A stretch of DNA of 64,000 nt, taken from positions 62,001 through 126,000 of the forward strand of contig NZ_FNBG01000006.1 of NCBI RefSeq assembly GCF_900102215.1. The letters are read 5' to 3'. A program made the position numbers and the translations under genes. Below are positions 1 to 64,000 of the stretch, piece after piece; position 1 is the stretch's first letter; each line of letters opens with the position of its first letter. The stretch is from Fontibacillus panacisegetis. GTDB taxonomy: Bacteria; Bacillota; Bacilli; Paenibacillales; Paenibacillaceae. Below the pieces are notes generated by a model. It saw only the letters and a program-made list of their open reading frames with translations, ran no database searches and was not told where the DNA came from.

Positions 1-845
1 AAGAAGGAGCCTATACGCTGTCCGGCGCGGAAATGGTAGCTTATGTCGAGCAGCATATCCACCCTGGTGTTCGTGAGTTTCATATCGTCGGGGGTCATAA
101 TCAACACGTACCTTTTCAGTACTATGTAGATTCGCTCAAGGCATTGAATGAACGTTTTCCTAACGTCACTCTCAAGGCCTACACTGCTGCAGAAATTGAG
201 TTTTTCACCCGGATTAGCGGAATGAGTACAAAAGAAGTGCTTCTCGCTCTGAAAGAGGCTGGCCTAAAATCGCTTACCGGCGGCGGTGCTGAAATTTTGT
301 CTGATCAATATCGGGAAAAGATGAAGGTGGAAAAAGCGAACGTTGATCAGTATCTCGACGTACACCGCACAGCACATCAGCTTGGTATGAAGACACATAC
401 AACGATGTTGTATGGTTCTATTGAATCGCATGAGGATCGTATTCGCCATATGATCCAAATTCGTGAGCTTCAGGATGAAACTGGTGGGTTCATGGTATTT
501 ATTCCGCTATCCATGCAGCCGCGCAACAAAAATGCAGGCATTATGCGTCGGAATTCCGCGTATGAAGATTTAAAAACGATCGCAATCAGTCGCTTGATGC
601 TCGATAATATTCAGCATATCAAGGCTTATTTCATTAATATCGGAGTTCAATTGACTCAAGTAGCGCTCTCCTTTGGAGCCTCCGATGTGCACGGAACCAT
701 TGTTAGAGAGAAGATCAGCCATGCTGCTGGCGCAGTAACTCCGGAAGGTATTACACGTAAAGAGTTAATCTGGCTTATCCAAGGTGCAGGACGAATCCCT
801 GTTGAACGGGACACCTTTTATAACGAAATTCAAGTGTATGAATAA
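1..845 (+). CDS. mqnE: Aminofutalosine synthase MqnE, 5'-truncated by window edge
   Basis: Radical SAM enzyme of the futalosine menaquinone pathway that makes aminofutalosine. The reading frame is open from base 3 with no start in view, so the N-terminal ~90 residues, including the CX3CX2C cluster motif, lie outside the window. Visible blocks typical of the family are EVHIVGG-like VREFHIVGGHN, the KAYTAAEIEFF segment, LTGGGAEIL and the C-terminal QGAGRIPVERDTFYNEI. About 280 of a usual ~370 residues are present. Family recognition is strong; substrate specificity versus the paralogue MqnC is inferred from the HIVGG/ALKEAGLKSLTGGGAEI wording. A GC hairpin lies just downstream at 857-878. Confidence 0.9.
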   Translation, partial: EGAYTLSGAEMVAYVEQHIHPGVREFHIVGGHNQHVPFQYYVDSLKALNERFPNVTLKAYTAAEIEFFTRISGMSTKEVLLALKEAGLKSLTGGGAEILSDQYREKMKVEKANVDQYLDVHRTAHQLGMKTHTTMLYGSIESHEDRIRHMIQIRELQDETGGFMVFIPLSMQPRNKNAGIMRRNSAYEDLKTIAISRLMLDNIQHIKAYFINIGVQLTQVALSFGASDVHGTIVREKISHAAGAVTPEGITRKELIWLIQGAGRIPVERDTFYNEIQVYE

Positions 846-856
846 GGCCTCGTAGT

Positions 857-878
857 GGACACCGGATAGCCGGTGTCC
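857..878 (+). terminator. GC-rich hairpin after mqnE
   Basis: Nine-base perfect arms GGACACCGG (857-865) and CCGGTGTCC (870-878) around a 4-nt loop, 12 nt after the mqnE stop. There is no following U tract, so it could be a weak terminator, a processing site, or the scar edge of the deletion that created the adjacent pseudogene. Confidence 0.45.
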
Positions 879-882
879 TGGC

Positions 883-1385
883 AGAAGGGACCATCAGACA
901 ATGAACTTCGAGTCCCATTTCCAGAATATTCGGATCTGAACATCAAGTATGGCGAAGTTCTGTCGCTTGATCTGCATGAACGATTGATCCATTTCACTGA
1001 GGGGCCTTCTGAGAGCGGCGACATTCATTCTGATGTAACCATTTGGACCGCTGGTATTCAGTCAGTAAAAATCGTTCAGGACCTCACTGTAGCAAAAGAT
1101 AAGCAAGGACGTGTCGTACTAGGCGGTCATTATCAAATTCCAGACCATCCTGAGGTTTTTGTCTGCGGTGATTGCGCCAGTCTTCCTTTTGCACCAAGTG
1201 CTCAGGCAGCAGAAGGGCAAGGACATCAAATCGCGCATATTATTTCCTCAATGTGGCATGGCGAGGAACCTAAACTTTCCAAAAAAACTGGATTTGGGCT
1301 AATGGGCAAAACCCAGGTTACCGGAAGAGTCCCGCGTTTACTTAAAAGCGGCGTGCTCTGGATGTCCAAACGTCATATCGGATAG
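883..1385 (+). pseudogene. Remnant of a type II NADH dehydrogenase-like flavoprotein (YutJ type)
   Basis: The frame encodes recognisable C-terminal NDH-2/YutJ sequence: DVTIWTAGIQ, the second FAD-contact block VFVCGDCASLPF, SAQAAEGQG, and a conserved tail ending SGVLWMSKRHIG. Family members are ~350-400 residues and begin with a GxGxxG FAD fold. Here the first ~55 residues are missing, and the LxxKYGEVLSLDLHERLIHF block (normally near residue 80-90) runs directly into IHSDVTIWTAG (normally near residue 240), so roughly 150 residues carrying the NADH-binding fold are deleted in frame near 1000-1020. Both nucleotide-binding glycine motifs are gone, so redox activity is not expected. The only start candidate is a GTG at 873 inside the upstream hairpin arm, without a good RBS. 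Neighbouring DUF1450 and NifU-like genes match the B. subtilis yutJ-yuzB-yutI vicinity, which supports decay in place. Confidence 0.75.
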
Positions 1386-1430
1386 GCAATAATACATAGA
1401 TACCTGTTATAGGAGCAATTAATCATCAGA

Positions 1431-1679
1431 CTATTCTTTTGCTTGATTCTGCTCCTTTTCTTTAATTTTCTTCACAATCAAATCATACAATTGCTCGGCG
1501 GTTTCTGCTTCTACCGTATCACCATCAAACAACGCATAAGGAGACAAGTAGCACATTCCGCAGCCAGTCAGACAACCGTACTCGTATACTTCACAGTCAT
1601 AATTTTCTTTTAACTTATTCATGATGTCATCCGTGCCAAATCCGGAGTTGTTCGTGCAGTATTCAATAATTGGCCTCAA
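1431..1679 (-). CDS. DUF1450 (YuzB-type) small cysteine protein
   Basis: 82-residue protein of the YuzB/DUF1450 family, function unknown. TTG start at 1679 is preferred because AACGGAGG lies 7-9 nt upstream; longer versions lack an RBS. The family signature is visible: RPIIEYC near the N-terminus, then EYGCLTGCGMCYLSPYALFDG with four closely spaced cysteines (CxxxCxxC-like), which suggests metal or Fe-S binding, although this has not been shown. It is divergent from the NifU-like gene at 1758, sharing a 78-bp intergenic region; the same pair sits together in Bacillus. Confidence 0.8.
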   Translation of the reverse strand: MRPIIEYCTNNSGFGTDDIMNKLKENYDCEVYEYGCLTGCGMCYLSPYALFDGDTVEAETAEQLYDLIVKKIKEKEQNQAKE

Positions 1680-1757
1680 TGTAAGTTGCCTCCGTTTCCA
1701 AAGCATTTAATTTTAAAGATATTTGTAATATAATATACAGGAAAGGAGTTGAAGACA

Positions 1758-2003
1758 ATGAGCGAAAACGTACAAGATAAATTGTATGATGAAGTGTTGG
1801 AAGTTCTGGATAAACTTCGCCCCTTCTTGCAACGTGACGGCGGCGACGTTGATTTGGTGGACGTTGAGGACGGTATCGTTAAGCTGAAGCTGATGGGTGC
1901 ATGCGGCAGCTGCCCAAGCTCCACAATCACTCTTAAAGCAGGTATCGAACGCGCCCTGTTTGAAGAAGTGGAAGGCGTACAAGAGGTTGTTCAAGTATTC
2001 TAA
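1758..2003 (+). CDS. NifU-like Fe-S scaffold domain protein (YutI type)
   Basis: 81-residue stand-alone NifU C-terminal domain protein, which carries or hands over Fe-S clusters in the cytosol. The CxxC ligand pair is in [13 protein letters not shown]. The [27 protein letters not shown] block is diagnostic for the family. ATG at 1758 is chosen because AAAGGAG ends 9 nt upstream; an upstream in-frame TTG overlaps that site. A strong hairpin follows the stop. The neighbouring divergent DUF1450 cysteine protein suggests a shared Fe-S theme, which is inference. Confidence 0.9.
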
Positions 2004-2025
2004 TGAAATATACAGCATAACTGTG

Positions 2026-2066
2026 AACTCGGCCCCTCCACGATAGAATGGAAGGGCCGAGTTTAT
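2026..2066 (+). terminator. Rho-independent terminator after NifU-like gene
   Basis: Stem AACTCGGCCCCTCCA / TGGAAGGGCCGAGTTT (one mismatch) with an 8-nt loop, followed by TTTATTTGTT. It lies between convergent genes and may act in both directions. Confidence 0.85.
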
Positions 2067-2069
2067 TTG

Positions 2070-2840
2070 TTATGAAGGTTTCACCCAAGGCCGAATCGGA
2101 TCGAGTCCTCCGGATATATCCATGATGTTGCCCGTAATAAAGTCTGAATCCGGGTGGCACAGGAATGAAATAACTCTGGCAATATCTTCACCGCTGCCAG
2201 GACGACCCAACGGTGTCTCCCCGTCTCTCAGCTCACGGGCTTCTAAAATCGAAATTTCCTTATTGCCGCCTCTTATATCTCCAGGGCACACCATATTAAC
2301 TGTAATTCCATGTGAAGCTTCCTCTACTGCCAACGTCTTTGTAAAAGAGACAAGTCCGGTCTTTGAAGCCGCATATACCGCACGATGTGGCCAAGCACGT
2401 GATTCTGACGCATGACCAAACCCAAAATGTATAATTCTCCCCCAGTTCTTATCCCTCATCCCAGGAAGAACCAGATGATCAAGAAGGATCGTACCTACAA
2501 AATTACCGTCAATCATTGCCAAAATATCTGATTGCGAATAATCAGCAAACAATCGGCGTTCACGAATAAATGGTCCCGCATTGTTAACGAGAATATCGAT
2601 GGTCCCCAATTTCTCATTCACCTGCCGGACAAGGAATGTTATGTCCTCCCTGTGGGAAATATCAGCCTGTATGGCAATACAGCGTACGCCCATGGTCTCG
2701 ATTTCGGACTGAAGGGCATATGCTTCAGATTCACTATGTACATAATTCAATGCGATGTGACATCCTTGCTCCGCCAGCGTCAGTGCAGTTCTTTTGCCAA
2801 GTCCCTTGGCGCTCCCGGTAATCAGGGCGACTTTTCCCAT
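2070..2840 (-). CDS. SDR-family oxidoreductase with atypical catalytic block
   Basis: 256-residue short-chain dehydrogenase/reductase, FabG-like in fold. The Rossmann motif is TGSAKGLG (residues ~8-15), NNAG is near residue 85, and the YAASK catalytic pair is near residue 160. The segment where the catalytic serine normally sits reads IIHFGFGHASESRAW: it is two residues longer than usual and has Phe/Gly in place of the Ser of the usual ISS/GS motif. The C-terminal PGD, PLGRPGSGEDIA and ITGNIMDISGGL blocks are intact. ATG at 2840 has AAGGA five bases upstream. Substrate is unknown. It is monocistronic with its own sigma-A promoter at 2877-2905. Confidence 0.85.
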   Translation of the reverse strand: MGKVALITGSAKGLGKRTALTLAEQGCHIALNYVHSESEAYALQSEIETMGVRCIAIQADISHREDITFLVRQVNEKLGTIDILVNNAGPFIRERRLFADYSQSDILAMIDGNFVGTILLDHLVLPGMRDKNWGRIIHFGFGHASESRAWPHRAVYAASKTGLVSFTKTLAVEEASHGITVNMVCPGDIRGGNKEISILEARELRDGETPLGRPGSGEDIARVISFLCHPDSDFITGNIMDISGGLDPIRPWVKPS

Positions 2841-2876
2841 CAAAGTCCTTCTCCTCCTCTTAAAAACCTCTATTCA

Positions 2877-2905
2877 AGTATAAAAGATTTAAAGGATTCC
2901 CACAA
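2877..2905 (-). promoter_or_regulatory. Sigma-A promoter for the SDR gene
   Basis: Reading the minus strand, TTGTGG (2905-2900) and TATACT (2882-2877) are separated by 17 bp, about 40 bp upstream of the SDR start. Confidence 0.5.
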
Positions 2906-3097
2906 ACAGCATTCCAGCATTCATTTCGTAAATGTAACACATGCGACTCACTTGTTTAAAGCTAAGCACGTAGTTTAGACTAGTAAAAATAATGACTCAA
3001 AAAATAGCCCGGCCATTTCACCACCGTCATGCCCATCGCCACCGCCCAGGCCAACGCGGGGCAACGGCTAATTGCTCAATTCAACTTCTAGCACAGA
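2906..3097. other. Intergenic spacer without recognised gene
   Basis: Between the SDR promoter and the met operon terminator I see only short, poorly coding frames. A GC-rich patch near 3005-3065 has no RBS-preceded ORF that I trust. Confidence 0.5.
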
Positions 3098-3128
3098 CAA
3101 AAAATCCCGCTGCACTGAGCAGCGGGAT
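3098..3128 (-). terminator. Terminator of metNIQ
   Basis: Minus-strand stem ATCCCGCTGC / GCAGCGGGAT (3128-3119 and 3113-3104) with loop TCAGT, followed by six U residues. It sits 15 nt after the metQ stop. Confidence 0.93.
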
Positions 3129-3142
3129 CGCAATCATATTTC

Positions 3143-4006
3143 TTAGAATACTGGTACGAGCGCACCTTTGTAAGTAGCTTCGATGAATTTTCTAACATCA
3201 TCAGAAGTCAGTGCTTTAGCAAGCTTTTGGATCGCTTCGGAGTCTTTATTGTCAGGACGAGCTACCAGAATGTTAGTGTACGGTGAATCTTTATCTTCGA
3301 TGAACAGAGCATCCTTTGTCGGATTGAGATCTGCTTCAAGTGCATAGTTTGTATTGATCAAAGCAAAGTCAACTTCTTCCAATTGACGAGGAAGCATTGC
3401 TGCATCAACTTCAATAAAATTCAGTTTCTTCGGATTTTCAGCGATATCAACTTTAGTTGCATCAAGTCCTGCATCTTCTTTCAGCTTGATCAAGCCTTGT
3501 TTTTCAAGAAGCAGGAGCGCACGGCCGCCGTTAGTTGCATCGTTAGGGATCGCTACTTTTGCACCGTCAGGAATTTGATCTACAGCAGTATATTTTTTGG
3601 AGTATGCACCGAATGGCTCAACATGAACGCCTACAACAGAAACCAAATCAAATTTATTTTGTTTGTTTTGGTCATCAAGGTAAGGCTGATGTTGGAAATA
3701 GTTAGCATCAAGTTGTTTCTCATACACTTGTACGTTCGGTTGAACATAATCTGTGAATTCTTTAACTTCCAGCTCAACGCCTTCTTCTTTCAATTTTGGA
3801 GCGATGAATTTAAGAATGTCCGCATGAGGCGCAGTAGCACCTACTACCAATTTAACTGACTCGGATGCGGCCGGAGTTTCCGTTGCTGCATTGCCTTCTG
3901 CTGCTGGCGTGTTAGTTGCCGTATTGTTCTTCGCATTGTTGTTGCCGCAAGCTGCCAATACCAGAACAAGCGCTAAAGTAAGTAAAGATAGTGACCATTT
4001 TTTCAT
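3143..4006 (-). CDS. metQ: Methionine ABC transporter substrate-binding lipoprotein MetQ
   Basis: 287-residue NlpA/MetQ-family lipoprotein that captures methionine outside the membrane. The signal peptide MKKWSLSLLTLALVLVLAAC ends in the lipobox LAAC with Cys20 as lipid site, followed by an Asn/Thr/Ala-rich linker of ~35 residues. Family blocks seen are VGATAPHADIL, EFTDYVQPN, YFQHQPYLD and the LINTNYALEADL ligand-site segment. It is the last gene of the operon, 63 nt after metI, with AGGAGGG before its ATG. The upstream SAM-I riboswitch supports methionine as substrate over other NlpA ligands. Confidence 0.95.
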   Translation of the reverse strand: MKKWSLSLLTLALVLVLAACGNNNAKNNTATNTPAAEGNAATETPAASESVKLVVGATAPHADILKFIAPKLKEEGVELEVKEFTDYVQPNVQVYEKQLDANYFQHQPYLDDQNKQNKFDLVSVVGVHVEPFGAYSKKYTAVDQIPDGAKVAIPNDATNGGRALLLLEKQGLIKLKEDAGLDATKVDIAENPKKLNFIEVDAAMLPRQLEEVDFALINTNYALEADLNPTKDALFIEDKDSPYTNILVARPDNKDSEAIQKLAKALTSDDVRKFIEATYKGALVPVF

Positions 4007-4069
4007 AACAGTATGCCCTCCTAGAACATGATTTTTTGAATAAGGATAAAATATATATTTAGTACTTCC

Positions 4070-4738
4070 TTATTTCCGTGAAAAATAAATAACGAGACGG
4101 TCTCCCAGCATTTGCAGGATCTGCACCAGAACGACCATAAAGATAACCGAGATGATCATAACTTCCTTCTCATATCGGTAGTATCCATAACGAATTGCCA
4201 AGTCACCAAGTCCACCTCCGCCGACCATACCCGACATTGCTGTGTAAGAGACAAGCGTAACTGCGGTAATCGTCATCCCTGCAATTAAACCAGGCAGAGA
4301 TTCAGGAAGAAGTACCTTGCGAATTACCTGCAGAGTCGAAGCCCCCATCGCATGTGAAGCCTCGATAACACCGCGGTCCACTTCACGAAGTGCAGTCTCT
4401 ACGAGACGAGCGAAGAACGGTGCAGCCCCGATCACAAGCGGAGGAATCGTTCCTTCAACACCTGAGGAAACACCCACAATTGCACGAGTGAATGGAATAA
4501 GAGCGACGATAAGAATGATAAACGGAACCGAGCGGACAATGTTCACGATGAGTGACAGAACCCTGTAAATCAATCCTAATACCAAGGAATTGGAGCGAGA
4601 AAAAGTGTATAGCAGTACACCTAGCGGTAAACCGATCAGGAATGTGAACAAGGTAGCGTAGCCCATCATTTGAAGCGTGTCTACTGAAGCTTTACCCATT
4701 TCAGCCCAATCGATTTTGGAAAAATCCAGCCCTAGCAT
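4070..4738 (-). CDS. metI: Methionine ABC transporter permease MetI
   Basis: 222-residue inner-membrane permease with about five hydrophobic segments. The cytoplasmic coupling (EAA-type) loop reads EASHAMGASTLQVIRKVLLP around residues 130-150, which docks on MetN. The start ATG overlaps the metN stop in TAATG, so translation is coupled. It is the middle gene of metNIQ and controlled by the S-box leader upstream of metN. Confidence 0.95.
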   Translation of the reverse strand: MLGLDFSKIDWAEMGKASVDTLQMMGYATLFTFLIGLPLGVLLYTFSRSNSLVLGLIYRVLSLIVNIVRSVPFIILIVALIPFTRAIVGVSSGVEGTIPPLVIGAAPFFARLVETALREVDRGVIEASHAMGASTLQVIRKVLLPESLPGLIAGMTITAVTLVSYTAMSGMVGGGGLGDLAIRYGYYRYEKEVMIISVIFMVVLVQILQMLGDRLVIYFSRK

Positions 4739-5754
4739 TACCCGATCACCTCCACATCAAGGTCCCGTTCCTGAAGCAGCTTCAGCGTTTTGTCAACAGC
4801 ACTGTCTTCCCCTTCAAAGGAAACTGTCAATTTCCCATACGGGACGTCCTTAATCGTTGATATTGTGCCTTGCAATATTGCAAAGTTTACTCCCGTCTCA
4901 CGTACTACCTGGGACAGTACAGATTCATATGTTTTAGCGCCAAGGAACGTAATTTTAACCAACTTAGCCCATTCCGGTCTTGGTACGGAAGCAGCTAATT
5001 TAACTCCATCATCTCCCACCGAATCGCGGTTAATGAATTCCTTGGTGACGAAATGCTTTGGCTTCAAAAACACTTCGCTCACTGGCCCTTCTTCAACGAT
5101 GCCGCCTTCATGTATAACCGCCACCCGATCGCAAATGCTCTGAATCACATGCATTTCATGAGTAATCAACAAGATGGTCAGCTTAAACTTCTTATTAATA
5201 TCGAGGAGCAAATTCAAAATGGAGTCCGTTGTCTGCGGATCAAGCGCAGAAGTAGCCTCGTCACAGAGCAGAACATCCGGATCGCTGGCAAGCGCCCGTG
5301 CAATCCCTACCCGCTGCTTCTGCCCGCCAGATAGCTGAGCGGGGAATTTATCGCTATGTTCCTCAAGACCAACTAAAGCCAGAAGTTCATTTACTCTTTC
5401 CTTAATAACCGCCTTAGGTGTCCCATTTAGTGTTAAAGGAAAAGCGATGTTGTTATATACTGTTGCCGAGGACAGCAGGTTAAAGTGCTGAAAAATCATT
5501 CCGATTTTGCTCCGCTTCTGCTGCAGCTCTCTTTTACCCAATTTTGTAAGCTCAACGCCCCCAACCCAAACTTCCCCTTCAGTAGGGCGTTCAAGTAGGT
5601 TAATACAACGAATAAGTGTACTTTTTCCGGCACCGGAATGACCAATCACTCCGAAAATTTCTCCTTTATCAACCGTTAGACTAAGTCCGGACAATGCCGT
5701 AGTTACTTTCTTTTTACTGCCATATACTTTGGTTAGACCTTTAAGTTCGATCAA
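4738..5754 (-). CDS. metN: Methionine ABC transporter ATPase MetN
   Basis: 338-residue ATPase. Walker A GHSGAGKST is at residues 38-46, the Q-loop in IFQHFNLL, signature LSGGQ near 140, Walker B VLLCDEATSALD near 160, and the switch His in LLITHEM. The last ~75 residues form the NIL/ACT-like domain (ending LLQERDLDVEVIG) by which MetN senses methionine and inhibits transport. It is the first gene of metNIQ, directly downstream of the SAM-I riboswitch terminator. Confidence 0.96.
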   Translation of the reverse strand: MIELKGLTKVYGSKKKVTTALSGLSLTVDKGEIFGVIGHSGAGKSTLIRCINLLERPTEGEVWVGGVELTKLGKRELQQKRSKIGMIFQHFNLLSSATVYNNIAFPLTLNGTPKAVIKERVNELLALVGLEEHSDKFPAQLSGGQKQRVGIARALASDPDVLLCDEATSALDPQTTDSILNLLLDINKKFKLTILLITHEMHVIQSICDRVAVIHEGGIVEEGPVSEVFLKPKHFVTKEFINRDSVGDDGVKLAASVPRPEWAKLVKITFLGAKTYESVLSQVVRETGVNFAILQGTISTIKDVPYGKLTVSFEGEDSAVDKTLKLLQERDLDVEVIG

Positions 5755-5804
5755 TTCGACGCCTCCTGTTCAAGGGTTGGCTAAAATATGAGTTCAATAT
5801 ACAG

Positions 5805-6004
5805 AAAAGAGCCCTTTGCAGAATCAAAGGGCTCTCTTTACGTAAAGACAATGCCTTCTCATCTACCAAAACCCATATACGTCACCGTACGGTTTTGAAG
5901 GAATTAGCACCATGACATTCGTGCAGAAGGATACAATCTTACTGCTATAAACGAATCGGTTGCTGGGCTTCATCGGGCCTTTCCCTCCGCCTCTCTCGAT
6001 AAGA
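5805..6004 (-). ncRNA. SAM-I (S-box) riboswitch controlling metNIQ
   Basis: The minus strand has the canonical S-box P1/P2 core: CTTATCGAGAGAGGCGGAGG, then GGCCCGATGAAGCCCAGCAACC. The downstream P3/P4 region and the GGTAGATGAGAAGGCA stretch follow. The expression platform is a terminator hairpin GAGCCCTTTG / CAAAGGGCTC (5834-5809) followed by TTTT. With S-adenosylmethionine bound, the terminator forms and metNIQ is off. The distance from the terminator to metN is about 55 nt, which includes the metN ribosome site. Confidence 0.96.
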
Positions 6005-6057
6005 AAATATGAAATTATACTTTGAAAGTGTGATTAAGCTTTCAGAAACTATTTTAG

Positions 6058-6086
6058 AGTATAGATTCTTTCATGTGTTTTGTCAA
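6058..6086 (-). promoter_or_regulatory. Sigma-A promoter for the metNIQ leader
   Basis: Minus strand TTGACA (6086-6081), a 17-bp spacer and TATACT (6063-6058). It starts about 50 nt before the S-box core. Confidence 0.8.
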
Positions 6087-6114
6087 AGGGAAATAATGCA
6101 TTTTAACGATAAAT

Positions 6115-6300
6115 TCATAGTATTTTGATCAAAATAATAATAATTGACACAATTCCAACAAGAATAAGCAAATTAGTGATTTGTCTCCATAATCCCGGAA
6201 CACCTTCAGAGTGCATTTTTTGCTGATTTGTATCAAAATTAGCCTTGGCACCGTATGGATCAGCAGAGTGGGAAAAAGGTCTGTGATTATCATCAAACAA
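6115..6300 (-). CDS. Small single-span membrane protein coupled to HEPN gene
   Basis: 61-residue (TTG start, 6300) or 64-residue (ATG start, 6309) peptide. The TTG is favoured because AAGGGG ends 8 nt upstream, while it abuts the ATG. The N-terminal part is polar (DDNHRPFSHSADPYGAKANFD). The C-terminal ~22 residues, ITNLLILVGIVSIIIILIKIL, form one predicted transmembrane helix. Its RBS overlaps the stop region of the upstream HEPN gene, so the pair is translationally coupled. I recognise no family. The partnership with the HEPN protein is inferred from coupling only. Confidence 0.65.
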   Translation of the reverse strand: MFDDNHRPFSHSADPYGAKANFDTNQQKMHSEGVPGLWRQITNLLILVGIVSIIIILIKIL

Positions 6301-6313
6301 ATATATCATCCCC

Positions 6314-7030
6314 TTAGTTAGAAATAAGCTTCTTCCATCTTTGATTGGTATAAATAAATACCACTTCCAACGTTTCACATACCATTTGAAAGCCCTGCTC
6401 CAGCTCATGAATATGCTGATCCAGGTCTTCAAGTTCGATTTTGCCGTATAAAGTCTGGTGACGCTGCCATAAATCATCCTTCATTTCATGGTTCATATAA
6501 TGGATCTCCGTATTCCGTCTCCGACGAAGAATCGATAGTGCTTCACGGTAATTTTCTTTGATTGCAACTAAACGACCTCCAAGATCATCATACACTTTAA
6601 AATACTGGAACTGGCGAAGGACGGTAAAATACGAAAAATGTGCCTTCACCTTAGTGGTATTCAGATCATACAGTTCGTTGAGCAGCGTGCCAAGCTTGTC
6701 CAGTGTAGAGAACACCCGAATAAATGCATCTTTATAAAAAAATACATATCTCGCGTAGTCGCCACGTTCAGTGGTGGTCATATCCTGCTCATAATTATGT
6801 ACTACTTTTTTGCGGAAAAAGTTCGCGGCATACAGACACTGCTCCAGCTCATCAAGAGAGGAAATCAACCCCCTTGTCCAGACCTCCAATTTGCGATAAT
6901 CATGGGAAGGGTCTTGATGAAGCTGAATTTCCTTCTTAAGCAGCCTGGTTGTCTGTACCATTGCATCGATGGTTCTGCCTAGCAGACCCTCGTTTTGTCT
7001 TGGCGGCTCGCCAAGCAATATTCGCAGCAT
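6314..7030 (-). CDS. Cthe_2314-type HEPN domain protein
   Basis: 238-residue all-helical protein resembling the Cthe_2314-like HEPN family; the opening MLRILLGEPPRQNEG is typical of Paenibacillus members. ATG at 7030 is chosen because AGGAG lies 5 nt upstream. A HEPN-type R-X4-H signature is visible as RNTEIH inside RRRRNTEIHYMNHEM near residue 180. In other HEPN families this motif is the RNA-cleaving centre, so nuclease activity is possible but not shown for this family. A small membrane peptide follows at once in the same transcript. No antitoxin of the MNT type is seen nearby. Confidence 0.7.
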   Translation of the reverse strand: MLRILLGEPPRQNEGLLGRTIDAMVQTTRLLKKEIQLHQDPSHDYRKLEVWTRGLISSLDELEQCLYAANFFRKKVVHNYEQDMTTTERGDYARYVFFYKDAFIRVFSTLDKLGTLLNELYDLNTTKVKAHFSYFTVLRQFQYFKVYDDLGGRLVAIKENYREALSILRRRRNTEIHYMNHEMKDDLWQRHQTLYGKIELEDLDQHIHELEQGFQMVCETLEVVFIYTNQRWKKLISN

Positions 7031-7182
7031 GACATCTCCTCTTTTCGTAAATATGTATTTGATCATCACAGAAATCGCCTATTGCGGTAACTATTCCTCC
7101 GGATAAACTTCGAAACGTTCTTCATTCCTATTCTATAAAACTTCCCGAATCCGTCCATACTCATTCCAAGAGTCTTGAAGCA

Positions 7183-7214
7183 ACAAAAGCCCCCGACAAT
7201 CCGTGGACTTTTGT
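7183..7214 (-). terminator. Probable terminator of ctaA
   Basis: Arms ACAAAAG / CTTTTGT plus an inner CC/GG-rich stem, just beyond the ctaA stop on the minus strand. The stem is imperfect and the trailing T run is short. Confidence 0.45.
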
Positions 7215-7231
7215 GTCACAATTTATATTTG

Positions 7232-8179
7232 TTAGCCCTCAACAGGACGGTCTGATTTCTTGCTTAATTGCCATGTCCTTACACTCATATAACAAAGCAC
7301 TCCGAACAATGCTGCAAGCACGATAATATGGGCAAGTGACGTGAACAGATATACTTCATAATTGGTTAGCGTAAATACTATCCCCGCACCCGTAAGCACC
7401 TGAATAACGACCAAAATAGTCGCTGCAACACCAAGGCTCCGAATTTCTTTGTGTTCAGGATGTTTCCGGTAAGCAAAATGTCCGACGGTCCCAATCACCA
7501 CAAGCAGCAAAGCCGCAGCAACCCGGTGGATAAAAGCAATGCCAACTCCGCCTGTCATTTCCGGGATAAGTTGATCATTGCATAACGGCCATCCTGTACA
7601 GCCTCCGGCTGAATCCGTATGGCTAACGTACGCTCCAATATATACAACAATATACGTGTAGGCCGTTGCAAACCAGGTCAAATTACGAAAGCCTTTGGAC
7701 ACACGTGGCTGAACGATAGACGAGACAGGCTTGCCTTCTCTCGACTCATCCTCACGAATACCCAATACGAGCATAATCGAGCTGGCAAATGCAATCAGTG
7801 AAAAGCCAAAGTGAAGTGCCATTACTGGTGAGGAGGTTGGATAAACAACAGCCATAGCCCCCATAAAAGCTTGCACCATTACAAATAACAACGCAAGGAA
7901 CGAATACGCTTGCAAATCTTTACGATTTTTGCGGTACATCCAAAACGCCACAAACGCTGCAAGAGAGAGCAATCCAGCAGCACCACTAACTGCCCTGTGC
8001 GAATATTCAATCATGGACGCCAGTGTATGGGCAGGCACGAACTTGCCATGACACAATGGCCATTCGCTTCCACAACCAAGTCCCGATTCCGTCTTAGTTA
8101 CAACACTACCGCCCAATGTGGCCAGAAACATTACAAAACAGGAAAGATAGCTAAGCCATTTTAATTGCTTCGTCTTCAA
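7232..8179 (-). CDS. ctaA: Heme A synthase CtaA
   Basis: 315-residue, eight-span membrane enzyme oxidising heme O to heme A for cytochrome aa3-type oxidase. Two cysteine pairs typical of Bacillus CtaA are present: CGSEWPLCHG (residues ~36-45) and CTGWPLCND in the second half. Heme-ligand histidines are seen in EYSHRAVSG, ALHFGFSL, FIHRVAAALL and SLAHIIVL. The start is TTG at 8179 with GGTGAG upstream. Unlike B. subtilis, ctaA is not next to ctaB, which lies at 23.7 kb with a sco gene. Confidence 0.95.
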   Translation of the reverse strand: MKTKQLKWLSYLSCFVMFLATLGGSVVTKTESGLGCGSEWPLCHGKFVPAHTLASMIEYSHRAVSGAAGLLSLAAFVAFWMYRKNRKDLQAYSFLALLFVMVQAFMGAMAVVYPTSSPVMALHFGFSLIAFASSIMLVLGIREDESREGKPVSSIVQPRVSKGFRNLTWFATAYTYIVVYIGAYVSHTDSAGGCTGWPLCNDQLIPEMTGGVGIAFIHRVAAALLLVVIGTVGHFAYRKHPEHKEIRSLGVAATILVVIQVLTGAGIVFTLTNYEVYLFTSLAHIIVLAALFGVLCYMSVRTWQLSKKSDRPVEG

Positions 8180-8305
8180 AAATTCTCACCCGCTACATAA
8201 AATAGTAAGGAATCGTGATCATTGAAAAAATTAAAACTTTTATAAATCACATTTCATTATACCCGATAAGACTATAGCAATCATAGAGAAACTAGATAAA
8301 AAATT

Positions 8306-8355
8306 CAAAAATCACATCTTCACCTGAGTATAAAGCAGGGAAAATGTGATTTTTG
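8306..8355 (-). terminator. Terminator-like hairpin after thioredoxin-like gene
   Basis: Perfect 12-bp arms CAAAAATCACAT (8306-8317) and ATGTGATTTTTG (8344-8355), with a 26-nt loop that can fold further. It has an intrinsic A/U tract and lies 36 nt beyond the minus-strand stop. Confidence 0.7.
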
Positions 8356-8390
8356 AGGTTGATATGACCGTTTCGAGCTTCCTGTATTAA

Positions 8391-8756
8391 CTATTCTTTT
8401 CTCTCTGCCGTATCATGGAGAGTATGATAAACATCTAATGCCTTATTTAAGAAGTCTTCGATTTCTTCGCGTGTCTTGCGCAGCTTATTTACAAAACGAA
8501 CGAGTTCGCGTCCGTCCGCATAAGCCACAAAGCTTGGAATTCCTAAAATATTCTGCTCCTGGCTAACATCGCCAACCTTATCTACATCCACTTCAATCAA
8601 AGTAAGTCTGTCACTATATTTCTCTTCAACCTCTGGCATAAAAGGATCAATATACTTGCAATCTCCGCACCAGTCCGCCTTGAATACGGCCACGATCAAA
8701 TTGCTGGATTGAATGCTTACATTAAATTCTCCCGCTGAATTCATCTGCTTCATCAT
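8391..8756 (-). CDS. Thioredoxin-family protein
   Basis: 121-residue thioredoxin fold protein (YtpP-like). The active site is WCGDCK (residues ~30-35), different from the WCGPC of TrxA, and the cis-proline block reads LGIPSFVAYADGRELVR. Three near-N-terminal Mets compete. ATG at 8756 has AAGGA six bases upstream, whereas the 8762 ATG abuts that site. It is a likely cytosolic disulfide reductase or bacillithiol-linked redoxin; the substrate is unknown. Monocistronic. Confidence 0.85.
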   Translation of the reverse strand: MMKQMNSAGEFNVSIQSSNLIVAVFKADWCGDCKYIDPFMPEVEEKYSDRLTLIEVDVDKVGDVSQEQNILGIPSFVAYADGRELVRFVNKLRKTREEIEDFLNKALDVYHTLHDTAERKE

Positions 8757-8885
8757 CTTCATTCCTTTCTATGTTTGACTATCTAGTCGAATCTTCTCCT
8801 TAAGTCAACCAAAATGAGGAGTGGAAGTCAAATTATTGGCCATACTTGTAATATCATTCAGCTAAGTAAGAAGTGAGGTGAGTCC

Positions 8886-10322
8886 ATGGTGGAAAACCCA
8901 CAAGATCCGCAGAATCCTGAATCACAATCCGGCATCAAGCAATTCATCCGTCGACTGCCTGCTGCAATTAGTGAGATTGTGAAAGGCAAAGCCGCAGGCA
9001 TCGCGGATTCCAGTCGACTTCGTGAGGAGAGAATTACTTTAGATTGGAACGAGGCATCTGCCAGAACGGTCATTTCTGAAATTGAGGACATTCTCCGTCG
9101 TGGGGTCACTTCAAGATCAGAGGAAGAAACCCTGAACGATGCCGATCGTGCACTTGTTGAAGAAATTTCACTCGCAACCAGCCGGGCAGGGATTAGCAAC
9201 ATTACTCGCACAGAAGCTTATTTGGCCAGCTATCAAGCCTACCCGGAATTGCACTGGGCTTTTCTTGCTCACATGGTATCACGTAACGCTGGCTGGAATA
9301 TGACCGACCTAAGAGGAAGCAGAGTATGCGATATATTGGACGAAGAGACCAAGCGCACGATGTATCGTTTTATTGAGCGCAGCAATGCGCTCATTTTTCA
9401 GGATGCTTATCCGCAGCTACTCCTGTATATAAAGAGCAGGGAGCTCGGGTCAAGCCGATTTCATCTCCTGTCTTATTTTCACGTTTCCAGATTTATGCGC
9501 CCTTTTTGGGAACGATTTTGGATCGACCGGGGAAGTACCCTTCTAACGGTTGGACTTATAATTAACGAGCAAAATTACATTGAAAAAAGAGTCATTCGCC
9601 ATCCGTATTATCAGAAATACGTTACGGATAAAGCGCATTTTCATATCAGCAGTATTACAGGGCTGAATCAGGTTGTATTTCCGCTCATGGAGGATTGCGA
9701 GTGTGTGCAGGCTGGCAAGGAGGACGAGGCTGCTAATAGCTTTAGCCCGACATCTGAACAGGAGGATGCTGCATCGGATGATGAGATTAGCGCTGAGGCC
9801 ATATGCCAAGCAGCATATGGCCTGCTGGCAGAGGGCTGCCGAGGAGACGGCGAAGTGCGCCGCCTTGCGGGGCGTGTCGTCTCCGACTTTGGCAGCCTTA
9901 CGGCCCGCATCGCGTTAGGTAAAAACCTGTACGCGATGCTCATGGGTCTGCGCGCCGTGCGCAGCGGCGCGCAGCGCTTCGCCGAGAGCGTGCCGCACAC
10001 CGGCTCGCGCGAGGACTATTGGCCGGAATTCTTCACGGCCAATGTAAAAGAAGCTCTGACCCCCTCGTTGCAGGGGGCAGAGCTTCTTAAAGGCGAGACG
10101 CTGCCGCCGGGCGAGCGTCTCTATAGCCCCAAGCTGCTTGACGCTTGGGGCGACACGCCCTACGAGCCAATCACTCGCGAGGATTGGCTCAAGGACTGGG
10201 GCGCGCTGGATGGCATCAGCCCGCCCCAGTCGCCTTACCTGTGCGACATCAGTCGCGAGCACAGGCTCGGCATCTTAAAAACCGCGCTCGCCCACGATGC
10301 CGTGGCCGACGAGCCGACCTAG
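8886..10322 (+). CDS. DUF2515 family protein (YppC-like) with hairpin-filled 3' half
   Basis: 478-residue protein of unknown function. The DUF2515 hallmark is NITRTEAYLASYQAYPELHWAFLAHMVSRNAGWNMTDL (residues ~100-140), followed by helical segments YHVSRFMRPFWERFW and FHISSITGLNQVVFPLM. An acidic low-complexity linker (residues ~275-300) separates a C-terminal block ending in SPKLLDAWGDTPYEP and SPYLCDISREHR. GAGGTG lies 5 nt before the ATG. The last ~525 bp of the gene differ from the rest: GC-rich and made of consecutive inverted repeats (see the repeat feature and finding). The stop TAG at 10320-10322 overlaps the stop of the convergent murJ. Confidence 0.85.
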   Translation: MVENPQDPQNPESQSGIKQFIRRLPAAISEIVKGKAAGIADSSRLREERITLDWNEASARTVISEIEDILRRGVTSRSEEETLNDADRALVEEISLATSRAGISNITRTEAYLASYQAYPELHWAFLAHMVSRNAGWNMTDLRGSRVCDILDEETKRTMYRFIERSNALIFQDAYPQLLLYIKSRELGSSRFHLLSYFHVSRFMRPFWERFWIDRGSTLLTVGLIINEQNYIEKRVIRHPYYQKYVTDKAHFHISSITGLNQVVFPLMEDCECVQAGKEDEAANSFSPTSEQEDAASDDEISAEAICQAAYGLLAEGCRGDGEVRRLAGRVVSDFGSLTARIALGKNLYAMLMGLRAVRSGAQRFAESVPHTGSREDYWPEFFTANVKEALTPSLQGAELLKGETLPPGERLYSPKLLDAWGDTPYEPITREDWLKDWGALDGISPPQSPYLCDISREHRLGILKTALAHDAVADEPT

Positions 10323-10401
10323 CCGTTCGACGAGTTCGTCTGGCTCGAACGTGACCGCTGCAGCCGCATGAGCGGTGACAGCAGCTTGCGAAGCGGCTTC
10401 G
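9796..10401. repeat. Tiled array of about 16 inverted repeats within coding sequence
   Basis: Consecutive stem-loops, arms in parentheses: 9796-9823 (11 bp), 9827-9840 (5), 9843-9884 (7), 9907-9939 (9 plus inner 4), 9948-9974 (9), palindrome 10004-10013, 10018-10043 (8), 10048-10088 (11 plus inner 6), 10095-10121 (8), 10126-10151 (9), 10164-10190 (9, loop containing CTCGCGAG), 10194-10231 (10 plus inner 4), 10238-10265 (7 plus 3), 10268-10302 (7), 10324-10351 (7), 10354-10376 (6), 10389-10401 (5). Gaps between units are mostly 3-14 nt. Each stem has a different sequence, so it is not a tandem repeat. The array covers the end of the DUF2515 gene and the end of murJ. Confidence 0.9.
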
Positions 10402-11962
10402 GATAGCTTGCCAGCTCGTCCTTGCGAACAACACGAAGAATTACCAGCATCACCGGGTACAGCGCAACGACCACCGCGCCTACAATACAGCAGGTAAGGA
10501 AAAAAGCAACTCGGCCCGGCATAAATGCTTCCATCTGAATACCTGCTTGATTTAATCCATAGCCTACACCAGACAATACAAGAATCGTTGCAATAAAGCC
10601 TGGCCAACGGTTGCCCATGATGGAGAACGGTACTATTTTTTTCATGGTTCTGATGTTCAAAATCGTAATAACCAGGAAACAAAGCCCTGTCGCAGTCACG
10701 ATTCCGTAAATTCCCCATAAAGGAGCCAAAGCATAACTCCCAATCAGCTTTACCACAATACCGATCGCAACGTGAACCATTGATCGGGTCGCTTTATTGA
10801 TCCCTAGCAAAATCGAGTTGCTGGTCATCATCGTGATCTGGAATATCGTCATCAAGGTTAATAACGCAATAATGCTGCTTCCGTCACGCGTACTGAACAA
10901 AAGACCATTCACAGAATACGATGCTGTAGCCAGGGCCAAAATAATCGGCATCCCGGTCAGTACAGACACGCGCATCGCTAGGGTTACCTGACTCTTTAAA
11001 TGATCCTTATCCCCTCTGGCAAACGCAGCCGAAATAATCGGTACCAGCGACTGGCTCAATGCGATAGCCAAAATTGGCGGAATACCTGCAATCATTTGCG
11101 CCCGATTACCTAAAATTCCCAGCACATATGTTGCTTCATCCGATCCGATATATCCTGTCAATAATGGTTTTAATATCGAGCTATCAATGAAATTAACAGC
11201 AGGTATTGCCATGGCCGTAAGCACAATAGGAATAGACAGCTTGAAAATTTCAATGTAGATTTTTTTATAGGGCAGCTTGGCATCGTCAGATAATGTCCCC
11301 GGTCGATCCACTTTATCCTTACGCCGCACTTTTGCGTTATACACCAGCATGACAATTAGAGCAGCTCCCCCGCCGATTACAGCGCCAAATGTAGCTCCGG
11401 CAGCAATCTTTTCTCCGGAAAAACCCCAATGATAGAACAAAAATGCAAGTATAATACCTGTAGTAACACGAACTATTTGCTCAATAACCTGAGATACCCC
11501 GCCGGCAATCATAATATTTCTGCCTTGCAGATATCCGCGAATAATCGCAATCAATGGAAAAATCAGCAGCGCCGGTGCTAGAGCCCGGATTGCTACAGCC
11601 GATTCTGGAATACGCGTTACCGCTGCATAATATGGAGCCATGGTAAACAACAGAACGAACATAACCACTCCAGCAACTGCGGCAAACATAAGCCCTGCAT
11701 GATAAATCCTTCTCGCTTCTAAAGGGTTGTTAAGCGCATGCCGCTCGGACACCATTTTACTTAACGTGCTGGGAATTCCTGCAGTTGCTAATGTTAGCAA
11801 CATAAAATAGGCCCCATTTGCTTGCACATATGCAGCATTACCTACATCCCCCAAAATATGCTCAAGCGGTACACGTTGAAACAATCCAAGCACTCTCGCG
11901 ATCAACGCAGCACCCGCAAGGATAAGCGTACCTTTTATAAACGACTCCTTATTGGTGGACAA
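10319..11962 (-). CDS. murJ: MurJ-type lipid II flippase / polysaccharide biosynthesis protein
   Basis: 547-residue polytopic membrane protein of the MOP/MVF superfamily, closest to B. subtilis YtgP (MurJ). The N-terminal FIKGTLILAGAALIARVLGLFQRVPLEHILGD block is diagnostic, and about 14 hydrophobic spans follow. Its role is to flip lipid II for peptidoglycan synthesis; SpoVB-like paralogues act in spores, so exact substrate is inferred. Two TTG codons compete for start. The 11962 TTG has AAGGA seven bases upstream and is preferred over 11968. Its stop shares CTAG with the convergent DUF2515 gene, and its last ~80 bp carry the end of the hairpin array. No ordinary terminator is seen. Confidence 0.88.
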   Translation of the reverse strand: MSTNKESFIKGTLILAGAALIARVLGLFQRVPLEHILGDVGNAAYVQANGAYFMLLTLATAGIPSTLSKMVSERHALNNPLEARRIYHAGLMFAAVAGVVMFVLLFTMAPYYAAVTRIPESAVAIRALAPALLIFPLIAIIRGYLQGRNIMIAGGVSQVIEQIVRVTTGIILAFLFYHWGFSGEKIAAGATFGAVIGGGAALIVMLVYNAKVRRKDKVDRPGTLSDDAKLPYKKIYIEIFKLSIPIVLTAMAIPAVNFIDSSILKPLLTGYIGSDEATYVLGILGNRAQMIAGIPPILAIALSQSLVPIISAAFARGDKDHLKSQVTLAMRVSVLTGMPIILALATASYSVNGLLFSTRDGSSIIALLTLMTIFQITMMTSNSILLGINKATRSMVHVAIGIVVKLIGSYALAPLWGIYGIVTATGLCFLVITILNIRTMKKIVPFSIMGNRWPGFIATILVLSGVGYGLNQAGIQMEAFMPGRVAFFLTCCIVGAVVVALYPVMLVILRVVRKDELASYPKPLRKLLSPLMRLQRSRSSQTNSSNG

Positions 11963-11989
11963 CGACAATTCCTTCTTTCTTGTTCCTCA

Positions 11990-12472
11990 CTAGATAATCC
12001 AGATGATAAATACGATAATCATGGCTACCTGCAAAATGATTTTTACAACGATGCTGCTGAAAAGACCCACAACTGAACCGAAGGCTACCTTTATCGCTTT
12101 GGAGAAGGATTCTCCTCTAATTAACTCACCGATAAGCGCACCTGCAAGCGGACCAATAACCAGACCAAATGCCGGAATAACAAAAGGTCCCACAATAATC
12201 CCGATTGTGCTGAGCCATACAGACAGCTTGCTTCCACCGAATTTCTTGACTCCCCAAGCCCCTACCAAATAATCTGCGACCATCAAAACGACGACAATCA
12301 GGGTTTGGATAATCCAGAAAAACGGGCCGAACTCTTCAAAGGTGAAGAACCAACCATAGACGAAGAAAGCAAAATATATAGCCAGAACACCCGGCAGCAC
12401 CGGATATATCGCCCCTGCCATACCGACAACAAACAATGCAATGACAATGATCCAGCCAAGCACATCAACCAT
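11990..12472 (-). CDS. DUF456 membrane protein
   Basis: 160-residue, strongly hydrophobic protein of the DUF456 family (YqgC-like), function unknown. The PVLPGVLAIYFAF opening, the WGVKKFGGSKLSVWLSTIGIIVG segment and the glycine-rich PFVIPAFGLVIGPLAGALIGELI stretch are typical. Its start lies 4 nt after the HAD phosphatase stop, and its GGAGG site is inside that gene's last codons, so the two are coupled. Confidence 0.85.
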   Translation of the reverse strand: MVDVLGWIIVIALFVVGMAGAIYPVLPGVLAIYFAFFVYGWFFTFEEFGPFFWIIQTLIVVVLMVADYLVGAWGVKKFGGSKLSVWLSTIGIIVGPFVIPAFGLVIGPLAGALIGELIRGESFSKAIKVAFGSVVGLFSSIVVKIILQVAMIIVFIIWII

Positions 12473-12476
12473 TGAC

Positions 12477-13223
12477 TCATTCCTCCGACTTCAAAATATA
12501 ATCACGTATTATAAGTGCAATACCATCATCATTATTCGAAGCTGTCACCACATCTGCGTTTTCCTTTACTGCGATTTGTGCATTGCCCATCGCTACGCCA
12601 AGACCTGCCGCCTGAATCGCAGCCAGATCGTTAAGACTGTCACCAACCGCTACCACCTCCGACATGGCTAGTCCAAGCAATTCACAAACCATTTGAACCC
12701 CGCTCGCCTTGTTGATTCCTGCAGGGTTAATCTCCAGATTATAAGGGGAAGAATTTGTGATCTCAAGTCCACCCATATCCTGAAGCTCCATCAAAATACG
12801 ATGGCGAATATCATCATCCTGAGTAAAATAACCGAACTTCATCCACTCGCTATTTTCCAGCAATGTCGAATCCCAGTTTTGTTCATTATAACTGCCTTCC
12901 ACTGAGGTAGCCCAGAACCAGACGCCGTATTTCCGGGATATATCATACATTTTAGCGATAGTGCTGCTATCGAGCAGATCCCTATGATACAGCTCCTCCG
13001 GTGTTTTCCATACTTCGCTTCCATTTACCGTCACCATCGGTGTGCTGAGTCCAAGCTGTTTACCGAAAGGAACTGCTTCATCGTAGCTTCTCCCCGTAGA
13101 CAAGCAGACATGAACACCCGCAGCCATCGCTTTACGTATCCACTCTTCCGTTATTGGTGAAATGTCATGATTATCCGTTAACAGCGTTCCGTCCATATCG
13201 AGTGCCAACAATTTGTATTTCAA
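12477..13223 (-). CDS. Cof-type HAD phosphatase
   Basis: 248-residue HAD superfamily IIB hydrolase. Motif I is ALDMDGTLL (nucleophile Asp and acid Asp), motif II CLSTGRS, motif III Lys in NKASGVQM, motif IV GDSLNDLAAI, then GVAMGNA and the ADVVTASNNDDGIA tail. Family members dephosphorylate sugar phosphates, pyridoxal phosphate or flavins; substrate is not predictable here. TTG at 13223 is chosen because GGGGG lies 7 nt upstream. Followed by coupled DUF456. Confidence 0.88.
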   Translation of the reverse strand: MKYKLLALDMDGTLLTDNHDISPITEEWIRKAMAAGVHVCLSTGRSYDEAVPFGKQLGLSTPMVTVNGSEVWKTPEELYHRDLLDSSTIAKMYDISRKYGVWFWATSVEGSYNEQNWDSTLLENSEWMKFGYFTQDDDIRHRILMELQDMGGLEITNSSPYNLEINPAGINKASGVQMVCELLGLAMSEVVAVGDSLNDLAAIQAAGLGVAMGNAQIAVKENADVVTASNNDDGIALIIRDYILKSEE

Positions 13224-13345
13224 CCTTGTTCCCCCATCCAAACTTCTCAATCTATAGTATTTAACAACCTTTACCTACCCTAAATGACATATCGCCATTT
13301 TATCATAATCCCTGAGGTCAACAAAGTAGACAGTTTTTACAATCG

Positions 13346-13379
13346 AAAAAAGCCCCGGCAAATAGCTGCCAAGGCTTTT
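13346..13379 (-). terminator. Terminator of mntABCD
   Basis: Minus-strand stem AAAAGCCttGGCA / TGCCggGGCTTTTTT around a 6-nt loop, 22 nt beyond the mntD stop. Confidence 0.9.
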
Positions 13380-13400
13380 CATTTCTGTGATTTGATCTTG

Positions 13401-14285
13401 TCAAGACGCTTCAACCGTCTTTAAACGTCCGCGTTTTCTCATGCGCACGATAAGACCGTGCAGTGGGGAAAAGAGAAACGCCAGCAAGAACAACAGACCT
13501 GCGACCGATATCATGCTTCCTGCAATAGAGGCATCCAGCCATTTTGCCACATAGTAGCCTGCCGCTGAACTGATTGCACCAATAAGGATACTGTACAACA
13601 ACATCACACTCAGCCGATCTGTAAGTAAATAAGCCGTAGATGCAGGTACGATCAGCATACCTACTACTAGAATAGCCCCTACGCTTTCAAAGGAAGCAAC
13701 TGTCGAAAGTGAAACAAGTCCCATCAACAGATAGTGAAACAAAGCCACCGGGATTCCTAACGCCGCTGCAAGAGCAGGGTCAAAAGCGCACAGCTTGAAC
13801 TGTTTATAAAATAGTCCTATTGCAGCCAGAATAATCAAAAATGTACCCCCCAGCATCCAGACTGCAATCGGACCAAGATCATAGCCATTCCAGATTAAGG
13901 TGTCCCACTGTACATAAGCGATCTCCCCAAAAAGGACGCAATCGAGATCAAGATCTATATTTGCAGCATTACGGCTAATGAGAATCACACCGATCGCAAA
14001 CAGTGCTGTAAAGACAATCCCAATGGATGCATCCGATTGTAAGCCGCCCTGCTGAAGAGCCTGAATCAAAAATACGGTAATAAGTCCAAAAACGGCTGCA
14101 CCAATCAACATTAACAAAGAATCTCTTGAGCTGCTGATTAGAAAAGCAATCGCAATTCCAGGGAGTACGGAGTGACTAATCGCATCCCCGACCATCGCCA
14201 TTTTACGCAAAACGAGAAAACAACCCAGTACACCACAAGATGCAGCAACAAGCGTACCCGTTAAAATAATCCAAAAATCTGTCAT
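13401..14285 (-). CDS. mntD: Manganese ABC transporter permease MntD
   Basis: 294-residue ABC-3 family permease with about eight to nine spans. Typical blocks are GCFLVLRKMAMVGDAISHSVLPGIAIAFL (residues ~20-50), LFYKQFKLCAFDPALAAALGIP and FESVGAILVVGMLIVPASTAYLLTDRL. It overlaps mntC by 4 nt (ATGA), so translation is coupled. It likely forms a heterodimeric channel with MntC. Manganese is preferred over zinc because of the MntR-type operator upstream of the operon. Confidence 0.9.
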   Translation of the reverse strand: MTDFWIILTGTLVAASCGVLGCFLVLRKMAMVGDAISHSVLPGIAIAFLISSSRDSLLMLIGAAVFGLITVFLIQALQQGGLQSDASIGIVFTALFAIGVILISRNAANIDLDLDCVLFGEIAYVQWDTLIWNGYDLGPIAVWMLGGTFLIILAAIGLFYKQFKLCAFDPALAAALGIPVALFHYLLMGLVSLSTVASFESVGAILVVGMLIVPASTAYLLTDRLSVMLLYSILIGAISSAAGYYVAKWLDASIAGSMISVAGLLFLLAFLFSPLHGLIVRMRKRGRLKTVEAS

Positions 14286-15238
14286 TGCTCCGCCCCCCTT
14301 TCTACACCTTGAGTGCTTTGGTGAATCACAACCATTTCCATTTTGCCTCGAAGCTCATTACGAGTACGGAGACGACGTATCCATTTGGCGAGAAGGCCTC
14401 GATTAGGCGCAAATGTAACCGAAACAAGAAACAGTAACGTTGCTGCCAGCACAGTAACAGGCCCAGTTGGCAAATTGGATACCGTTCCGCTAATCAGCGT
14501 TCCGGTCACTCCCGACAATGCTCCAAAAACTCCTGCCATGATGACCATAATGCCTAACGAATCCGTCCAATACCTTGCCGCAACTGCCGGAGTAATAAGC
14601 AAGGCTGCAACGAGTACTACACCGACCGCCTGAATCCCTACAACGACTGCAACAACTGTCATTAGAAGCATCAATTGTTCTAAGAGTGCTACCTTCATGC
14701 CCATCCCTCTTGCAAACCCGGGATCAAAGCTAATCAACTTAAACTCCTTAAAAAGAAGAGCACACACGATAACCAGTATGAGCGATACAATCCCCATCAG
14801 ATACACATCTGTCATGACCATCGAAGCAGCCTGCCCGAACATATACTTATCCAGCCCACTCTGATTTCCGTTGCCGCTGTGCTGAATTTTGGTCATCATC
14901 ACAACGCCAGCCCCGAAGAAGACAGACAATACAATACCCAAAGCAGCATCCTGCTTGATTCGCGAATAACGAGTAATAGCATGAATACCGAATGTAGCCA
15001 ATGCACCAGATATGATCGCACCAATCATAAACAATCCTACAGATTTAACACCACTCAGCATAAAAGCGATACAAATCCCCGGTAAAGCTGCGTGAGCCAA
15101 TGCATCCCCTAACAGACTTTGCTTGCGTAAGAATGTAAAGGATCCAATCACTCCGCTTCCAAGCCCCAAGAGCAGAGACCCCATCAGAATCCACTGCATA
15201 TTGGGGTCCATAAGCCAATTTATCAATGTAGATAGCAT
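14282..15238 (-). CDS. mntC: Manganese ABC transporter permease MntC
   Basis: 318-residue ABC-3 permease, paralogous to MntD. Family blocks GSFTFLRKQSLLGDALAHAALPGICIAFML, FKEFKLISFDPGFARGMGM and VGVVLVAALLITPAVAARYWTDSL are clear. The C-terminal ~35 residues are a charged cytoplasmic tail (RRLRTRNELRGKMEMVV). It lies between mntB (4 nt gap) and mntD (overlap). Confidence 0.9.
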   Translation of the reverse strand: MLSTLINWLMDPNMQWILMGSLLLGLGSGVIGSFTFLRKQSLLGDALAHAALPGICIAFMLSGVKSVGLFMIGAIISGALATFGIHAITRYSRIKQDAALGIVLSVFFGAGVVMMTKIQHSGNGNQSGLDKYMFGQAASMVMTDVYLMGIVSLILVIVCALLFKEFKLISFDPGFARGMGMKVALLEQLMLLMTVVAVVVGIQAVGVVLVAALLITPAVAARYWTDSLGIMVIMAGVFGALSGVTGTLISGTVSNLPTGPVTVLAATLLFLVSVTFAPNRGLLAKWIRRLRTRNELRGKMEMVVIHQSTQGVERGAEQ

Positions 15239-15242
15239 ATTG

Positions 15243-16001
15243 CTACACCGTCCCTACCGTAGCGGCCCCAAAATCCTGAAGCATCGCGATTCGTCCGCCA
15301 TAGGTCTTTTGTAAATTATCAGAGGTAAAGGTATCCTCTGTTGGACCAGCTGCAACCAATTCTCCGTTTAACAGTAATACATGATCAAAATATTCTTTTA
15401 CCGTTGAAAGATCATGATGGACAACCAGTACAGTTTTACCCTGTTCTTTCAAATCATGCAACAAACTAATAATCGCCTTCTCAGTTGTAGCATCAACCCC
15501 TGCAAACGGCTCATCCATAAAGTAGAGCTGCGCATTTTGAGCGAGTGCTCTGGCAAGGAAAACCCGTTGCTGCTGTCCGCCCGACAGTTGGCTAATTTGT
15601 CTTCCAGCGTAATCTGCCATACCGACTTTAGTCAGGCATTCCATCGCAATTTCACGCTCTTTGCTCCCCGGGCGTCGGAACCAGCCAAGATGACCATACC
15701 GCCCCATCATCACTACATCCAGCGCATTCGTAGGAAAATCCCAATCCACCGATTCACGTTGCGGCACATACCCTACAATCTTCCGCTGCTCTTGATAAGG
15801 GCGTCCGTAAATGCTCACATTTCCTTCTACTTTTGGAATTAACCCAAGCACAGCTTTTAAAAGCGTTGATTTGCCCGCTCCATTTGGACCTAATACGCCG
15901 ATTAATTTCCCGGAAGGAATGCCAAACGATACGGAGCGCAGCACAGGCTTTTTCTGATAAGCAACCGTCAACCGCTCTACCTCTAAAGGATAAGTCTCCA
16001 T
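15243..16001 (-). CDS. mntB: Manganese ABC transporter ATPase MntB
   Basis: 252-residue ATPase. Walker A GPNGAGKST, the Q-loop in YVPQRESVDWDFP, signature LSGGQ, Walker B LYFMDEPFAGVD and the switch His in VVHHDL are all present. The QRESVDWDFP wording is typical of Mn/Zn importers. ATG at 16001 has AGAGG eight bases upstream. Couples ATP hydrolysis to MntC/MntD. Confidence 0.93.
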   Translation of the reverse strand: METYPLEVERLTVAYQKKPVLRSVSFGIPSGKLIGVLGPNGAGKSTLLKAVLGLIPKVEGNVSIYGRPYQEQRKIVGYVPQRESVDWDFPTNALDVVMMGRYGHLGWFRRPGSKEREIAMECLTKVGMADYAGRQISQLSGGQQQRVFLARALAQNAQLYFMDEPFAGVDATTEKAIISLLHDLKEQGKTVLVVHHDLSTVKEYFDHVLLLNGELVAAGPTEDTFTSDNLQKTYGGRIAMLQDFGAATVGTV

Positions 16002-16036
16002 CCTGTTTTCCTCTTTTCTCACTAGGCTTATATAAT

Positions 16037-16996
16037 TTATTTCAGCGCCTCAACAATGGTGTTTACGTTATGCCTCACCATTTTAATGTAAGTATCTGCA
16101 TCCGAGCCCGGCTCTCCCATAGAATCAGAATACAGCTCTCCCCCGATTGTTACTGTATGCCCCATTTGCTTAGCACCGGCAATGACCGCTTCCATTGATT
16201 TTGTAGGAATACTGGATTCCACGAATACCGCTTTAACTTTATTTTCCACAAGATAATCACGCAGCTTGCTGACATCCTTGGAGCCATATTCGGCAGCTGT
16301 ACTAATACCTTGAAGGCCCATTACTTTCACTCCATATGCATCTCCAAAATATCCAAAAGCATCATGCGCGGTAACAAGCACCCGTCCAGCTTCCGGAATT
16401 TCAGAAATTCTGGATTTGATCTCTTCGTCGAGCTCGTTCAGCTGTGCGATATACTTCGTCGCATTCTCCTCATATTTCTTAGCATTAGCAGGATCATACG
16501 AGGAGAGCGTATCGCGAATCGTTTCCGTTGCGGAGACCCAATGCTTCACATTAAACCAAATATGAGGATCATATTGCGAACCACCCGCATCTGCTCCTGA
16601 TCTAAGCACTGAGGGATCGATGTTGGAAGATACAGCCACTGTTGGCTTGCGTTTCTCCAGCTTTTCAAAAATCTCCGTCATTTTACCTTCCAAATGCAAT
16701 CCGCCGTAAAAAATAATCTCGGCATCATCCAGCTTTTGTATATCTCCTTGAGAAGCCTTATATAAGTGAGGGTCTACTCCCGGACCCATAAGTCCGGTAA
16801 CTTCCACTTCAGTTCCGCCAACTTCTTGTACGACATCGCTAATCATCCCTATCGTAGACACAATTTGAATCTTGCTGCCATCCTGGACACGCTGCTTGTG
16901 ACCCGCTTCTCCCTCAACCTTAGAACATGCTGCAACAAGAATTAGCACCAGAACACTTAACGTCATCTTCGCCCTCTGCATAGGACTTTTCTTCAC
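16037..16996 (-). CDS. mntA: Manganese-binding lipoprotein MntA
   Basis: 319-residue cluster A-I substrate-binding lipoprotein. The hydrophobic signal ends LVAAC, giving a lipidated Cys. Metal ligands of the family can be placed: His in GVDPHLYKAS, His in YDPHIWFN, Glu in VFVESSIPTKS, and Asp in the last DSMG/DADTY region. GTG at 16996 is proposed because GTGGAG lies 9 nt upstream and it gives a short KK-positive n-region; an internal ATG (MQRAKM) is also possible. First gene of mntABCD, downstream of an MntR-like box. Confidence 0.92.
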   Translation of the reverse strand: MKKSPMQRAKMTLSVLVLILVAACSKVEGEAGHKQRVQDGSKIQIVSTIGMISDVVQEVGGTEVEVTGLMGPGVDPHLYKASQGDIQKLDDAEIIFYGGLHLEGKMTEIFEKLEKRKPTVAVSSNIDPSVLRSGADAGGSQYDPHIWFNVKHWVSATETIRDTLSSYDPANAKKYEENATKYIAQLNELDEEIKSRISEIPEAGRVLVTAHDAFGYFGDAYGVKVMGLQGISTAAEYGSKDVSKLRDYLVENKVKAVFVESSIPTKSMEAVIAGAKQMGHTVTIGGELYSDSMGEPGSDADTYIKMVRHNVNTIVEALK

Positions 16997-17105
16997 CTTC
17001 AATTTCTCCACTTTCCAATCCCTCCATGGCATCTGATTCATATTTATTTGTTGTACAAGTCTACATTTGTTTCATTGAACCCTATTTTATGGTCTTATTT
17101 AAAAA

Positions 17106-17122
17106 AGTTTCCCTAAGGCAAA
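17106..17122 (-). promoter_or_regulatory. MntR operator upstream of mntA
   Basis: Minus strand TTTGCCTTAGGGAAACT, one base different from the B. subtilis mntA operator TTTGCCTTAAGGAAACT as I recall it, with the expected dyad TTTsCCT/AGGsAAA. It lies ~110 bp upstream of the mntA start. Mn-bound MntR is expected to repress here. Confidence 0.85.
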
Positions 17123-17138
17123 TTTTAAAGAGGAATAC

Positions 17139-17171
17139 AAAAAAAAGCAAGAGGATTTTTTCCTCTTGCTT
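17139..17171 (-). terminator. Terminator of the PBP gene
   Basis: Minus strand AAGCAAGAGGA / TCCTCTTGCTT, perfect 11-bp arms with a short loop, followed by a run of eight T. It separates the PBP gene from mntA. Confidence 0.93.
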
Positions 17172-17193
17172 CGATTTCTTTTTTCTCACTATT

Positions 17194-19260
17194 TTATTGA
17201 CCGTTATTCACCGTAGATGTGTCTCCCGAACCGGTATTTTGTTGTTTAGTTTTCTTAGGAACACCATCCAACCCATATTCCTGATCATACGCATCAAAAA
17301 TTTTCCGTGCGACAGGTGCGGCGCTATGGGCTCCAAACCCACCTTCAGGAATTACCACTGCAACCGCGAGCTTTGGATTCTCACGTGGAGCAAAGGCGAT
17401 AAACACCCCGTTATCCCGGTTAGCACCATCTCCCCATTGCTGTGAGGTCCCCGTTTTACGAGCAAAATCATAAGGAAATCCAGCAAATACTGGTACATTA
17501 GTCCTCATTCCGTCAATAACTGCATCCCAATAAGAATCTTTGAACTCAATCTTATTGAGCACTTTTGGAGTAAATTCTTTAATAACATTACCGTTCTCGT
17601 CTGTAATTTTGCTTACGACATGTGGCTCCATTCGTTCACCACGATTTGCTAATGCAACTGTATATTGAGCTAATTGTAATGTCGTATAACCTGCTTGCTG
17701 ACCAAAAGAGGCATACGCCAAACGTGATAATGATGTCTCAGATTCTGCCTTCAAATAGTTTAAGTTACCTAAATATTCTTTGGGAAGATCCACTCCAGTC
17801 GAGACACCAAGCCCAAACTCCTTCATGTATTTATCCCAGACATCGATCCCCTCAGAACCGTATTTTTTCCACAATTTTTCACCGACCATATCAACCATAA
17901 AAGTATTGGAAGAATGGAGGATTGCTTGAGTAGGGTTGATACTACCATATGCATGTCTGCCTGAGTTTCGAACACTAGAAGAGTCGTTTTTACCGAAATA
18001 TGCTATCCCCGTATCAGGATAATAAGTGGAAGTCGTGAACAACCCCTCGTTAAGCCCAATCAATACGGACAATGGTTTGATAGTAGAACCAAGTAGAACA
18101 GCAGAATCGAAATTGTGCCCTGAACGACCCGAACTTATTGGTGTAATCGTTCCATTCTGATAATTGGTGATTATCTTATTCCAATCTTCAGAAGATATTC
18201 CACCAGATTGCCATACGTTCGTATCATAATCAGGCATACTGGCCATGGCAACAATATTACCTGTGTCCACTTCCATCGCTACGGCGTACCCTGTTTTCGC
18301 ATTTGGATGCGTCTCGCCGGACACTCGATTTTTATGAACCCAATCGATTTGGTCCAGTATGGCCTGTTCGGCAATCATCTGAACATTTTTATTAATCGTT
18401 ATATGCAAATCATTGCCCTTCTCAGGCGGAGTTACTTCAGGTATTCCTGTAGCCATATTACGTGGATCAATAGGCACACTCTTGAAGCCGTTCTTACCTC
18501 GAAGTTCATTCTGATATTGCATCTCAAGGCCATCGATTCCTACAAATTCTTCATCGGTATATGTGAGAGCTGGATCAGCATTTTCTGCTTTATTAGCCTC
18601 TCTGATCGAGTCATACCATTTCAAATCGGTCGTTGATTTGAATTTCTTCAAATAACCGATCGTTTGTACCGCTACGGTACCTTTATCATAATGACGAATG
18701 CTCTCCTCTACAATTTCTATCCCAGGGAACTGATCCTTTCGTTCTAGAAAATAGGCAACTTCCCCTTTGCTTAAATCCATCTTGATTCTTCGTGGAGAAA
18801 AACCGCCGCTTTGTTTATACTCCAAGTCCATCGCTTTGATGATATCTTCCTTGGTCATCTTATCGACGTTTGGATTTCCATATTTATCAAAAACCTCTTT
18901 CAGCTTATCGACAAGCGCCATCGCTTCGGGTCGATTCGACTTCCCCCGATCTGTGCTCTTACTATAATCCTTCTGTAATGTAATATATAGCGATTGAACC
19001 GGAGTGGAATACGCAAGCTTCTCGCCCCCAGCTGCAATAATCGATCCACGAGTAGGAGGTAATGGAACATCCTTAACCCGGAGACTATTCTCTTGCTGGG
19101 ATAAGCTTGGACCTTCTACAAACTGTAAAATAGCCAACCGCACAATGATAACTGTAAAAATAGCAAATGCACTGAAAAAGAACATATTCAATCGAATATT
19201 AAAATGACGTTGCATCTCGGCTTCTTGCTCGTGCGGATCGTCAGAGTATACCCTTTTCAT
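17194..19260 (-). CDS. Class B penicillin-binding protein (PBP2-type transpeptidase)
   Basis: 688-residue bitopic membrane protein that cross-links peptidoglycan. An N-terminal cytoplasmic tail and one transmembrane helix (residues ~25-48, FFFSAFAIFTVIIVRLAIL) precede the dimerisation domain with PTRGSI. The transpeptidase domain has the active-site STIK (Ser ~390), SSN (~448) and KTG (~600, ARKTGTSQQWG). The end is a Thr/Gln/Ser/Gly-rich tail. It resembles the MrdA/PbpA elongation group rather than the FtsI division group, with no PASTA domains visible. Monocistronic, with a strong terminator downstream. Confidence 0.9.
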   Translation of the reverse strand: MKRVYSDDPHEQEAEMQRHFNIRLNMFFFSAFAIFTVIIVRLAILQFVEGPSLSQQENSLRVKDVPLPPTRGSIIAAGGEKLAYSTPVQSLYITLQKDYSKSTDRGKSNRPEAMALVDKLKEVFDKYGNPNVDKMTKEDIIKAMDLEYKQSGGFSPRRIKMDLSKGEVAYFLERKDQFPGIEIVEESIRHYDKGTVAVQTIGYLKKFKSTTDLKWYDSIREANKAENADPALTYTDEEFVGIDGLEMQYQNELRGKNGFKSVPIDPRNMATGIPEVTPPEKGNDLHITINKNVQMIAEQAILDQIDWVHKNRVSGETHPNAKTGYAVAMEVDTGNIVAMASMPDYDTNVWQSGGISSEDWNKIITNYQNGTITPISSGRSGHNFDSAVLLGSTIKPLSVLIGLNEGLFTTSTYYPDTGIAYFGKNDSSSVRNSGRHAYGSINPTQAILHSSNTFMVDMVGEKLWKKYGSEGIDVWDKYMKEFGLGVSTGVDLPKEYLGNLNYLKAESETSLSRLAYASFGQQAGYTTLQLAQYTVALANRGERMEPHVVSKITDENGNVIKEFTPKVLNKIEFKDSYWDAVIDGMRTNVPVFAGFPYDFARKTGTSQQWGDGANRDNGVFIAFAPRENPKLAVAVVIPEGGFGAHSAAPVARKIFDAYDQEYGLDGVPKKTKQQNTGSGDTSTVNNGQ

Positions 19261-19419
19261 TTTCGTTTCTCCTCTTTCATCCCTTCTGAGTCATACCACA
19301 TAAAATATATATTAACATAACGAATAAAGCCATCACCAAGTTACAGCAAGAACAGAGATTTCCTAAAATTAAAGATGGAATATTTAGAAAATCTCTCTGC
19401 TTGCCTGCTACTCTGCATC

Positions 19420-20571
19420 CTACACAATGGTGTCAGGCACATGAGTTTCTGAAAAAGCAGGAGGATCAAACCAATTCCCGCTCTTTGCCCATGTTGAATC
19501 AAGAGGGACCCATTTATTTTTCTCCGTTAAATACACCTCGTTCCAAGCATGTGGACCGTATCCACCCTGACCATCATAACCTAATCCGGTCACTACTTTA
19601 ACCTGTAGGCCTTGTGAACGGGCCATGGCTGCATATAAGCGTGAATAGTCGATGCACACACCTTTTTTCGTATCAAAGGTATCTTTAGGTGTCTGTTCGT
19701 GCCAAATCCCACGTTCCTCGTAATCTTCCACTTTACCGTAGTCGTACCTTACCCTCGATCCGATCCAATCATAGAGCTTCCGTGCCTTCTCTTCATCCGT
19801 ACTTGCTCCCTTAGTGACTTCAGCCGCTGCGAGCTCGATATTTTGTGGAACCTCTGCATCAATTAACTCATATTTGCGCTGAAGAATGCCATTAAGCTCG
19901 GCTTCAACACTACGAGTGAATACCGGGAGCTTCTCCTTGATCAGATTGCCCGATAACGGCTCGATAACGCTTCGCGCTCCCTGCTGATAGACAGGTGAAG
20001 CTTCTATATATCGACTAAAGCCGCTGCTGGGAAATATCGTAACTACAATGAACAGCACCGCAATGATCATCAGACATCTCGCTCCGCCAATTACCGCTCC
20101 GATGCATGCTCCAGTAATCCGACTAAGAAAGGAAGCTGGCCTGTTCTCACCAAAGACCATCGATCCTAATAGAGAACTTCCGCCTAGTGCAAAGGCCGAA
20201 ATCAGGCCAACCACCGAACGGATCAGCCAATAACTGATAATAAATACTACAGCGAAGCGCATTAATGGGAAATCCCGTATTGCAGTCACTAACGTATAAT
20301 ATACTTGCTCCCAGGTTGCTAAATCCCGCTCAGGAGGAACTACAGCTGACAACCATGTCTGCACTTTAGGAGATAACCACAATGTTAATGGAATAGATGC
20401 AACGATGCTCAGGAGCGTCAGCACCCCGCCACTGACAAGAGCGAACAGCCTGCCAGCCGTCCGCGATGCGCCGCGAAGCAGTCCTTGTAGCACGGACCCA
20501 AGCAAAATAAATAACAGTAATACCGATACCAAATTAAATTCCAGTAAACTTTGAATCCAATCTTCTGCCAT
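19420..20571 (-). CDS. Membrane protein with CvpA-like N-terminus and transglutaminase-like domain
   Basis: 383-residue two-part protein. The first ~190 residues hold four or five hydrophobic helices with a CvpA/colicin-V-production look (LLGSVLQGLLRGASRTAGRLFALVSGGVL). The C-terminal half is a transglutaminase-core domain with a full Cys-His-Asp triad: Cys in KKGVCIDYSRLYAAMA (~307), His in YGPHAWNEVY (~340) and Asp in WVPLDSTW (~358). Catalysis would be outside or at the membrane face. ATG at 20571 has GGGGG five bases upstream; the 20595 ATG lacks a site. Target unknown; cell-wall or spore-surface cross-linking or proteolysis are possibilities. Confidence 0.75.
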   Translation of the reverse strand: MAEDWIQSLLEFNLVSVLLLFILLGSVLQGLLRGASRTAGRLFALVSGGVLTLLSIVASIPLTLWLSPKVQTWLSAVVPPERDLATWEQVYYTLVTAIRDFPLMRFAVVFIISYWLIRSVVGLISAFALGGSSLLGSMVFGENRPASFLSRITGACIGAVIGGARCLMIIAVLFIVVTIFPSSGFSRYIEASPVYQQGARSVIEPLSGNLIKEKLPVFTRSVEAELNGILQRKYELIDAEVPQNIELAAAEVTKGASTDEEKARKLYDWIGSRVRYDYGKVEDYEERGIWHEQTPKDTFDTKKGVCIDYSRLYAAMARSQGLQVKVVTGLGYDGQGGYGPHAWNEVYLTEKNKWVPLDSTWAKSGNWFDPPAFSETHVPDTIV

Positions 20572-20615
20572 GTCAGCCCCCAGTCTTGGTGTCATCCTGC
20601 ATATTTTAGATAGTA

Positions 20616-21065
20616 TTACGGGGAGTTGCGCTTTGCCTCCGTAATAAATGCCTGAAGTGTATCATTCATTGACCATTCACCAAGAGATACACCGCGGAAA
20701 GTAACCTGTACTTTATCACTACCCGTTTCACCGGTCACTTCCAGATTTGGTGTAGTAATTGTATAGCTTCCATCGTTATTTTGAGTTAGCTTCGCATCCT
20801 TAGCTTCATTTTTCATCATTTTCAGCGCTTCTGATTTACTGATACTAACTGCCTGGTCCGTAACCGTAGTTACCGCGTTCCCAATATCCTTGAGCGATAT
20901 CCCGCTATAGATAATAACAGACGCCACAATAGCCAGAACGAGTACCCATTTGATTACCGTTTTTACAAAGTTTACGACCAGAAACAAAACAACGAGGGCG
21001 CCCACGATAACCAGCCAATTCTGTTTAAAAAATTCACTCCATACCTGAAAATCCATATCCAGCAT
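20616..21065 (-). CDS. Hypothetical membrane-anchored protein
   Basis: 149 residues, not a family I recognise. Two adjacent hydrophobic helices (WLVIVGALVVLFLVVNFV and VLVLAIVASVIIYSG, residues ~17-55) are followed by a soluble ~95-residue domain rich in Lys/Asp/Thr (TQNNDGSYTITTPNLEVTG, VQVTFRGVSLGEWS), probably extracytoplasmic beta-strands. AGGAG lies 8 nt before the ATG. The gap to the transglutaminase-like gene is 44 nt, same strand, so the two probably form an operon. Confidence 0.7.
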   Translation of the reverse strand: MLDMDFQVWSEFFKQNWLVIVGALVVLFLVVNFVKTVIKWVLVLAIVASVIIYSGISLKDIGNAVTTVTDQAVSISKSEALKMMKNEAKDAKLTQNNDGSYTITTPNLEVTGETGSDKVQVTFRGVSLGEWSMNDTLQAFITEAKRNSP

Positions 21066-21234
21066 TTACAACACTCCTATGTCCAATTTGATCAGAGGTA
21101 GTCGGCAACAGTGATGCTAATACATTATACATGATGGCCCTATGCCATGTCAGCTTAACCAAAAAAAGGGCATAAGTTCGTCCACTGAAACGTACAAGTA
21201 GAGCATAATGACTTTACTTCAGGAGGGCAAGGCA

Positions 21235-22392
21235 ATGAAAATGGCTTTCTGGCTTTACTTTTTTATGTTCCTCGCTTTCTTCGATCTGCATGCCCAGTAT
21301 CCGGTGCTTACTCCTTTTGCTCTTTCTCTTGGCGCAACACCAACGTTTATTGGATGGATGATGGGGATCTATGCTCTCACACATCTGCCAGGTAACTTAT
21401 TAGCGGGTCAAGGAGTAGATCGCTACGGAAGCCGCGGATACATGATATTCAGTCTCTTATCTGCAGGATGTATCTTATTGCTTCAAGCACATGTCACTGA
21501 ACCATGGCAGCTACTTATACTGCGTTCTATCAGTGGATTCGTGCTGGCTTTTCTGTCTCCGGCTTGTCTTGCGCTGCTGGCCTCTTTATCCCGAAATCCT
21601 GTTCATCAGGGAAAACTGATGGCTGGACATGGAGTAATGCATACCCTGGCCTCTGTCGTTTCTCCTGCAGCGGGTGCATTTTTAGTTGCCCAAGCCGGAT
21701 TTTCGCAGACATTTCAAGCCCTTGGCTGGCTTCTGATCGCTACAGGTGTCATTGCCATATTTACCATTCATGAGCCAAAGGCTTCCCTTCGCACAGGAAT
21801 ACCAGCTGCTGCTAATGCTCCAGTTAAAATCAACATCATCCCGCTGAGACACTACTTGCTGCCGCTTGCTGTATCCTGTTCCCAAGGTATTTTATTTTTT
21901 GAACTTCCGCTGCAGGCTGGCGGAGCCTCCGGCATCCTGCATACCGGACTATATTTCTCCATTATAAGTCTGGGAGCGCTTGTTACTTTATCGATGTTGT
22001 TCCTAAATCGGTATTCTCCATATTTACGAGCTCACGTGGGAATTCTGGGCATTGCACTTTCCTTTTTCTCATTAGCTGCTCTGGACACTGTTCCGATCTC
22101 TGTAACTTTATTTTTTCTAGGTATGTCTAAAGGAGTTGTTTTCCCGGCCATTGCCTCACTTTTTATTGATCTCAGCGGCGGCAAACGGCTGGGCACAGTA
22201 TTCTCATTGCAATCTATCGCAATGTCCATCGGATCATTCATCGGGCCTATCGCTGCAGGATTGCTGCATAATTATTCATCCCCTTACTTTCTGGCGTTTG
22301 TTCTGCTAATGCTAGTGTTAATCCTGATCCCGCCCTGGTCCAGACAACAAGTCACTCCTCCGCCAGTAAGCTTGCCTACAAACCGAATGTAA
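21235..22392 (+). CDS. MFS transporter
   Basis: 385-residue, about 12-span major facilitator protein. The motif-A-like loop GQGVDRYGSRGY follows TM2, and LSGGKRLGTVFSLQ is in the second half. ATG at 21235 has AGGAGG eight bases upstream; an in-frame start at 21208 lacks one. Substrate unknown; size and layout fit a drug/H+ antiporter-type member. Monocistronic. Confidence 0.85.
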   Translation: MKMAFWLYFFMFLAFFDLHAQYPVLTPFALSLGATPTFIGWMMGIYALTHLPGNLLAGQGVDRYGSRGYMIFSLLSAGCILLLQAHVTEPWQLLILRSISGFVLAFLSPACLALLASLSRNPVHQGKLMAGHGVMHTLASVVSPAAGAFLVAQAGFSQTFQALGWLLIATGVIAIFTIHEPKASLRTGIPAAANAPVKINIIPLRHYLLPLAVSCSQGILFFELPLQAGGASGILHTGLYFSIISLGALVTLSMLFLNRYSPYLRAHVGILGIALSFFSLAALDTVPISVTLFFLGMSKGVVFPAIASLFIDLSGGKRLGTVFSLQSIAMSIGSFIGPIAAGLLHNYSSPYFLAFVLLMLVLILIPPWSRQQVTPPPVSLPTNRM

Positions 22393-22493
22393 TTGTAATT
22401 GATCATTTTAGGCAGCTGCACAGAGCAACAACTGGGGTTCCACATAGTATATGGTGTAGCAAACGACCCGACCTGAAAGAGGGGTGAAAAGAA

Positions 22494-22613
22494 ATGGGAA
22501 ACGTTAATCCTTGCGGACCTGGACTGGGTGCAGGCTTCTGGACATCAACTGGAACGATCCTGGTGTTGTACATCTTGCTGGTGATCATCCTCCGCACTCC
22601 TTTTGGATTATAA
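22494..22613 (+). CDS. YjcZ-like small sporulation membrane peptide
   Basis: 39-residue peptide. The N-terminus is Gly/Pro/Cys-rich (MGNVNPCGPGLGAGFW) and is followed by a single hydrophobic helix TGTILVLYILLVIILRT. This Gly-rich head plus ILVLxILLVII helix matches the YjcZ-type small sporulation proteins of Bacillus and Paenibacillus. AGAGGGG lies about 10 nt before the ATG, and a terminator hairpin starts 5 nt after the stop. Small size means family assignment is moderate. Confidence 0.7.
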   Translation: MGNVNPCGPGLGAGFWTSTGTILVLYILLVIILRTPFGL

Positions 22614-22617
22614 AAAA

Positions 22618-22659
22618 GCAAACATGAATTGCGGTCTGCCATCCCGGCAGGCCGTTTGC
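22618..22659 (+). terminator. Nested hairpin terminator after YjcZ-like gene
   Basis: Outer arms GCAAAC / GTTTGC enclosing CGGTCTGCC / GGCAGGCCG. Followed by CTTTGC, a weak U tract. Confidence 0.7.
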
Positions 22660-22736
22660 CTTTGCACTTGCCCTTGTACAAGGATACAATGTTAACTAAG
22701 CCCACTCCAACTACCCTACTAGACGAGGTGATTCCC

Positions 22737-23087
22737 ATGTCGATCAGTATCATTGTCGAAGGCAAAAACGACCGTAGCAAGCTGCGCCGATTAATTCAGG
22801 AGGATGTTAGAATCCACTGTACCTACGGAACACTGAACTCGCTTAAAATGGAATCTCTTCGCAAGCATGTTGGTGATGATGAAGTGTATCTTTTTATGGA
22901 TAACGATTCCTCCGGCAAAAAAATACGCGGCATTTTAAGGGATCTATTCCCTGACGCCGTTCAGATGTATACGAGAAAAGGATATGCCGGTGTCGAAGGA
23001 ACACCCGATGAATATGTCATAGCTCAATTAGAAAAAGCCGGTCTGGAGGAATTTATTCTGTATCCCCCCTCAACCGACTTTATATGA
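22737..23087 (+). CDS. Small TOPRIM domain protein
   Basis: 116-residue stand-alone TOPRIM fold. The catalytic Glu is in SIIVEGKND (residues ~4-12), the DxD-type acidic pair in FMDNDSSGKKIRG, and a conserved EGTPDEYVI block follows. It resembles B. subtilis YusF and the RNase M5 N-terminal half but is shorter than RnmV, so the RnmV call is not made. Function probably nucleic-acid phosphotransfer; untested. GAGGTG lies 6 nt before ATG 22737. Confidence 0.75.
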   Translation: MSISIIVEGKNDRSKLRRLIQEDVRIHCTYGTLNSLKMESLRKHVGDDEVYLFMDNDSSGKKIRGILRDLFPDAVQMYTRKGYAGVEGTPDEYVIAQLEKAGLEEFILYPPSTDFI

Positions 23088-23113
23088 TCGATTATTTATT
23101 AACAATAACTCCA

Positions 23114-23713
23114 CTATTCTTTAGCCAGATCTGCAACGCCTTGTGCAATTTCTGTAGCCGTTACCTCTGGACGGTAAATTTCACGTAAATTTCCGTCCCG
23201 ATCCACAAGCCCAATGAGATCCATATGGACGAAATTGCCGTCCTTATCTTGATTAATCAGTATTTTGAATGAGTTCATTGCCAAATCGATTGTCTTCTGC
23301 TGGTCTCCCCTTAGAAAATACCATCCCGAATAATCCGCTTTGAACTTGTCTCCAAAAGCTTTAATCTGCTCTCTAGTATCCCTTTCAGGATCAAATGAAA
23401 TTGACACGATTGCCGCGTCTTTTGCAAATAACCCTTTTTCCTTAAGCAAGTCCTGTACTTGACTCAGACGGAAGGTAGAAATCGGACAAACATCCGGACA
23501 ATTTGAGAAGAAGAAATAAAACAGCCGAACTTTGCCGTTGGTATCTTCAAGCGATACAGTACCGCCGTCTACATTTTCCATGCTAAAGCTTGCTACTGGA
23601 CCTATCACAGGAAGCTTCGGTTTGGAATACGTATCCCAGAGCAAATACCCCGCAAGCAGAGCACATATCGCCAGTAAAATCCAGGTCCATTTATACTTTT
23701 TCAAAAGGGTCAT
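23114..23713 (-). CDS. SCO1/SenC family copper chaperone
   Basis: 199-residue membrane-anchored thioredoxin-fold protein delivering copper to the CuA site of cytochrome oxidase. One N-terminal helix (WTWILLAICALLAGYLL) is the anchor. The copper ligands are CPDVCP and the later His in NFVHMDLIGLVD. ATG at 23713 has GGAGG seven bases upstream, so it does not overlap ctaB, which ends 13 nt before it. Pairing with ctaB supports oxidase assembly. Confidence 0.9.
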   Translation of the reverse strand: MTLLKKYKWTWILLAICALLAGYLLWDTYSKPKLPVIGPVASFSMENVDGGTVSLEDTNGKVRLFYFFFSNCPDVCPISTFRLSQVQDLLKEKGLFAKDAAIVSISFDPERDTREQIKAFGDKFKADYSGWYFLRGDQQKTIDLAMNSFKILINQDKDGNFVHMDLIGLVDRDGNLREIYRPEVTATEIAQGVADLAKE

Positions 23714-23726
23714 TCCGGCTCCTCCA

Positions 23727-24665
23727 TTACAATCGTACGGTATCAAGTATCATCACGATCAGGCTGATCGTCAAATAATTAATCGAGAACAAAAATACTT
23801 TCTTTGCCCAAGCGTCATTGTCTTGTGAACGGAACCCCTTGAGTGCCATAAATAGCCACATCAAAGATAAAGCTTCACCGATGACAAGGAACCATATGCC
23901 CGTGTAATTGTACATATACATAAGAATCGGGATCGGAACTAACAGCACCAAATAAGGAATCATTTGAAGTTTTGTTCTTGGAATCCCCTTAACAACGGGC
24001 AAGAGAGGGAACCCGGCGGCACGGTATTCTTCTACACGACGTATGCCAAGCGCCCAAAAATGCGGCGGCTGCCATAAGAATAGTAATGCAAACAGCAGGA
24101 TCGCTCCTAAATCAACAGAGCCGGATACAGCGACATAACCGATTAAAGGAGGCATTGCCCCCGAAATTGCACCGACCGAGGTACTCCAGGTTGAATTCCG
24201 TTTCAGCCAAAGCGTATAAATAACGACATAGACAAGCATGCCTATAATGCCAAATACGCCAGCTAACGGACCGGAAAAAGCAAACAATACAGAGAGACCT
24301 ATAATACCGAGAATCACCGCATACCACAATACAATTTTTGGAGCCAGCTTACCTGTTGGAAGCACGCGATCTTTCGTACGGTCCATCTTTGTATCCAGCT
24401 CACGATCGAAATAATTGTTAAATACACAAGAAGAAGCCATGATCAACATGGTTCCAAGTAAAGTCAAAATGAGTTTTCCATACTCCAACTCCCAGTGAGA
24501 GGCTACCCAAAATCCTGCAAATGCTGCAATTAGATTGGAACGCAAAATCCCCGGCTTGGTCAGAGCAATAAAATCCTTCCAAGTCGCAGTTTCTCCTGGA
24601 GGGGTCGGTCTCACGGACAAGGTTGCCGTTTCCGAAGAAGCATGGTAACTGATTGGTTTGTCCAT
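23727..24665 (-). CDS. ctaB: Protoheme IX farnesyltransferase CtaB
   Basis: 312-residue UbiA-family membrane enzyme making heme O. The prenyl-diphosphate Asp motif is FNNYFDRELDTKMDRTKDR (residues ~100-120), and the second conserved region is RRVEEYRAAGFPLLPVV. About nine spans. Overlap-free with sco downstream. The product is substrate for CtaA encoded at 7.2 kb. GGAGG is present upstream of the ATG. Confidence 0.95.
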   Translation of the reverse strand: MDKPISYHASSETATLSVRPTPPGETATWKDFIALTKPGILRSNLIAAFAGFWVASHWELEYGKLILTLLGTMLIMASSCVFNNYFDRELDTKMDRTKDRVLPTGKLAPKIVLWYAVILGIIGLSVLFAFSGPLAGVFGIIGMLVYVVIYTLWLKRNSTWSTSVGAISGAMPPLIGYVAVSGSVDLGAILLFALLFLWQPPHFWALGIRRVEEYRAAGFPLLPVVKGIPRTKLQMIPYLVLLVPIPILMYMYNYTGIWFLVIGEALSLMWLFMALKGFRSQDNDAWAKKVFLFSINYLTISLIVMILDTVRL

Positions 24666-24825
24666 GTGTGAATCTTCCTCCTAAATTCAAATTTTAAATA
24701 TGTGAATTTTCACGAAAAATTCAATAAATTCTTCTCTCGATATAAACTTTATCACATCCAACCCTAAAAGTGTTTGACAATCATTTGATAAAGGTCTCTT
24801 TATTTTGACAATTCAGTGACTTAAA

Positions 24826-24855
24826 ACAAAAACCTGAGCATTATTTTGCCCAGGT
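24826..24855 (-). terminator. Terminator of trpS
   Basis: Minus strand ACCTGGGC / GCTCAGGT (one mismatch), loop AAAATAAT, followed by TTTTTGTTTT. 35 nt beyond the trpS stop. Confidence 0.85.
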
Positions 24856-24889
24856 CTGGATGAATTCCTTGCATTGTTCCTATAGCAGA

Positions 24890-25873
24890 CTATTCAGGTA
24901 AAAAGCCCATTAACTTCTGTACATCTTGAAGCGTTCGTTCTGCCACCTCAGAGGCTCTTTCAGCACCTTGTCGCATGATGCTGCGAATTTCACCGGATTC
25001 TCTGATATCACGGTAACGCTGTTGAATCGGCTCCAAAAGACCTACTACAGCTTCTGCCAAATCCTTCTTGAATGGTCCATACATTTGGCCCTCATAGCGC
25101 TGTTCAACCTCAGCGATCGACAGACCAGCACACTGGCTATAAATCGTAATGAGATTGCTTACTTCAGGTTTGTTTGCTGGATCGTATTTTACTTCACGAC
25201 CCGAGTCAGTAGTTGCACGGCTGATTTTTTTGCGGATTTCATCAGGTGTATCAAGAAGTGCAATAGCACTGCCAGGGTTAGGGTTACTCTTACTCATCTT
25301 CTTCGACGCATCATCCAAAGACATGATACGTGCACCTACTTCAGGAATATAAGGCTCAGGAAGAGTAAAGTACTCTCCGTACCGACTGTTGAATCTTCCC
25401 GCCAAATCACGAGTTAATTCCAGATGCTGCTTCTGATCTTCTCCTACAGGAACCAAATCAGTATTGTATAATAAAATATCCGCTGCCATCAACGAAGGGT
25501 ATACGAACAACCCGGCCCCCACCGATTCCTTGCCCGCAGATTTATCTTTAAATTGCGTCATTCTCTCAAGCTCACCCATAGAAGTGAGTGTAGTTAGCAA
25601 CCATCCGAGCTGTGCATGCTGGCGTACATGTGATTGCATATATACATTAGCTTTGCCTGGATCAATACCAGCTGCAATATAGATGGAGGCCACAGCTTCT
25701 GATTGTTCCTGTAAAGCTGCTGGATCCTGAGGCACCGTAATCGCATGAAGATCAACCACCGAAAAGTTACACTTATATTCGTTCTGCAAAGTAACAAAGT
25801 TCTTTATTGCTCCGATATAATTTCCCAACGTCAAATTTCCACTAGGCTGAATACCTGAAAAAACGGTTTTCAT
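24890..25873 (-). CDS. trpS: Tryptophanyl-tRNA synthetase
   Basis: 327-residue class I synthetase. The HIGH-equivalent is SGNLTLGNYIGA (residues ~11-22) and KMSKS is at ~194-198 in DASKKMSKSNPN. The VGEDQKQHLELTRD block is typical of bacterial TrpS. Starts with a good AGGAGG site. A T-box leader with a UGG-containing specifier region precedes it, which confirms the amino acid. Confidence 0.97.
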   Translation of the reverse strand: MKTVFSGIQPSGNLTLGNYIGAIKNFVTLQNEYKCNFSVVDLHAITVPQDPAALQEQSEAVASIYIAAGIDPGKANVYMQSHVRQHAQLGWLLTTLTSMGELERMTQFKDKSAGKESVGAGLFVYPSLMAADILLYNTDLVPVGEDQKQHLELTRDLAGRFNSRYGEYFTLPEPYIPEVGARIMSLDDASKKMSKSNPNPGSAIALLDTPDEIRKKISRATTDSGREVKYDPANKPEVSNLITIYSQCAGLSIAEVEQRYEGQMYGPFKKDLAEAVVGLLEPIQQRYRDIRESGEIRSIMRQGAERASEVAERTLQDVQKLMGFLPE

Positions 25874-25910
25874 TTTTTTCTACCTCCTGAGAATACGAAT
25901 TTAAACACAA

Positions 25911-26205
25911 AAAAGGCCTCACATCCGCAAGGGACGTGAGACCGTGGTGCCACCCTTATTCGTTGACAGACATAACGAAAACAATATCTGACAACCTTGT
26001 CATTCCGTAACGTGGAACAAGTCGACCGGCATACTTATAAAATAGAGAATTTTCTCAATTTATCGTTCTGCTCGGCACTCCAGGGTCCAATTCAACATAT
26101 GCGTCTTCTCCGGTTCACATCAACCACCGGCTTTCTGAGGAAGATGATGCATTGTCTACTAATCCCTATCATCGCGTTCAATTAATTATTGTATTTATTG
26201 ATTAT
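25911..26205 (-). ncRNA. T-box leader (tryptophan) of trpS
   Basis: Minus strand carries the T-box core AAGGGTGGCACCACGG (25957-25942) next to a terminator whose stem pairs GGTCTCACGTCC with GGATGTGAGGCC, followed by TTTTTT. Upstream, GAATTGGACC provides a UGG (Trp) codon in the likely specifier loop. Uncharged tRNA-Trp would stabilise the antiterminator and allow trpS expression. Confidence 0.93.
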
Positions 26206-26212
26206 ACATAAT

Positions 26213-26242
26213 ATCATAATTGTCACTTAGTTGTAATGTCAA
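26213..26242 (-). promoter_or_regulatory. Sigma-A promoter of the T-box leader
   Basis: Minus strand TTGACA (26242-26237), an 18-bp spacer and TATGAT (26218-26213). Confidence 0.65.
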
Positions 26243-26328
26243 ATCCATTTTTCGTTGTTAAGAAAAAGTGTTATTATAGGTCTAAAGCTAAATTAATTTG
26301 ATGAATATGTGGGAAAAGGAGTAACGAT

Positions 26329-27309
26329 ATGAAAAAGGTGACCAAAGGACATTGGAACGGCTACGATACGTACATTTTACATAGCCGCGAACTTGAAGTC
26401 ACACTACTGCCCCGACTTGGAAATAACGTCATTCGCATTTGGGATCATGTTCAGCAACGTGAGATTCTGCGCCGCCCAGATGAAGGTGATCTCGACTTTT
26501 ACCTGCAAAAGCCATATCATTTCGGCATTCCACTGTTAATCCCACCGGGCCGAATTCGCAAAGGTCATTTTAACTACGGTGGTCAAGATTATCAATTTGA
26601 TCAGAACACAGCAAATAACAATCACATTCACGGATTGCATCGTACACAAGCATGGTGTGTCAGCGACATAGAAGAAGACGATGATGGTTGCGCGATTACG
26701 ACAGAATTCACAACTACTGACGATCCTAACTGGATTCGCCAATATCCAGTACCATTAAAGCTGGAAGTGACATTCCGCCTGCAGGGTGCTTCCTTGAAGC
26801 AAACCTTTAAGATTACCTCTTTGGGTGACAAGCCAGCTCCTTTTGGTCTCGGGCTTCATACATGGTTCCTTATTGATAGTATTCCCGAGCAGTGGACTTT
26901 AAAGCTGCCAGTATCCGGTACGTACCCGCTTGATGAAGAACTGCTTCCTACCGGAATAAAGGCTCCACTAGATGAAACCTTGGATCAGCTTAACACTGGC
27001 TTGAATTTAAAAGGAACAAATTTTGATACAACATTAAGCATTGACGATTTGCCTGTACAGGCAGACCTTCTCCGAAATGATGGATATGGACTTCGTTATT
27101 CTGCAGACCCACAGTATTTCAAGCATTGGGTACTGTATACCAAAGGGGAAGCTGACCAGTTTCTATGCATTGAACCATACACCTGGCTGCCTGATGCTCC
27201 AAATTTACCTTTCCCTACAGAGGAGACAGGCCTCATAGACCTGCAGCCTGGTCAAGTCGTAGAGTTAAACGTCAATCTGGAGATCATCTACCCTTCTGCT
27301 GAAGCGTAG
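26329..27309 (+). CDS. Aldose 1-epimerase family protein
   Basis: 326-residue galactose mutarotase-like beta-sandwich enzyme. The substrate His candidates are in HIHGLHRTQAW (~101-107) and GLGLHTWF, and the general base Glu lies in FLCIEPYTW (~284). It interconverts alpha and beta anomers of a hexose; the exact sugar is unknown, and this subgroup differs from classical GalM. AAAGGAG precedes the ATG. Monocistronic with a terminator. Confidence 0.82.
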   Translation: MKKVTKGHWNGYDTYILHSRELEVTLLPRLGNNVIRIWDHVQQREILRRPDEGDLDFYLQKPYHFGIPLLIPPGRIRKGHFNYGGQDYQFDQNTANNNHIHGLHRTQAWCVSDIEEDDDGCAITTEFTTTDDPNWIRQYPVPLKLEVTFRLQGASLKQTFKITSLGDKPAPFGLGLHTWFLIDSIPEQWTLKLPVSGTYPLDEELLPTGIKAPLDETLDQLNTGLNLKGTNFDTTLSIDDLPVQADLLRNDGYGLRYSADPQYFKHWVLYTKGEADQFLCIEPYTWLPDAPNLPFPTEETGLIDLQPGQVVELNVNLEIIYPSAEA

Positions 27310-27346
27310 ACCAACTAATATGAAGTAACAATAGACCTAAATCAAT

Positions 27347-27386
27347 AAGAAGGGTTGTCTTATTTTAAGACAGCCCTTCTTATTTT
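27347..27386 (+). terminator. Terminator of aldose epimerase gene
   Basis: AAGAAGGGTTGTCTTA / TAAGACAGCCCTTCTT stem with a 3-nt loop, followed by ATTTT. Confidence 0.85.
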
Positions 27387-27498
27387 GGATATCAAATAAT
27401 AACACAACAATTACCAGTAAAAAACATAGAAGTTATGCCGCATATTTTTGTTCGTAGAAACCATACTAACATCACAAAGGCCAAAGGAGGTGACAAAC

Positions 27499-27735
27499 AT
27501 GGCAGGTCAAAACCAAGGCCGCGGAAGCCGTTCCAACAACCTGGTTGTTCCTCAAGCTACAGCAGCTTTGCAGCAACTGAAGTATGAAGCAGCACAGGAG
27601 CTCGGCGTTCAAATTCCGCAAGACGGTTATTACGGGAACCACACTTCTCGCGAAACCGGCTCCCTCGGGGGTTATATCACTAAACGTCTGGTTCAATTGG
27701 CAGAACAACAATTGTCGGGACGTTCCAGTCAATAA
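27499..27735 (+). CDS. Alpha/beta-type small acid-soluble spore protein
   Basis: 78-residue DNA-coating spore protein. The germination protease recognition region is KYEAAQELGV (residues ~30-40), and the second conserved block reads GGYITKRLVQLAEQQL. The N-terminal Gln/Gly/Arg-rich GQNQGRGSRSNN matches SspA-type members. Strong AAAGGAGG lies 8 nt before the ATG. Expected to be expressed by sigma-G in the forespore. Confidence 0.95.
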   Translation: MAGQNQGRGSRSNNLVVPQATAALQQLKYEAAQELGVQIPQDGYYGNHTSRETGSLGGYITKRLVQLAEQQLSGRSSQ

Positions 27736-27765
27736 TTGCAATTTCCTCTATTTACACCATAGCAG

Positions 27766-27803
27766 GACAGGTGACCTGTAATACAGGCCACCTGTCTTTC
27801 GTC
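27766..27803 (+). terminator. Terminator of SASP gene
   Basis: GACAGGTG-a-CCTGT / ACAGG-c-CACCTGTC stem followed by TTTCGTCTTT. Confidence 0.9.
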
Positions 27804-27858
27804 TTTGTATGTAATCAATTATGATGGCGGTTCCTGTTACTTTGTAACCACTTCTAGA

Positions 27859-28281
27859 TCATACATCCGAAGCAACATCATGATATGTATTAGCGGCATT
27901 CTTGGATTTAGGATATCTTTGAATCAACAGGTTTGCCATATTGTAGTTTGATTCAAGAATAGCATCAACAATAACTGTATTTTGCCGCAACGCAAATTCA
28001 TAGCTGATTTCCCCGTGAGTCCAATACCTTTTGTATTTAAGCACTTCTATTGCCATAGCCTTGAAGGATCGTCGTTGCTCTACACTAAGACCTTGTTCCT
28101 CTTCTGTTATTTGACCATTACGGCCTGCTATAGGGTTATGCCTGATACCGAATTTTCCTATAGCATTATTTCTGATTTGGATGAATACGGTGCCCGATGT
28201 CATTCCGCCAAGCTCAGTATCTAATTCCTTAAAAACCATATCCACTTGCCTTGCGAGTGAGATTTGATCGGTATATTGCAT
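27859..28281 (-). CDS. Unrecognised 140-residue protein
   Basis: No family recognised. The protein is soluble with mixed charge; segments are FKELDTELGGMTSGTVFIQIRNN, GKFGIRHNPIAGRNGQ and a helical EEEQGLSVEQRRSFKAMAIEVLKYKRYW, then EFALRQNTVIVDAILESNYNMANLLIQRY. ATG at 28281 has GGGAGG six bases upstream, better than the 28299 ATG. A strong sigma-A promoter and a 14-bp perfect palindrome precede it, which suggests operator control. Flanked downstream by SASP and upstream by an interspersed repeat. Confidence 0.7.
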   Translation of the reverse strand: MQYTDQISLARQVDMVFKELDTELGGMTSGTVFIQIRNNAIGKFGIRHNPIAGRNGQITEEEQGLSVEQRRSFKAMAIEVLKYKRYWTHGEISYEFALRQNTVIVDAILESNYNMANLLIQRYPKSKNAANTYHDVASDV

Positions 28282-28306
28282 ATTCACCCTCCCTTCCAAT
28301 ATAGTT

Positions 28307-28320
28307 CCCTATATATAGGG
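28307..28320. promoter_or_regulatory. 14-bp perfect palindrome in the leader of the unknown gene
   Basis: CCCTATATATAGGG, located just downstream of the predicted start site and 26 bp upstream of the ATG. Candidate operator or RNA hairpin. Confidence 0.55.
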
Positions 28321-28330
28321 CTTGCGTCTC

Positions 28331-28359
28331 ATTATATGCTATATATATACAATTATCAA
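28331..28359 (-). promoter_or_regulatory. Sigma-A promoter of the unknown gene at 27859
   Basis: Minus strand TTGATA (28359-28354), 17 bp, TATAAT (28336-28331). Confidence 0.75.
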
Positions 28360-28492
28360 CATATAAAAGCAAAAATGGGTAATAATTACTATGTAAATTT
28401 TACTAATATTTCTTTTTATTTCACAGTTCGACAAAGTCATTTTTATTTTGACATTATTTCTGACGAAATTTCTGATGCAAACAATATAAAAA

Positions 28493-28893
28493 GGGGCTGT
28501 CCCAAAAGTAGGGTTAGTGTCAAAACTAGAAATAGCGGTGCAAGGAAGATGATCCCTGCACCGCTTGATCCTACCAGTAATTGTATGACCGTATCTCATG
28601 TGTAATAGTGTCATGATGCGGAATTCCTGAAATTCCTGCAAATGTGCAGGCTTTGTTTATGTAAAGCCCCTAAATGCCCTAAATTGCTGTAAATGTGCAG
28701 GCTTTCTCTAAGGATTCTCTTCAAACTAGTCTATTCTGAACCATATTCCTGCATTTTTGCAGGCTTTTGTTCATCCTTTCATAGCTACTTTAAAAAAACT
28801 GTATTTTTGCATCCTTTTCCTGATATCTTGCCTTTACACTGCTAAACAAGAAGCGTCCCTCAAAGTTATCTTAGATAACTTTGAGGGACAGCC
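28493..28893 (+). repeat. Interspersed MITE-like repeat, copy 1 (full length, ~400 bp)
   Basis: Begins GGGGCTGTCCCAAAAGTAGG and ends GAGGGACAGCCTCC, so the termini are inverted copies of GGCTGTCCC. Inside are an AGCGGTGCA/TGCACCGCT hairpin, several CCTGCAnnnnTGCAGG motifs, and a terminal perfect 16-bp-arm hairpin GTCCCTCAAAGTTATC / GATAACTTTGAGGGAC. No convincing ORF. Near-identical copies lie at 38989-39350 and 47892-48195. Confidence 0.9.
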
Positions 28894-28905
28894 TCCTTAA
28901 AGCAG

Positions 28906-30708
28906 CTATTTCGTCAATTCAAGAAACTGTTCTACGTCAGCCACAGCTAGAGACATTGCGTCACGCCAAAAGTCCGGTTTGGTCAGATCGACATTCAGAT
29001 GTTTGGCAGCTAGTTCTTCTACTGTCATTCTTCCAGTATCACGCAGCAATGCGTCGTATTGGTCAGCAAATCCAGAACCTTCACGCTGAGCCAGCGCATA
29101 AATGCCTGTACTGAACATATAACCAAAGGTATATGGGAAGTTATAAAACGGAACATCAGTAATGTAGAAATGGAGCTTGGATGTCCAGAAATGTGGATGG
29201 TATTGACCAAGAGCATCATGGTATGCCTCCTTCTGCGCCTCTTCCATTAAGGAGGACAATTCAGAAGCATCCAGCATTCCTTCCTTCCGTTTCTCATAGA
29301 AACGGGTCTCAAACAGGAAACGGGCATGAATATTCATGAAGAAGGAAATCGAGCTTTGAATTTTATCCGCCAGCAATCCAATTTTTTCTTTATCATTTGA
29401 AGCATTTTTAACCAGTGCGTCCGAAACGATCATCTCCGCAAATGTCGAAGCCGTTTCCGCTACATTCATTGCATAATCCTGATTAAATGCAGGCAAATCA
29501 TCCATCAAATACTGATGATAAGCATGACCAAGCTCATGAGCTAACGTTGACATATTGGAGACTGTTCCGCCAAAGGTCAAGAATATACGAGTTTGCTTAC
29601 TTACTGGAAGCGAAGTACAGAATCCGCCAGGCCGTTTACCAGGTCGATCCTCAGCTTCGATCCACTGGTTATTAAAAGCATCTACCGAAAAGTCGGCAAG
29701 CTTAGGGCTAAAATTTCTGAACTGCTTGACGATTTCTTTGGCAGCATCCTCATACGTAATTTTTCCGGAAACATTATTTAACGGCGCATCAACGTCGCTC
29801 CAATTCAATTGTTCCAGACCTAACAGCTTTGCTTTCCGCTCCAAATAGGATACAAAGGTGGACTTATTCTCTTCGATAACCTGCCACATCGTATTTAATG
29901 TCTCATGTGACATCCGATTAATAGCAAGCGGCTCCTTGAGAACGTCATTCCAACCACGTTTCTCATACAGTTTCAGACGGAAACCGCCAAGTCGGTTCAA
30001 CGTGTCGGCACTATAATCCTCCACATCCTCCCAAGCCCTCTCCCAATTTGCAAAGGTTTCCTCACGAACTGAGCGATCCGTATCATCCAGCTTATTCGCT
30101 GCCTGTCCGACTGACAGCGTTACTGTCTCGCCATCCTTAGTATTGAATGGAATGCCTACCTTAGATACGATCGTATCATAGTGTTGTCCCCAACCATGAT
30201 AACCATCGATAGCCAGATCAGCAGCAAGGCTCTCCAGCTCAGGTGCCAATTTCTCCCTGGCAGCATCGCGTCTCTCACTTAATACAAAAGAAATCGAGGC
30301 AATCTCTTCACGGCTCATCCATCCCGCCCATACATCATCCTCAGTTAGTCTCAACACATTTTGGAAAGAAGTCAGCAAATTTTCGAAAGATGCACGAATG
30401 GTAATGACCTTCGTAGTAAGCTGAACTGCCTTTTTATCATGTTGATTTTCTGAGGTTAAGCATTCCACAAAACTGCCCGCTTCAATAATTTGCGACTCCG
30501 CTGCCTGGATCCCCTCTATAATGCTGTCCAAACTTTTCGTATCTTCTACAGTTGCTGGAGCCGTTATCTCCTTAAGGCGGATATTCAGGCCAGCAATATT
30601 TTGTTCAAGCTGATCAAGGAACGATTTGAACTCTGGAGAAGAAGATCCTCCCGGGAAAATATTTTCCAAATTCCACGCCTGCGACAGTGTATTGGTTAAT
30701 TGCTTCAT
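28906..30708 (-). CDS. pepF: M3 family oligoendopeptidase F
   Basis: 600-residue zinc metallopeptidase degrading small peptides in the cytosol. The zinc site HExxH is AHELGHAYHQYL (~389-), with the downstream Glu ligand in MNVAETASTFAE. The PepF-type N-terminal helical domain and C-terminal FYNFPYTFGYMFSTGIYALAQ block are present. ATG at 30708 is used, with AAAGGA 11 nt upstream; the next upstream codons lack a site. The repeat copy 1 terminal hairpin lies 13 nt beyond the stop and may serve as terminator. Confidence 0.92.
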   Translation of the reverse strand: MKQLTNTLSQAWNLENIFPGGSSSPEFKSFLDQLEQNIAGLNIRLKEITAPATVEDTKSLDSIIEGIQAAESQIIEAGSFVECLTSENQHDKKAVQLTTKVITIRASFENLLTSFQNVLRLTEDDVWAGWMSREEIASISFVLSERRDAAREKLAPELESLAADLAIDGYHGWGQHYDTIVSKVGIPFNTKDGETVTLSVGQAANKLDDTDRSVREETFANWERAWEDVEDYSADTLNRLGGFRLKLYEKRGWNDVLKEPLAINRMSHETLNTMWQVIEENKSTFVSYLERKAKLLGLEQLNWSDVDAPLNNVSGKITYEDAAKEIVKQFRNFSPKLADFSVDAFNNQWIEAEDRPGKRPGGFCTSLPVSKQTRIFLTFGGTVSNMSTLAHELGHAYHQYLMDDLPAFNQDYAMNVAETASTFAEMIVSDALVKNASNDKEKIGLLADKIQSSISFFMNIHARFLFETRFYEKRKEGMLDASELSSLMEEAQKEAYHDALGQYHPHFWTSKLHFYITDVPFYNFPYTFGYMFSTGIYALAQREGSGFADQYDALLRDTGRMTVEELAAKHLNVDLTKPDFWRDAMSLAVADVEQFLELTK

Positions 30709-30796
30709 TCTTGCATCAATCCTTTCTAACTGCAATGTTGATAGTAATCAGAATATAGGTGTATAACTATTATTAAACAGACAGGAGGAAAAAACC

Positions 30797-30976
30797 ATGA
30801 AGCCATTACAAATATCCCCCGACACAGCAGTAAAATTAGCCGCTAAGCTGAAAGTGCCCATTGAACATCTTATGCATATGCCTCAGCATATTTTACTGCA
30901 AAAAATAGCCGAGCTAGCCAAAGAGGAAGCTGGACACAATAACACAGAGAAAAATCAGGATCATCCGTCATCATGA
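30797..30976 (+). CDS. yycC: YycC family protein
   Basis: 59-residue protein. The sequence MKPLQISPDTAVKLAAKLK and VPIEHLMHMPQHILLQKIAEL match the YycC family of Bacillaceae, function unknown. A strong AGGAGG lies 8 nt before the ATG. The stop overlaps the next gene's start in ATGA (30973-30976), so the two are translationally coupled. Confidence 0.85.
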   Translation: MKPLQISPDTAVKLAAKLKVPIEHLMHMPQHILLQKIAELAKEEAGHNNTEKNQDHPSS

Positions 30977-31206
30977 TACCTTTTGAACGTTCCCTTCCCT
31001 ATGATCTCGTTATGGGCGATGTTTATGTGCCGGAGTGTCCTTTTTGTAAAAAGGATCAAGTACTCCTGCTAATCAAACCGGAAGATGTATTGTTGGCACG
31101 TGAAGGCAAGAAAAAACTGCTGGTGTTTCCCTGCTGCGGCAATAAAGTTGTCGTTCTGGACAGCGATAACGATTACTTATTGACGGATACTATAGTCCGT
31201 CGTTAA
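30973..31206 (+). CDS. Small cysteine-containing protein coupled to yycC
   Basis: 77 residues. A CPFCKKDQ motif (residues ~22-25) and a later FPCCGNK give two cysteine pairs, which suggests a zinc ribbon. The rest is hydrophobic/charged beta-like sequence (VLLLIKPEDVLLAREGKKKLLV, KVVVLDSDNDYLLTD). Not a named family I can give. The four-base overlap with yycC implies a two-gene operon ended by the palindromic terminator at 31227. Confidence 0.75.
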   Translation: MIPFERSLPYDLVMGDVYVPECPFCKKDQVLLLIKPEDVLLAREGKKKLLVFPCCGNKVVVLDSDNDYLLTDTIVRR

Positions 31207-31226
31207 CCATGTTCCAGAGCATGTCA

Positions 31227-31254
31227 GGGGGTGTTCTTCTAGAAGAACACCCCC
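31227..31254. terminator. Bidirectional terminator, perfect palindrome
   Basis: GGGGGTGTTCTTCT immediately followed by AGAAGAACACCCCC, a 28-bp perfect palindrome between convergent genes, then TTCTTAATT. Confidence 0.85.
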
Positions 31255-31265
31255 TTCTTAATTAG

Positions 31266-31964
31266 CTAGCTATGCATTTCCTCCGGCAGCTCATGCCCTA
31301 CATTTAGCATATCCTCACGCAGTACAGCCCATTGCTCCCGTGAAGCCCGGATCATCGCAGCATCCATAATTTTTTTGTCATTGATGACACGCGAGAACCA
31401 TCTGACTGCATTATTATAATCTCCGACTCGACGATGCAATTCACCTATTAAATACATCAGCTTTGCATCGTTACCAAATGGGTCCTCATTTTCATATACC
31501 CGAATGTACGATTCAAGAGAAAACTGCAAGAACCGCATCTCCTGCTCCCGATTTTCATTATAACGATACAACCACGCAATATGATGCAGCAAGCTCGCTA
31601 TAATACGTTCCTTATCGCCGATAGTCTGAGCGCATAGTAAAGCTAATTTATATGTCTCCAAGGCTGCAGTCCAGTCCCGCTTGCCACCATAGTCCCGTTG
31701 AATAAATTTACTTCCAATTCCATCCACAAACAATTTCCTCTGCCGATCATTCAGACTTTCAAGAGAGTTCTCAGTCGAAGCGAAACCACAAGAAGGGCAT
31801 ACTCGTACGACATAGAAATCAGGATTTTCTTTCTGATAGTGTTTACAAAAATCGGAGTCCGTCTTAGATGCCCGTTTTAAGCTCGGCCGTACACGTGAAG
31901 TTGAAAACTCATGCTCGCAATAAACACAGGTCACCTTAATTAGATATAGAGGCTCTAGTTCCAT
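31266..31964 (-). CDS. DUF2225 family protein
   Basis: 232-residue protein with an N-terminal zinc-ribbon-like part: CVYCEHEFSTS and later VRVCPSCGFAS provide two CxxC pairs. The C-terminal two thirds are helical and TPR-like (YKLALLCAQTIGDKERIIASLLHHIAWLYRY, LMYLIGELHRRVGDYNNAVRWFSRV). This matches DUF2225. Function unknown. Confidence 0.85.
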   Translation of the reverse strand: MELEPLYLIKVTCVYCEHEFSTSRVRPSLKRASKTDSDFCKHYQKENPDFYVVRVCPSCGFASTENSLESLNDRQRKLFVDGIGSKFIQRDYGGKRDWTAALETYKLALLCAQTIGDKERIIASLLHHIAWLYRYNENREQEMRFLQFSLESYIRVYENEDPFGNDAKLMYLIGELHRRVGDYNNAVRWFSRVINDKKIMDAAMIRASREQWAVLREDMLNVGHELPEEMHS

Positions 31965-32026
31965 TATGTATACTCCCTCTCCGTTAACCCGCCTATAGGC
32001 GAATCAGTCAGTTTTGTTCTATGGTT

Positions 32027-32404
32027 CTATGGTGTGTTGACAAAATGAAAAGCTGGACCAGACAATCTCTGCAAAACAAAATCACGAAGCTCTTCACTTA
32101 TTCCGATTTCCTCAAGTGCAGCAGACATACAACCAAGCCAGGCCTCCGCCCGCTCTGGTGTAATCGGAAAGGGGAGGTGACGCGCCCTCATCATGGGATG
32201 ACCATGTGCATCCGAATATAACGAAGGTCCTCCGAAAAACTGTGTCAAAAACATATATTGTTTCTCCAATACCGGTTCAATATCCTCTGGAAAAAGGTGA
32301 CCGATAACCGGATTATTCTGAACTTTAGGATAAAAAGCCTCTACCAAACGACGAATTGCATCGGCTCCGCCGAGATTGTCGTAAATACTTAAGCCAGGCT
32401 CCAT
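32027..32404 (-). CDS. Truncated hemoglobin (group II, TrHbO type)
   Basis: 125-residue 2-over-2 globin. The opening SIYDNLGGADAIRRLVEAFYPKVQ, FFGGPSLYSDAHGHPMMRARHLPFPI (proximal His in RARHLPF) and the WLGCMSAAL tryptophan (G8 Trp, typical of group II) are present. Probably binds O2 or NO; in Bacillus the equivalent is YjbI. Monocistronic. Confidence 0.93.
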   Translation of the reverse strand: MEPGLSIYDNLGGADAIRRLVEAFYPKVQNNPVIGHLFPEDIEPVLEKQYMFLTQFFGGPSLYSDAHGHPMMRARHLPFPITPERAEAWLGCMSAALEEIGISEELRDFVLQRLSGPAFHFVNTP

Positions 32405-32469
32405 AGGCGTTCTCCTCTCGTAATTTCAATCCCATAATTCTGACTCTCCTTATTATAACAAAGATATTC

Positions 32470-32502
32470 AAAAAAAAAATAAAAGCTCCCTGAGGAGCTC
32501 TT
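32470..32502 (-). terminator. Terminator of the 31-residue membrane peptide gene
   Basis: Minus strand GAGCTCC TCA GGGAGCT followed by TTTATTTTTTTTT. Confidence 0.9.
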
Positions 32503-32536
32503 ACTTAAATGTAAAGTCTGTTTGGAGTGTGTAAAG

Positions 32537-32632
32537 TTAGTAGCTGCGCCAGTCCTCTTCACCAGTGCGGACCAGAGAGGCGCGGATAACGTACACAAAA
32601 GCACAAACGAGAACGCCTGCAACAATACTCAT
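32537..32632 (-). CDS. 31-residue single-span membrane peptide
   Basis: Complete small frame [20 protein letters not shown] followed by VRTGEEDWRSY. One hydrophobic helix (residues 2-17) with a charged C-terminal tail. GGGGTG lies 6 nt before the ATG, and a textbook terminator follows 35 nt after the stop, which argues for a dedicated transcript. Family unknown; size and form resemble regulatory small membrane proteins. It lies between the globin gene and divergent ylbJ. Confidence 0.65.
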   Translation of the reverse strand: MSIVAGVLVCAFVYVIRASLVRTGEEDWRSY

Positions 32633-32737
32633 AATCAACACCCCATCCATAATTAATTGAAAAAGGATTCAAAAATCATTGTTAGATCACAAATTATATA
32701 AATATTTTATCACAAAAAAAATAAAAAAACAGCCGAA

Positions 32738-32752
32738 ATGTAACCGCTTTCT
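32738..32752 (+). promoter_or_regulatory. Candidate CcpA cre site
   Basis: ATGTAACCGCTTTCT fits WTGNAANCGNWNNCW at every position. It lies between divergent ylbJ and the small membrane peptide gene. One match to a loose consensus is weak evidence. Confidence 0.35.
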
Positions 32753-32820
32753 TTTATTTTTTGTCCTGTTTGTCCTCCCCTCTACATACACTTCATTATG
32801 ATCCAACTGGAGGCGTTGAA

Positions 32821-34059
32821 ATGAAGTTTACAAGGTGGACTCCCCCTCTTTTGCTACTGATTGTACTAGTCTTATGCATATTAATGTTATCTTATCCGCA
32901 GGCCAGCTGGATTGCCGGGACAAGAGGCCTTGGCATTTGGTGGAACGTCCTGTTCCCATCATTGTTTCCATTCTTTGTAATATCTGAAGTTATGCTCGGA
33001 TTCGGTATTGTCCACTTTTTAGGCAAACTGCTTGATCCACTAATGAAGCCGTTGTTCCGGATTCCGGGGAGTGGCGGCTTTGTCGCCGCAATGGGATTTG
33101 CTTCAGGCTATCCGGTCAGTGCCAAGCTTGCCACCAAGCTAAGGGAACAAGGACTCGTGAGCCGTGTCGAAGGTGAACGGCTAGTCGCTTTTAGCACTTC
33201 ATCTGATCCCATCTTCCTTATTGGCGCTGTTTCCGTAGGATTTTTTGGTGATCCTAAGCTTGCTGGAATTCTCGCAGTGGCCCATTATGGGAGTGCTATT
33301 TTTGTAGGTATTTGTATGAGATTTTACGGAGGTTCTAACGAAACTCCACAACAAACCATGAAGCAGAAATCTGATAAATCCAAAGCAAAATCTGATGCCC
33401 GCTCTTTCAGCCTGCGTGCTGCTGTTAAAGCAATGCATGACGCACGGGTCGCAGACGGAAGAGGCTTGGGAGAATTGTTACAGCAAGCTATTACCTCCTC
33501 CTTGCAGCTTATGGCTGTAGTTGGAGGACTTGTTGTTTTTTTCTCCGTTATTCTTGAGGTATTAACTGTATCCAATGCTATGTCCATTTTATATCACGGT
33601 ATTCGTCTTCTTTTGCATGTGCTCTCCCTCCCCCCAGAACTTGCCGAACCGTTTGTCGGCGGGCTCTTTGAAGTTACCTTGGGCGCTAAAGCAGCGGCCG
33701 CTCCAGCAGGAGTCCCTCTCGTTTTCAAGGCAGCAGCAGCCGCTTTTATATTGTCATGGGGCGGGCTTTCTGTTCATGCTCAAGTAGCTAGCATCCTGAA
33801 CGGCGCAGACTTGCGTTATCTGCCATTTTTGTTTGCACGAATACTTCATTCTGTTGTATCAACAATCTTCGTATTTTTGCTATGGGAGCCTCTTGGCATA
33901 CATCTGCCTGCATTCATCCCTTCGTTCTTGCTGACTAGATCCGACTCGGCATGGAGCCTGTGGCCTGACCTGTTAACCGTTTCGTTAATCATTATTTCTT
34001 CCATGTTAATTGTGTCCCTTCTCATAAGAATCATTCATTTGATGATATTCCGAAGATAG
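32821..34059 (+). CDS. ylbJ: Sporulation integral membrane protein YlbJ
   Basis: 412 residues from ATG 32821 (TGGAGG seven bases upstream). About eight or nine spans in nucleoside-transporter/YjiH-type gate repeats: WWNVLFPSLFPFFVISEVMLGFG, GFASGYPVSAKLATKLR and FSTSSDPIFLIGAVSVGFFG are hallmark YlbJ blocks. In B. subtilis YlbJ is made in the mother cell under sigma-E and needed for cortex formation. A TACATACACTT string at 32782-32792 resembles a sigma-E -10 box, but no good -35 is seen. Confidence 0.9.
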   Translation: MKFTRWTPPLLLLIVLVLCILMLSYPQASWIAGTRGLGIWWNVLFPSLFPFFVISEVMLGFGIVHFLGKLLDPLMKPLFRIPGSGGFVAAMGFASGYPVSAKLATKLREQGLVSRVEGERLVAFSTSSDPIFLIGAVSVGFFGDPKLAGILAVAHYGSAIFVGICMRFYGGSNETPQQTMKQKSDKSKAKSDARSFSLRAAVKAMHDARVADGRGLGELLQQAITSSLQLMAVVGGLVVFFSVILEVLTVSNAMSILYHGIRLLLHVLSLPPELAEPFVGGLFEVTLGAKAAAAPAGVPLVFKAAAAAFILSWGGLSVHAQVASILNGADLRYLPFLFARILHSVVSTIFVFLLWEPLGIHLPAFIPSFLLTRSDSAWSLWPDLLTVSLIIISSMLIVSLLIRIIHLMIFRR

Positions 34060-34147
34060 GTAACAAATTGGTAAATGAACCGTTGTGTTATGTTTCATAA
34101 TTGATTATGATCTTATTTATAAAGGAAAAACAAAGGAGCATATCATC

Positions 34148-34951
34148 TTGAGATATTACGTTTTGGACCGTGGGGATCAACTATCCGTTCGATTAACCGA
34201 GTCCTTTCATAAAATGGCGGCCGAGCAAGGGCTGCAACTAGATGCTGAATCCCCTGATATTGTTGTGTCTATCGGCGGAGATGGCACGATGCTCCATGCA
34301 TTTCATACCTTCATTAACCGTATTCCTTCGATCGCATTTGTTGGAATACACACGGGTCATCTGGGCTTTTATGCCGATTGGAAAGCAGATGAGATTCCGG
34401 AGCTTATAACTATGATGAGTGGTCATTCCGACTCCGGCCAGCTCATGCCAAGAATCGTCCGTTATCCGCTTGTTGAACTGGAAATTCAGAAGAAGTCTGG
34501 AACAAACTCATACATTTGCCTTAACGAATTTACTTTAAAGGGCGTAGGGGGAACTGTTGTAGCGCAGGTTGATATTAACGACGAGCTATTTGAAATGTTT
34601 CGGGGCGATGGCATATGTGTGTCTACTCCTTCAGGAAGTACCGCCTATAACAAAAGTCTTGGAGGAGCCATGATCCACCCATCCATCGAGGCATTGCAAA
34701 TTACTGAAATCGCCTCAATCAACAATCGGGTATTCAGAACAATGGGATCTGCACTCGTATTACCTAAGCATCATCACGTGGATATTTACTCCCGTAAAGA
34801 GCAGAGCCTTATTCTGACGATTGATCATATCAATATACCTACTGACGATTTGATTTCAGTTCGATGCCAGGTAGCCAAGCAAAAAATCAGCTTCGTTCGT
34901 TATAGGCCATTTCCATTTTGGAATAGAGTTCGCAATGCATTTCTTGATTAA
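34148..34951 (+). CDS. nadK: NAD kinase
   Basis: 267-residue cytosolic enzyme making NADP from NAD. The GGDGTML motif is at residues 43-49, with GIHTGHLGFYADW, the NE of CLNEFTLKG, and SGSTAYNKSLGGAMIHP conserved. TTG at 34148 is chosen because AAAGGAG lies nine bases upstream, which gives the usual family length. Complements the NAD salvage operon at 43.4 kb. Confidence 0.93.
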   Translation: MRYYVLDRGDQLSVRLTESFHKMAAEQGLQLDAESPDIVVSIGGDGTMLHAFHTFINRIPSIAFVGIHTGHLGFYADWKADEIPELITMMSGHSDSGQLMPRIVRYPLVELEIQKKSGTNSYICLNEFTLKGVGGTVVAQVDINDELFEMFRGDGICVSTPSGSTAYNKSLGGAMIHPSIEALQITEIASINNRVFRTMGSALVLPKHHHVDIYSRKEQSLILTIDHINIPTDDLISVRCQVAKQKISFVRYRPFPFWNRVRNAFLD

Positions 34952-34975
34952 AATAAAATGAAGAGGACGTCTTAA

Positions 34976-36424
34976 ATGAACTTGTACAAATTACGTCAAA
35001 AAGCACTTATTCCTTTGCTAGCTATTTCAATTTTTGCTCTTCCAGCAGCGGCTGGGGCTGCCGAAGCAACCAATGTTGCCGAGTCCTCTGATATGGCTAT
35101 CCTTCAGGAAGTTCTTGATTATTTGGAAGCTTACAATATTGAAGGTGCGGAAAGAGAGCTGTTACTGGAAAATGCCATTCGCGGAATGGTGTATACACTT
35201 GATGATCCTTATAGCGATTACTATTCCAAGGAAGAGCTGCAGCAATTTGAAGACAGCATTAATCAGGAATACGTCGGAATCGGAGTCACACTACGTTTCA
35301 ATAACAACAACCTGTACATAACAGAGGTTCTTGCTGGATCACCTGCCAGTAAAAGTGGTCTTAAACAGAACGATATTATCAAAAAGGTCGATGGACAAGC
35401 TGTCAAAAGCATAGATGATATCATGTTAATTTCCGGTGAAGAGGATTCAAAGGTAGCGATCACCATCTTACGAGGGGATAAAACATTAGCAATCCCTGTC
35501 ACTAGAACACATTTTACGTTGCCTTCGGTTAAAGGCTCCATGATTCCTTCTACCCGAATTGGCTATATTGCAATCACTTCCTTCTCGGACACCGCCGATC
35601 AGGAGTTTGACAGTGAGTTGGACAAGCTTCGCAAGGCAGGAATGAAATCTATTGTGCTGGACCTTCGTGATAATCTTGGCGGATATGTTGAGGTTGCTCA
35701 GAATATCGCCAAACGCTTCATAAAGAATGGAACATTGATGTATACCGCTGATCAAAGTGGAGTGTTGGAAGAGATTCCGATCACAGATGGAGAAAACATC
35801 GGGATGCCGGTTGTAGTATTAACCAACGAATTGACCGCCAGTGCATCTGAAATACTGACAGGTGCACTGCATGACAACGGTGTAGCCACGGTCATCGGTT
35901 CTCAAACCTATGGCAAAGCGCGTATTCAGAATTTGTTTACACTATCCAATGGAAGTTCTCTGAAGCTGACTGTTCAGCGTTATCTGACTCCAAACAAGTT
36001 GGACTTTAACCATACCGGGCTTACACCAGATATTGAAGTTAGCAACAGCTCAGTCGCTCAGCTAATTACTGGATTATATAAAGCAGGATTAAGAACCATC
36101 GATATTCAAGCAACTGCTTCATCGTTCAGTGTTAACGGTGCTTCATTCGGTGGAGAATTTATCGATATCATTCAGAGCGGCAATAAAGTATACGTCTCTT
36201 CCCGCGTTCTCGGTTCGCTCGTAAAAGGTTCTGTCACTTGGGACAACATTAACCAAAAGCTGATCATTACCGACTCCAGCGGCAAGAAAAGCGGCTTCAG
36301 CATTGCTGCGAAAAGCGCCAAAATGGTGGATAGTCAATCCTATATTGAACTGCATGATTTTCAGAAAAAATTTACGGACGTCAAATGGAGCTATCAACAA
36401 GGAGTACTTAAACTATCAAAATAA
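34976..36424 (+). CDS. S41 C-terminal processing peptidase with PDZ and stalk domain
   Basis: 482-residue secreted or membrane-tethered protease. Signal peptide MNLYKLRQKALIPLLAISIFALPAAAGA; PDZ domain with EYVGIGVTLRFNNN through GLKQNDIIKKVDGQAV (~100-160); S41 core with LRDNLGGYVEVAQ, catalytic Ser in ELTASASEILTGAL and Lys in GSQTYGKARIQN. A ~110-residue C-terminal region (residues ~370-482) resembles a copper-amine-oxidase-N-type stalk domain (FIDIIQSGNKVYVSSRVLG). Similar to CtpB, which cleaves SpoIVFA during sporulation, but role here is inferred. Starts 24 nt after nadK. Confidence 0.88.
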   Translation: MNLYKLRQKALIPLLAISIFALPAAAGAAEATNVAESSDMAILQEVLDYLEAYNIEGAERELLLENAIRGMVYTLDDPYSDYYSKEELQQFEDSINQEYVGIGVTLRFNNNNLYITEVLAGSPASKSGLKQNDIIKKVDGQAVKSIDDIMLISGEEDSKVAITILRGDKTLAIPVTRTHFTLPSVKGSMIPSTRIGYIAITSFSDTADQEFDSELDKLRKAGMKSIVLDLRDNLGGYVEVAQNIAKRFIKNGTLMYTADQSGVLEEIPITDGENIGMPVVVLTNELTASASEILTGALHDNGVATVIGSQTYGKARIQNLFTLSNGSSLKLTVQRYLTPNKLDFNHTGLTPDIEVSNSSVAQLITGLYKAGLRTIDIQATASSFSVNGASFGGEFIDIIQSGNKVYVSSRVLGSLVKGSVTWDNINQKLIITDSSGKKSGFSIAAKSAKMVDSQSYIELHDFQKKFTDVKWSYQQGVLKLSK

Positions 36425-36437
36425 TAATTCACAATAA

Positions 36438-36475
36438 AACAACGGTTCCTTATTCGGGAACCGTTGTTGTTTCTT
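36438..36475 (+). terminator. Terminator of S41 peptidase gene, overlapping yutD 3' end
   Basis: AACAACGGTTCC / GGAACCGTTGTT perfect 12-bp stem, 7-nt loop, then GTTTCTTCT. The right arm lies inside the last codons of the convergent yutD (encoding TTTVPE). Confidence 0.85.
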
Positions 36476-36791
36476 CTCCGTTAGGAGCTACTTTAGAATT
36501 TGCCTGATCTTTTGAATTGTCTTTGGTCTTCTGCAGTACAAAGTACTTGCATCCAAAATTACAATACTCATTAATGTAATCTGTAATACCTGAAAAAGCG
36601 GTATCACGGTTTACCTTTGGATGATTATCCCGCAAAAAGCCCTTCAGACGAAGCTTCTCGTAGCCCCAATCACCAATAATGTAATCGTATCGGTCTAACA
36701 CTTCACTATATCTCTGCTTAAATGCCTCTGCATCCCAGGCATCCTTGTAGTTTTGAATCAATTCATAGGTTCTGCCGCCAATTTGAATCAC
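36450..36791 (-). CDS. yutD: YutD family protein
   Basis: 113 residues, DUF1027/YutD family. The core IQIGGRTYELIQNYKDAWDAEAFKQRYSEVLDRYDYIIGDWGYEKLRLKGFL is diagnostic, with a C-rich HYCNFGC-like segment (NEYCNFGCKYFVLQK). The tail is Lys/Asn/Thr-rich and ends within the neighbour's terminator stem. Function unknown. B. subtilis has yutD close to lipA and lytH, as here. Confidence 0.88.
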   Translation of the reverse strand: MIQIGGRTYELIQNYKDAWDAEAFKQRYSEVLDRYDYIIGDWGYEKLRLKGFLRDNHPKVNRDTAFSGITDYINEYCNFGCKYFVLQKTKDNSKDQANSKVAPNGEETTTVPE

Positions 36792-36817
36792 TGGCCTACC
36801 TCCCTTATCACCATCAC

Positions 36818-37717
36818 CTAATTGGGTGCAGCTGCGCCTTCTCGACGGCTTTTTGCCGAATTAACCTGCTCATGCGCATGATAAGAACTACGAACCAATG
36901 GTCCCGATTCTACGTGACTGAATCCACGTTTCATGCCCTCTTTCTTAAGCTCGGCAAATTGCTCAGGTGTATAATATTTCTCAACATGCAAATGCTGCGG
37001 TGATGGCTGTAAATACTGACCTATCGTCAAAATATCGCAGTCTATCTCGCGCAAATCATCCATTGCCTGCAGTATTTCATCCCATTCTTCACCTACACCC
37101 AGCATAATACTGGATTTCGTTGGTATGTTCGGCTTCATCGCCTTTGCCCGCTTAAGAAGCTCAAGAGAACGACGATATTTAGCCTTGGCTCTCACTCGGT
37201 CAGACATGCGCTCCACAGTCTCAATATTATGATTGAGAATATCAGGGTTAGCTTCCATCACAACACGAAGCGATTCTTCATTTCCTAGGAAATCCGGTAT
37301 TAGCACCTCAACAGAGCATAGTGGCAGGCGTCCTCGTATAGCTTTAATTGTCTCCGCAAAAATGAAGGCTCCCCCATCATTCAAATCATCTCGAGCAACA
37401 CTAGTCACAACGCAATGACGCAGGTTCATATTCTCGGCAGCTTCAGCAACTCGCTTCGGCTCTTCCAAATCAAGCTCCGTCGGCATCCCTGTATTAACAG
37501 CGCAAAAACGACATGCTCTCGTACAAATATCACCCAAAATCATAAAAGTAGCTGTTCGATTTGCCCAACATTCATAAATATTCGGACAACGTGCTTCCTC
37601 ACATACAGTATGCAACGTTTTGGATCGCATCATTTCTTTGATGTTCTGATAGTTATCTCCGGTTGTCAGTTTGATTCGGATCCAATCCGGTTTAGGTTCT
37701 TTGACATGTTTAGACAA
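36818..37717 (-). CDS. lipA: Lipoyl synthase LipA
   Basis: 299-residue radical SAM enzyme inserting sulfur into octanoyl groups on E2/GcvH proteins. The auxiliary cluster motif is [12 protein letters not shown], the radical SAM cluster CTRACRFC, and the C-terminal RSSYHAHEQ carries the serine cluster ligand. TTG at 37717 is chosen because AAGGAAGG lies nine bases upstream. Gap to yutD is 26 nt, so they are likely co-transcribed. Divergent from lytH. Confidence 0.96.
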
Positions 37718-37871
37718 GGCAAGAGACCTTCCTTCTCGTGGAATAGCTATAGCGCCATTTATTATACCATGAATCAGATGGAAAAACCTACTGTTTGAAT
37801 TGGAATAAAAACACAAGTTTTGTCCAACCTAAGGGGTGCGAGTTTTAAAATTCAAAGGAGGACATCTTCCG

Positions 37872-38930
37872 TTGAGATCTTATGTTCAGTTCGGCAAAAA
37901 AAGTATCCGCTGTCTCATTTGCACAGTCATGATCTCTTTCCTGTGCACCATTTCCGGATTTGGAGCAGTTGCAGCCGAAGCTCCTGGAACTCCAGATTCA
38001 ACACACAGCAAAAGTGTTTACGAACTAAGACGAAGCCTGTACGAGGAAATCGGTATCCTCACGCAAGTTCCATGGTATTGGCTCGCCGCAGTCGATCAAT
38101 ATGAGCGTACGATAACACCTCGTGGCAAGGTAGCGAAAAAGGATAAGGAGCGACTGGTAGGACTTCAATTTAAGGATGAAGTATGGGCCGGCGCACTCAA
38201 TCCGAATCCCGGTGATATGAATCCTGCGACGATCAGTCTGTTTGGGGGACTTGGCAGAGACGCTACTGCTGACGGAAATGCAGATCCCGGAAATGACCGG
38301 GACGCCTTATTTACAATGGCTTCCTATTTGCTTGGCTTTGGCTTTGATGATGAGGATTTTCGTATCGCTTTGTGGCGGTACTACCAAAACGACTCTTCTG
38401 TCTCCCGAATCCGTCAATTCGCCAAAATTTACAAAACCTTTAACCAGATCGACCTGTCAGCCAGCGCATTTCCGCTTCCCGTGAAGAGTATCTACACTTT
38501 CCGGGATACTTGGGGAGATCGACGGGGATGGGGCGGGCTGCGAACTCATGAAGGAACAGATCTTTTCGCCTCTTATGGAGTTCCTGTTCGCAGCGTCTGC
38601 TACGGAATTGTTGAGACTAAAGGCTGGAACCCTTACGGCGGATGGCGAATCGGTATTCGCGACCTGTCCAACCGATATCATTATTATGCCCATCTACAAG
38701 GCTACGAAAAAAATATTGAAATCGGTGATGTAGTGAAGCCTGGACAAGGAGTTGGCTGGGTAGGCAGCAGTGGGTACGGTCCTCCCGGAACGCAAGGCAG
38801 ATTCCCCCCTCATCTCCACTACGGAATATACCGTGACACCGGATCAACCGAGTGGGCGTTTAATCCTTATCCACTGTTACGTCAATGGGAGAAGGAAGAG
38901 TGGGTTCGTATCAAGAAAGGAAAGAAGTAG
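37872..38930 (+). CDS. lytH: M23 peptidase LytH-like (L-Ala-D-Glu endopeptidase of spore cortex)
   Basis: 352-residue exported peptidase. TTG at 37872 is chosen because AAAGGAGG lies ten bases upstream. An N-terminal hydrophobic segment (CLICTVMISFLCTISGFGAVAAEA) acts as signal/anchor. The LasA/M23 zinc site is THEGTD (~225) and HLH in PPHLHYGIY (~314). The N-terminal ILTQVPWYWLAAVDQYERT and NPDM-type block match YunA/LytH rather than other M23 proteins. In B. subtilis LytH trims cortex peptides under sigma-K. Its position next to lipA is as in B. subtilis. Confidence 0.88.
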   Translation: MRSYVQFGKKSIRCLICTVMISFLCTISGFGAVAAEAPGTPDSTHSKSVYELRRSLYEEIGILTQVPWYWLAAVDQYERTITPRGKVAKKDKERLVGLQFKDEVWAGALNPNPGDMNPATISLFGGLGRDATADGNADPGNDRDALFTMASYLLGFGFDDEDFRIALWRYYQNDSSVSRIRQFAKIYKTFNQIDLSASAFPLPVKSIYTFRDTWGDRRGWGGLRTHEGTDLFASYGVPVRSVCYGIVETKGWNPYGGWRIGIRDLSNRYHYYAHLQGYEKNIEIGDVVKPGQGVGWVGSSGYGPPGTQGRFPPHLHYGIYRDTGSTEWAFNPYPLLRQWEKEEWVRIKKGKK

Positions 38931-38935
38931 GGACA

Positions 38936-38959
38936 AAAAACTGCAAACCTACAGTTTTT
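38936..38959 (+). terminator. Terminator of lytH
   Basis: AAAAACTG / CAGTTTTT stem with an 8-nt loop, 6 nt after the stop. Confidence 0.8.
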
Positions 38960-38988
38960 ATGAGCAGCAACACTCTCCATAAAGAAAA

Positions 38989-39350
38989 GGGGTTGTCCCA
39001 AAAGTAGAGTTAGTGTCAAAACTAGAAATAGCGGTGCAAGGAAGATGATCCCTGCACCGCTTGATTCCGCCACATTCCATGACTGTATCTCATGTGTAAT
39101 AGTGTCATGATGCGGAATTTCTGAAATTCCTGCAAATATACAGGCTTTGTTTATGTAAAGCCTCTAAACGCCCTGAATTGCTGCAAATGTGCAGGCATTC
39201 TCTAAGGATTCTCTTCAAACTAGTCTATTCTGAACCATATTCCTGCATTTTTGCAGGAATATGGTTCATCCTTTCATGGCTACTTTAAAAAAACTGTATT
39301 TTTGCATCCTTTTCCTGATATCTTGCCTTTACACTGCTAAACAAGAAGCG
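38989..39350 (+). repeat. Interspersed MITE-like repeat, copy 2 (right end missing)
   Basis: Starts GGGGTTGTCCCAAAAGTAGA and follows copy 1 almost base for base through CTAAACAAGAAGCG. It then stops before the terminal GTCCCTCAAAG hairpin, so one terminus is lost. It carries the CCTGCATTTTTGCAGGAATATGG variant. Located between convergent lytH and yunB. Confidence 0.88.
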
Positions 39351-39490
39351 AATTTTAAAGGAGATAGGCTACTGAGGAGAAAAAAGATGCACTTTCTCTT
39401 TTACAACAATTTCTCTGCACGAGCTGTTAGTCGGCATAAAATCTCACAATTTACCATTTAATTTATCTTTCATCCCATTAAGCACCCACT
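39351..39490. other. Short spacer after repeat copy 2
   Basis: A GGAGA site and a 24-residue frame starting at 39387 are present, but composition and conservation do not support a gene. Confidence 0.4.
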
Positions 39491-40294
39491 CTAATGCTCT
39501 CTACTTCCATTCTTCCCTTCTTTCTGATCATTACTCTGCTGCGGATTTGAATTCAGACCAGTCTCTGACTGCTGGTTGTTATTAGGAAGTGCCGGAATAG
39601 AGATATTTGGAGCATTGGCCTTATCCCCAACCGGGTTGCCTTTGCTATCGTAATAATACATCGGAACATCACCAACAACGAGCAAATAAGACACTGGAAT
39701 TTCTGTCTCAACAGACTGTGGCTCCATATCAAAAGGAACTACAACTGCAAGCTCGGTCTTTACACGCAAATACACTTCAACAAGAATCATATTAATTCCC
39801 GCATCCTCTTGCCGGGTGTTCAAATCTACCTTCACATCACCTTTGGGCTCGATCTTAATCGGAATACTCGGTCCAAAGGAGGCAATAATCGGACTCCCTA
39901 ATGCCTGACCAAGCGGAATATGCTCCGATAATCCGGATACCTCATCCAACGCCGAACGAACCGTCTGGATCGTATCAGAAGTAATTTTCATATGTGATGA
40001 ATAATTCAGCATAAAACCAGACACTTTACCCGATGCATCCGTCTTCCAATTAATGAGTTCATCAATATTACCGTGATTCGCTACTTGTGCAGCAATCGCA
40101 TCATTAATCGATTCAGTGGCGATTTGTTTTACACGTATTTTGGCCAAATGCATAATCGGTTCTCTCATCCGGCTCTCGACATATTGAAAAAAATATATAA
40201 AGCTGAAGATCATGATGATTGTAATAATGAGCCACCATTTTCTTCTTCCACGCGGTCTTCTTCTTCGGCTACGCCACCCTCGTCTTCTAAACAT
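39491..40294 (-). CDS. yunB: Sporulation protein YunB
   Basis: 267 residues. A very Arg-rich N-terminus (MFRRRGWRSRRRRPRGRRK) precedes one transmembrane helix (~20-37). The YunB core follows: VESRMREPIMHLAKIRVKQIATESINDAI, IPLGQALGSPIIASFGPSIPIKI and the TEIPVSYLLVVGDVPMYYYD segment. The tail is Asn/Gln/Ser-rich low complexity. In B. subtilis yunB is sigma-E controlled and sits beside lytH, as here, apart from the repeat insertion. Confidence 0.92.
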   Translation of the reverse strand: MFRRRGWRSRRRRPRGRRKWWLIITIIMIFSFIYFFQYVESRMREPIMHLAKIRVKQIATESINDAIAAQVANHGNIDELINWKTDASGKVSGFMLNYSSHMKITSDTIQTVRSALDEVSGLSEHIPLGQALGSPIIASFGPSIPIKIEPKGDVKVDLNTRQEDAGINMILVEVYLRVKTELAVVVPFDMEPQSVETEIPVSYLLVVGDVPMYYYDSKGNPVGDKANAPNISIPALPNNNQQSETGLNSNPQQSNDQKEGKNGSREH

Positions 40295-40371
40295 CTTCTC
40301 CCTCCCCCGGCAGCCGATTACTACTTATACAAGTTATGCGGGACAGGGTAAAAAAAGAAGATTCTCCTGGA

Positions 40372-42063
40372 TTAACTTATTATTTTGAATTTTCCTAACG
40401 CTAATTTCAGTTCATTGGAAACTTCGTGCAGACTGGATGAGGCGGAATTTATCTCTTCGATCGCTCCCTGCTGGCTAGTTGTTGCTGACGCCACCTGCCG
40501 AGAGCTTGCACTAGCAGCTTGAGCAATCTCTGAAATCATAGTGACCGAAGCAGTAATTTGTTCAATTCCCGCAGACATTTGCTCTGCCGTAGCGGCAAGC
40601 TGCTCCATCTGCTCTGCTATTTGTGTACTCGATTCAACAATCTCGTCAAAACTCTCCTCTGTCTTGTTCGTTAACTCTAATCCAAGCTGTACTTCTTGTG
40701 TTGCTTCAGTCATGGCTCTTATCGAAGACTTCGTATTCGAATTAATATCACCTAGCAAATTTCCGATCGTTTCAGATACCTGATTTGTTTGATCAGCGAG
40801 CTTCCGCACTTCGGAAGCAACGACCGCAAATCCTCTTCCATCTTCACCCGCTCGGGCAGCTTCAATAGAAGCATTCAAAGCCAGCAGGCCTGTCTGCTGC
40901 GCAATATTTTGAATCATCCCTAGCATTTCTGTAATTTCTTGCGATTTCTCATCAAGCTGTCTTATCATAAACTCAGTATTCCGAACAGATCGATCAATTA
41001 TATGCATCTGCTGTACGGTCTTCTTTACATAGCCGTTACCAACTAACGCATGTTGCTGAGCCAGTCCCATCTCTTCGGAGACATCGACTGCATGTTCAGC
41101 TATACTTTGTATCCCAAAAGCGATTTCCTCAACAGCCTTTGCATTCTCAGCCGTACTCTGTGTCTGACTGTCTGCTCCTTTAGCTACCTGCTCAATGGAG
41201 TTAACGATCCGAGACGATTCTTCAGTTGTCTTCTTGGCTATCTCCCCAAGTTGATCCGTAGCTGTCGTTACTTTTCCGGAAGCATGCAATCCGTGCTGAA
41301 CAAGCTCCTTTAGATTCTCACCCATTCTATTAAAGCTATAGGCCAACTCCCCTATCTCATCTTTGCCAAGCCCATCGATAGTTGTAGTGAAATCCCCCTC
41401 ACCCGCGCGTTCCATAGCCTTAGTTAATGTTCTGAGCCTGTTTTTCATTCTGCCGATATACCACACGATCAGGACAATCGCAACAACAATTGCGATAACT
41501 ATAACTACAAAAAACCAGCTAATAAACGAAGATGTAATCTCGTTGATCAAACTTTGCGACGCCCCTACATAGAAAATACCGATAATTTGGCCGTCTGCGC
41601 CTATGATAGGCTCATAAGCAGCTTGATATGTATGACCAACCACAACCGCTTCGCCATAGTATTTTTGCCCACTTTTTAAAACGGTCTTCTCCACTTTCCC
41701 GGATACGGTCGTTCCTACCGCTCTTTCGCCCTCATTCATCACATTTGTGGCTACCCTTGTATTTCCTTGAAAAATCGTCACAGTGTCGCCTGTCATTTCA
41801 CCAATTTCATCAACAAGATCAAAATTTCCATTTATCTTCAAACTACCTTTATAGAGCTCTCCGTCTTGAATCAGCCAATCACCCGCGTATTTACTATCGA
41901 TAAACTGACTAGCTAATTCTAGATCACTTTTTGCCTTTTCCTCAGCAAACGTCTTAATTCCCTGCTCCATCTGTTCTATAGCCACAACAGCTATCGCGGC
42001 AGCAAATACGATCATCATTCCAATCACGATCATACCAATTTTGGTTCCAACACTGCGCCTCAT
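40372..42063 (-). CDS. Methyl-accepting chemotaxis protein with single Cache-type sensor
   Basis: 563 residues. TM1 is at ~8-28, an extracellular sensor domain at ~30-180 ([56 protein letters not shown], a single-Cache/sCache look), TM2 at ~185-207, a HAMP domain to ~260, and the signalling domain with the conserved hairpin tip [37 protein letters not shown]. Ligand unknown. No clear sigma-D promoter was found upstream. Confidence 0.93.
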
Positions 42064-42275
42064 AAATTCCCCCCCTACTTATATGAAATATGTAGATAGA
42101 ACAACGCTACATAATATACAGAGATTATAGATGAATAAATATTTATTAAGTAGTAAAAAAGCAACCGAAATCCCACTATCTAGGGGATCAAAAGAAAGTT
42201 AATTCAAATTTCATCTATTCCATCAAAAGTTGTTATAAAAAAGTACTAAGCATAATGAATCCTTCGAGCTAGAAA
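42064..42275. other. AT-rich intergenic region upstream of the chemoreceptor
   Basis: Contains an ATAAATATTTAT palindrome (42134-42145) and a possible minus-strand -10 TATAAT near 42124-42129. No gene or RNA motif recognised. Confidence 0.4.
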
Positions 42276-42314
42276 ACAAAGGCCAGGCTTGGGATATCCC
42301 CTAGCGCTGGCCTT
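42276..42314 (-). terminator. Terminator downstream of HAD phosphatase gene
   Basis: Minus strand AAGGCCAG / CTGGCCTT with an inner GGGATATCCC palindrome, followed by TGTTTTC. Confidence 0.7.
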
Positions 42315-42388
42315 AAAATATATATCCATAGTTCAATCCTGTGCTACCCAAATCTCCGGTTAAACTTCGCAAACAGATGTTCAGCAAG

Positions 42389-43216
42389 TCAACTTCGGGG
42401 CAATACCTGCTCCCTTAGAATAAACTCCTCCACTACCTTGGCCACGCCATCTTCCATATTACTATCTGTTACATAGTTGGCAATTTGTTTAATATCATCA
42501 GGTGCATTTCCCATAGCCACACCTAATCCGGCAAACTCAATCATCGCAAGGTCATTATAACTGTCTCCGATAGCAATGACTTCATGCTGCTCAATACCTA
42601 GTTGCTGGCTGAGATGATGCAAGCTTGTCCCTTTATCTACACCCACTTCAGTGAATTCTAAGAAATATGGCTTCGAACGCATTACATTCAATTTTCCTTG
42701 GAGCTGTTGTTGTAATTTCTGTTCCAATAAGACAAGTTTTTCAGGTGCCTCTACCATCAGAACTTTTACCACGGGTTCTTGAATCGCTTCGATAAACTGA
42801 TCTGTTTCTATAATAGGCATTCCCGTAATATCAGCTTCGATATCGGTATATTTGTTATTGGCGGGTGTTACGATGTCATCCCCTACGTAAGTATGAATCC
42901 AGACCTGTTCTTTTTTACTCATATTATAAAGTTCATGTACAGTAGCTGGTGATAAGGTACTGCTGAATAATTGCTCGTTAGTTGCACAATTTATAATGCT
43001 GGCTCCGTTAAAAGATAGAATAAAGCTTCCGTATTTCTCAAGCTCTAATTCTTGAGCAATATGTCTCATCGCAAATGTAGGACGACCTGATGCCAGGACC
43101 ACCTTTACTCCTGCCTCTTGTGCGTCCATTAATGCTTGTTTCGTACGGGGAGAGATTGTCCGATCATCACGAAGTAGCGTATCATCCAAATCAAGTACGA
43201 TCATTTTATAGTTCAT
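42389..43216 (-). CDS. Cof-type HAD phosphatase (YidA-like)
   Basis: 275-residue HAD-IIB hydrolase. Motif I is VLDLDDTLL, motif II VVLASGRPT, Lys in GVDKGTSLHHL, and GDSYNDLAMIEFAGLGVAMGNA. Probable sugar- or cofactor-phosphate phosphatase. A second Cof phosphatase is encoded at 12.5 kb; the two are distinct in the cap domain. It lies divergent from the NAD operon, but no functional link is shown. Confidence 0.88.
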   Translation of the reverse strand: MNYKMIVLDLDDTLLRDDRTISPRTKQALMDAQEAGVKVVLASGRPTFAMRHIAQELELEKYGSFILSFNGASIINCATNEQLFSSTLSPATVHELYNMSKKEQVWIHTYVGDDIVTPANNKYTDIEADITGMPIIETDQFIEAIQEPVVKVLMVEAPEKLVLLEQKLQQQLQGKLNVMRSKPYFLEFTEVGVDKGTSLHHLSQQLGIEQHEVIAIGDSYNDLAMIEFAGLGVAMGNAPDDIKQIANYVTDSNMEDGVAKVVEEFILREQVLPRS

Positions 43217-43334
43217 CTGTCTATTCCCTTCATATCAATCTAATAAGAGTTTAATAGCTTAATAATACCATGAATTTACCTAGCTCCTAAAGAGGATACT
43301 ACGTCGAGGTTGTCCTAACAATGGGAAAATGTGG

Positions 43335-43363
43335 TTGACAATAAGGATTCAACTTGCTATACT
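43335..43363 (+). promoter_or_regulatory. Sigma-A promoter of the NAD salvage operon
   Basis: TTGACA (43335-43340), 17-bp spacer, TATACT (43358-43363). Confidence 0.88.
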
Positions 43364-43367
43364 TCAA

Positions 43368-43390
43368 TTAACAATATGTTAAATGTTAAC
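43368..43390. promoter_or_regulatory. Candidate operator with overlapping palindromes at NAD operon start
   Basis: TTAACA-ATA-TGTTAA (43368-43382) is a perfect dyad, and GTTAA-ATG-TTAAC (43378-43390) overlaps it. They lie immediately downstream of the -10, where a repressor such as the NrtR-like first gene product would block transcription. Assignment to NrtR is inference. Confidence 0.55.
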
Positions 43391-43418
43391 TAAAAACCAA
43401 TAAAGGAGTATTGGACTC

Positions 43419-44195
43419 ATGTCAAACGAACAAGCGCTCGAACAATATGATGTGAAAAAATACAGAACACCTGACGGTTACACTTCAGATATTGCAATAT
43501 TCACCATTATTTCTACACACACAGAAGCCTTTAAGCCACCTAGCATGGATCTTAAAATTATGCTCATCCAGCGCAGTATGGTAGATAGTGAAGGTCGACC
43601 TAATATTGAAGCAGGCAAATGGGCATTGCCCGGCGGATTTGTTGATCCTAACGAAACCGCTTTTCAATCAGCTATAAGAGAACTAAGAGAAGAAACCGGA
43701 GTAGATCATATTCATCTGGAGCATTTTGGAGTTTATGATAAACCTGGACGCGATCCAAGAGGATGGATTATCTCCAATGCCCATTACGCAATTGTTCCCG
43801 AACACCAGCTTGCAGGCCGACAGGCTAATGATGACGCAAGTGCAGTTGAGTTATTCTCTGTAAAAGATGTACTGGAGCTGGATCTTGCATTTGATCATGA
43901 GGGGATCATCAAAGATGCGATTTCTATCATCGAGCAAAAGTTACTTAGTACAACCGTAGCTAAAGAGTTTTTGCCCGAACATTTTACTTACTCTGAGCTG
44001 CAAGCCGTTCTGTTGACCGTCACTAATGATTCTGCTATTTCGTCAGATGCTTCTTTTGCAAGAAAAATAAAATCATTACCTTTTATCCAAGAAATATCAG
44101 GCCAAAAGACAACCCGTACATCCAAAAAACCGACTCAGCTATACCGATTTGTGGACGCAGAGGTAAACAACACGATCTATCATGCAAAAAAGTAA
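43419..44195 (+). CDS. NrtR-like Nudix protein (Nudix plus winged-helix)
   Basis: 258 residues. The N-terminal Nudix domain has a fully intact box, G-FVDPN-E-TAFQSAI-REL-REETGV (residues ~67-90). The C-terminal ~75 residues look like the winged-helix of NrtR regulators: FTYSELQAVLLTV, SFARKIKSLPFIQEI, PTQLYRFV. NrtR proteins repress NAD genes and respond to ADP-ribose; many have lost Nudix catalysis, but this box is complete, so hydrolase activity may be retained. First gene of a five-gene NAD salvage operon. GGAG precedes the ATG. Confidence 0.82.
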   Translation: MSNEQALEQYDVKKYRTPDGYTSDIAIFTIISTHTEAFKPPSMDLKIMLIQRSMVDSEGRPNIEAGKWALPGGFVDPNETAFQSAIRELREETGVDHIHLEHFGVYDKPGRDPRGWIISNAHYAIVPEHQLAGRQANDDASAVELFSVKDVLELDLAFDHEGIIKDAISIIEQKLLSTTVAKEFLPEHFTYSELQAVLLTVTNDSAISSDASFARKIKSLPFIQEISGQKTTRTSKKPTQLYRFVDAEVNNTIYHAKK

Positions 44196-44225
44196 ATCAA
44201 GTTTTTATAATAGGGAGGGATTAAA

Positions 44226-44786
44226 ATGAACGCCAAAAAAGCTTTAATCAATATTGATTACACTTATGATTTTGTGGCTGCTGACGGTGCTTTAACCTGT
44301 GGAGAGCCGGGGCAAGCGATCGAAAGACGGATTGTGGACATTGCTAACGAGTTTATCAAAAACAATGATTACGTCGTTTTCGCCATCGATATTCATAAGC
44401 TCGGAGATACTCTTCACCCTGAAACCAGGCTGTTCCCTCCTCACAACATTGAAGGGACGGATGGACGCAAGCTGTATGGAGAGCTGGAACGTGTGTATCA
44501 GGACAACAAAAATGCTGATAACGTCTATTGGATGGATAAAACGAGATATAGTGCATTTGCAGGTACCGATCTGGAGCTTCAGCTTCGTGCTAGAGGAATT
44601 ACTGAGTTGCATCTCGTAGGAGTTTGCACCGATATTTGTGTTCTTCACACAGCAGTGGATGCCTACAACAAAGGTTTTAATCTAGTTATTCACGAGGATG
44701 CGGTAGCTAGCTTTGACCAAGAAGGTCATGCATGGGCATTGCGGCATTTTAAAGGCTCGCTTGGTGCGACCATTCAAATTCAGTAA
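44226..44786 (+). CDS. pncA: Nicotinamidase (isochorismatase family)
   Basis: 186-residue cysteine hydrolase converting nicotinamide to nicotinate. The triad is Asp in NIDYTYDF (~11), Lys in DKTRYSAF (~107) and nucleophile Cys in GVCTDICVLHTA. Metal ligands are in AIDIHKLGD and PPHNIEGT. Position directly before pncB and nadD/nadE fixes nicotinamide as substrate rather than isochorismate. GGGAGG precedes the ATG. Confidence 0.92.
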   Translation: MNAKKALINIDYTYDFVAADGALTCGEPGQAIERRIVDIANEFIKNNDYVVFAIDIHKLGDTLHPETRLFPPHNIEGTDGRKLYGELERVYQDNKNADNVYWMDKTRYSAFAGTDLELQLRARGITELHLVGVCTDICVLHTAVDAYNKGFNLVIHEDAVASFDQEGHAWALRHFKGSLGATIQIQ

Positions 44787-44817
44787 GAGCATTCAATAGT
44801 AAAGGAGGATATTTCAT

Positions 44818-46311
44818 ATGAACACTCAAGCGAATATTCACCCCCCTCAGCCGCTATATGCTGACGACAGCCTGGCACTACACACAGATAAATACCAAAT
44901 CAATATGACTCAAGCCTATTGGCAGGATGGCATACATGAACGAAAAGCTGTATTCGAAGTCTATTTCCGCAAACTTCCCTTCCAGAACGGCTATGCCATT
45001 TTTGCGGGCCTCGAGAGAGTAATTAGTTACTTGCATGACTTTCGCTTCACAGACAGTGACCTGGTTTATTTAAGAGAAGAAGGATATGAAGAGAATTTTC
45101 TTGCTTATCTGGAATCGCTTCGTTTTACGGGAACCGTCCGGTCCATGAAAGAAGGAGAGCTTGTTTTTGCGAATGAACCCATCATGTGTATTGAAGCTCC
45201 CTTAGCAGAGGCTCAGCTGATCGAAACTGCTGTTCTAAACATCATCAATTACCAGACACTTATAGCCACTAAGGCTTCGCGGATCAAACAGGTTATTGGC
45301 GATGAAATCAGCATGGAATTCGGCACTCGCAGGGCGCAAGAAATGGATGCGGCTATTTGGGGAACCAGAGCTGCTTATATCGCAGGATTCGAAGCAACAT
45401 CGAACATGAGAGCGGGTAAAGTTTTCGGTATTCCAACCGCTGGCACACATGCCCATGCGATGGTTCAGGCTTATCGCGACGAATACACAGCTTTCCGCAA
45501 ATACGCAGAATGCCATAAAGACTGTGTATTTCTCGTCGATACGTATGACACGCTCAAATCTGGAGTACCTACTGCCATTCAGGTGGCTAAGGAGTTTGGT
45601 GACAGAATCAATTTTAAAGGCATTCGCCTGGATAGCGGTGATCTTGCTTATTTGTCGAAAGAAGCTCGTAGAATGCTGGACGAAGCAGGTTTTCCTGAGG
45701 CAAAAATATACGCTTCGAACGATCTCGACGAAGGGACCATTATGAACTTGAAGACGCAAGGTGCAAGAATCGATGTTTGGGGCATTGGCACTAAGCTAAT
45801 TACAGCGTATGATCAACCTGCTCTCGGAGCCGTGTACAAACTCATTTCCATTGAAGATGAACAGGGCAACATGGTGGATACCATTAAAATTAGCGCCAAT
45901 CCTGAAAAAATTTCGACACCTGGTCGTAAAAAAGTCTACCGTATTATGAACAAAACAAATCATAAATCGGAAGGCGACTACATTGCCTTGGAGGACGAAA
46001 ATCCGCAAAACGAAAATCGCCTCAAAATGTTCCATCCAGTTCATACTTTTATAGCCAAATTCGTCACTAATTTCGAAGCAGTAGAGCTTCATCACACCAT
46101 CATTGAAAACGGCAGATTAGTGTATCAAATACCTACGATTCAGGAGATTCAAAGCTTTGTACTGGAAAACCTGAATGTGCTGTGGGATGAATATAAACGC
46201 CTGCTGAATCCAGCGGAATATCCGGTCAATTTAAGTCAGAATTGCTGGAATAATAAAATGAAACTGATCGAAGAAGTTCGGGAAAAAGTGTATCAACGGA
46301 TTCAGGAATAA
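44818..46311 (+). CDS. pncB: Nicotinate phosphoribosyltransferase
   Basis: 497-residue NAPRTase making nicotinate mononucleotide. The N-terminal LHTDKYQINMTQAYW, EFGTRRAQ, the catalytic-loop His region GTHAHAMVQAY, VDTYDTLKSG, and KGIRLDSGDLAYLSKEARRMLDEAG are clear. AAAGGAGG precedes the ATG. Third gene of the operon, 31 nt after pncA. Confidence 0.96.
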   Translation: MNTQANIHPPQPLYADDSLALHTDKYQINMTQAYWQDGIHERKAVFEVYFRKLPFQNGYAIFAGLERVISYLHDFRFTDSDLVYLREEGYEENFLAYLESLRFTGTVRSMKEGELVFANEPIMCIEAPLAEAQLIETAVLNIINYQTLIATKASRIKQVIGDEISMEFGTRRAQEMDAAIWGTRAAYIAGFEATSNMRAGKVFGIPTAGTHAHAMVQAYRDEYTAFRKYAECHKDCVFLVDTYDTLKSGVPTAIQVAKEFGDRINFKGIRLDSGDLAYLSKEARRMLDEAGFPEAKIYASNDLDEGTIMNLKTQGARIDVWGIGTKLITAYDQPALGAVYKLISIEDEQGNMVDTIKISANPEKISTPGRKKVYRIMNKTNHKSEGDYIALEDENPQNENRLKMFHPVHTFIAKFVTNFEAVELHHTIIENGRLVYQIPTIQEIQSFVLENLNVLWDEYKRLLNPAEYPVNLSQNCWNNKMKLIEEVREKVYQRIQE

Positions 46312-46329
46312 GTCTTTAAGGAGGTCACT

Positions 46330-46944
46330 ATGGCGAAAATCGGGATATACGGTTCATCATTTGACCCCATCACAAATGTCCATCTTTGGACTGCAAGCAC
46401 AGTTGCCCACCGCTGCAAGCTGGATAAGATAATCTTCCTGCCTTGCTCCAACAAACGTCCGGACAAAGTGATGAATATCAGTGACGAGCATCGCTGGAAC
46501 ATGATATTAATGGCTATCAGAGGGAACGATAAATTTGTAGCCGATGATTATGAAATGAAGCAAATGGTGTGGGAAATCGCCACCTATTTAACTCTCAAGC
46601 ATTTTAAAGAGGAATTTCCTGATGATGAGATCTATTTTATAATGGGGGCTGATCTGCTGCTTGATATCGGGGAAGGAAAATGGAAGAAATCCGAAGAGTT
46701 AATTCAGGAAAACAAATTTATCGTTATGGCCAGGGATGGCATTAACATGCTGTCTGCGATCAGTAAGTCCCCGATCCTGAGAAATGCAGATGACGGACAT
46801 ACCTTCCACCTCATAGATAAAGGTCTAGCGATGGAAATTAGCTCAAGCTACATTAGGGATGAATTCAAAAAAGGCGGAGAACCCCGGTATTTAGTTCCTG
46901 ATGAATGCTACGATTATATGAAAGCTCACAACTTATATAAATAA
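46330..46944 (+). CDS. nadD: Nicotinate(nicotinamide)-nucleotide adenylyltransferase
   Basis: 204-residue nucleotidyltransferase adding AMP to NaMN. The nucleotide motif is GIYGSSFDPITNVHL (the usual GHxGH-type second His position is N-V-H here), and ISSSYIRDEFKKG supplies the ISSTxxR motif. It is divergent from typical Bacillus NadD and may be an operon-specific salvage version; a second nadD elsewhere in the genome would not be surprising. AAGGAGG precedes the ATG; 18 nt after pncB. Confidence 0.85.
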   Translation: MAKIGIYGSSFDPITNVHLWTASTVAHRCKLDKIIFLPCSNKRPDKVMNISDEHRWNMILMAIRGNDKFVADDYEMKQMVWEIATYLTLKHFKEEFPDDEIYFIMGADLLLDIGEGKWKKSEELIQENKFIVMARDGINMLSAISKSPILRNADDGHTFHLIDKGLAMEISSSYIRDEFKKGGEPRYLVPDECYDYMKAHNLYK

Positions 46945-46962
46945 ATGATAGGAGTGTTGATC

Positions 46963-47781
46963 ATGAGCGTACAACAACAAATTATTAAGGCATTGAATGT
47001 TAAACCGGTCATTGATGCACAAGAGGAAATTCGCAACCGTATTGACTTCTTAAAAGCTTATTGCAAAAAAGCACATGCCAAAGGTTTTGTACTCGGAATT
47101 AGCGGAGGTCAGGATTCCTCTCTTGCCGGACGCTTGTCTCAGCTTGCTGTTGAAGAGCTTCGTGCTGAAGGATATGAAGCTATCTTCTACGCCGTTCGTT
47201 TGCCTTATGGAGTTCAACACGATGAAGACGATGCACAAGAGGCGCTGAAATTTATTAAGCCGGACCAATCCTTAACATTCAACATTGAAAAATCCGTAGT
47301 TGCCTTGGCAGACACCTTTGTTGAATCCACGACAGGTCCTATATCTGACTACCACAAAGGTAATGTCAAAGCCAGAATGCGCATGATCGCTCAATACGCC
47401 ATTGGAGGAGAACGCGGATGTCTCGTTGTAGGAACTGACCATGCAGCAGAAGCCGTCACTGGATTTTACACCAAATTTGGTGACGGCGGTGCTGACATCC
47501 TTCCACTTACCGGACTTACTAAAGGTCAAGGACGCGAGCTGTTGAAAGAGCTTGGCGCCGCAGAGCGAATTTATTTGAAAACACCAACCGCTGACCTGCT
47601 GGACAACAAACCGCAACAAGCCGATGAAACCGAGCTTGGCATTAGCTATAATGTTCTCGACGATTATCTCCTGGGCAAAACTGTTGATCCTGAGGTTCAA
47701 GCAAAAATCGAGCAACGCTACAACATTACACAGCACAAACGGGAGTTGCCTACTACGCCTTTTGATGAGTGGTGGAAGTAG
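46963..47781 (+). CDS. nadE: Ammonia-dependent NAD synthetase
   Basis: 272 residues, the usual length for NH3-dependent NadE without a glutaminase domain. The PP-loop is [15 protein letters not shown] (~44-58); [38 protein letters not shown] and the KTPTADL block are conserved. ATG at 46963 has AGGAGTG six bases upstream. Last gene of the NAD operon. Completes deamidated NAD salvage. Confidence 0.96.
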
Positions 47782-47804
47782 CACTAACATTCAAAAAGGG
47801 CTGT

Positions 47805-47891
47805 CCGTACAGTGAGATAGCCGCAGTTAGTACCTAAATAGCGGAAATTCTAGCTCTAATCGCAACGGTATTGAGTACTTTAGGTGAATGA
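47805..47891. repeat. Possible fragment of a related element after nadE
   Basis: AAAAGGGCTGTCC here resembles the terminus of the interspersed repeats, but the following sequence (GTACAGTGAGATAGCC onwards) differs. It also offers a weak hairpin for nadE termination. Confidence 0.4.
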
Positions 47892-48195
47892 AGAGGCTGT
47901 CCCAAAAGTTATCTAAGATAACTTTGAGGGACGCTTCTTGTTTAGCAGTGTAATGGCAAGATATCAGGAAAAGGATGCAAAAATGCAGGAATATGTTTCA
48001 GAATAGACTAGTTTGAAGAGAATCCTTAGAGAAAGCCTGCACATTTGCAGCAATTTCAGGAATTCCGCATCATGACACTATTACACTTGAGATACGGTCA
48101 TAGAATGTGTGGCAGGATCAAGCGGTGCAGGGATCATCTTCCTTGCACCGCTATTTCTAGTTTTGACACTAACCCTACTTTTGGGACAGCCCCTC
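47892..48195 (-). repeat. Interspersed MITE-like repeat, copy 3 (inverted, internally shortened)
   Basis: Same element in opposite orientation: starts GAGGCTGTCCCAAAAGTT, includes the GATAACTTTGAGGGACGCTTC end, and closes with CTTTTGGGACAGCCCC. About 100 bp of the internal CTGCA-rich part is missing compared with copy 1. Both termini are kept. Its edge touches the stop codon of the serine hydrolase gene (48196). Confidence 0.88.
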
Positions 48196-49305
48196 TTACG
48201 CCAAGGCCTCAACCACTTGCTGTTTAAAGGGCTCATCCTTAAAAAATTTATTAATAAACAAGTCAAATTTCTTGTTCAGCCAAATTCGATCCGCGCCAAA
48301 TGGATCATGAATAAATAAAGCAAATTGAATCTTATTTCCATTCATATCCTCAGAATAGATTACCTGATTAATTATACTGATCGATGATCCTCCTTTTTGG
48401 CCTACATAAATGAAGGGCTCGGGATTCTTCAGCTTAATCTCCATAAGCTCATGAAAAATAGGCTGCGCTTGCTCGCTGAGTAGCTTCCCTTCCTGAATAT
48501 CCGCCAGCATATGTGCATACTCCTGAACGGTTGATCCTGGTAATTTTGCTGACCACAATTCCTGTAGCTTCAATCCACTCGTTTCTTGCCGATTCAATTG
48601 ATCAATCCACTTGCCTTCTTCATCACTTTGCAATAAATTAAATATTTCTGAAGCTTTGTTTGCATAATCGGAATAAGATATGTCTGCAATATAAGCAGCA
48701 ACCTGTTTTTTTGATAAATCTAACGTATCCATTAAATAAGAAGGGATCAGCATTGAAGAAGATAAGGGATAAATCAGATCATGCTGCTCTAACCCCCATT
48801 CCTGAATTCTATGATTAATAGCTTCAAGTCCAAGTTTCTCAATTAAAAACTCTGTGTTAGCGTTAGAGCTATACAGAATCATTCCGCGAGCTACTTCCTT
48901 CAATGTACACTTAGCTTCCAAATCTAAACCTTGTTCTTTAAGATTATCTAACCACTTCGAATGTGCTCCACCATCTGTTTTGGGGATATAAAATCGATTT
49001 AAGGATGACAAGTGTACCTCTTCAGCCACATCGATCATCCCTGCACTAACCTGTTCAGCAAATTCAGCAAGCACCATTATTTTGACAACACTCGCTAAAG
49101 GACGTTTAATCTCAGCACCCGTATTGACCAATATCTTACCATTTTCCATAACATAAAAAGATGCCCGATCCGGATTTTTCACAATAAACTTCAGGACATC
49201 CTGCTCTGTTTTTTTATCATTTATTTTTTTAAGTACTATAAGTAATAAGACTAACAGAAGGAACAGTGCAAAGATTCCCATGAAAATATATAAGACTATC
49301 ATCAT
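48196..49305 (-). CDS. Class A beta-lactamase-like serine hydrolase
   Basis: 369 residues with an N-terminal membrane anchor (~2-25, IVLYIFMGIFALFLLLVLLLIV). The penicilloyl-serine transferase motifs are SVVK (in RPLASVVKIM), SSN (YSSNANTEFL) and KGG (YVGQKGGSS, replacing KTG). Whether it hydrolyses beta-lactams or acts as a peptidase is open; the Glu166-type omega-loop motif ExxLN is not obvious. ATG ATG at 49305/49302, with GGAG upstream. The stop codon directly abuts repeat copy 3. Confidence 0.8.
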   Translation of the reverse strand: MMIVLYIFMGIFALFLLLVLLLIVLKKINDKKTEQDVLKFIVKNPDRASFYVMENGKILVNTGAEIKRPLASVVKIMVLAEFAEQVSAGMIDVAEEVHLSSLNRFYIPKTDGGAHSKWLDNLKEQGLDLEAKCTLKEVARGMILYSSNANTEFLIEKLGLEAINHRIQEWGLEQHDLIYPLSSSMLIPSYLMDTLDLSKKQVAAYIADISYSDYANKASEIFNLLQSDEEGKWIDQLNRQETSGLKLQELWSAKLPGSTVQEYAHMLADIQEGKLLSEQAQPIFHELMEIKLKNPEPFIYVGQKGGSSISIINQVIYSEDMNGNKIQFALFIHDPFGADRIWLNKKFDLFINKFFKDEPFKQQVVEALA

Positions 49306-49468
49306 TGCGCTCCACTCTTCCTTTATTTTCTAAATTTTAATTAAATTATAATAGATTTTTTTACCTGTGCAAATGTAAGATAGGTTGCTTGGATGACATT
49401 GCATGAAAATATCGTTACGTTGCAAATAATCCTTGATTACTTTATCAAATTAACGTTTTATAGCAAAC

Positions 49469-49513
49469 CAAATGGCAGCAAATCCTTGTGTTACAAGATT
49501 TTGCCGCCATTTG
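49469..49513. terminator. Long imperfect hairpin downstream of the rRNA methylase gene
   Basis: CAAATGGC-a-GCAAA-tc-CTTGT / ACAAG-at-TTTGC-c-GCCATTTG, 18 paired of 21 positions around loop GTT. It is 87 nt beyond the minus-strand gene end, with no adjacent T tract. Confidence 0.55.
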
Positions 49514-49599
49514 ATTGTCTCATTCTGATGTTGCAATTTTCTCAAACTATCTTAAAATAAGTCTCGGTTTACGATATAACTCACATCAGGATTTTTTTA

Positions 49600-50391
49600 T
49601 TAATTATAACACCGCTGCCGCAATGCCTCATACAGCAGCACAGAAGCTGCCATCGCCACATTCAATGACTCAGCCTGTCCATGCATCGGGATGAGCAAGC
49701 CGTCGTCCATTAATTCACGAACTTCCTCACTCAGCCCCTTCGCTTCACTACCGAACAGCAACCAGACTGCTCCTGTGAAGTCGTAGGTGAAGCAGTTCCC
49801 GCTCGCCTGCAGACTTGTCCCGGCAAGACGAATGCCCTGCTCTTTCGCCTGTGGCAAAATCTCTTTCAAATCACACGGCACAACAGGCAAATGGAACAAA
49901 GATCCCATCGTTGAACGTATAACCTTCGGACCATAGATGTCAGCGCAACCTCGTCCAACAATGACCCCATCTGCTCCAACTGCATCTGCACTGCGAATAA
50001 TTGTACCCACATTGCCGGGGTCCTGAACTCCGTCCAATACAACAACTAGTCCATTAGGAATCTTCAACAGCCCATCTGGCGATGGATTGCCTTTGTGTAC
50101 TACGGCAAAGACAGGTTGAGGTGACAAAGTATCGCTGCACTTTCCAATAACAGCTGCGGATACGCCAATCCACTCTACATCAAGACCGCCCGCTGAAACC
50201 TCTGAAAGTTCACTGGGAATCCCTTTTTCCAAATCATAACAAATACATTCAATATCCGCTTTGGCAGTCAGCGCTTCCTTCACGAGATGAATGCCTTCAA
50301 TTATATATTTACCTTGCTTGTCCCTGTGCTTCTTTTCAAGCAGAGCCGCCCATTCCTTAACCCGGGAATTTTGCGATGACAATATTTCCAT
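49600..50391 (-). CDS. TrmH/SpoU family RNA 2'-O-methyltransferase
   Basis: 263-residue SPOUT methylase with an N-terminal substrate-binding L30e-like domain (VKEWAALLEKKHRDKQGKYIIEGIHLVKEAL). The knot domain carries VVVLDGVQDPGNVGTIIRSADAVGADGV, WLLFGSEAKGLS and the LNVAMAASVLLYEALRQ motif 3. Resembles B. subtilis YsgA, an rRNA methylase; target position unknown. Start choice between 50391, 50394 (GTG) and 50403 is uncertain. Confidence 0.9.
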   Translation of the reverse strand: MEILSSQNSRVKEWAALLEKKHRDKQGKYIIEGIHLVKEALTAKADIECICYDLEKGIPSELSEVSAGGLDVEWIGVSAAVIGKCSDTLSPQPVFAVVHKGNPSPDGLLKIPNGLVVVLDGVQDPGNVGTIIRSADAVGADGVIVGRGCADIYGPKVIRSTMGSLFHLPVVPCDLKEILPQAKEQGIRLAGTSLQASGNCFTYDFTGAVWLLFGSEAKGLSEEVRELMDDGLLIPMHGQAESLNVAMAASVLLYEALRQRCYN

Positions 50392-50417
50392 CACTTTGTT
50401 CATCCTTATATCTGTAT

Positions 50418-51095
50418 TTATTCTTCGGAATAAGCTAGTTCGAGCTTCGTTAAGTCGCTCTTTTCACCAACAATAATTAGAATATCTCCATCAGCAAGCT
50501 TATCACTTGCGGCAGGTGAAATATTCATCTTGGTCCCTCGTTTAATCGCCATAACGTTACAGCCAAAGCGTGCACGAATATCAAGCTCTTTCAGGTTTTG
50601 TCCAAACATCGCTTTCGTTGCCTTTAGCTCAACAATGCTGTACTCATCCGACAGCTCAATATAATCAAGGATATTAGGCGAGGTCAAATGATGCGCAACC
50701 CGAAGCCCCATATCACGCTCTGGAAAAATAACTTTATCTGCACCAATTTTATTAAGCACTTTACCATGCAGCTCGTTCTGAGCTTTAACAACAATCAATG
50801 GCCCACCAAGATCCTTCAGTATCAACGTGGTCAAAATACTTGCTTGAATATCTTCACCAATCGCTACAACGACAACGTCAAAATTCCGAATACCAAGGGC
50901 GCGCAGCGCCTCTTCATCCGTAGAATCTGCAGTTACCGCATGTGTTACAATATTGGATACCGCTTGGGTACTATGTTCATCAGAGTCAATAGCTAGAACA
51001 TCAAATCCCATACTGCTTAGCGCATTAGCAACACTAAAACCGAACCGCCCCATGCCGATAACGGCATATTGTTTTTTCGCAGCTTTGTGTGCCAT
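50418..51095 (-). CDS. KtrA/KtrC-type potassium uptake gating subunit
   Basis: 225-residue cytosolic RCK protein. The nucleotide-binding Rossmann motif YAVIGMGRFGFSVANAL (residues ~11-27), the acidic end of beta-2 in LAIDSDE, and the C-terminal RCK_C domain (SIVELKATKAMFGQNLKELDIRARFG) are present. It gates a Ktr/Trk K+ channel in response to ATP/c-di-AMP; the channel subunit is not in this window. ATG at 51095 has GGGGTG nine bases upstream. Confidence 0.9.
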   Translation of the reverse strand: MAHKAAKKQYAVIGMGRFGFSVANALSSMGFDVLAIDSDEHSTQAVSNIVTHAVTADSTDEEALRALGIRNFDVVVVAIGEDIQASILTTLILKDLGGPLIVVKAQNELHGKVLNKIGADKVIFPERDMGLRVAHHLTSPNILDYIELSDEYSIVELKATKAMFGQNLKELDIRARFGCNVMAIKRGTKMNISPAASDKLADGDILIIVGEKSDLTKLELAYSEE

Positions 51096-51247
51096 AACTT
51101 TCATCACCCCATGACAAAATGGATTCGACTAAGTATACCACAATCACCAATGAATTGCGTATTTGCCCCTTTATAGTCCTGAATTTCCAGGACGCAGATC
51201 GGGAACATTAAATTTTGGGCAATTACTATTTCAAGGAGGGATACTCC

Positions 51248-51481
51248 GTGCCAATCACAATGGACTTGCGTCAAGCCGTTATGCACAAAATCCAAGGTAA
51301 AAACCAGGATGGACTAAAGGATATGATTGAAGGTTCCATCGATGCTCAAGAAGCAGCATTACCCGGATTAGGGGTTGTTTTTGAGGTCATCTGGAAAAAT
51401 ATCGATCACACCAAGCAGGATGAATTAGTCTCTGTTCTCAGCAACCAGCTTGAAGCCACGAATCTCAGACCGCTGAAATAA
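51248..51481 (+). CDS. sspI: Small acid-soluble spore protein SspI
   Basis: 77-residue minor SASP. The MDLRQAVMHKIQGKNQDGLKDMIEGSIDAQEAALPGLGVVFEVIWKN sequence matches SspI closely. GTG at 51248 is chosen because AAGGAGG lies eight bases upstream; an ATG five codons on has none. Forespore (sigma-G) expression is expected. Confidence 0.92.
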   Translation: MPITMDLRQAVMHKIQGKNQDGLKDMIEGSIDAQEAALPGLGVVFEVIWKNIDHTKQDELVSVLSNQLEATNLRPLK

Positions 51482-51501
51482 ACAATGCCCGTCTTAAAAA
51501 T

Positions 51502-51546
51502 AACAAGCCTTCTTCAGGCCATACCCGGCCAATTAGAAGGCTTGTT
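51502..51546. terminator. Bidirectional terminator between sspI and prfC
   Basis: AACAAGCCTTCT / AGAAGGCTTGTT 12-bp stem, an inner GGCC/GGCC stem, and flanking AT-rich tracts on both sides. Confidence 0.85.
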
Positions 51547-51587
51547 ATTAATTTAAACATCATGCTGAATTGTTCTTATGATTATGA

Positions 51588-53171
51588 TTATGGAGCCATC
51601 TCCTGGAATTTAGCATCCGGATTTTTTTCCATAGCCGTACGCATTGCATACTCATTCTCGAAAAGAGCCACATAGTTACCCTTTTTGTCCTTCACCAAAG
51701 TCGAGTTAATACGGAACTTGGAAGGATCAATCTTGTCAGCAATGATCCAGCGCGCGAACTGGAACGGCATACGTTGAAGCTGTACATCAACCCCGTATTC
51801 ACCCTTCATTCGGTATTCGAACACCTCGAATTGAAGCTGACCGACCACGCCAAGCAGCGTATCCTCGAAGCCAACCGTCGTGAACACCTGGATCGTTCCT
51901 TCTTCCGTCAACTGATCGATCCCTTTTTGATACTGCTTATGTTTGAGCGCATTTTTAACCGTTACCTTTGCAAAAATTTCAGGAGAGAACGTAGGAAGCT
52001 CATCAAATACAATTTCACTACCTTGACTTAAAGAATCTCCAATCCGAAAAATACCCGGGTCAAATAAACCGATAATATCACCAGGATATGCCTCTGATAC
52101 GATATCGCGATCCTGCGCCAAAAATTGCTGTGGTTGAGACAGCTTAATTTCTTTACCTGCTCTTACATGCTTCACCGTCATCCCGCGTTCGAATTTGCCC
52201 GAAACGATCCGTAAAAAAGCGATACGATCCCGGTGAGCCGGGTTCATGTTGGCCTGAATTTTGAAAACATAACCTGAGAACTTCTCATTAGTCGGTTCTA
52301 CAAGTCCTTCCGTGCTGCGGCGTGGTTCAGGTTTAGGAGCTAGCTTCAGGAAATTCTCCAGAAACGTCTGAACACCAAAATTGTTGACCGCACTGCCAAA
52401 GAACACAGGCGTAAGCTCGCCGCGTTTTACTTTCTCAAGATCAAACGGGTCTCCAGCTACATCAAGCAGCTCTAAATCCTGACACAGCTGATCATGCAGA
52501 AAATCCCCCGCCATTTCACGAATGACCGGATCTTCATAACCATCCACTTTTTTAAGCTGAATCGTTGTGTGGTCATCGCCTTGAAATAACTCAACTTGAT
52601 CATTCATCCGGTCATACACTCCGCACAGTTCACGACCCATACCGATCGGCCAGTTCATAGGCACGGAACGAATACCCAGTACCTGCTCAATTTCCTCCAT
52701 CAATTCAAATGGACTTCTGCCTTCACGGTCAAGTTTATTTATAAAGGTAAAGATCGGAATTCCACGTTTGGCACAAACCTGAAAAAGCTTGATCGTCTGA
52801 GCCTCGACACCCTTCGCCACGTCGATCAGCATCACAGCGCTGTCAGCGGCTGTAAGAGTACGATAAGTATCTTCACTGAAATCTTGGTGTCCTGGCGTAT
52901 CCAAAATGTTGATCCGGTGGCCATTATAATCAAACTGCATAACTGAAGAAGTAACAGAGATACCACGTTGCTTCTCAATTTCCATCCAGTCACTTGTTGC
53001 ATGCTTGCTCGCTTTACGAGCTTTTACTGAACCTGCCAGACGAATAGCTCCGCCAAACAGAAGCAGCTTTTCAGTTAATGTCGTTTTCCCTGCATCCGGG
53101 TGGGAAATGATCGCAAACGTTCTTCGTTTATCTACTTCCTGCCCCAGCACTTGTTCCAATGCTTTGCTCAT
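51588..53171 (-). CDS. prfC: Peptide chain release factor 3
   Basis: 527-residue translational GTPase that recycles RF1/RF2. P-loop SHPDAGKTTLTE (~18-29), switch II DTPGHQDFSEDTYR, NKLDREGR, and the RF3-specific HxxYFGSAVNNFGVQ and C-terminal domain (VVGQLQFEVFEYRMKGEYGVDV) are seen. ATG at 53171 has GAGG nine bases upstream. Monocistronic. Confidence 0.96.
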   Translation of the reverse strand: MSKALEQVLGQEVDKRRTFAIISHPDAGKTTLTEKLLLFGGAIRLAGSVKARKASKHATSDWMEIEKQRGISVTSSVMQFDYNGHRINILDTPGHQDFSEDTYRTLTAADSAVMLIDVAKGVEAQTIKLFQVCAKRGIPIFTFINKLDREGRSPFELMEEIEQVLGIRSVPMNWPIGMGRELCGVYDRMNDQVELFQGDDHTTIQLKKVDGYEDPVIREMAGDFLHDQLCQDLELLDVAGDPFDLEKVKRGELTPVFFGSAVNNFGVQTFLENFLKLAPKPEPRRSTEGLVEPTNEKFSGYVFKIQANMNPAHRDRIAFLRIVSGKFERGMTVKHVRAGKEIKLSQPQQFLAQDRDIVSEAYPGDIIGLFDPGIFRIGDSLSQGSEIVFDELPTFSPEIFAKVTVKNALKHKQYQKGIDQLTEEGTIQVFTTVGFEDTLLGVVGQLQFEVFEYRMKGEYGVDVQLQRMPFQFARWIIADKIDPSKFRINSTLVKDKKGNYVALFENEYAMRTAMEKNPDAKFQEMAP

Positions 53172-53252
53172 TCTCACTTTCCTCTCGCTTCCACAAAGTC
53201 ATGTCTTTTATTGTATCATATTTTAAACCTGTCCAACCATCCTTCATTCCGC

Positions 53253-53304
53253 AAAAAAAGCCATCCCCTTGCTTATATAAGAATGTAAGCAGGGCGATGG
53301 CTTT
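53253..53304 (-). terminator. Terminator of zwf
   Basis: Minus strand AAAGCCATC / GATGGCTTTTTTT outer stem with CCTGCTTA / TAAGCAAGG inside. Confidence 0.88.
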
Positions 53305-53331
53305 AATATTAGGTTATATGGTTGCTTCAGA

Positions 53332-54882
53332 TTATGTCGATGCAGTCCATACTACATCGTCTTCATCCTGACCATTTACCGGCCACCAGTGGAAACCATC
53401 ATTAGCAAGCAACTGCTCAGCCTCTTGAGGTCCCCATGATCCAGCAGCATAACGACTAATGTCAGCAGGATTTTGAGCCCATGCTTCAGCAATGCGATCC
53501 ACGAAAGCCCAAGCGGTTGCTACTTCATCCCAACGAGTAAAATACGTTGAGTCTCCTTGAGCAGCATCATGGATCAGACGCTCATAAGCTTCAGGGGAGT
53601 TAATCCCAACCTGGCAGCTTTGGCAAAATTCCATAGCCAACGGTTCGATTTTGGACTCAGAGCCTGGTTTCTTCGCATTGATCTTGATGTAGATTCCTTC
53701 CATCGGATTAACACGAATAACTAACAAGTTTGGTTCCAGATTATGCTTTTGGCCCAAATAAACGTTAGTCGGCATCTGCTTGAACTCAACGACAACCTCT
53801 GTTGTTTTAACTGGCAGGCGTTTACCTGTACGAATATAGAAAGGAACTCCAGCCCAACGGAAATTATCAACCATAACTTTAGCAGCAAAATAAGTTTCCG
53901 TATTGGACTCAGGATTCACCTTGTCCTCTTCACGGTATCCAGGCAATGTCTTGCCCTTGCTCTCGCCTTGGATATACTGACCACGCACCACGTTCTCCTT
54001 CACTTCTTCCCCAGAAGCAAAAGGTCTGAGTGAGCGAAGCACCTTCACCTTCTCATCCCGAATATCTTCAGGGTACAGACGGCTAGGCGGCTCCATCGCA
54101 ATCATAGTGAGCATTTGCAGCATATGGTTTTGACCCATATCGCGAAGAGCACCTGAATTATCGTAATATCCGCCGCGTTCTTCTACGCCAACCGTTTCGC
54201 TGAGCGTAATTTGAATGTTAGCGATATGCTTGTTATTCCATAACGGTTCGAAGAATGCATTCGCAAAACGAATCACTTCAATGTTCTGAACCATTTCCTT
54301 ACCGAGATAGTGGTCAATCCGATAAATTTCCTCTTCCTTGAAGACTTGATTCAGCTCTTCGTTAAGCTTCTGAGCCGAATGCAGGTCATAACCAAAAGGC
54401 TTCTCAATAACCAGTCGATGCCATCCCTTGCTTTCCAGCATGCCACCCTTTTGCAGGTTGAACGAAACGCTTCCGAACAGCTCCGGTGCAAGTGCAAGAT
54501 AGAATAGACGGTTACCTGGGATATCAAAACGTGATTCAACAGATTCCGTCAGTTCACGTAGTTCGTGGTATCCATCAACATTATTGATATCCAAAGATTT
54601 ATAAGCAAAATGCTCTGCAAATTGTGCCCATTTTGTTGTATCATCTACTTTGTAGCGGCAAAATTCCTGAATGGAATTGTACAAATCGTCCCGGAATTCA
54701 TCCTCTGTACGCGGGCGACGTGCCACGCCGATCACTGCGAAATCCTCAGCCAGCTTTCCTTCGCGATACAATGAATAAATAGCAGGAAAGAGCTTACGAC
54801 GTGCTAAATCTCCGGTTGCTCCAAAAATAAAAAATACCGCTCCAGGTGTCTGCAGTGATTCTAGATTCTGAATTTCAGCCAT
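53332..54882 (-). CDS. zwf: Glucose-6-phosphate 1-dehydrogenase
   Basis: 516-residue NADP-dependent first enzyme of the oxidative pentose phosphate pathway. The Rossmann motif is FIFGATGDLARRKLFPA (~18-34), the active-site stretch RIDHYLGKEMVQN, VIEKPFGYDL and GYYDNSGALRDMGQNHMLQ. Full length. An extended -10 (TGCTAAAAT, minus strand 54981-54973) lies about 90 bp upstream, and a set of 11-bp direct repeats lies further upstream at 55042-55085. Confidence 0.97.
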   Translation of the reverse strand: MAEIQNLESLQTPGAVFFIFGATGDLARRKLFPAIYSLYREGKLAEDFAVIGVARRPRTEDEFRDDLYNSIQEFCRYKVDDTTKWAQFAEHFAYKSLDINNVDGYHELRELTESVESRFDIPGNRLFYLALAPELFGSVSFNLQKGGMLESKGWHRLVIEKPFGYDLHSAQKLNEELNQVFKEEEIYRIDHYLGKEMVQNIEVIRFANAFFEPLWNNKHIANIQITLSETVGVEERGGYYDNSGALRDMGQNHMLQMLTMIAMEPPSRLYPEDIRDEKVKVLRSLRPFASGEEVKENVVRGQYIQGESKGKTLPGYREEDKVNPESNTETYFAAKVMVDNFRWAGVPFYIRTGKRLPVKTTEVVVEFKQMPTNVYLGQKHNLEPNLLVIRVNPMEGIYIKINAKKPGSESKIEPLAMEFCQSCQVGINSPEAYERLIHDAAQGDSTYFTRWDEVATAWAFVDRIAEAWAQNPADISRYAAGSWGPQEAEQLLANDGFHWWPVNGQDEDDVVWTAST

Positions 54883-55041
54883 GGCTCCTCATTCTTTCTA
54901 TGTAATATAGTGTATTTTTATTCAATCCCCATCAATGACATGAAATTACACGGCATCACTGGATGTGATGTCATTTTAGCATATTCACAGAAAGGATGCC
55001 ATCAAATTCATATCAAAAAATGTTATCAATTTAGAAAATTC

Positions 55042-55085
55042 ATCTAATATTTATCTAATGTTTATCTAATATTTAACTATTATTT
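55042..55085. repeat. Four phased 11-bp direct repeats upstream of zwf
   Basis: ATCTAATATTT, ATCTAATGTTT, ATCTAATATTT and degenerate AACTATTATTT, head to tail. The 11-bp step is about one helical turn, about 64 bp upstream of the putative zwf -10 box. The array also lies just beyond the stop of the YwmB-like gene. Confidence 0.75.
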
Positions 55086-55095
55086 ACTAGTTCAC

Positions 55096-55899
55096 TTAAT
55101 ATTCGACTGTGAGAAGTGGAGAACCTGCAGAAATTTCATATGCATTGTCACCTGAATTGAAATGAACACCTAGCTGCAGGGATACTTTATGAGATCCGCT
55201 GAATACAGCAATCGGCCACTCTTCTATTTCATACGTACGGCTCACTGTGCCCAAATCATCATAACTTTCCACTTGCTTCATTTTTAATTTTTGAACAGTA
55301 TCTTCTTCGATTGTTTCTATAAGACTTGATTCGGAAATATTTGGCGCTACAATTTCTTTTTTTGCTGTTCCTTGCAGTGCTCCGTTCCAATGGGCAGCAA
55401 CGCCCTCATCTATAAGCAGTTCTCCGTACCCCAGCTGCATTTCTGTAAATTCAGTCAACTGTTCTGAGCCGCCTGTCTCCATTCTAAGCATAACATAATA
55501 CATTCCTGTTCCTTGTGGTGTTACCGTCAATTTAGAATAAACCTTGCCCACTTCGCTATATGAACTATACACGCTATGACCCTGTACATTTTCTTCAAGT
55601 GCATTTGGCAATCCAAGACGTGAAGTAAGTACTACTGCTGCTTCCTCCGGTGACAGTAAAGTATTCCATGTGCCCTGCCACTTAACTGTAGCAGTTATAT
55701 TGTCATTACTCCATTGCTGTGCAATAGATATTAGTTGCTGCCACTGCTTCCCTGCTTGCTCAACTGAATCAGCATTAACAGCACGATCTGCATTTGCCTC
55801 TGAGGATTTTGCACTGCTAAAGACGATTACCACTGTTATTATAATGCAGCCGATCACAAACCATCCGATTTTTCTAATTAAAATAAATGAGTTCAGCAT
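55096..55899 (-). CDS. Probable YwmB-family secreted/anchored protein
   Basis: 267 residues. An N-terminal hydrophobic helix (~9-28, IGWFVIGCIIITVVIVFSS) acts as signal or anchor, then a ~235-residue beta-rich extracytoplasmic domain (WQGTWNTLLSPEEAAVVLTSRLGL, YSKLTVTPQGTGMYYVMLRME). It ends in ISAGSPLLTVEY, which resembles the conserved ITxGTPxxxxEY tail of the YwmB/DUF1779 family. Assignment moderate. Function unknown. Confidence 0.6.
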   Translation of the reverse strand: MLNSFILIRKIGWFVIGCIIITVVIVFSSAKSSEANADRAVNADSVEQAGKQWQQLISIAQQWSNDNITATVKWQGTWNTLLSPEEAAVVLTSRLGLPNALEENVQGHSVYSSYSEVGKVYSKLTVTPQGTGMYYVMLRMETGGSEQLTEFTEMQLGYGELLIDEGVAAHWNGALQGTAKKEIVAPNISESSLIETIEEDTVQKLKMKQVESYDDLGTVSRTYEIEEWPIAVFSGSHKVSLQLGVHFNSGDNAYEISAGSPLLTVEY

Positions 55900-55989
55900 C
55901 TCCGAATATCCCCCGATTCTGATTTCGCACTCTATGAATCTATGAAATTAGAATGCCCTGATAGGGAACCATTTATACCCTCCAATACC

Positions 55990-56018
55990 GCATATCTCAC
56001 ATTTATTTGGAAATACTA
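55990..56018 (+). promoter_or_regulatory. Candidate sigma-G/F promoter of the ger operon
   Basis: GCATA (55990-55994), 17-bp spacer, AATACTA (56012-56018), close to the GHATR / CATNHTA forespore consensus with one mismatch at the first -10 base. Confidence 0.5.
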
Positions 56019-56053
56019 AGGCGAAATTTGCAAAACCGGGGGACTATCAAGCT

Positions 56054-57154
56054 ATGCTGAGCACACTAAAACCGACGATATCTCAGGCCATCATGACCAT
56101 TATGCTTACTGTAGGCATTACAAATCATGTATTTATTATTCCCGCCATTTTGCAATCAGCTCTACGAGATGCTTGGGTAGCGGTACTGCTCTCAGGAATC
56201 CCATTTGCGATTTATACAGGCCTGCTCATATACATCTCATCTCATACTCGAAATATGCGGCTTCACGAGTGGCTAGAGGTGTATTTTGGCAAAATCCCTT
56301 CTTATGTATTCCGCGTAATTTTCACTTTGTTTTTTTTCACTGTCGCCTGGTTCAGTCTATTCGATACCGTGATGTGGACCAAAGTTTCCTTTATGCCTTT
56401 TACCCCGGTCATTGTTACTTCTTTAACTCTAATGATTCTATGCTTCAGTGCTTCAAGAGCTGGAATAAGGTCGATCACTTTTACCGCAGGACTTCTCCTG
56501 CCTTTAGTCATCGTACTTGGGTTCTATGTCGGAATCGTCAATATCGAGCAGAAAGATTACAACCAATTGTTTCCTATATTCGAAAATGGGTGGATGCCTA
56601 TTCTACGAGGTGGACTCTATTCCTGTACAGGCTTATTTGAATTATCCTTTCTCCTGTTCCTGCAACCTCATTTGGCCAAGCCACTCAAAAAAAGACATTA
56701 TCTGTTTCTTTTCGTCATTATGCTTGGATTAACCCTTGGTCCATTGACTGGATCAATCGCAGAGTTTAATCCTTTTGAGGCCGCAACACAGCGATATCCT
56801 GCATACGAAGAATGGAGAATAGCTGGATTTGGAAAATATATTTCCCAGACAGACTTCTTCTCCACCTACCAATGGTTATCTGGAACCTGTACTCGTATTT
56901 CCTTAGCCTTGTTTTTTGCAGCAGATATGTGGAAGTTCAAAATGCCAAAACAAAGATCCTATTTTCTGTTATGTCTGGCTATTTTGTTGGTCCCGCTCGG
57001 CTCCTATGCTCTTAATGACATGACATTTCTCCAACTCTCGATGGATTATATTTTCCCGGGAAATTTAATTCTGCTTACGGCTTTTGCACTGATGTTTTCT
57101 TTAAGCATATTCATCAGCACACTGAAGAAAGGGAGTTCTATTCATGACTCTTAA
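56054..57154 (+). CDS. Spore germinant receptor subunit B (GerAB/GerKB type)
   Basis: 366-residue, about ten-span protein of the APC-related GerAB family, which binds the germinant in the inner spore membrane. The ISQAIMTIMLTVGI opening, LHEWLEVYFGKIPSYV, and LFPIFENGWMPILRGGLYSCTGLFE are typical. It overlaps the next gene by 11 nt. Order here is B-A-C rather than the canonical A-B-C. Confidence 0.9.
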   Translation: MLSTLKPTISQAIMTIMLTVGITNHVFIIPAILQSALRDAWVAVLLSGIPFAIYTGLLIYISSHTRNMRLHEWLEVYFGKIPSYVFRVIFTLFFFTVAWFSLFDTVMWTKVSFMPFTPVIVTSLTLMILCFSASRAGIRSITFTAGLLLPLVIVLGFYVGIVNIEQKDYNQLFPIFENGWMPILRGGLYSCTGLFELSFLLFLQPHLAKPLKKRHYLFLFVIMLGLTLGPLTGSIAEFNPFEAATQRYPAYEEWRIAGFGKYISQTDFFSTYQWLSGTCTRISLALFFAADMWKFKMPKQRSYFLLCLAILLVPLGSYALNDMTFLQLSMDYIFPGNLILLTAFALMFSLSIFISTLKKGSSIHDS

Positions 57155-58655
57155 CGAAAACGATCATTCAAATACAACGGCCTCTCCTGATGATCTCCAA
57201 ATAGACACAGCTTTTCTAAGGTCTTATTTTCAAAAATCTGCTGATGTTGTAGTCCATGAATTCAATGTAACAGGGTCCGAGCACGATGAGCAGATGATCA
57301 CACTGGTCTATTGCCTTGGAATGTCTGACGTTACACAGATTAATCAATTTGTTTTGCCTAGATTCGACGCATTATTTCAGGATTTCCCTCATCCAAAAAC
57401 CTCAGACATTACCATGAACAGGCACTTGCCGTTTACGCCATTACAAGAAAAAGACCTGCTTCATGAAATATCATATTACGTCTATAGCGGGAGTCTGATT
57501 GTTTATTTTGGTGCTCTTCAAGCTTTTTTTCGTCTGGATATAGCCAGCCCGCCTGCCCGTTCTCCAGATGAACCGTTGACCGAAGCCTCCATTAAAGGAG
57601 CTCGCGACGGGTTCACCGAAGATTTATCTACTAATATCGCCCTGCTCCGCAAAAGGCTGCGCTCTCATTCACTATGCGTTGAAACTTATGTAAAAGGAAA
57701 AAGAGGCGAAACAAGTGTTGCTCTGATTTATATTGAGGACATTATCAACTCCGACATTCTTTATGAGATACGAAAACGATTAGATGAAATCAACATCGAT
57801 GCTATTATTGGTACGTCTTTTATTGAATCTGTTATTACAGGCTCCAGCCATCGGGCTTATTTCCCGCTTACTGATTATTCAGGACGCCCTGACTTTGTCA
57901 CATCCGCATTGCTCAACGGAAAATTTGCAGTGTTTGTCGAAGGATCACCTATGGGCATTATTGCTCCCATTACACTTACCAACTTATTGAGCTCTCCGGA
58001 GGACTCCAGTACTGTCTACTATCTCCAAATCGTTCAAAAATTTTTGCGGCTTTTCGGGCTTTGTATCGCCTTATTCCTGCCTGGATTTTATATTGCTTTG
58101 ACCAGCTTTAATCTGGAGCAAATCCCTCTACCCCTGTTGGCAACGATAAGTAATTCAAGGCACGGTTTGCCATTTCCGATCCCACTTGAAACCTTTATGA
58201 TGCTTTTTCTGTTTGAAATTTTTAATGAAGCAGGAAGACGTCTTCCCAAGGCTCTTGGCCAGACTGTTACCGTTGTTGGAGGCTTAATTATCGGAGATGC
58301 AGCGATTCGTTCAGGCATAACGTCACCTACAATTATCGTAACCGTAGCTATCACTATTGTTTCTGCCTCTACGCTCATCAATCAGACGTTAAGTGGAACG
58401 ACCTCCCAGATTCGTTTAATTATCCTTATTGCTTCTTCTGTACTGGGGATGTTTGGTTTTTTGATCAGCGCAATCGCCGTTGTATTCTATATAGCGTCCT
58501 TAGAAAATTACGGAGTTCCATATTTATCTCCATTCTCTCCTTTTCGCAAGAACGATCTCTTTTTTTCACTCTTTAAAAAACCTGAGCTCAAGCAAATAAA
58601 AAGACCTCAAATTATGCGCACCAATGATGATACCAAAGGAGGTAATAATCCTTGA
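57144..58655 (+). CDS. Spore germinant receptor subunit A (GerAA/GerKA type)
   Basis: 503 residues. A soluble N-terminal domain (~1-270) with DGFTEDLSTNIALLRKRLRS and VALIYIEDIIN precedes about five C-terminal spans containing PLPLLATISNSRHGLPFPIPLETFMMLFLFEIFNEAGRRLPKALGQTVTVVGGLIIGDAA, the GerA family core. GGGAG precedes the ATG. Stop overlaps gerC start (TTGA). Confidence 0.95.
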   Translation: MTLNENDHSNTTASPDDLQIDTAFLRSYFQKSADVVVHEFNVTGSEHDEQMITLVYCLGMSDVTQINQFVLPRFDALFQDFPHPKTSDITMNRHLPFTPLQEKDLLHEISYYVYSGSLIVYFGALQAFFRLDIASPPARSPDEPLTEASIKGARDGFTEDLSTNIALLRKRLRSHSLCVETYVKGKRGETSVALIYIEDIINSDILYEIRKRLDEINIDAIIGTSFIESVITGSSHRAYFPLTDYSGRPDFVTSALLNGKFAVFVEGSPMGIIAPITLTNLLSSPEDSSTVYYLQIVQKFLRLFGLCIALFLPGFYIALTSFNLEQIPLPLLATISNSRHGLPFPIPLETFMMLFLFEIFNEAGRRLPKALGQTVTVVGGLIIGDAAIRSGITSPTIIVTVAITIVSASTLINQTLSGTTSQIRLIILIASSVLGMFGFLISAIAVVFYIASLENYGVPYLSPFSPFRKNDLFFSLFKKPELKQIKRPQIMRTNDDTKGGNNP

Positions 58656-59800
58656 GAAATGTCATCGTCTTTCTTATCATGATCACTATGCTTACAGGCT
58701 GCTGGGATTTAAAAGAAGTGCAGACTGTCAATTTCGTGACTGCCCTAGGAATCGACTATGTAAAAGATCACTATGTTATTTACGCTCAATTACTTGATTT
58801 TTCAAAAATCTCCAAACAAGAAGGGGCTTCCAGCGGTATCGAAAAGTCAGATACTTGGATTGGCAAAGCTGAAGGAGGTACAATTAGCGAAGCGCTCAAC
58901 CATATGTATCCATCCTCACAGCAGCAAACCCTGTGGACACATGTCAAAGCGATTGTGATGTCCAAAGCATTGCTGGATAAAGAACTGCCCGATACCCTTA
59001 ACGGTCTTCTCAGATCTCGTGATTTGAGATACACACCTTGGGTATTCGGCACGGAGCAGGACATCTCCAAGCTATTCAGCAGCGTTGCCCTACTGAACCA
59101 ATCCTCACTAAATTCGGAGCTAATGGACCCTGAGGAGCTATATAAACAGTATTCATCTGTAGAGCCTCAGCGACTATTGAAGCTCGTTAACGGTGTCAAA
59201 GAACCTGCGGCATCATTATTACTGCCTTCAATCACAGTTACAGACAGTGTCTGGGAGAACGATAACAAGCCACAATCTCTCATTAAATTAAATGGTGTAT
59301 ACGTTATTTCCAGAGGAAAAAATCGGGGATTTATCGATCAAAAACAGCTTAATGGGGCTAGATGGGTGTCCTACAAATATATGCATAAATACCCTCTTCG
59401 GTTCGAAACCAAAGAGGGTAAAAAAGTGGTGATTAACGTCATTCATCCTGTTTCAACAGTTAAGCTTCGTATAGCTAACGATAACATTCAGGCAAACATA
59501 AACGTTCGCGTCCGAGCTAACGTTGTTGATATTGATGCTGGTAGCAGAGTAACCGCCGTAGAAATCAAGCAAATCGCTAAGCAAATGATGGAGAAGCAGA
59601 TACGCACTGACTACGAGTCTGCCAAAGCAAACAACTTAGATATATACAAGCTAGATGATTTTCTGTACCGTATGCATAATCGGGAATGGCAAAAATACCG
59701 TTCTAACGAGCACGACGCCCTTTCAAAAATCAATTTAGGCGAAGTGAATATAGATCTTCGGGTTACTCACTCCACCTCTTACAAGTTGTCTAACTCATAA
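58652..59800 (+). CDS. Spore germinant receptor lipoprotein subunit C (GerAC/GerKC type)
   Basis: 382-residue lipoprotein. Signal MRNVIVFLIMITMLTGC gives Cys17 as lipid site, followed by the WDLKEVQTVNFVTALGIDY motif of Ger(x)C proteins. The C-terminal domain (~200-382) includes VRANVVDIDAGSRVTAVEIKQIAKQMMEKQI. TTG start with AAAGGAGG eight bases upstream. Last gene of the ger tricistron. Confidence 0.93.
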   Translation: MRNVIVFLIMITMLTGCWDLKEVQTVNFVTALGIDYVKDHYVIYAQLLDFSKISKQEGASSGIEKSDTWIGKAEGGTISEALNHMYPSSQQQTLWTHVKAIVMSKALLDKELPDTLNGLLRSRDLRYTPWVFGTEQDISKLFSSVALLNQSSLNSELMDPEELYKQYSSVEPQRLLKLVNGVKEPAASLLLPSITVTDSVWENDNKPQSLIKLNGVYVISRGKNRGFIDQKQLNGARWVSYKYMHKYPLRFETKEGKKVVINVIHPVSTVKLRIANDNIQANINVRVRANVVDIDAGSRVTAVEIKQIAKQMMEKQIRTDYESAKANNLDIYKLDDFLYRMHNREWQKYRSNEHDALSKINLGEVNIDLRVTHSTSYKLSNS

Positions 59801-59814
59801 AATATGCTATTACC

Positions 59815-60465
59815 CTACTCTGCCAAACCGTTCTTATATGCGTAAATGGCCGCTTGAGTTCGATCTTCCACGCCCAGCTTGGCCAAAATATTCGTTACAT
59901 GAAATTTTACGGTTTTGATGCCAATGATAAGGTCGTCTGCGATATCCTGATTAGATTTGCCTTGAGCCAGCAAACGCAAAACATCCATTTCCCGCTCCGT
60001 GAGCTCTTCATGGGCCGGAGTTTCTGCTTTAGGTTGACGGAAACGGTTCATCATTTTAGATGCAACCTGAGACTCCAATACCGATTGTCCACGAACTGCA
60101 GCACGAATCGCATCAGCTATTTCAGTAGCTCTGGAGGTTTTGAGCAAATAACTGAATGCACCAGCTTCAATAACCGGATACATCTTCTCATCATCTAAAT
60201 AACTTGTTAATACGATCACTTTACAATCGGGATAGAGGGCTAGCAATTGTCTTGTCGTTTCTATCCCGTCCATACCTTCCATGACAAGGTCCATTAATAC
60301 AACGTCGGGCTTATACTCTTGTGCCAGCCGGATGCCTTCCTCCCCACTGCTGGCCTCGCCAACGACCTCGATCCCTTCTTCAGTACCGAGTACCGCTGCC
60401 AGTCCAATTCTAACCATCTCATGATCGTCAACAAGCAACACCTTAATCTCTCTGTCCAATTCCAT
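59815..60465 (-). CDS. liaR: LiaR/VraR-type response regulator
   Basis: 216-residue NarL-family regulator. The receiver domain has the acidic pair DDH (~14-15), phospho-acceptor Asp in PDVVLMDLVMEGMDG (~57) and Lys in SYLLKTS. The LuxR-type HTH ELTEREMDVLRLLAQGKSNQDIADDLIIGIKTVKFHVTNILAKLGV ends the protein. Overlaps liaS by 23 nt. Expected to activate its own lia/psp locus on cell-envelope stress. Confidence 0.92.
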   Translation of the reverse strand: MELDREIKVLLVDDHEMVRIGLAAVLGTEEGIEVVGEASSGEEGIRLAQEYKPDVVLMDLVMEGMDGIETTRQLLALYPDCKVIVLTSYLDDEKMYPVIEAGAFSYLLKTSRATEIADAIRAAVRGQSVLESQVASKMMNRFRQPKAETPAHEELTEREMDVLRLLAQGKSNQDIADDLIIGIKTVKFHVTNILAKLGVEDRTQAAIYAYKNGLAE

Positions 60466-61528
60466 CGAACTCGTCCCCTTCGTTTTCCTCGTTCATTAAA
60501 GGTACTGTGATCTCAATGCGCGTCCCTTTGCCGGGAGCCGTAATAAATTGAATAGATCCTCCAATTTCCCTTACACGTTCCTGCATCGTAGACAAGCCGT
60601 AGGAGGTCTGCTTCTTCTCATCCAGCTCAAAGCCTAAACCATTATCTCTTAGAGTTACTTTAACGACATTCAATTTACGGTGAATTCGAATCTCCATCTT
60701 ATCTGCCTTGGAGTGCCGAAGTGTATTAGACATCGCTTCCTGAATAATACGGAACAAATGATTCTCTATTCCTCTACCAAGATTAAGCTCATCATCCATC
60801 TCCAGTGTAAGCTCCATCGGTACTTTTGTCTTTAGCTCTCTTACCAAATCCAGCAAGCCTTGAGACAATTCCTTGCCCTCCAAATAGACCGGGCGTAAGT
60901 GAAGCAGCAAGGCTCTCATTTCGGATTGAGCCACTGAGGCCATCTCTTCAATCAGTTCCACTTGACGCTGTGCCTTGTCAAAATCCTTTTCCAATGTACG
61001 GCCTACAGCTGTAGCAGTCATTGAAATCGCGAATAACTGCTGAGAAACCGCATCATGCAGCTCTCTAGCTAAACGCTGTCTTTCCTCTACAATAGCCGAG
61101 ACACGAGCTTGCTCTGCAAGCTGGGCATTATGCGTCGATAAACGCTGAAGTGAGGTCACCTGTTCTTCCCATCTCTTTCCAATTCTCTCTAGCTGTTCCC
61201 CCAGCCGGCCGACTTCATCGTCTCCGAGCTTTGGAACCGTATCGGTCTTATTACCCTTCTCCCATTGCAGTAGCGCATCGCGAAGCTGATCTATTTTTCG
61301 TTTGTTGCGATAGCCCTGAAAAAATCCATATGTTGCCCCTATGCTAAGAAGCAGAGTCAGCAACATGATTCCGGCCTGTACCCCTCTTCTCCAGTCAGTA
61401 GACGGTTTAAAGTAACCATATGTATACAATACATACGAAATAACAGCTAATAAAATAAAGCTCAGGAGAACCCCTTCCCGCATACTGCGAGAAACCATAT
61501 TTCCTGGTTTTTTACTCTTCATGCGCAA
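60443..61528 (-). CDS. liaS: LiaS-type sensor histidine kinase
   Basis: 361 residues. Two transmembrane helices (~17-35 and ~48-68) flank a very short extracellular loop, the intramembrane-sensing layout of LiaS. The HAMP-like linker contains GDDEVGRLGEQLERIG. The HisKA_3 box is ERQRLARELHDAVSQQLFAIS with the phospho-His, and the ATPase domain has FRIIQEAMSNTLRHSKA and DNGLGF. The short sensor implies dependence on a partner such as LiaF, encoded just upstream. Confidence 0.92.
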   Translation of the reverse strand: MRMKSKKPGNMVSRSMREGVLLSFILLAVISYVLYTYGYFKPSTDWRRGVQAGIMLLTLLLSIGATYGFFQGYRNKRKIDQLRDALLQWEKGNKTDTVPKLGDDEVGRLGEQLERIGKRWEEQVTSLQRLSTHNAQLAEQARVSAIVEERQRLARELHDAVSQQLFAISMTATAVGRTLEKDFDKAQRQVELIEEMASVAQSEMRALLLHLRPVYLEGKELSQGLLDLVRELKTKVPMELTLEMDDELNLGRGIENHLFRIIQEAMSNTLRHSKADKMEIRIHRKLNVVKVTLRDNGLGFELDEKKQTSYGLSTMQERVREIGGSIQFITAPGKGTRIEITVPLMNEENEGDEFDGIGQRD

Positions 61529-61541
61529 GTGATCCTCCTGT

Positions 61542-62192
61542 TTATGTTAATCGTATATCTACATCTCCAACAACATAAGAGATGATAATTTTCACTTTTT
61601 GATCGCGGTTATCATAGTTTGGTGACTTCCAGTACAATTTGTTCAGCATGCCCGTCTCCCGATTAGGCTCAAACTCAATTTGCCCAAACATGACAAAAGC
61701 TTCGATCTCTACCCCATAGTCTTCCGGCACAACAAGGTCAATGTCCCCAACAATTCCTTGGAACATCAGAACGTTACTTGAATCCTCTACTATGGCGAGA
61801 GATAAATCGATATCGAGTTCCCCAAAAATATGCCACATACTAGTATTTCTCAGGCTCCATGGATCGAGATCCCAATGAATGCTGGACGTAATATTTTGTC
61901 TTTGCGTATAGTTGCCATCAGATTGTGTCTTTCTAATCTTTGCGTAATAAAATCCTAACGATATCATTAAGATCGCCACTACAAGCATAAAATGCTCTAG
62001 CAAAATCAAACCGCCACCGACAGCAAGTAAGGTGTAACCTGTCCTGACCTCTTCACCATTACGAATTTTATAAATACCGTAGGCGATAATAACAAGGGCG
62101 ACGATGGTAATAAAGCTCAGCCATTTACCGAATATTAATAAAATTCCAAGTCCAATAAGACCGATGGCCAAGAACCTTTTTCGTCTATCCAT
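61542..62192 (-). CDS. liaF: LiaF-like membrane protein
   Basis: 216 residues. Four short hydrophobic segments in the first ~95 residues (LIGLGILLIFGKWLSFITIVALVIIAYGIYKI and others) are followed by a soluble beta-helical domain with DIDLSLAIVEDSSNVLMFQGIVGDIDLVVPEDYGVEIEAFVMFGQIEF, the LiaF C-terminal/DUF2154 hallmark. In Bacillus LiaF inhibits LiaS in the absence of stress. Gap to liaS is 13 nt. Confidence 0.88.
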   Translation of the reverse strand: MDRRKRFLAIGLIGLGILLIFGKWLSFITIVALVIIAYGIYKIRNGEEVRTGYTLLAVGGGLILLEHFMLVVAILMISLGFYYAKIRKTQSDGNYTQRQNITSSIHWDLDPWSLRNTSMWHIFGELDIDLSLAIVEDSSNVLMFQGIVGDIDLVVPEDYGVEIEAFVMFGQIEFEPNRETGMLNKLYWKSPNYDNRDQKVKIIISYVVGDVDIRLT

Positions 62193-62307
62193 GTCGCACC
62201 CCCTTACAGGTTCATATAATTGGAAAAGCCATAGCGATATGATAACTCATATCGCATGGCTTTACTATTGCCTAGCATACCACAATGTCTCTTCGACGTG
62301 TATCGAT

Positions 62308-63012
62308 TTATTCAGCGTTTTCTTCTTGTTTAGCTGCTGAAGGATTAAGCTTAGCTTTAAGTGCTTCAAGCTGAGCGTCCACTTTCAATTGTTTTTCTGC
62401 ATCAGCAGGGTTTACATATGAGGAGGTTGCTGATCCACGGTACAGAACTCCAGAAACCTCAGCTTCAGCTTCAAGCTGCATGATTTTCTCTTCCATACGG
62501 TGGAAGCCCAACGATGCATTACCGCTTTCGATGGTATGAATGCTGCTCACTTGTGACATTTGCTTTCTTGCTTTAGCCATTTGGGCACGACTCACGAGCT
62601 CATTACGTTTGTTGCGCAGCTTGTAGAACTCATCTTTCATTTCATGAAGCTGAGCCTTCAATTCACTTGCCTGCGCTTCAGCTTGAGTGTGCAAATCAGT
62701 AAATTCCACGATTTTTTGATCATAATGAATTTTTTCCTCAAGCAGCTTGCGTGTTGCTTCCTCTTGACCGTTTCTCAGAGCAACCTCAGCCTGTGCTTCT
62801 CTTTGTGTGGAGATGCGGATAGCTTCATCCAAACGTTGTTTCATTCTACGTTCATTTGCCATTTGTTTGGCTACAGTCACCTCAGCGTCACGGATTTCAG
62901 CCTCCATATCGCGCAGGTATTGATTTAGCATAACTATCGGATCTTCCACCTTATCGAGCAAATCATTTACAGACGCTTTTGTAATATCCTTAATTCTTTT
63001 AAATACTCCCAT
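62308..63012 (-). CDS. PspA/LiaH phage-shock protein
   Basis: 234-residue coiled-coil protein of the PspA/IM30/LiaH (ESCRT-III-like) family that polymerises on stressed membranes. The opening [40 protein letters not shown] is diagnostic. Long heptads run through ~25-185, and [34 protein letters not shown] is conserved. It lies between liaF and the PspC-domain gene; the 115-bp gap to liaF may hold an internal end or promoter. Confidence 0.95.
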
Positions 63013-63015
63013 TGT

Positions 63016-63522
63016 TTACACTTCCCCCTTCTCATATTTAGCGAGCTTTTGACGAAGCTCCTCAAGTTCTTTTTTCATTGCTTTTTTCTCAATATCTTGC
63101 ATCATAGAATCCAGATTTGATGATTCTCCCGAAGCGAATTCCGCATTTTTTTGTGGCCCGTTATGTGGTCCGTTATATTGCTGCGAACCTCCAGGATACG
63201 AATTCCCTCCGAACGGCGGTTGCTCGTTGAATCCTTGAGGACCACGCTGTGATCCAGGTCCGGCTCCGAAACCATAGTTGTTGCCACCTTGACAACCTCT
63301 TTGCCAGCCACCATTATGATAAGGATCAAACGGCTGGTACGGTTCCTTAGAAATTACCAGTGCGGCAATCAAATATATAAATATTGTTGTCCCGCCCGTA
63401 AAAGGAATGCTGACCAATGTTAAAATACGCAGCGCTGTAGTACTGATCCCAAAATATTCACCCAGTCCGCCAAGCAATCCGCTAACCCATCTATCTCGTC
63501 TTGAGCGGTATAAATTAGCCAT
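63016..63522 (-). CDS. PspC domain protein with Gly/Asn-rich linker
   Basis: 168 residues. The N-terminal PspC domain (RSRRDRWVSGLLGGLGEYFGISTTALRILTLVSIPF) and a membrane helix (~40-58) are followed by a low-complexity Gly/Pro/Asn/Gln stretch (~65-130) and a C-terminal coiled coil (MMQDIEKKAMKKELEELRQKLAKYEKG). It likely tethers PspA/LiaH to the membrane. It sits 3 nt before the PspA start, a clear operon. Confidence 0.9.
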   Translation of the reverse strand: MANLYRSRRDRWVSGLLGGLGEYFGISTTALRILTLVSIPFTGGTTIFIYLIAALVISKEPYQPFDPYHNGGWQRGCQGGNNYGFGAGPGSQRGPQGFNEQPPFGGNSYPGGSQQYNGPHNGPQKNAEFASGESSNLDSMMQDIEKKAMKKELEELRQKLAKYEKGEV

Positions 63523-63527
63523 TCTTG

Positions 63528-64000
63528 TTACTCCTCCCCTCGTGATTTCAGCTTCTGCTTCAACCGGGAGAGCTCCTCTTCCAGAGTAGATTGGATAACC
63601 GATCCCGCCTGATTGGCGAAATCCTGACCCGCTTTACGTATGTCCCGGAGACTGCGAGCCTCCCATTCCATATCGGATACCCGATCCTCCAGGCGGTTGA
63701 ACATCTTAGGTACATCCTGCATGCCATAGTCACTCATCCGTTTGTTCATACGCTGTTGAAGACGAAGCGTCTCCATTCTTGCGTAATAGTATTGTCGTTT
63801 ACTGTAAACGACCTGATACTCGGTCTTGAGCTCATGCAGCTGATTCTCCAGCTCCTGTAGTGATTCCAGACTTTGTGAATATAACGAGGAATACTGTTCG
63901 ATTTTTTCTTCGTACAGCATTTTTTCTTGCAAAGCCAGCTTAGTGAGATGTTCTTCTCCTGCTTTCAGTGCCAGCAAAGCCTGTTCCTCACGTTTATCGC
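63528..64000 (-). CDS. Second PspA-family coiled-coil protein, truncated by window edge
   Basis: The frame is open to the window end on the minus strand and reads DKREEQALLALKAGEEHLTKLAL, a PspA-like amphipathic repeat. At least 156 residues are present and the N-terminus lies outside. The C-terminal part (MFNRLEDRVSDMEWEARSLRDIRKAGQDF) aligns in pattern with the end of the PspA at 62308 but is clearly a diverged paralogue. Gap to the PspC gene is 5 nt, so it is an earlier member of the same operon. Confidence 0.85.
   Translation of the reverse strand, partial: DKREEQALLALKAGEEHLTKLALQEKMLYEEKIEQYSSLYSQSLESLQELENQLHELKTEYQVVYSKRQYYYARMETLRLQQRMNKRMSDYGMQDVPKMFNRLEDRVSDMEWEARSLRDIRKAGQDFANQAGSVIQSTLEEELSRLKQKLKSRGEE

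Follow-up and report, generated by a model that had tools for sequence, protein, structure and literature searches.

The window analysed here, a 64,000-nucleotide stretch of Fontibacillus panacisegetis DNA, contains a DUF2515 gene that is flanked on both sides by leftward genes (Table 1). The downstream neighbor is the convergent murJ gene, whereas the genes upstream are named by their resemblance in sequence as thioredoxin-like and CtaA-like. No NCBIfam model matches the product of the DUF2515 gene, and a word search of open-access papers did not return the name DUF2515. A row of almost contiguous stem-loops begins about 500 bases before the stop codon and takes in a variable linker as well as the conserved C-terminal domain of the DUF2515 protein. 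Most of its stems fall within the part of the protein matched by PF10720, and both arms are coding.

Table 1. Genes and palindromic features at the DUF2515 locus (positions in the window).
Feature	Position	Strand	Basis or remark
DUF2515 gene, 478 aa	8886–10322	+	Pfam PF10720, E 5e-68, residues 105–442
murJ/SpoVB-like flippase gene, convergent with DUF2515	10319–11968	-	Pfam MurJ and Polysacc_synt
Palindrome island, stem-loops almost contiguous, GC about 0.64	9796–10331		Stem search, GC, fold z-scores
Stem of 11 bp, 9796–9806/9813–9823, in the variable linker	9796–9823		Outside the aligned region, which begins at 9843
Conserved stem 9907–9915/9931–9939, phase 3	9907–9939		Perfect-stem search and alignment
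Conserved stem 9948–9957/9965–9974, phase 2	9948–9974		Alignment; inner 8 pairs common to species
Conserved stem 10018–10025/10036–10043, phase 1	10018–10043		Alignment
Conserved stem 10048–10058/10078–10088, phase 1	10048–10088		Alignment; consensus of 13 pairs
Conserved stem 10095–10102/10114–10121, phase 2	10095–10121		Alignment
Conserved stem 10126–10134/10143–10151, phase 1	10126–10151		Alignment
Conserved stem 10164–10172/10182–10190, phase 2	10163–10191		Alignment
Stem 10194–10208/10217–10231, 15 nt, one mismatch	10194–10231		Stem search and alignment
Candidate template-switch footprint, four adjacent bases	10197–10200	+	Arm now complementary to the opposite arm
Stem 10238–10244/10259–10265, 7 bp	10238–10265		Most members of the P. 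timonensis group have a 15–16 bp stem here

Perfect stems of at least 8 bp cover 0.281 of the patch at 9796–10401, compared to a mean of 0.014 over the window (SD 0.031; 600-base windows), and the six densest 600-base windows in the 64 kb all overlap this patch. The next-highest hairpin densities, at 38901–39300 and 28301–28900 (coverage about 0.11–0.17), occur in sequence that is not GC-rich. With loops of up to 24 nt allowed, nine perfect stems of 8–11 bp were found within 9700–10600, and a looser search returned 18 pairs, two of which are overlapping palindromes. The original prediction of about 16 repeats thus holds if 7-bp and imperfect stems are counted, and falls to nine for perfect stems of at least 8 bp. 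The six arm pairs that it quoted are all present as perfect complements, and one of them, 10194–10203/10222–10231, extends to 15 nt with a single mismatch. Codon-preserving shuffling, the comparison on which that prediction had staked itself, left the array unexplained: none of 1000 shuffles of the patch reached the observed 0.324 (mean 0.019, maximum 0.137). The array also folds far more stably than expected, with z-scores of -11.1 for the plus-strand RNA, -11.4 for the minus-strand RNA, and -10.4 for DNA, such that the two strands fold equally well. Each of the helix phases 1, 2, and 3 is found three times, so that no reading register is clearly favored.

The patch was correctly described as a GC-rich open frame within the DUF2515 gene, and its stems indeed lack a common sequence. 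There are no direct repeats of at least 12 nt inside the array, and its only match in the genome is itself, which rules out repeat expansion. The further claim that the array continues across the junction with murJ stands only in part. After the stop codon the stems become weak, with 7–9 nt in the window, and the tail in this region varies among species in the two groups of relatives that were aligned there. At three loci (L016, L019, and L020) the gene is followed by an intergenic region instead of an immediate murJ junction, and this region contains copies of a CCTGAACCAAAGGGATAAT-like unit together with a conserved CACCATTATCCCGT block.

Most of 30 congeneric homologues, the window included, have hairpins at matching places with matching spans. 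In a set of 80 named homologues the array is found in 19, with a coverage of the C-terminal domain of 0.15–0.51; the remaining 61 have at most 0.10, and this number includes L199 (the same genome as L027), in which part of the array is replaced by N. Bearers include P. vini, P. anaericanus, P. faecis, P. oralis, P. macerans, P. timonensis, P. fonticola, P. barengoltzii, and Fontibacillus phaseoli. Species were labelled array-bearing or array-free by the presence of hairpins, and one congener labelled array-free (L030) has a single 15-bp stem in the domain and exceeds its own shuffles (0/200). In each of 21 array-bearing species, none of 200 synonymous shuffles reached the observed density. Of the six array-free congeners, five fall into a single clade that excludes the bearers in an N-terminal domain tree, and the remaining one, the AT-rich G029, is placed inside the bearers on a long branch, which suggests by its position that this lineage lost the array. 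A single origin of the array in the ancestor of one Paenibacillus group is likely on this phylogenetic pattern; it falls short of proof because the N-terminal tree was rooted only for drawing and because most bearers and the array-free group meet in one unresolved fork of a dnaE tree. Two members of the genus (G034 and G059) have no DUF2515 match at all.

Conservation of the stems was assessed in a codon alignment of 27 of the 30 loci (21 with the array and 6 without), from which L013, L024, and L027 had been excluded beforehand. These three loci show apparent insertions inside the array. The insert in L013 (2407–2596) ends in, and that in L024 begins with, sequence that we take to resemble a Nextera transposon end, and L027 carries a run of N; the three were rejected as real insertions on these grounds. 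Eighty consensus pairs, defined as those formed by at least half of the bearers, a choice that favors conserved sites, are Watson–Crick in 1604 of 1680 cells in the bearers, compared to 233 of 480 in array-free species (16 of the 480 being gaps). The stem at 9907–9939 is invariant in the 21 bearers except for its innermost pair, which varies in 10 species, and one variant beside it. The inner part of the stem at 10194–10231 is clade-wide, whereas its outer part is private to the lineage of the window among the species aligned. The conservation is most apparent in the comparison of L018 and L020, which differ at 42% of N-terminal third positions yet have 80 of 80 stem pairs in common.

At third codon positions, diversity in the bearers is 0.126 where two third positions pair, 0.070 where a third position pairs with a first or second position, 0.306 at unpaired array sites, and 0.524 in the N-terminal domain, whereas array-free species show 0.54–0.60 in all classes. 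The difference between third–third pairs and unpaired sites has a p value of 0.009, with pairs counted from both sides, and for the consensus pairs unpaired third positions are 2.4 to 4 times more variable than paired ones. In a check free of the bias in choosing consensus pairs, stems were defined from one reference species and scored in the others. With all four references, paired sites were less variable at all codon positions and 77–89% of the pairs were kept; for in-clade references, paired third positions were 1.7 to 3.6 times less variable than unpaired ones. The covariation that the original prediction had proposed to look for in related species is present as well, with 21 compensated cells against 4.4 in shuffles, a number reached by none of 1000 shuffles. 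Several of the compensated pairs are transversions (T–A/G–C/A–T). One pair of the stem at 10048–10088, for example, is T–A in 17 bearers, G–C in three, and A–T in one, and the second-position base shifts the residue from Glu to Ala or Val while pairing is kept.

The protein sequence follows the same division. Residue differences among bearers amount to 0.092 in stem codons, 0.250 in unpaired codons, and 0.291 in the N-terminal domain, compared to 0.331, 0.299, and 0.345, respectively, in array-free species. Residues that are fixed in bearers and different in array-free species occur at 8 of 66 stem codons, 3 of 54 unpaired array codons, and 6 of 271 N-terminal codons (Fisher test, stem versus N-terminal, p 0.0016; whole array versus N-terminal, p 0.005), the difference between stem and unpaired array codons being small. 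Formation of the array therefore probably altered some conserved residues of the DUF2515 domain, to judge from this comparison.

To place the array in a wider context, islands of similar density were surveyed in samples of 353–400 kb from each of four genomes of the genus, together with 400 kb from another genus of the family and 400 kb from another family of the order. Counts exclude the DUF2515 locus, which was deliberately included in each sample of the window's genus. Thirteen further islands were found in about 2.35 Mb, compared to a mean of 0–0.1 per sample after local shuffling. Eleven of them are GC-rich tiled arrays, which amounts to one to three GC-rich islands beyond DUF2515 per sample of about 350–400 kb. 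The two exceptions are an AT-rich stretch (L122) and a tandem palindromic repeat in the other genus of the family (L284), where seven short palindromes of the form CAAGTAGC-taaa-GCTACTTG follow each other at 14393–14770 in steps of about 50–100 bases. Islands occur in dnaE, mutL, and cheB (NCBIfam; the dnaE island of G019 was named by likeness) and in genes that look, by their sequences, like purN, a rhodanese gene, a glycoside hydrolase gene, a cobalamin gene, and others; they often, though not always, lie in low-complexity linkers. Eight islands were compared with synonymous shuffles. In six coding ones, none of 200 shuffles reached the observed density (in both frames shown or in the main frame); for the AT-rich island, 18 of 200 did so in one frame and none of 200 in another; and the L284 island, at 14351, is a repeat outside long frames. 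E. coli yielded no island in 250 kb, which is no proof of absence because fewer than two would be expected there at the Paenibacillus rate.

Hairpins in the linkers of mutL and dnaE are less durable than those of DUF2515. The mutL linker, which seems to be under weak protein constraint, keeps 72–83% of pairs between related groups and 35–39% to two farther references; its unpaired sites vary 1.1 to 3.1 times as much as its paired ones with in-clade references, and variation at mutL consensus pairs carries the same bias toward conserved sites as that at DUF2515 consensus pairs. The dnaE linker hairpins turn over between species, with 48–57% of pairs kept and paired sites about as variable as unpaired sites. 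In about one third of 30 species, the dnaE linker is not clearly above its shuffles, and one (L247) lies below them. Conservation of hairpins was accordingly rejected as a general rule, being barely apparent in dnaE and lost to farther references in mutL; the DUF2515 array is the frozen extreme and the best conserved island found.

Based on these data, a simple model would suggest that DNA template switching builds the palindromes and that arm-to-arm copying, together with double coding, freezes them. We consider this model, with template switching as its inferred enzyme-level event, to have about an even chance of being correct. During replication, a nascent strand would fold back on a weak inverted repeat and briefly copy the opposite arm, leaving a perfect stem, and repeated events over several hundred bases would produce a row of hairpins without a common sequence. 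The DUF2515 row would have formed in the ancestor of one Paenibacillus group, changing conserved residues in the process. Continued arm-to-arm copying would then remove mismatches, and, since every stem base is read in two codons, few joint changes would be tolerated. Arm copying rather than selection is taken here to be the main keeper of the stems.

The model is consistent with the scarcity of imperfect stems. For each perfect stem there are 0.14 one-mismatch stems in DUF2515, 0.49 in 11 other islands, and 1.00 in dnaE linkers, compared to 3.05 in islands after shuffling and 2.14 in genome background (100 kb). It is also consistent with the pattern of clustered changes, defined as at least three neighboring changes and polarized by the consensus of the other bearers. 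Of 72 distinct clusters, none destroys a stem of at least 8 bp and four create one, a number reached by 1 of 300 null sets (null mean 1.0). Three create stems of at least 10 bp (null mean 0.46; 3 of 300), whereas the contrast is weaker at a threshold of 9 bp, with three observed (null mean 0.74; 13 of 300). The candidate footprint in the window reads TGGG where relatives have CACA or ACCA, with changes of His or Thr to Trp and of Ser to Gly, and makes a 15-base arm the complement of the inferred ancestral opposite arm, which differs from the present arm by one base. In the P. timonensis group, a Glu codon was replaced by one for Ser, and a 15–16 bp stem formed in most members.

Other observations are less readily accommodated. 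Loop inversion is a hallmark of template switching, and none was found in the oriented DUF2515, dnaE, or mutL sets. By our own reasoning, arm copying alone would let both arms drift jointly at the neutral rate; the conservation of the stems counts against arm copying alone, because such free drift predicts more variation. GC-biased arm copying was rejected as a cause of the freeze, as the GC content at third positions is no higher in the stems than in stems of shuffled sequences (0.912 versus 0.938 in mutL; 0.780 versus 0.879 in DUF2515). Template switching also leaves the placement of the islands unaccounted for. All the data can also be fitted by a mixed history in which mutation made the stems and selection then kept them.

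The most serious alternative is that the 3' half of the DUF2515 message is a selected row of hairpins that acts on message lifetime, slows ribosomes, or binds a protein. The reduced variability of paired third positions, which persists with stems defined from single references, would be expected of such a structure, as would the stable fold of the plus strand (z -11.1); the antisense strand, however, folds equally well (z -11.4). Compensatory pairs fit a structured RNA and are expected under arm copying too. RNA hairpins would tolerate G–U pairs, and G–U variants do exceed A–C variants by column pair (13 versus 5; two-sided sign test, p about 0.10), four of the 13 being G–U pairs in one hairpin of L008, the sequence of which is identical to that of P. 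faecis. One-mismatch stems of DUF2515 bearers comprise three with G–U, none with A–C, and 12 others. Counted by cells, however, the two classes are about equal (16 versus 18 of 1680), and one-mismatch stems show 9 versus 9 in dnaE linkers and 2 versus 4 in other islands, such that the excess gives weak support to an RNA role and at DUF2515 only. The same search applied to E. coli 16S and 23S rRNA (about 4.4 kb) returned no perfect stem of at least 9 bp, which indicates that RNA structures do not typically reach such perfection. Unrelated genes and protein linkers contain similar arrays, residues that are conserved in other species differ in the array, and no Rfam family corresponds to it, the only match over 8500–11000 being below threshold (20.3 bits versus 66; E 0.73).

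Selection on mRNA structure, one of the options in the original prediction, therefore draws on stems that are more conserved than unpaired sites and on a weak G–U excess, while the equal folding of the antisense strand speaks against it; we regard it as a real but rather unlikely explanation. Template switching at quasi-palindromes, another of those options, emerged as the best supported. It is favored over mRNA structure because of strand symmetry, the perfection of the arms with few imperfect stems, the recurrence of islands in unrelated genes, and the clusters of changes that create stems.

Strand symmetry would equally suit a functional DNA element, in which extruded hairpins are recognized by a protein in replication, recombination, or chromosome organization. 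The stems are conserved in sequence and position across a group of species, and there are one to three more GC-rich islands per sample of about 350–400 kb, both of which point in the same direction. Recognition by a protein is difficult to reconcile, however, with stems that have no 12-nt repeat in common and with islands of different genes that share no sequence by eye. Related species keep the DUF2515 gene without the array, and the dnaE hairpins turn over between species. A DNA element is therefore improbable.

Still less probable is the proposal that the hairpins protect the convergent DUF2515 and murJ transcripts from duplex formation or read-through, or form a cluster of terminators. The two genes are opposed, and the hairpins reach their junction in the window. 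Of 30 homologous loci in which murJ was looked for, it was found in 27 and was not within the available stretch in three; all six array-free congeners examined keep the convergent murJ, whereas in several array-bearing species the end of murJ is several hundred bases past the stop codon and the array is still in the coding domain. An array that begins some 500 bases ahead of the stop codon is also poorly placed for this purpose, and the antisense-protection option of the original prediction is not supported. Finally, chance arising from high GC (raised to about 0.64) and biased codons, or a fold-back artefact of assembly, for which islands of dnaE and mutL at some contig ends and adapter-like sequence at some loci might speak, has a negligible probability, as it is refuted by the codon-preserving shuffles of the window and of each of the 21 species and is at odds with the same stems in assemblies of many species.

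Rickettsia palindromic elements (RPE) and REP-type repeats are repeat families with a shared sequence, some of them inside genes. The DUF2515 stems, in contrast, share no sequence, and the array is single-copy. Hairpin clusters that act as intrinsic terminators are reportedly sought between operons; the array is like them in its neighboring hairpins and differs in lying within coding sequence, about 500 nt before the stop. No described bacterial case of such hairpin arrays was found in the part of the open-access literature that was covered, and the accessible portions of a survey of 118,019 genomes for inverted repeats yield neither Paenibacillus nor coding regions by term search (PMC13155455).

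The original statement that no described system has this form comes close, with one qualification: the mitochondrial genes of Nematomorpha are similar in kind. These genes contain perfect inverted repeats, both arms of which encode conserved protein, with many palindromes per genome, few of them imperfect, that reach up to 284 bp and are dynamically gained and lost (PMC6649704). Besides function, the authors of that report consider arm conversion and template switching as an alternative explanation, and a "binary identity," in which stems are either perfect or absent, is read as arm conversion (PMC6649704). The DUF2515 arms are likewise coding and perfect, with few imperfect ones (ratio 0.14); unlike those of Nematomorpha, they are bacterial, tiled every 30–40 nt or so, and shared and frozen over a group of species (PMC6649704). 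Long arms of tens to hundreds of base pairs, as in Nematomorpha, were not found, the arms here being 8–11 bp and up to 17 bp in relatives.

In Saccharomyces cerevisiae, template-switch events at inverted repeats reportedly affect 39 genes and include spacer inversion, and homogenization of the arms leads to multi-base and amino-acid changes (PMC8604942). Multi-base, residue-changing homogenization of arms is proposed for the DUF2515 array as well, whereas a dense array common to many species and the lack of spacer inversion set it apart from the yeast events as reported there (PMC8604942). In RNA genes, template switching is described as making perfect stems in one event, with multi-base compensatory changes keeping them (PMC8794818). 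The history proposed for the DUF2515 stems is of the same kind, although the present case differs from these hairpins in concerning protein-coding DNA with no assigned RNA family (PMC8794818).

More generally, a conserved domain that is largely palindromic represents a natural experiment for separating mutation-driven palindromes from selection on RNA structure. Compensatory changes arise in both cases, so that comparative studies of RNA often fail to tell the two apart. Should arm copying be the correct reading, covariation in coding regions would not by itself prove an RNA function, and some of the amino-acid changes that look adaptive would be by-products of replication. We tentatively propose, with slightly less assurance than an even chance would warrant, that Paenibacillus and related genera harbor an undescribed class of coding palindrome islands, in which replication-linked arm copying overrides protein conservation and then freezes the sequence.

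The islands also have a practical aspect. In several assemblies they coincide with contig ends or adapter-like sequence, so that reference genomes may be wrong there. One contig carrying dnaE (G013:C2, region L245:2310–2418) runs near its end into adapter-like sequence; the motif at this site, like that in L013, is presumably Nextera-like. The dnaE and mutL frames are broken up near the linkers, or the contig stops at that place, in G003, G004, G012, G023, G030, G034, and others. For the split dnaE frames, sequencing error seems likelier than a true frameshift because dnaE is probably essential. DnaE has a second insertion-prone site, at about query residue 153, where G001, G006, G035, and other congeners carry extra codons, about 99 of them in G001 and none in the genome of the window.
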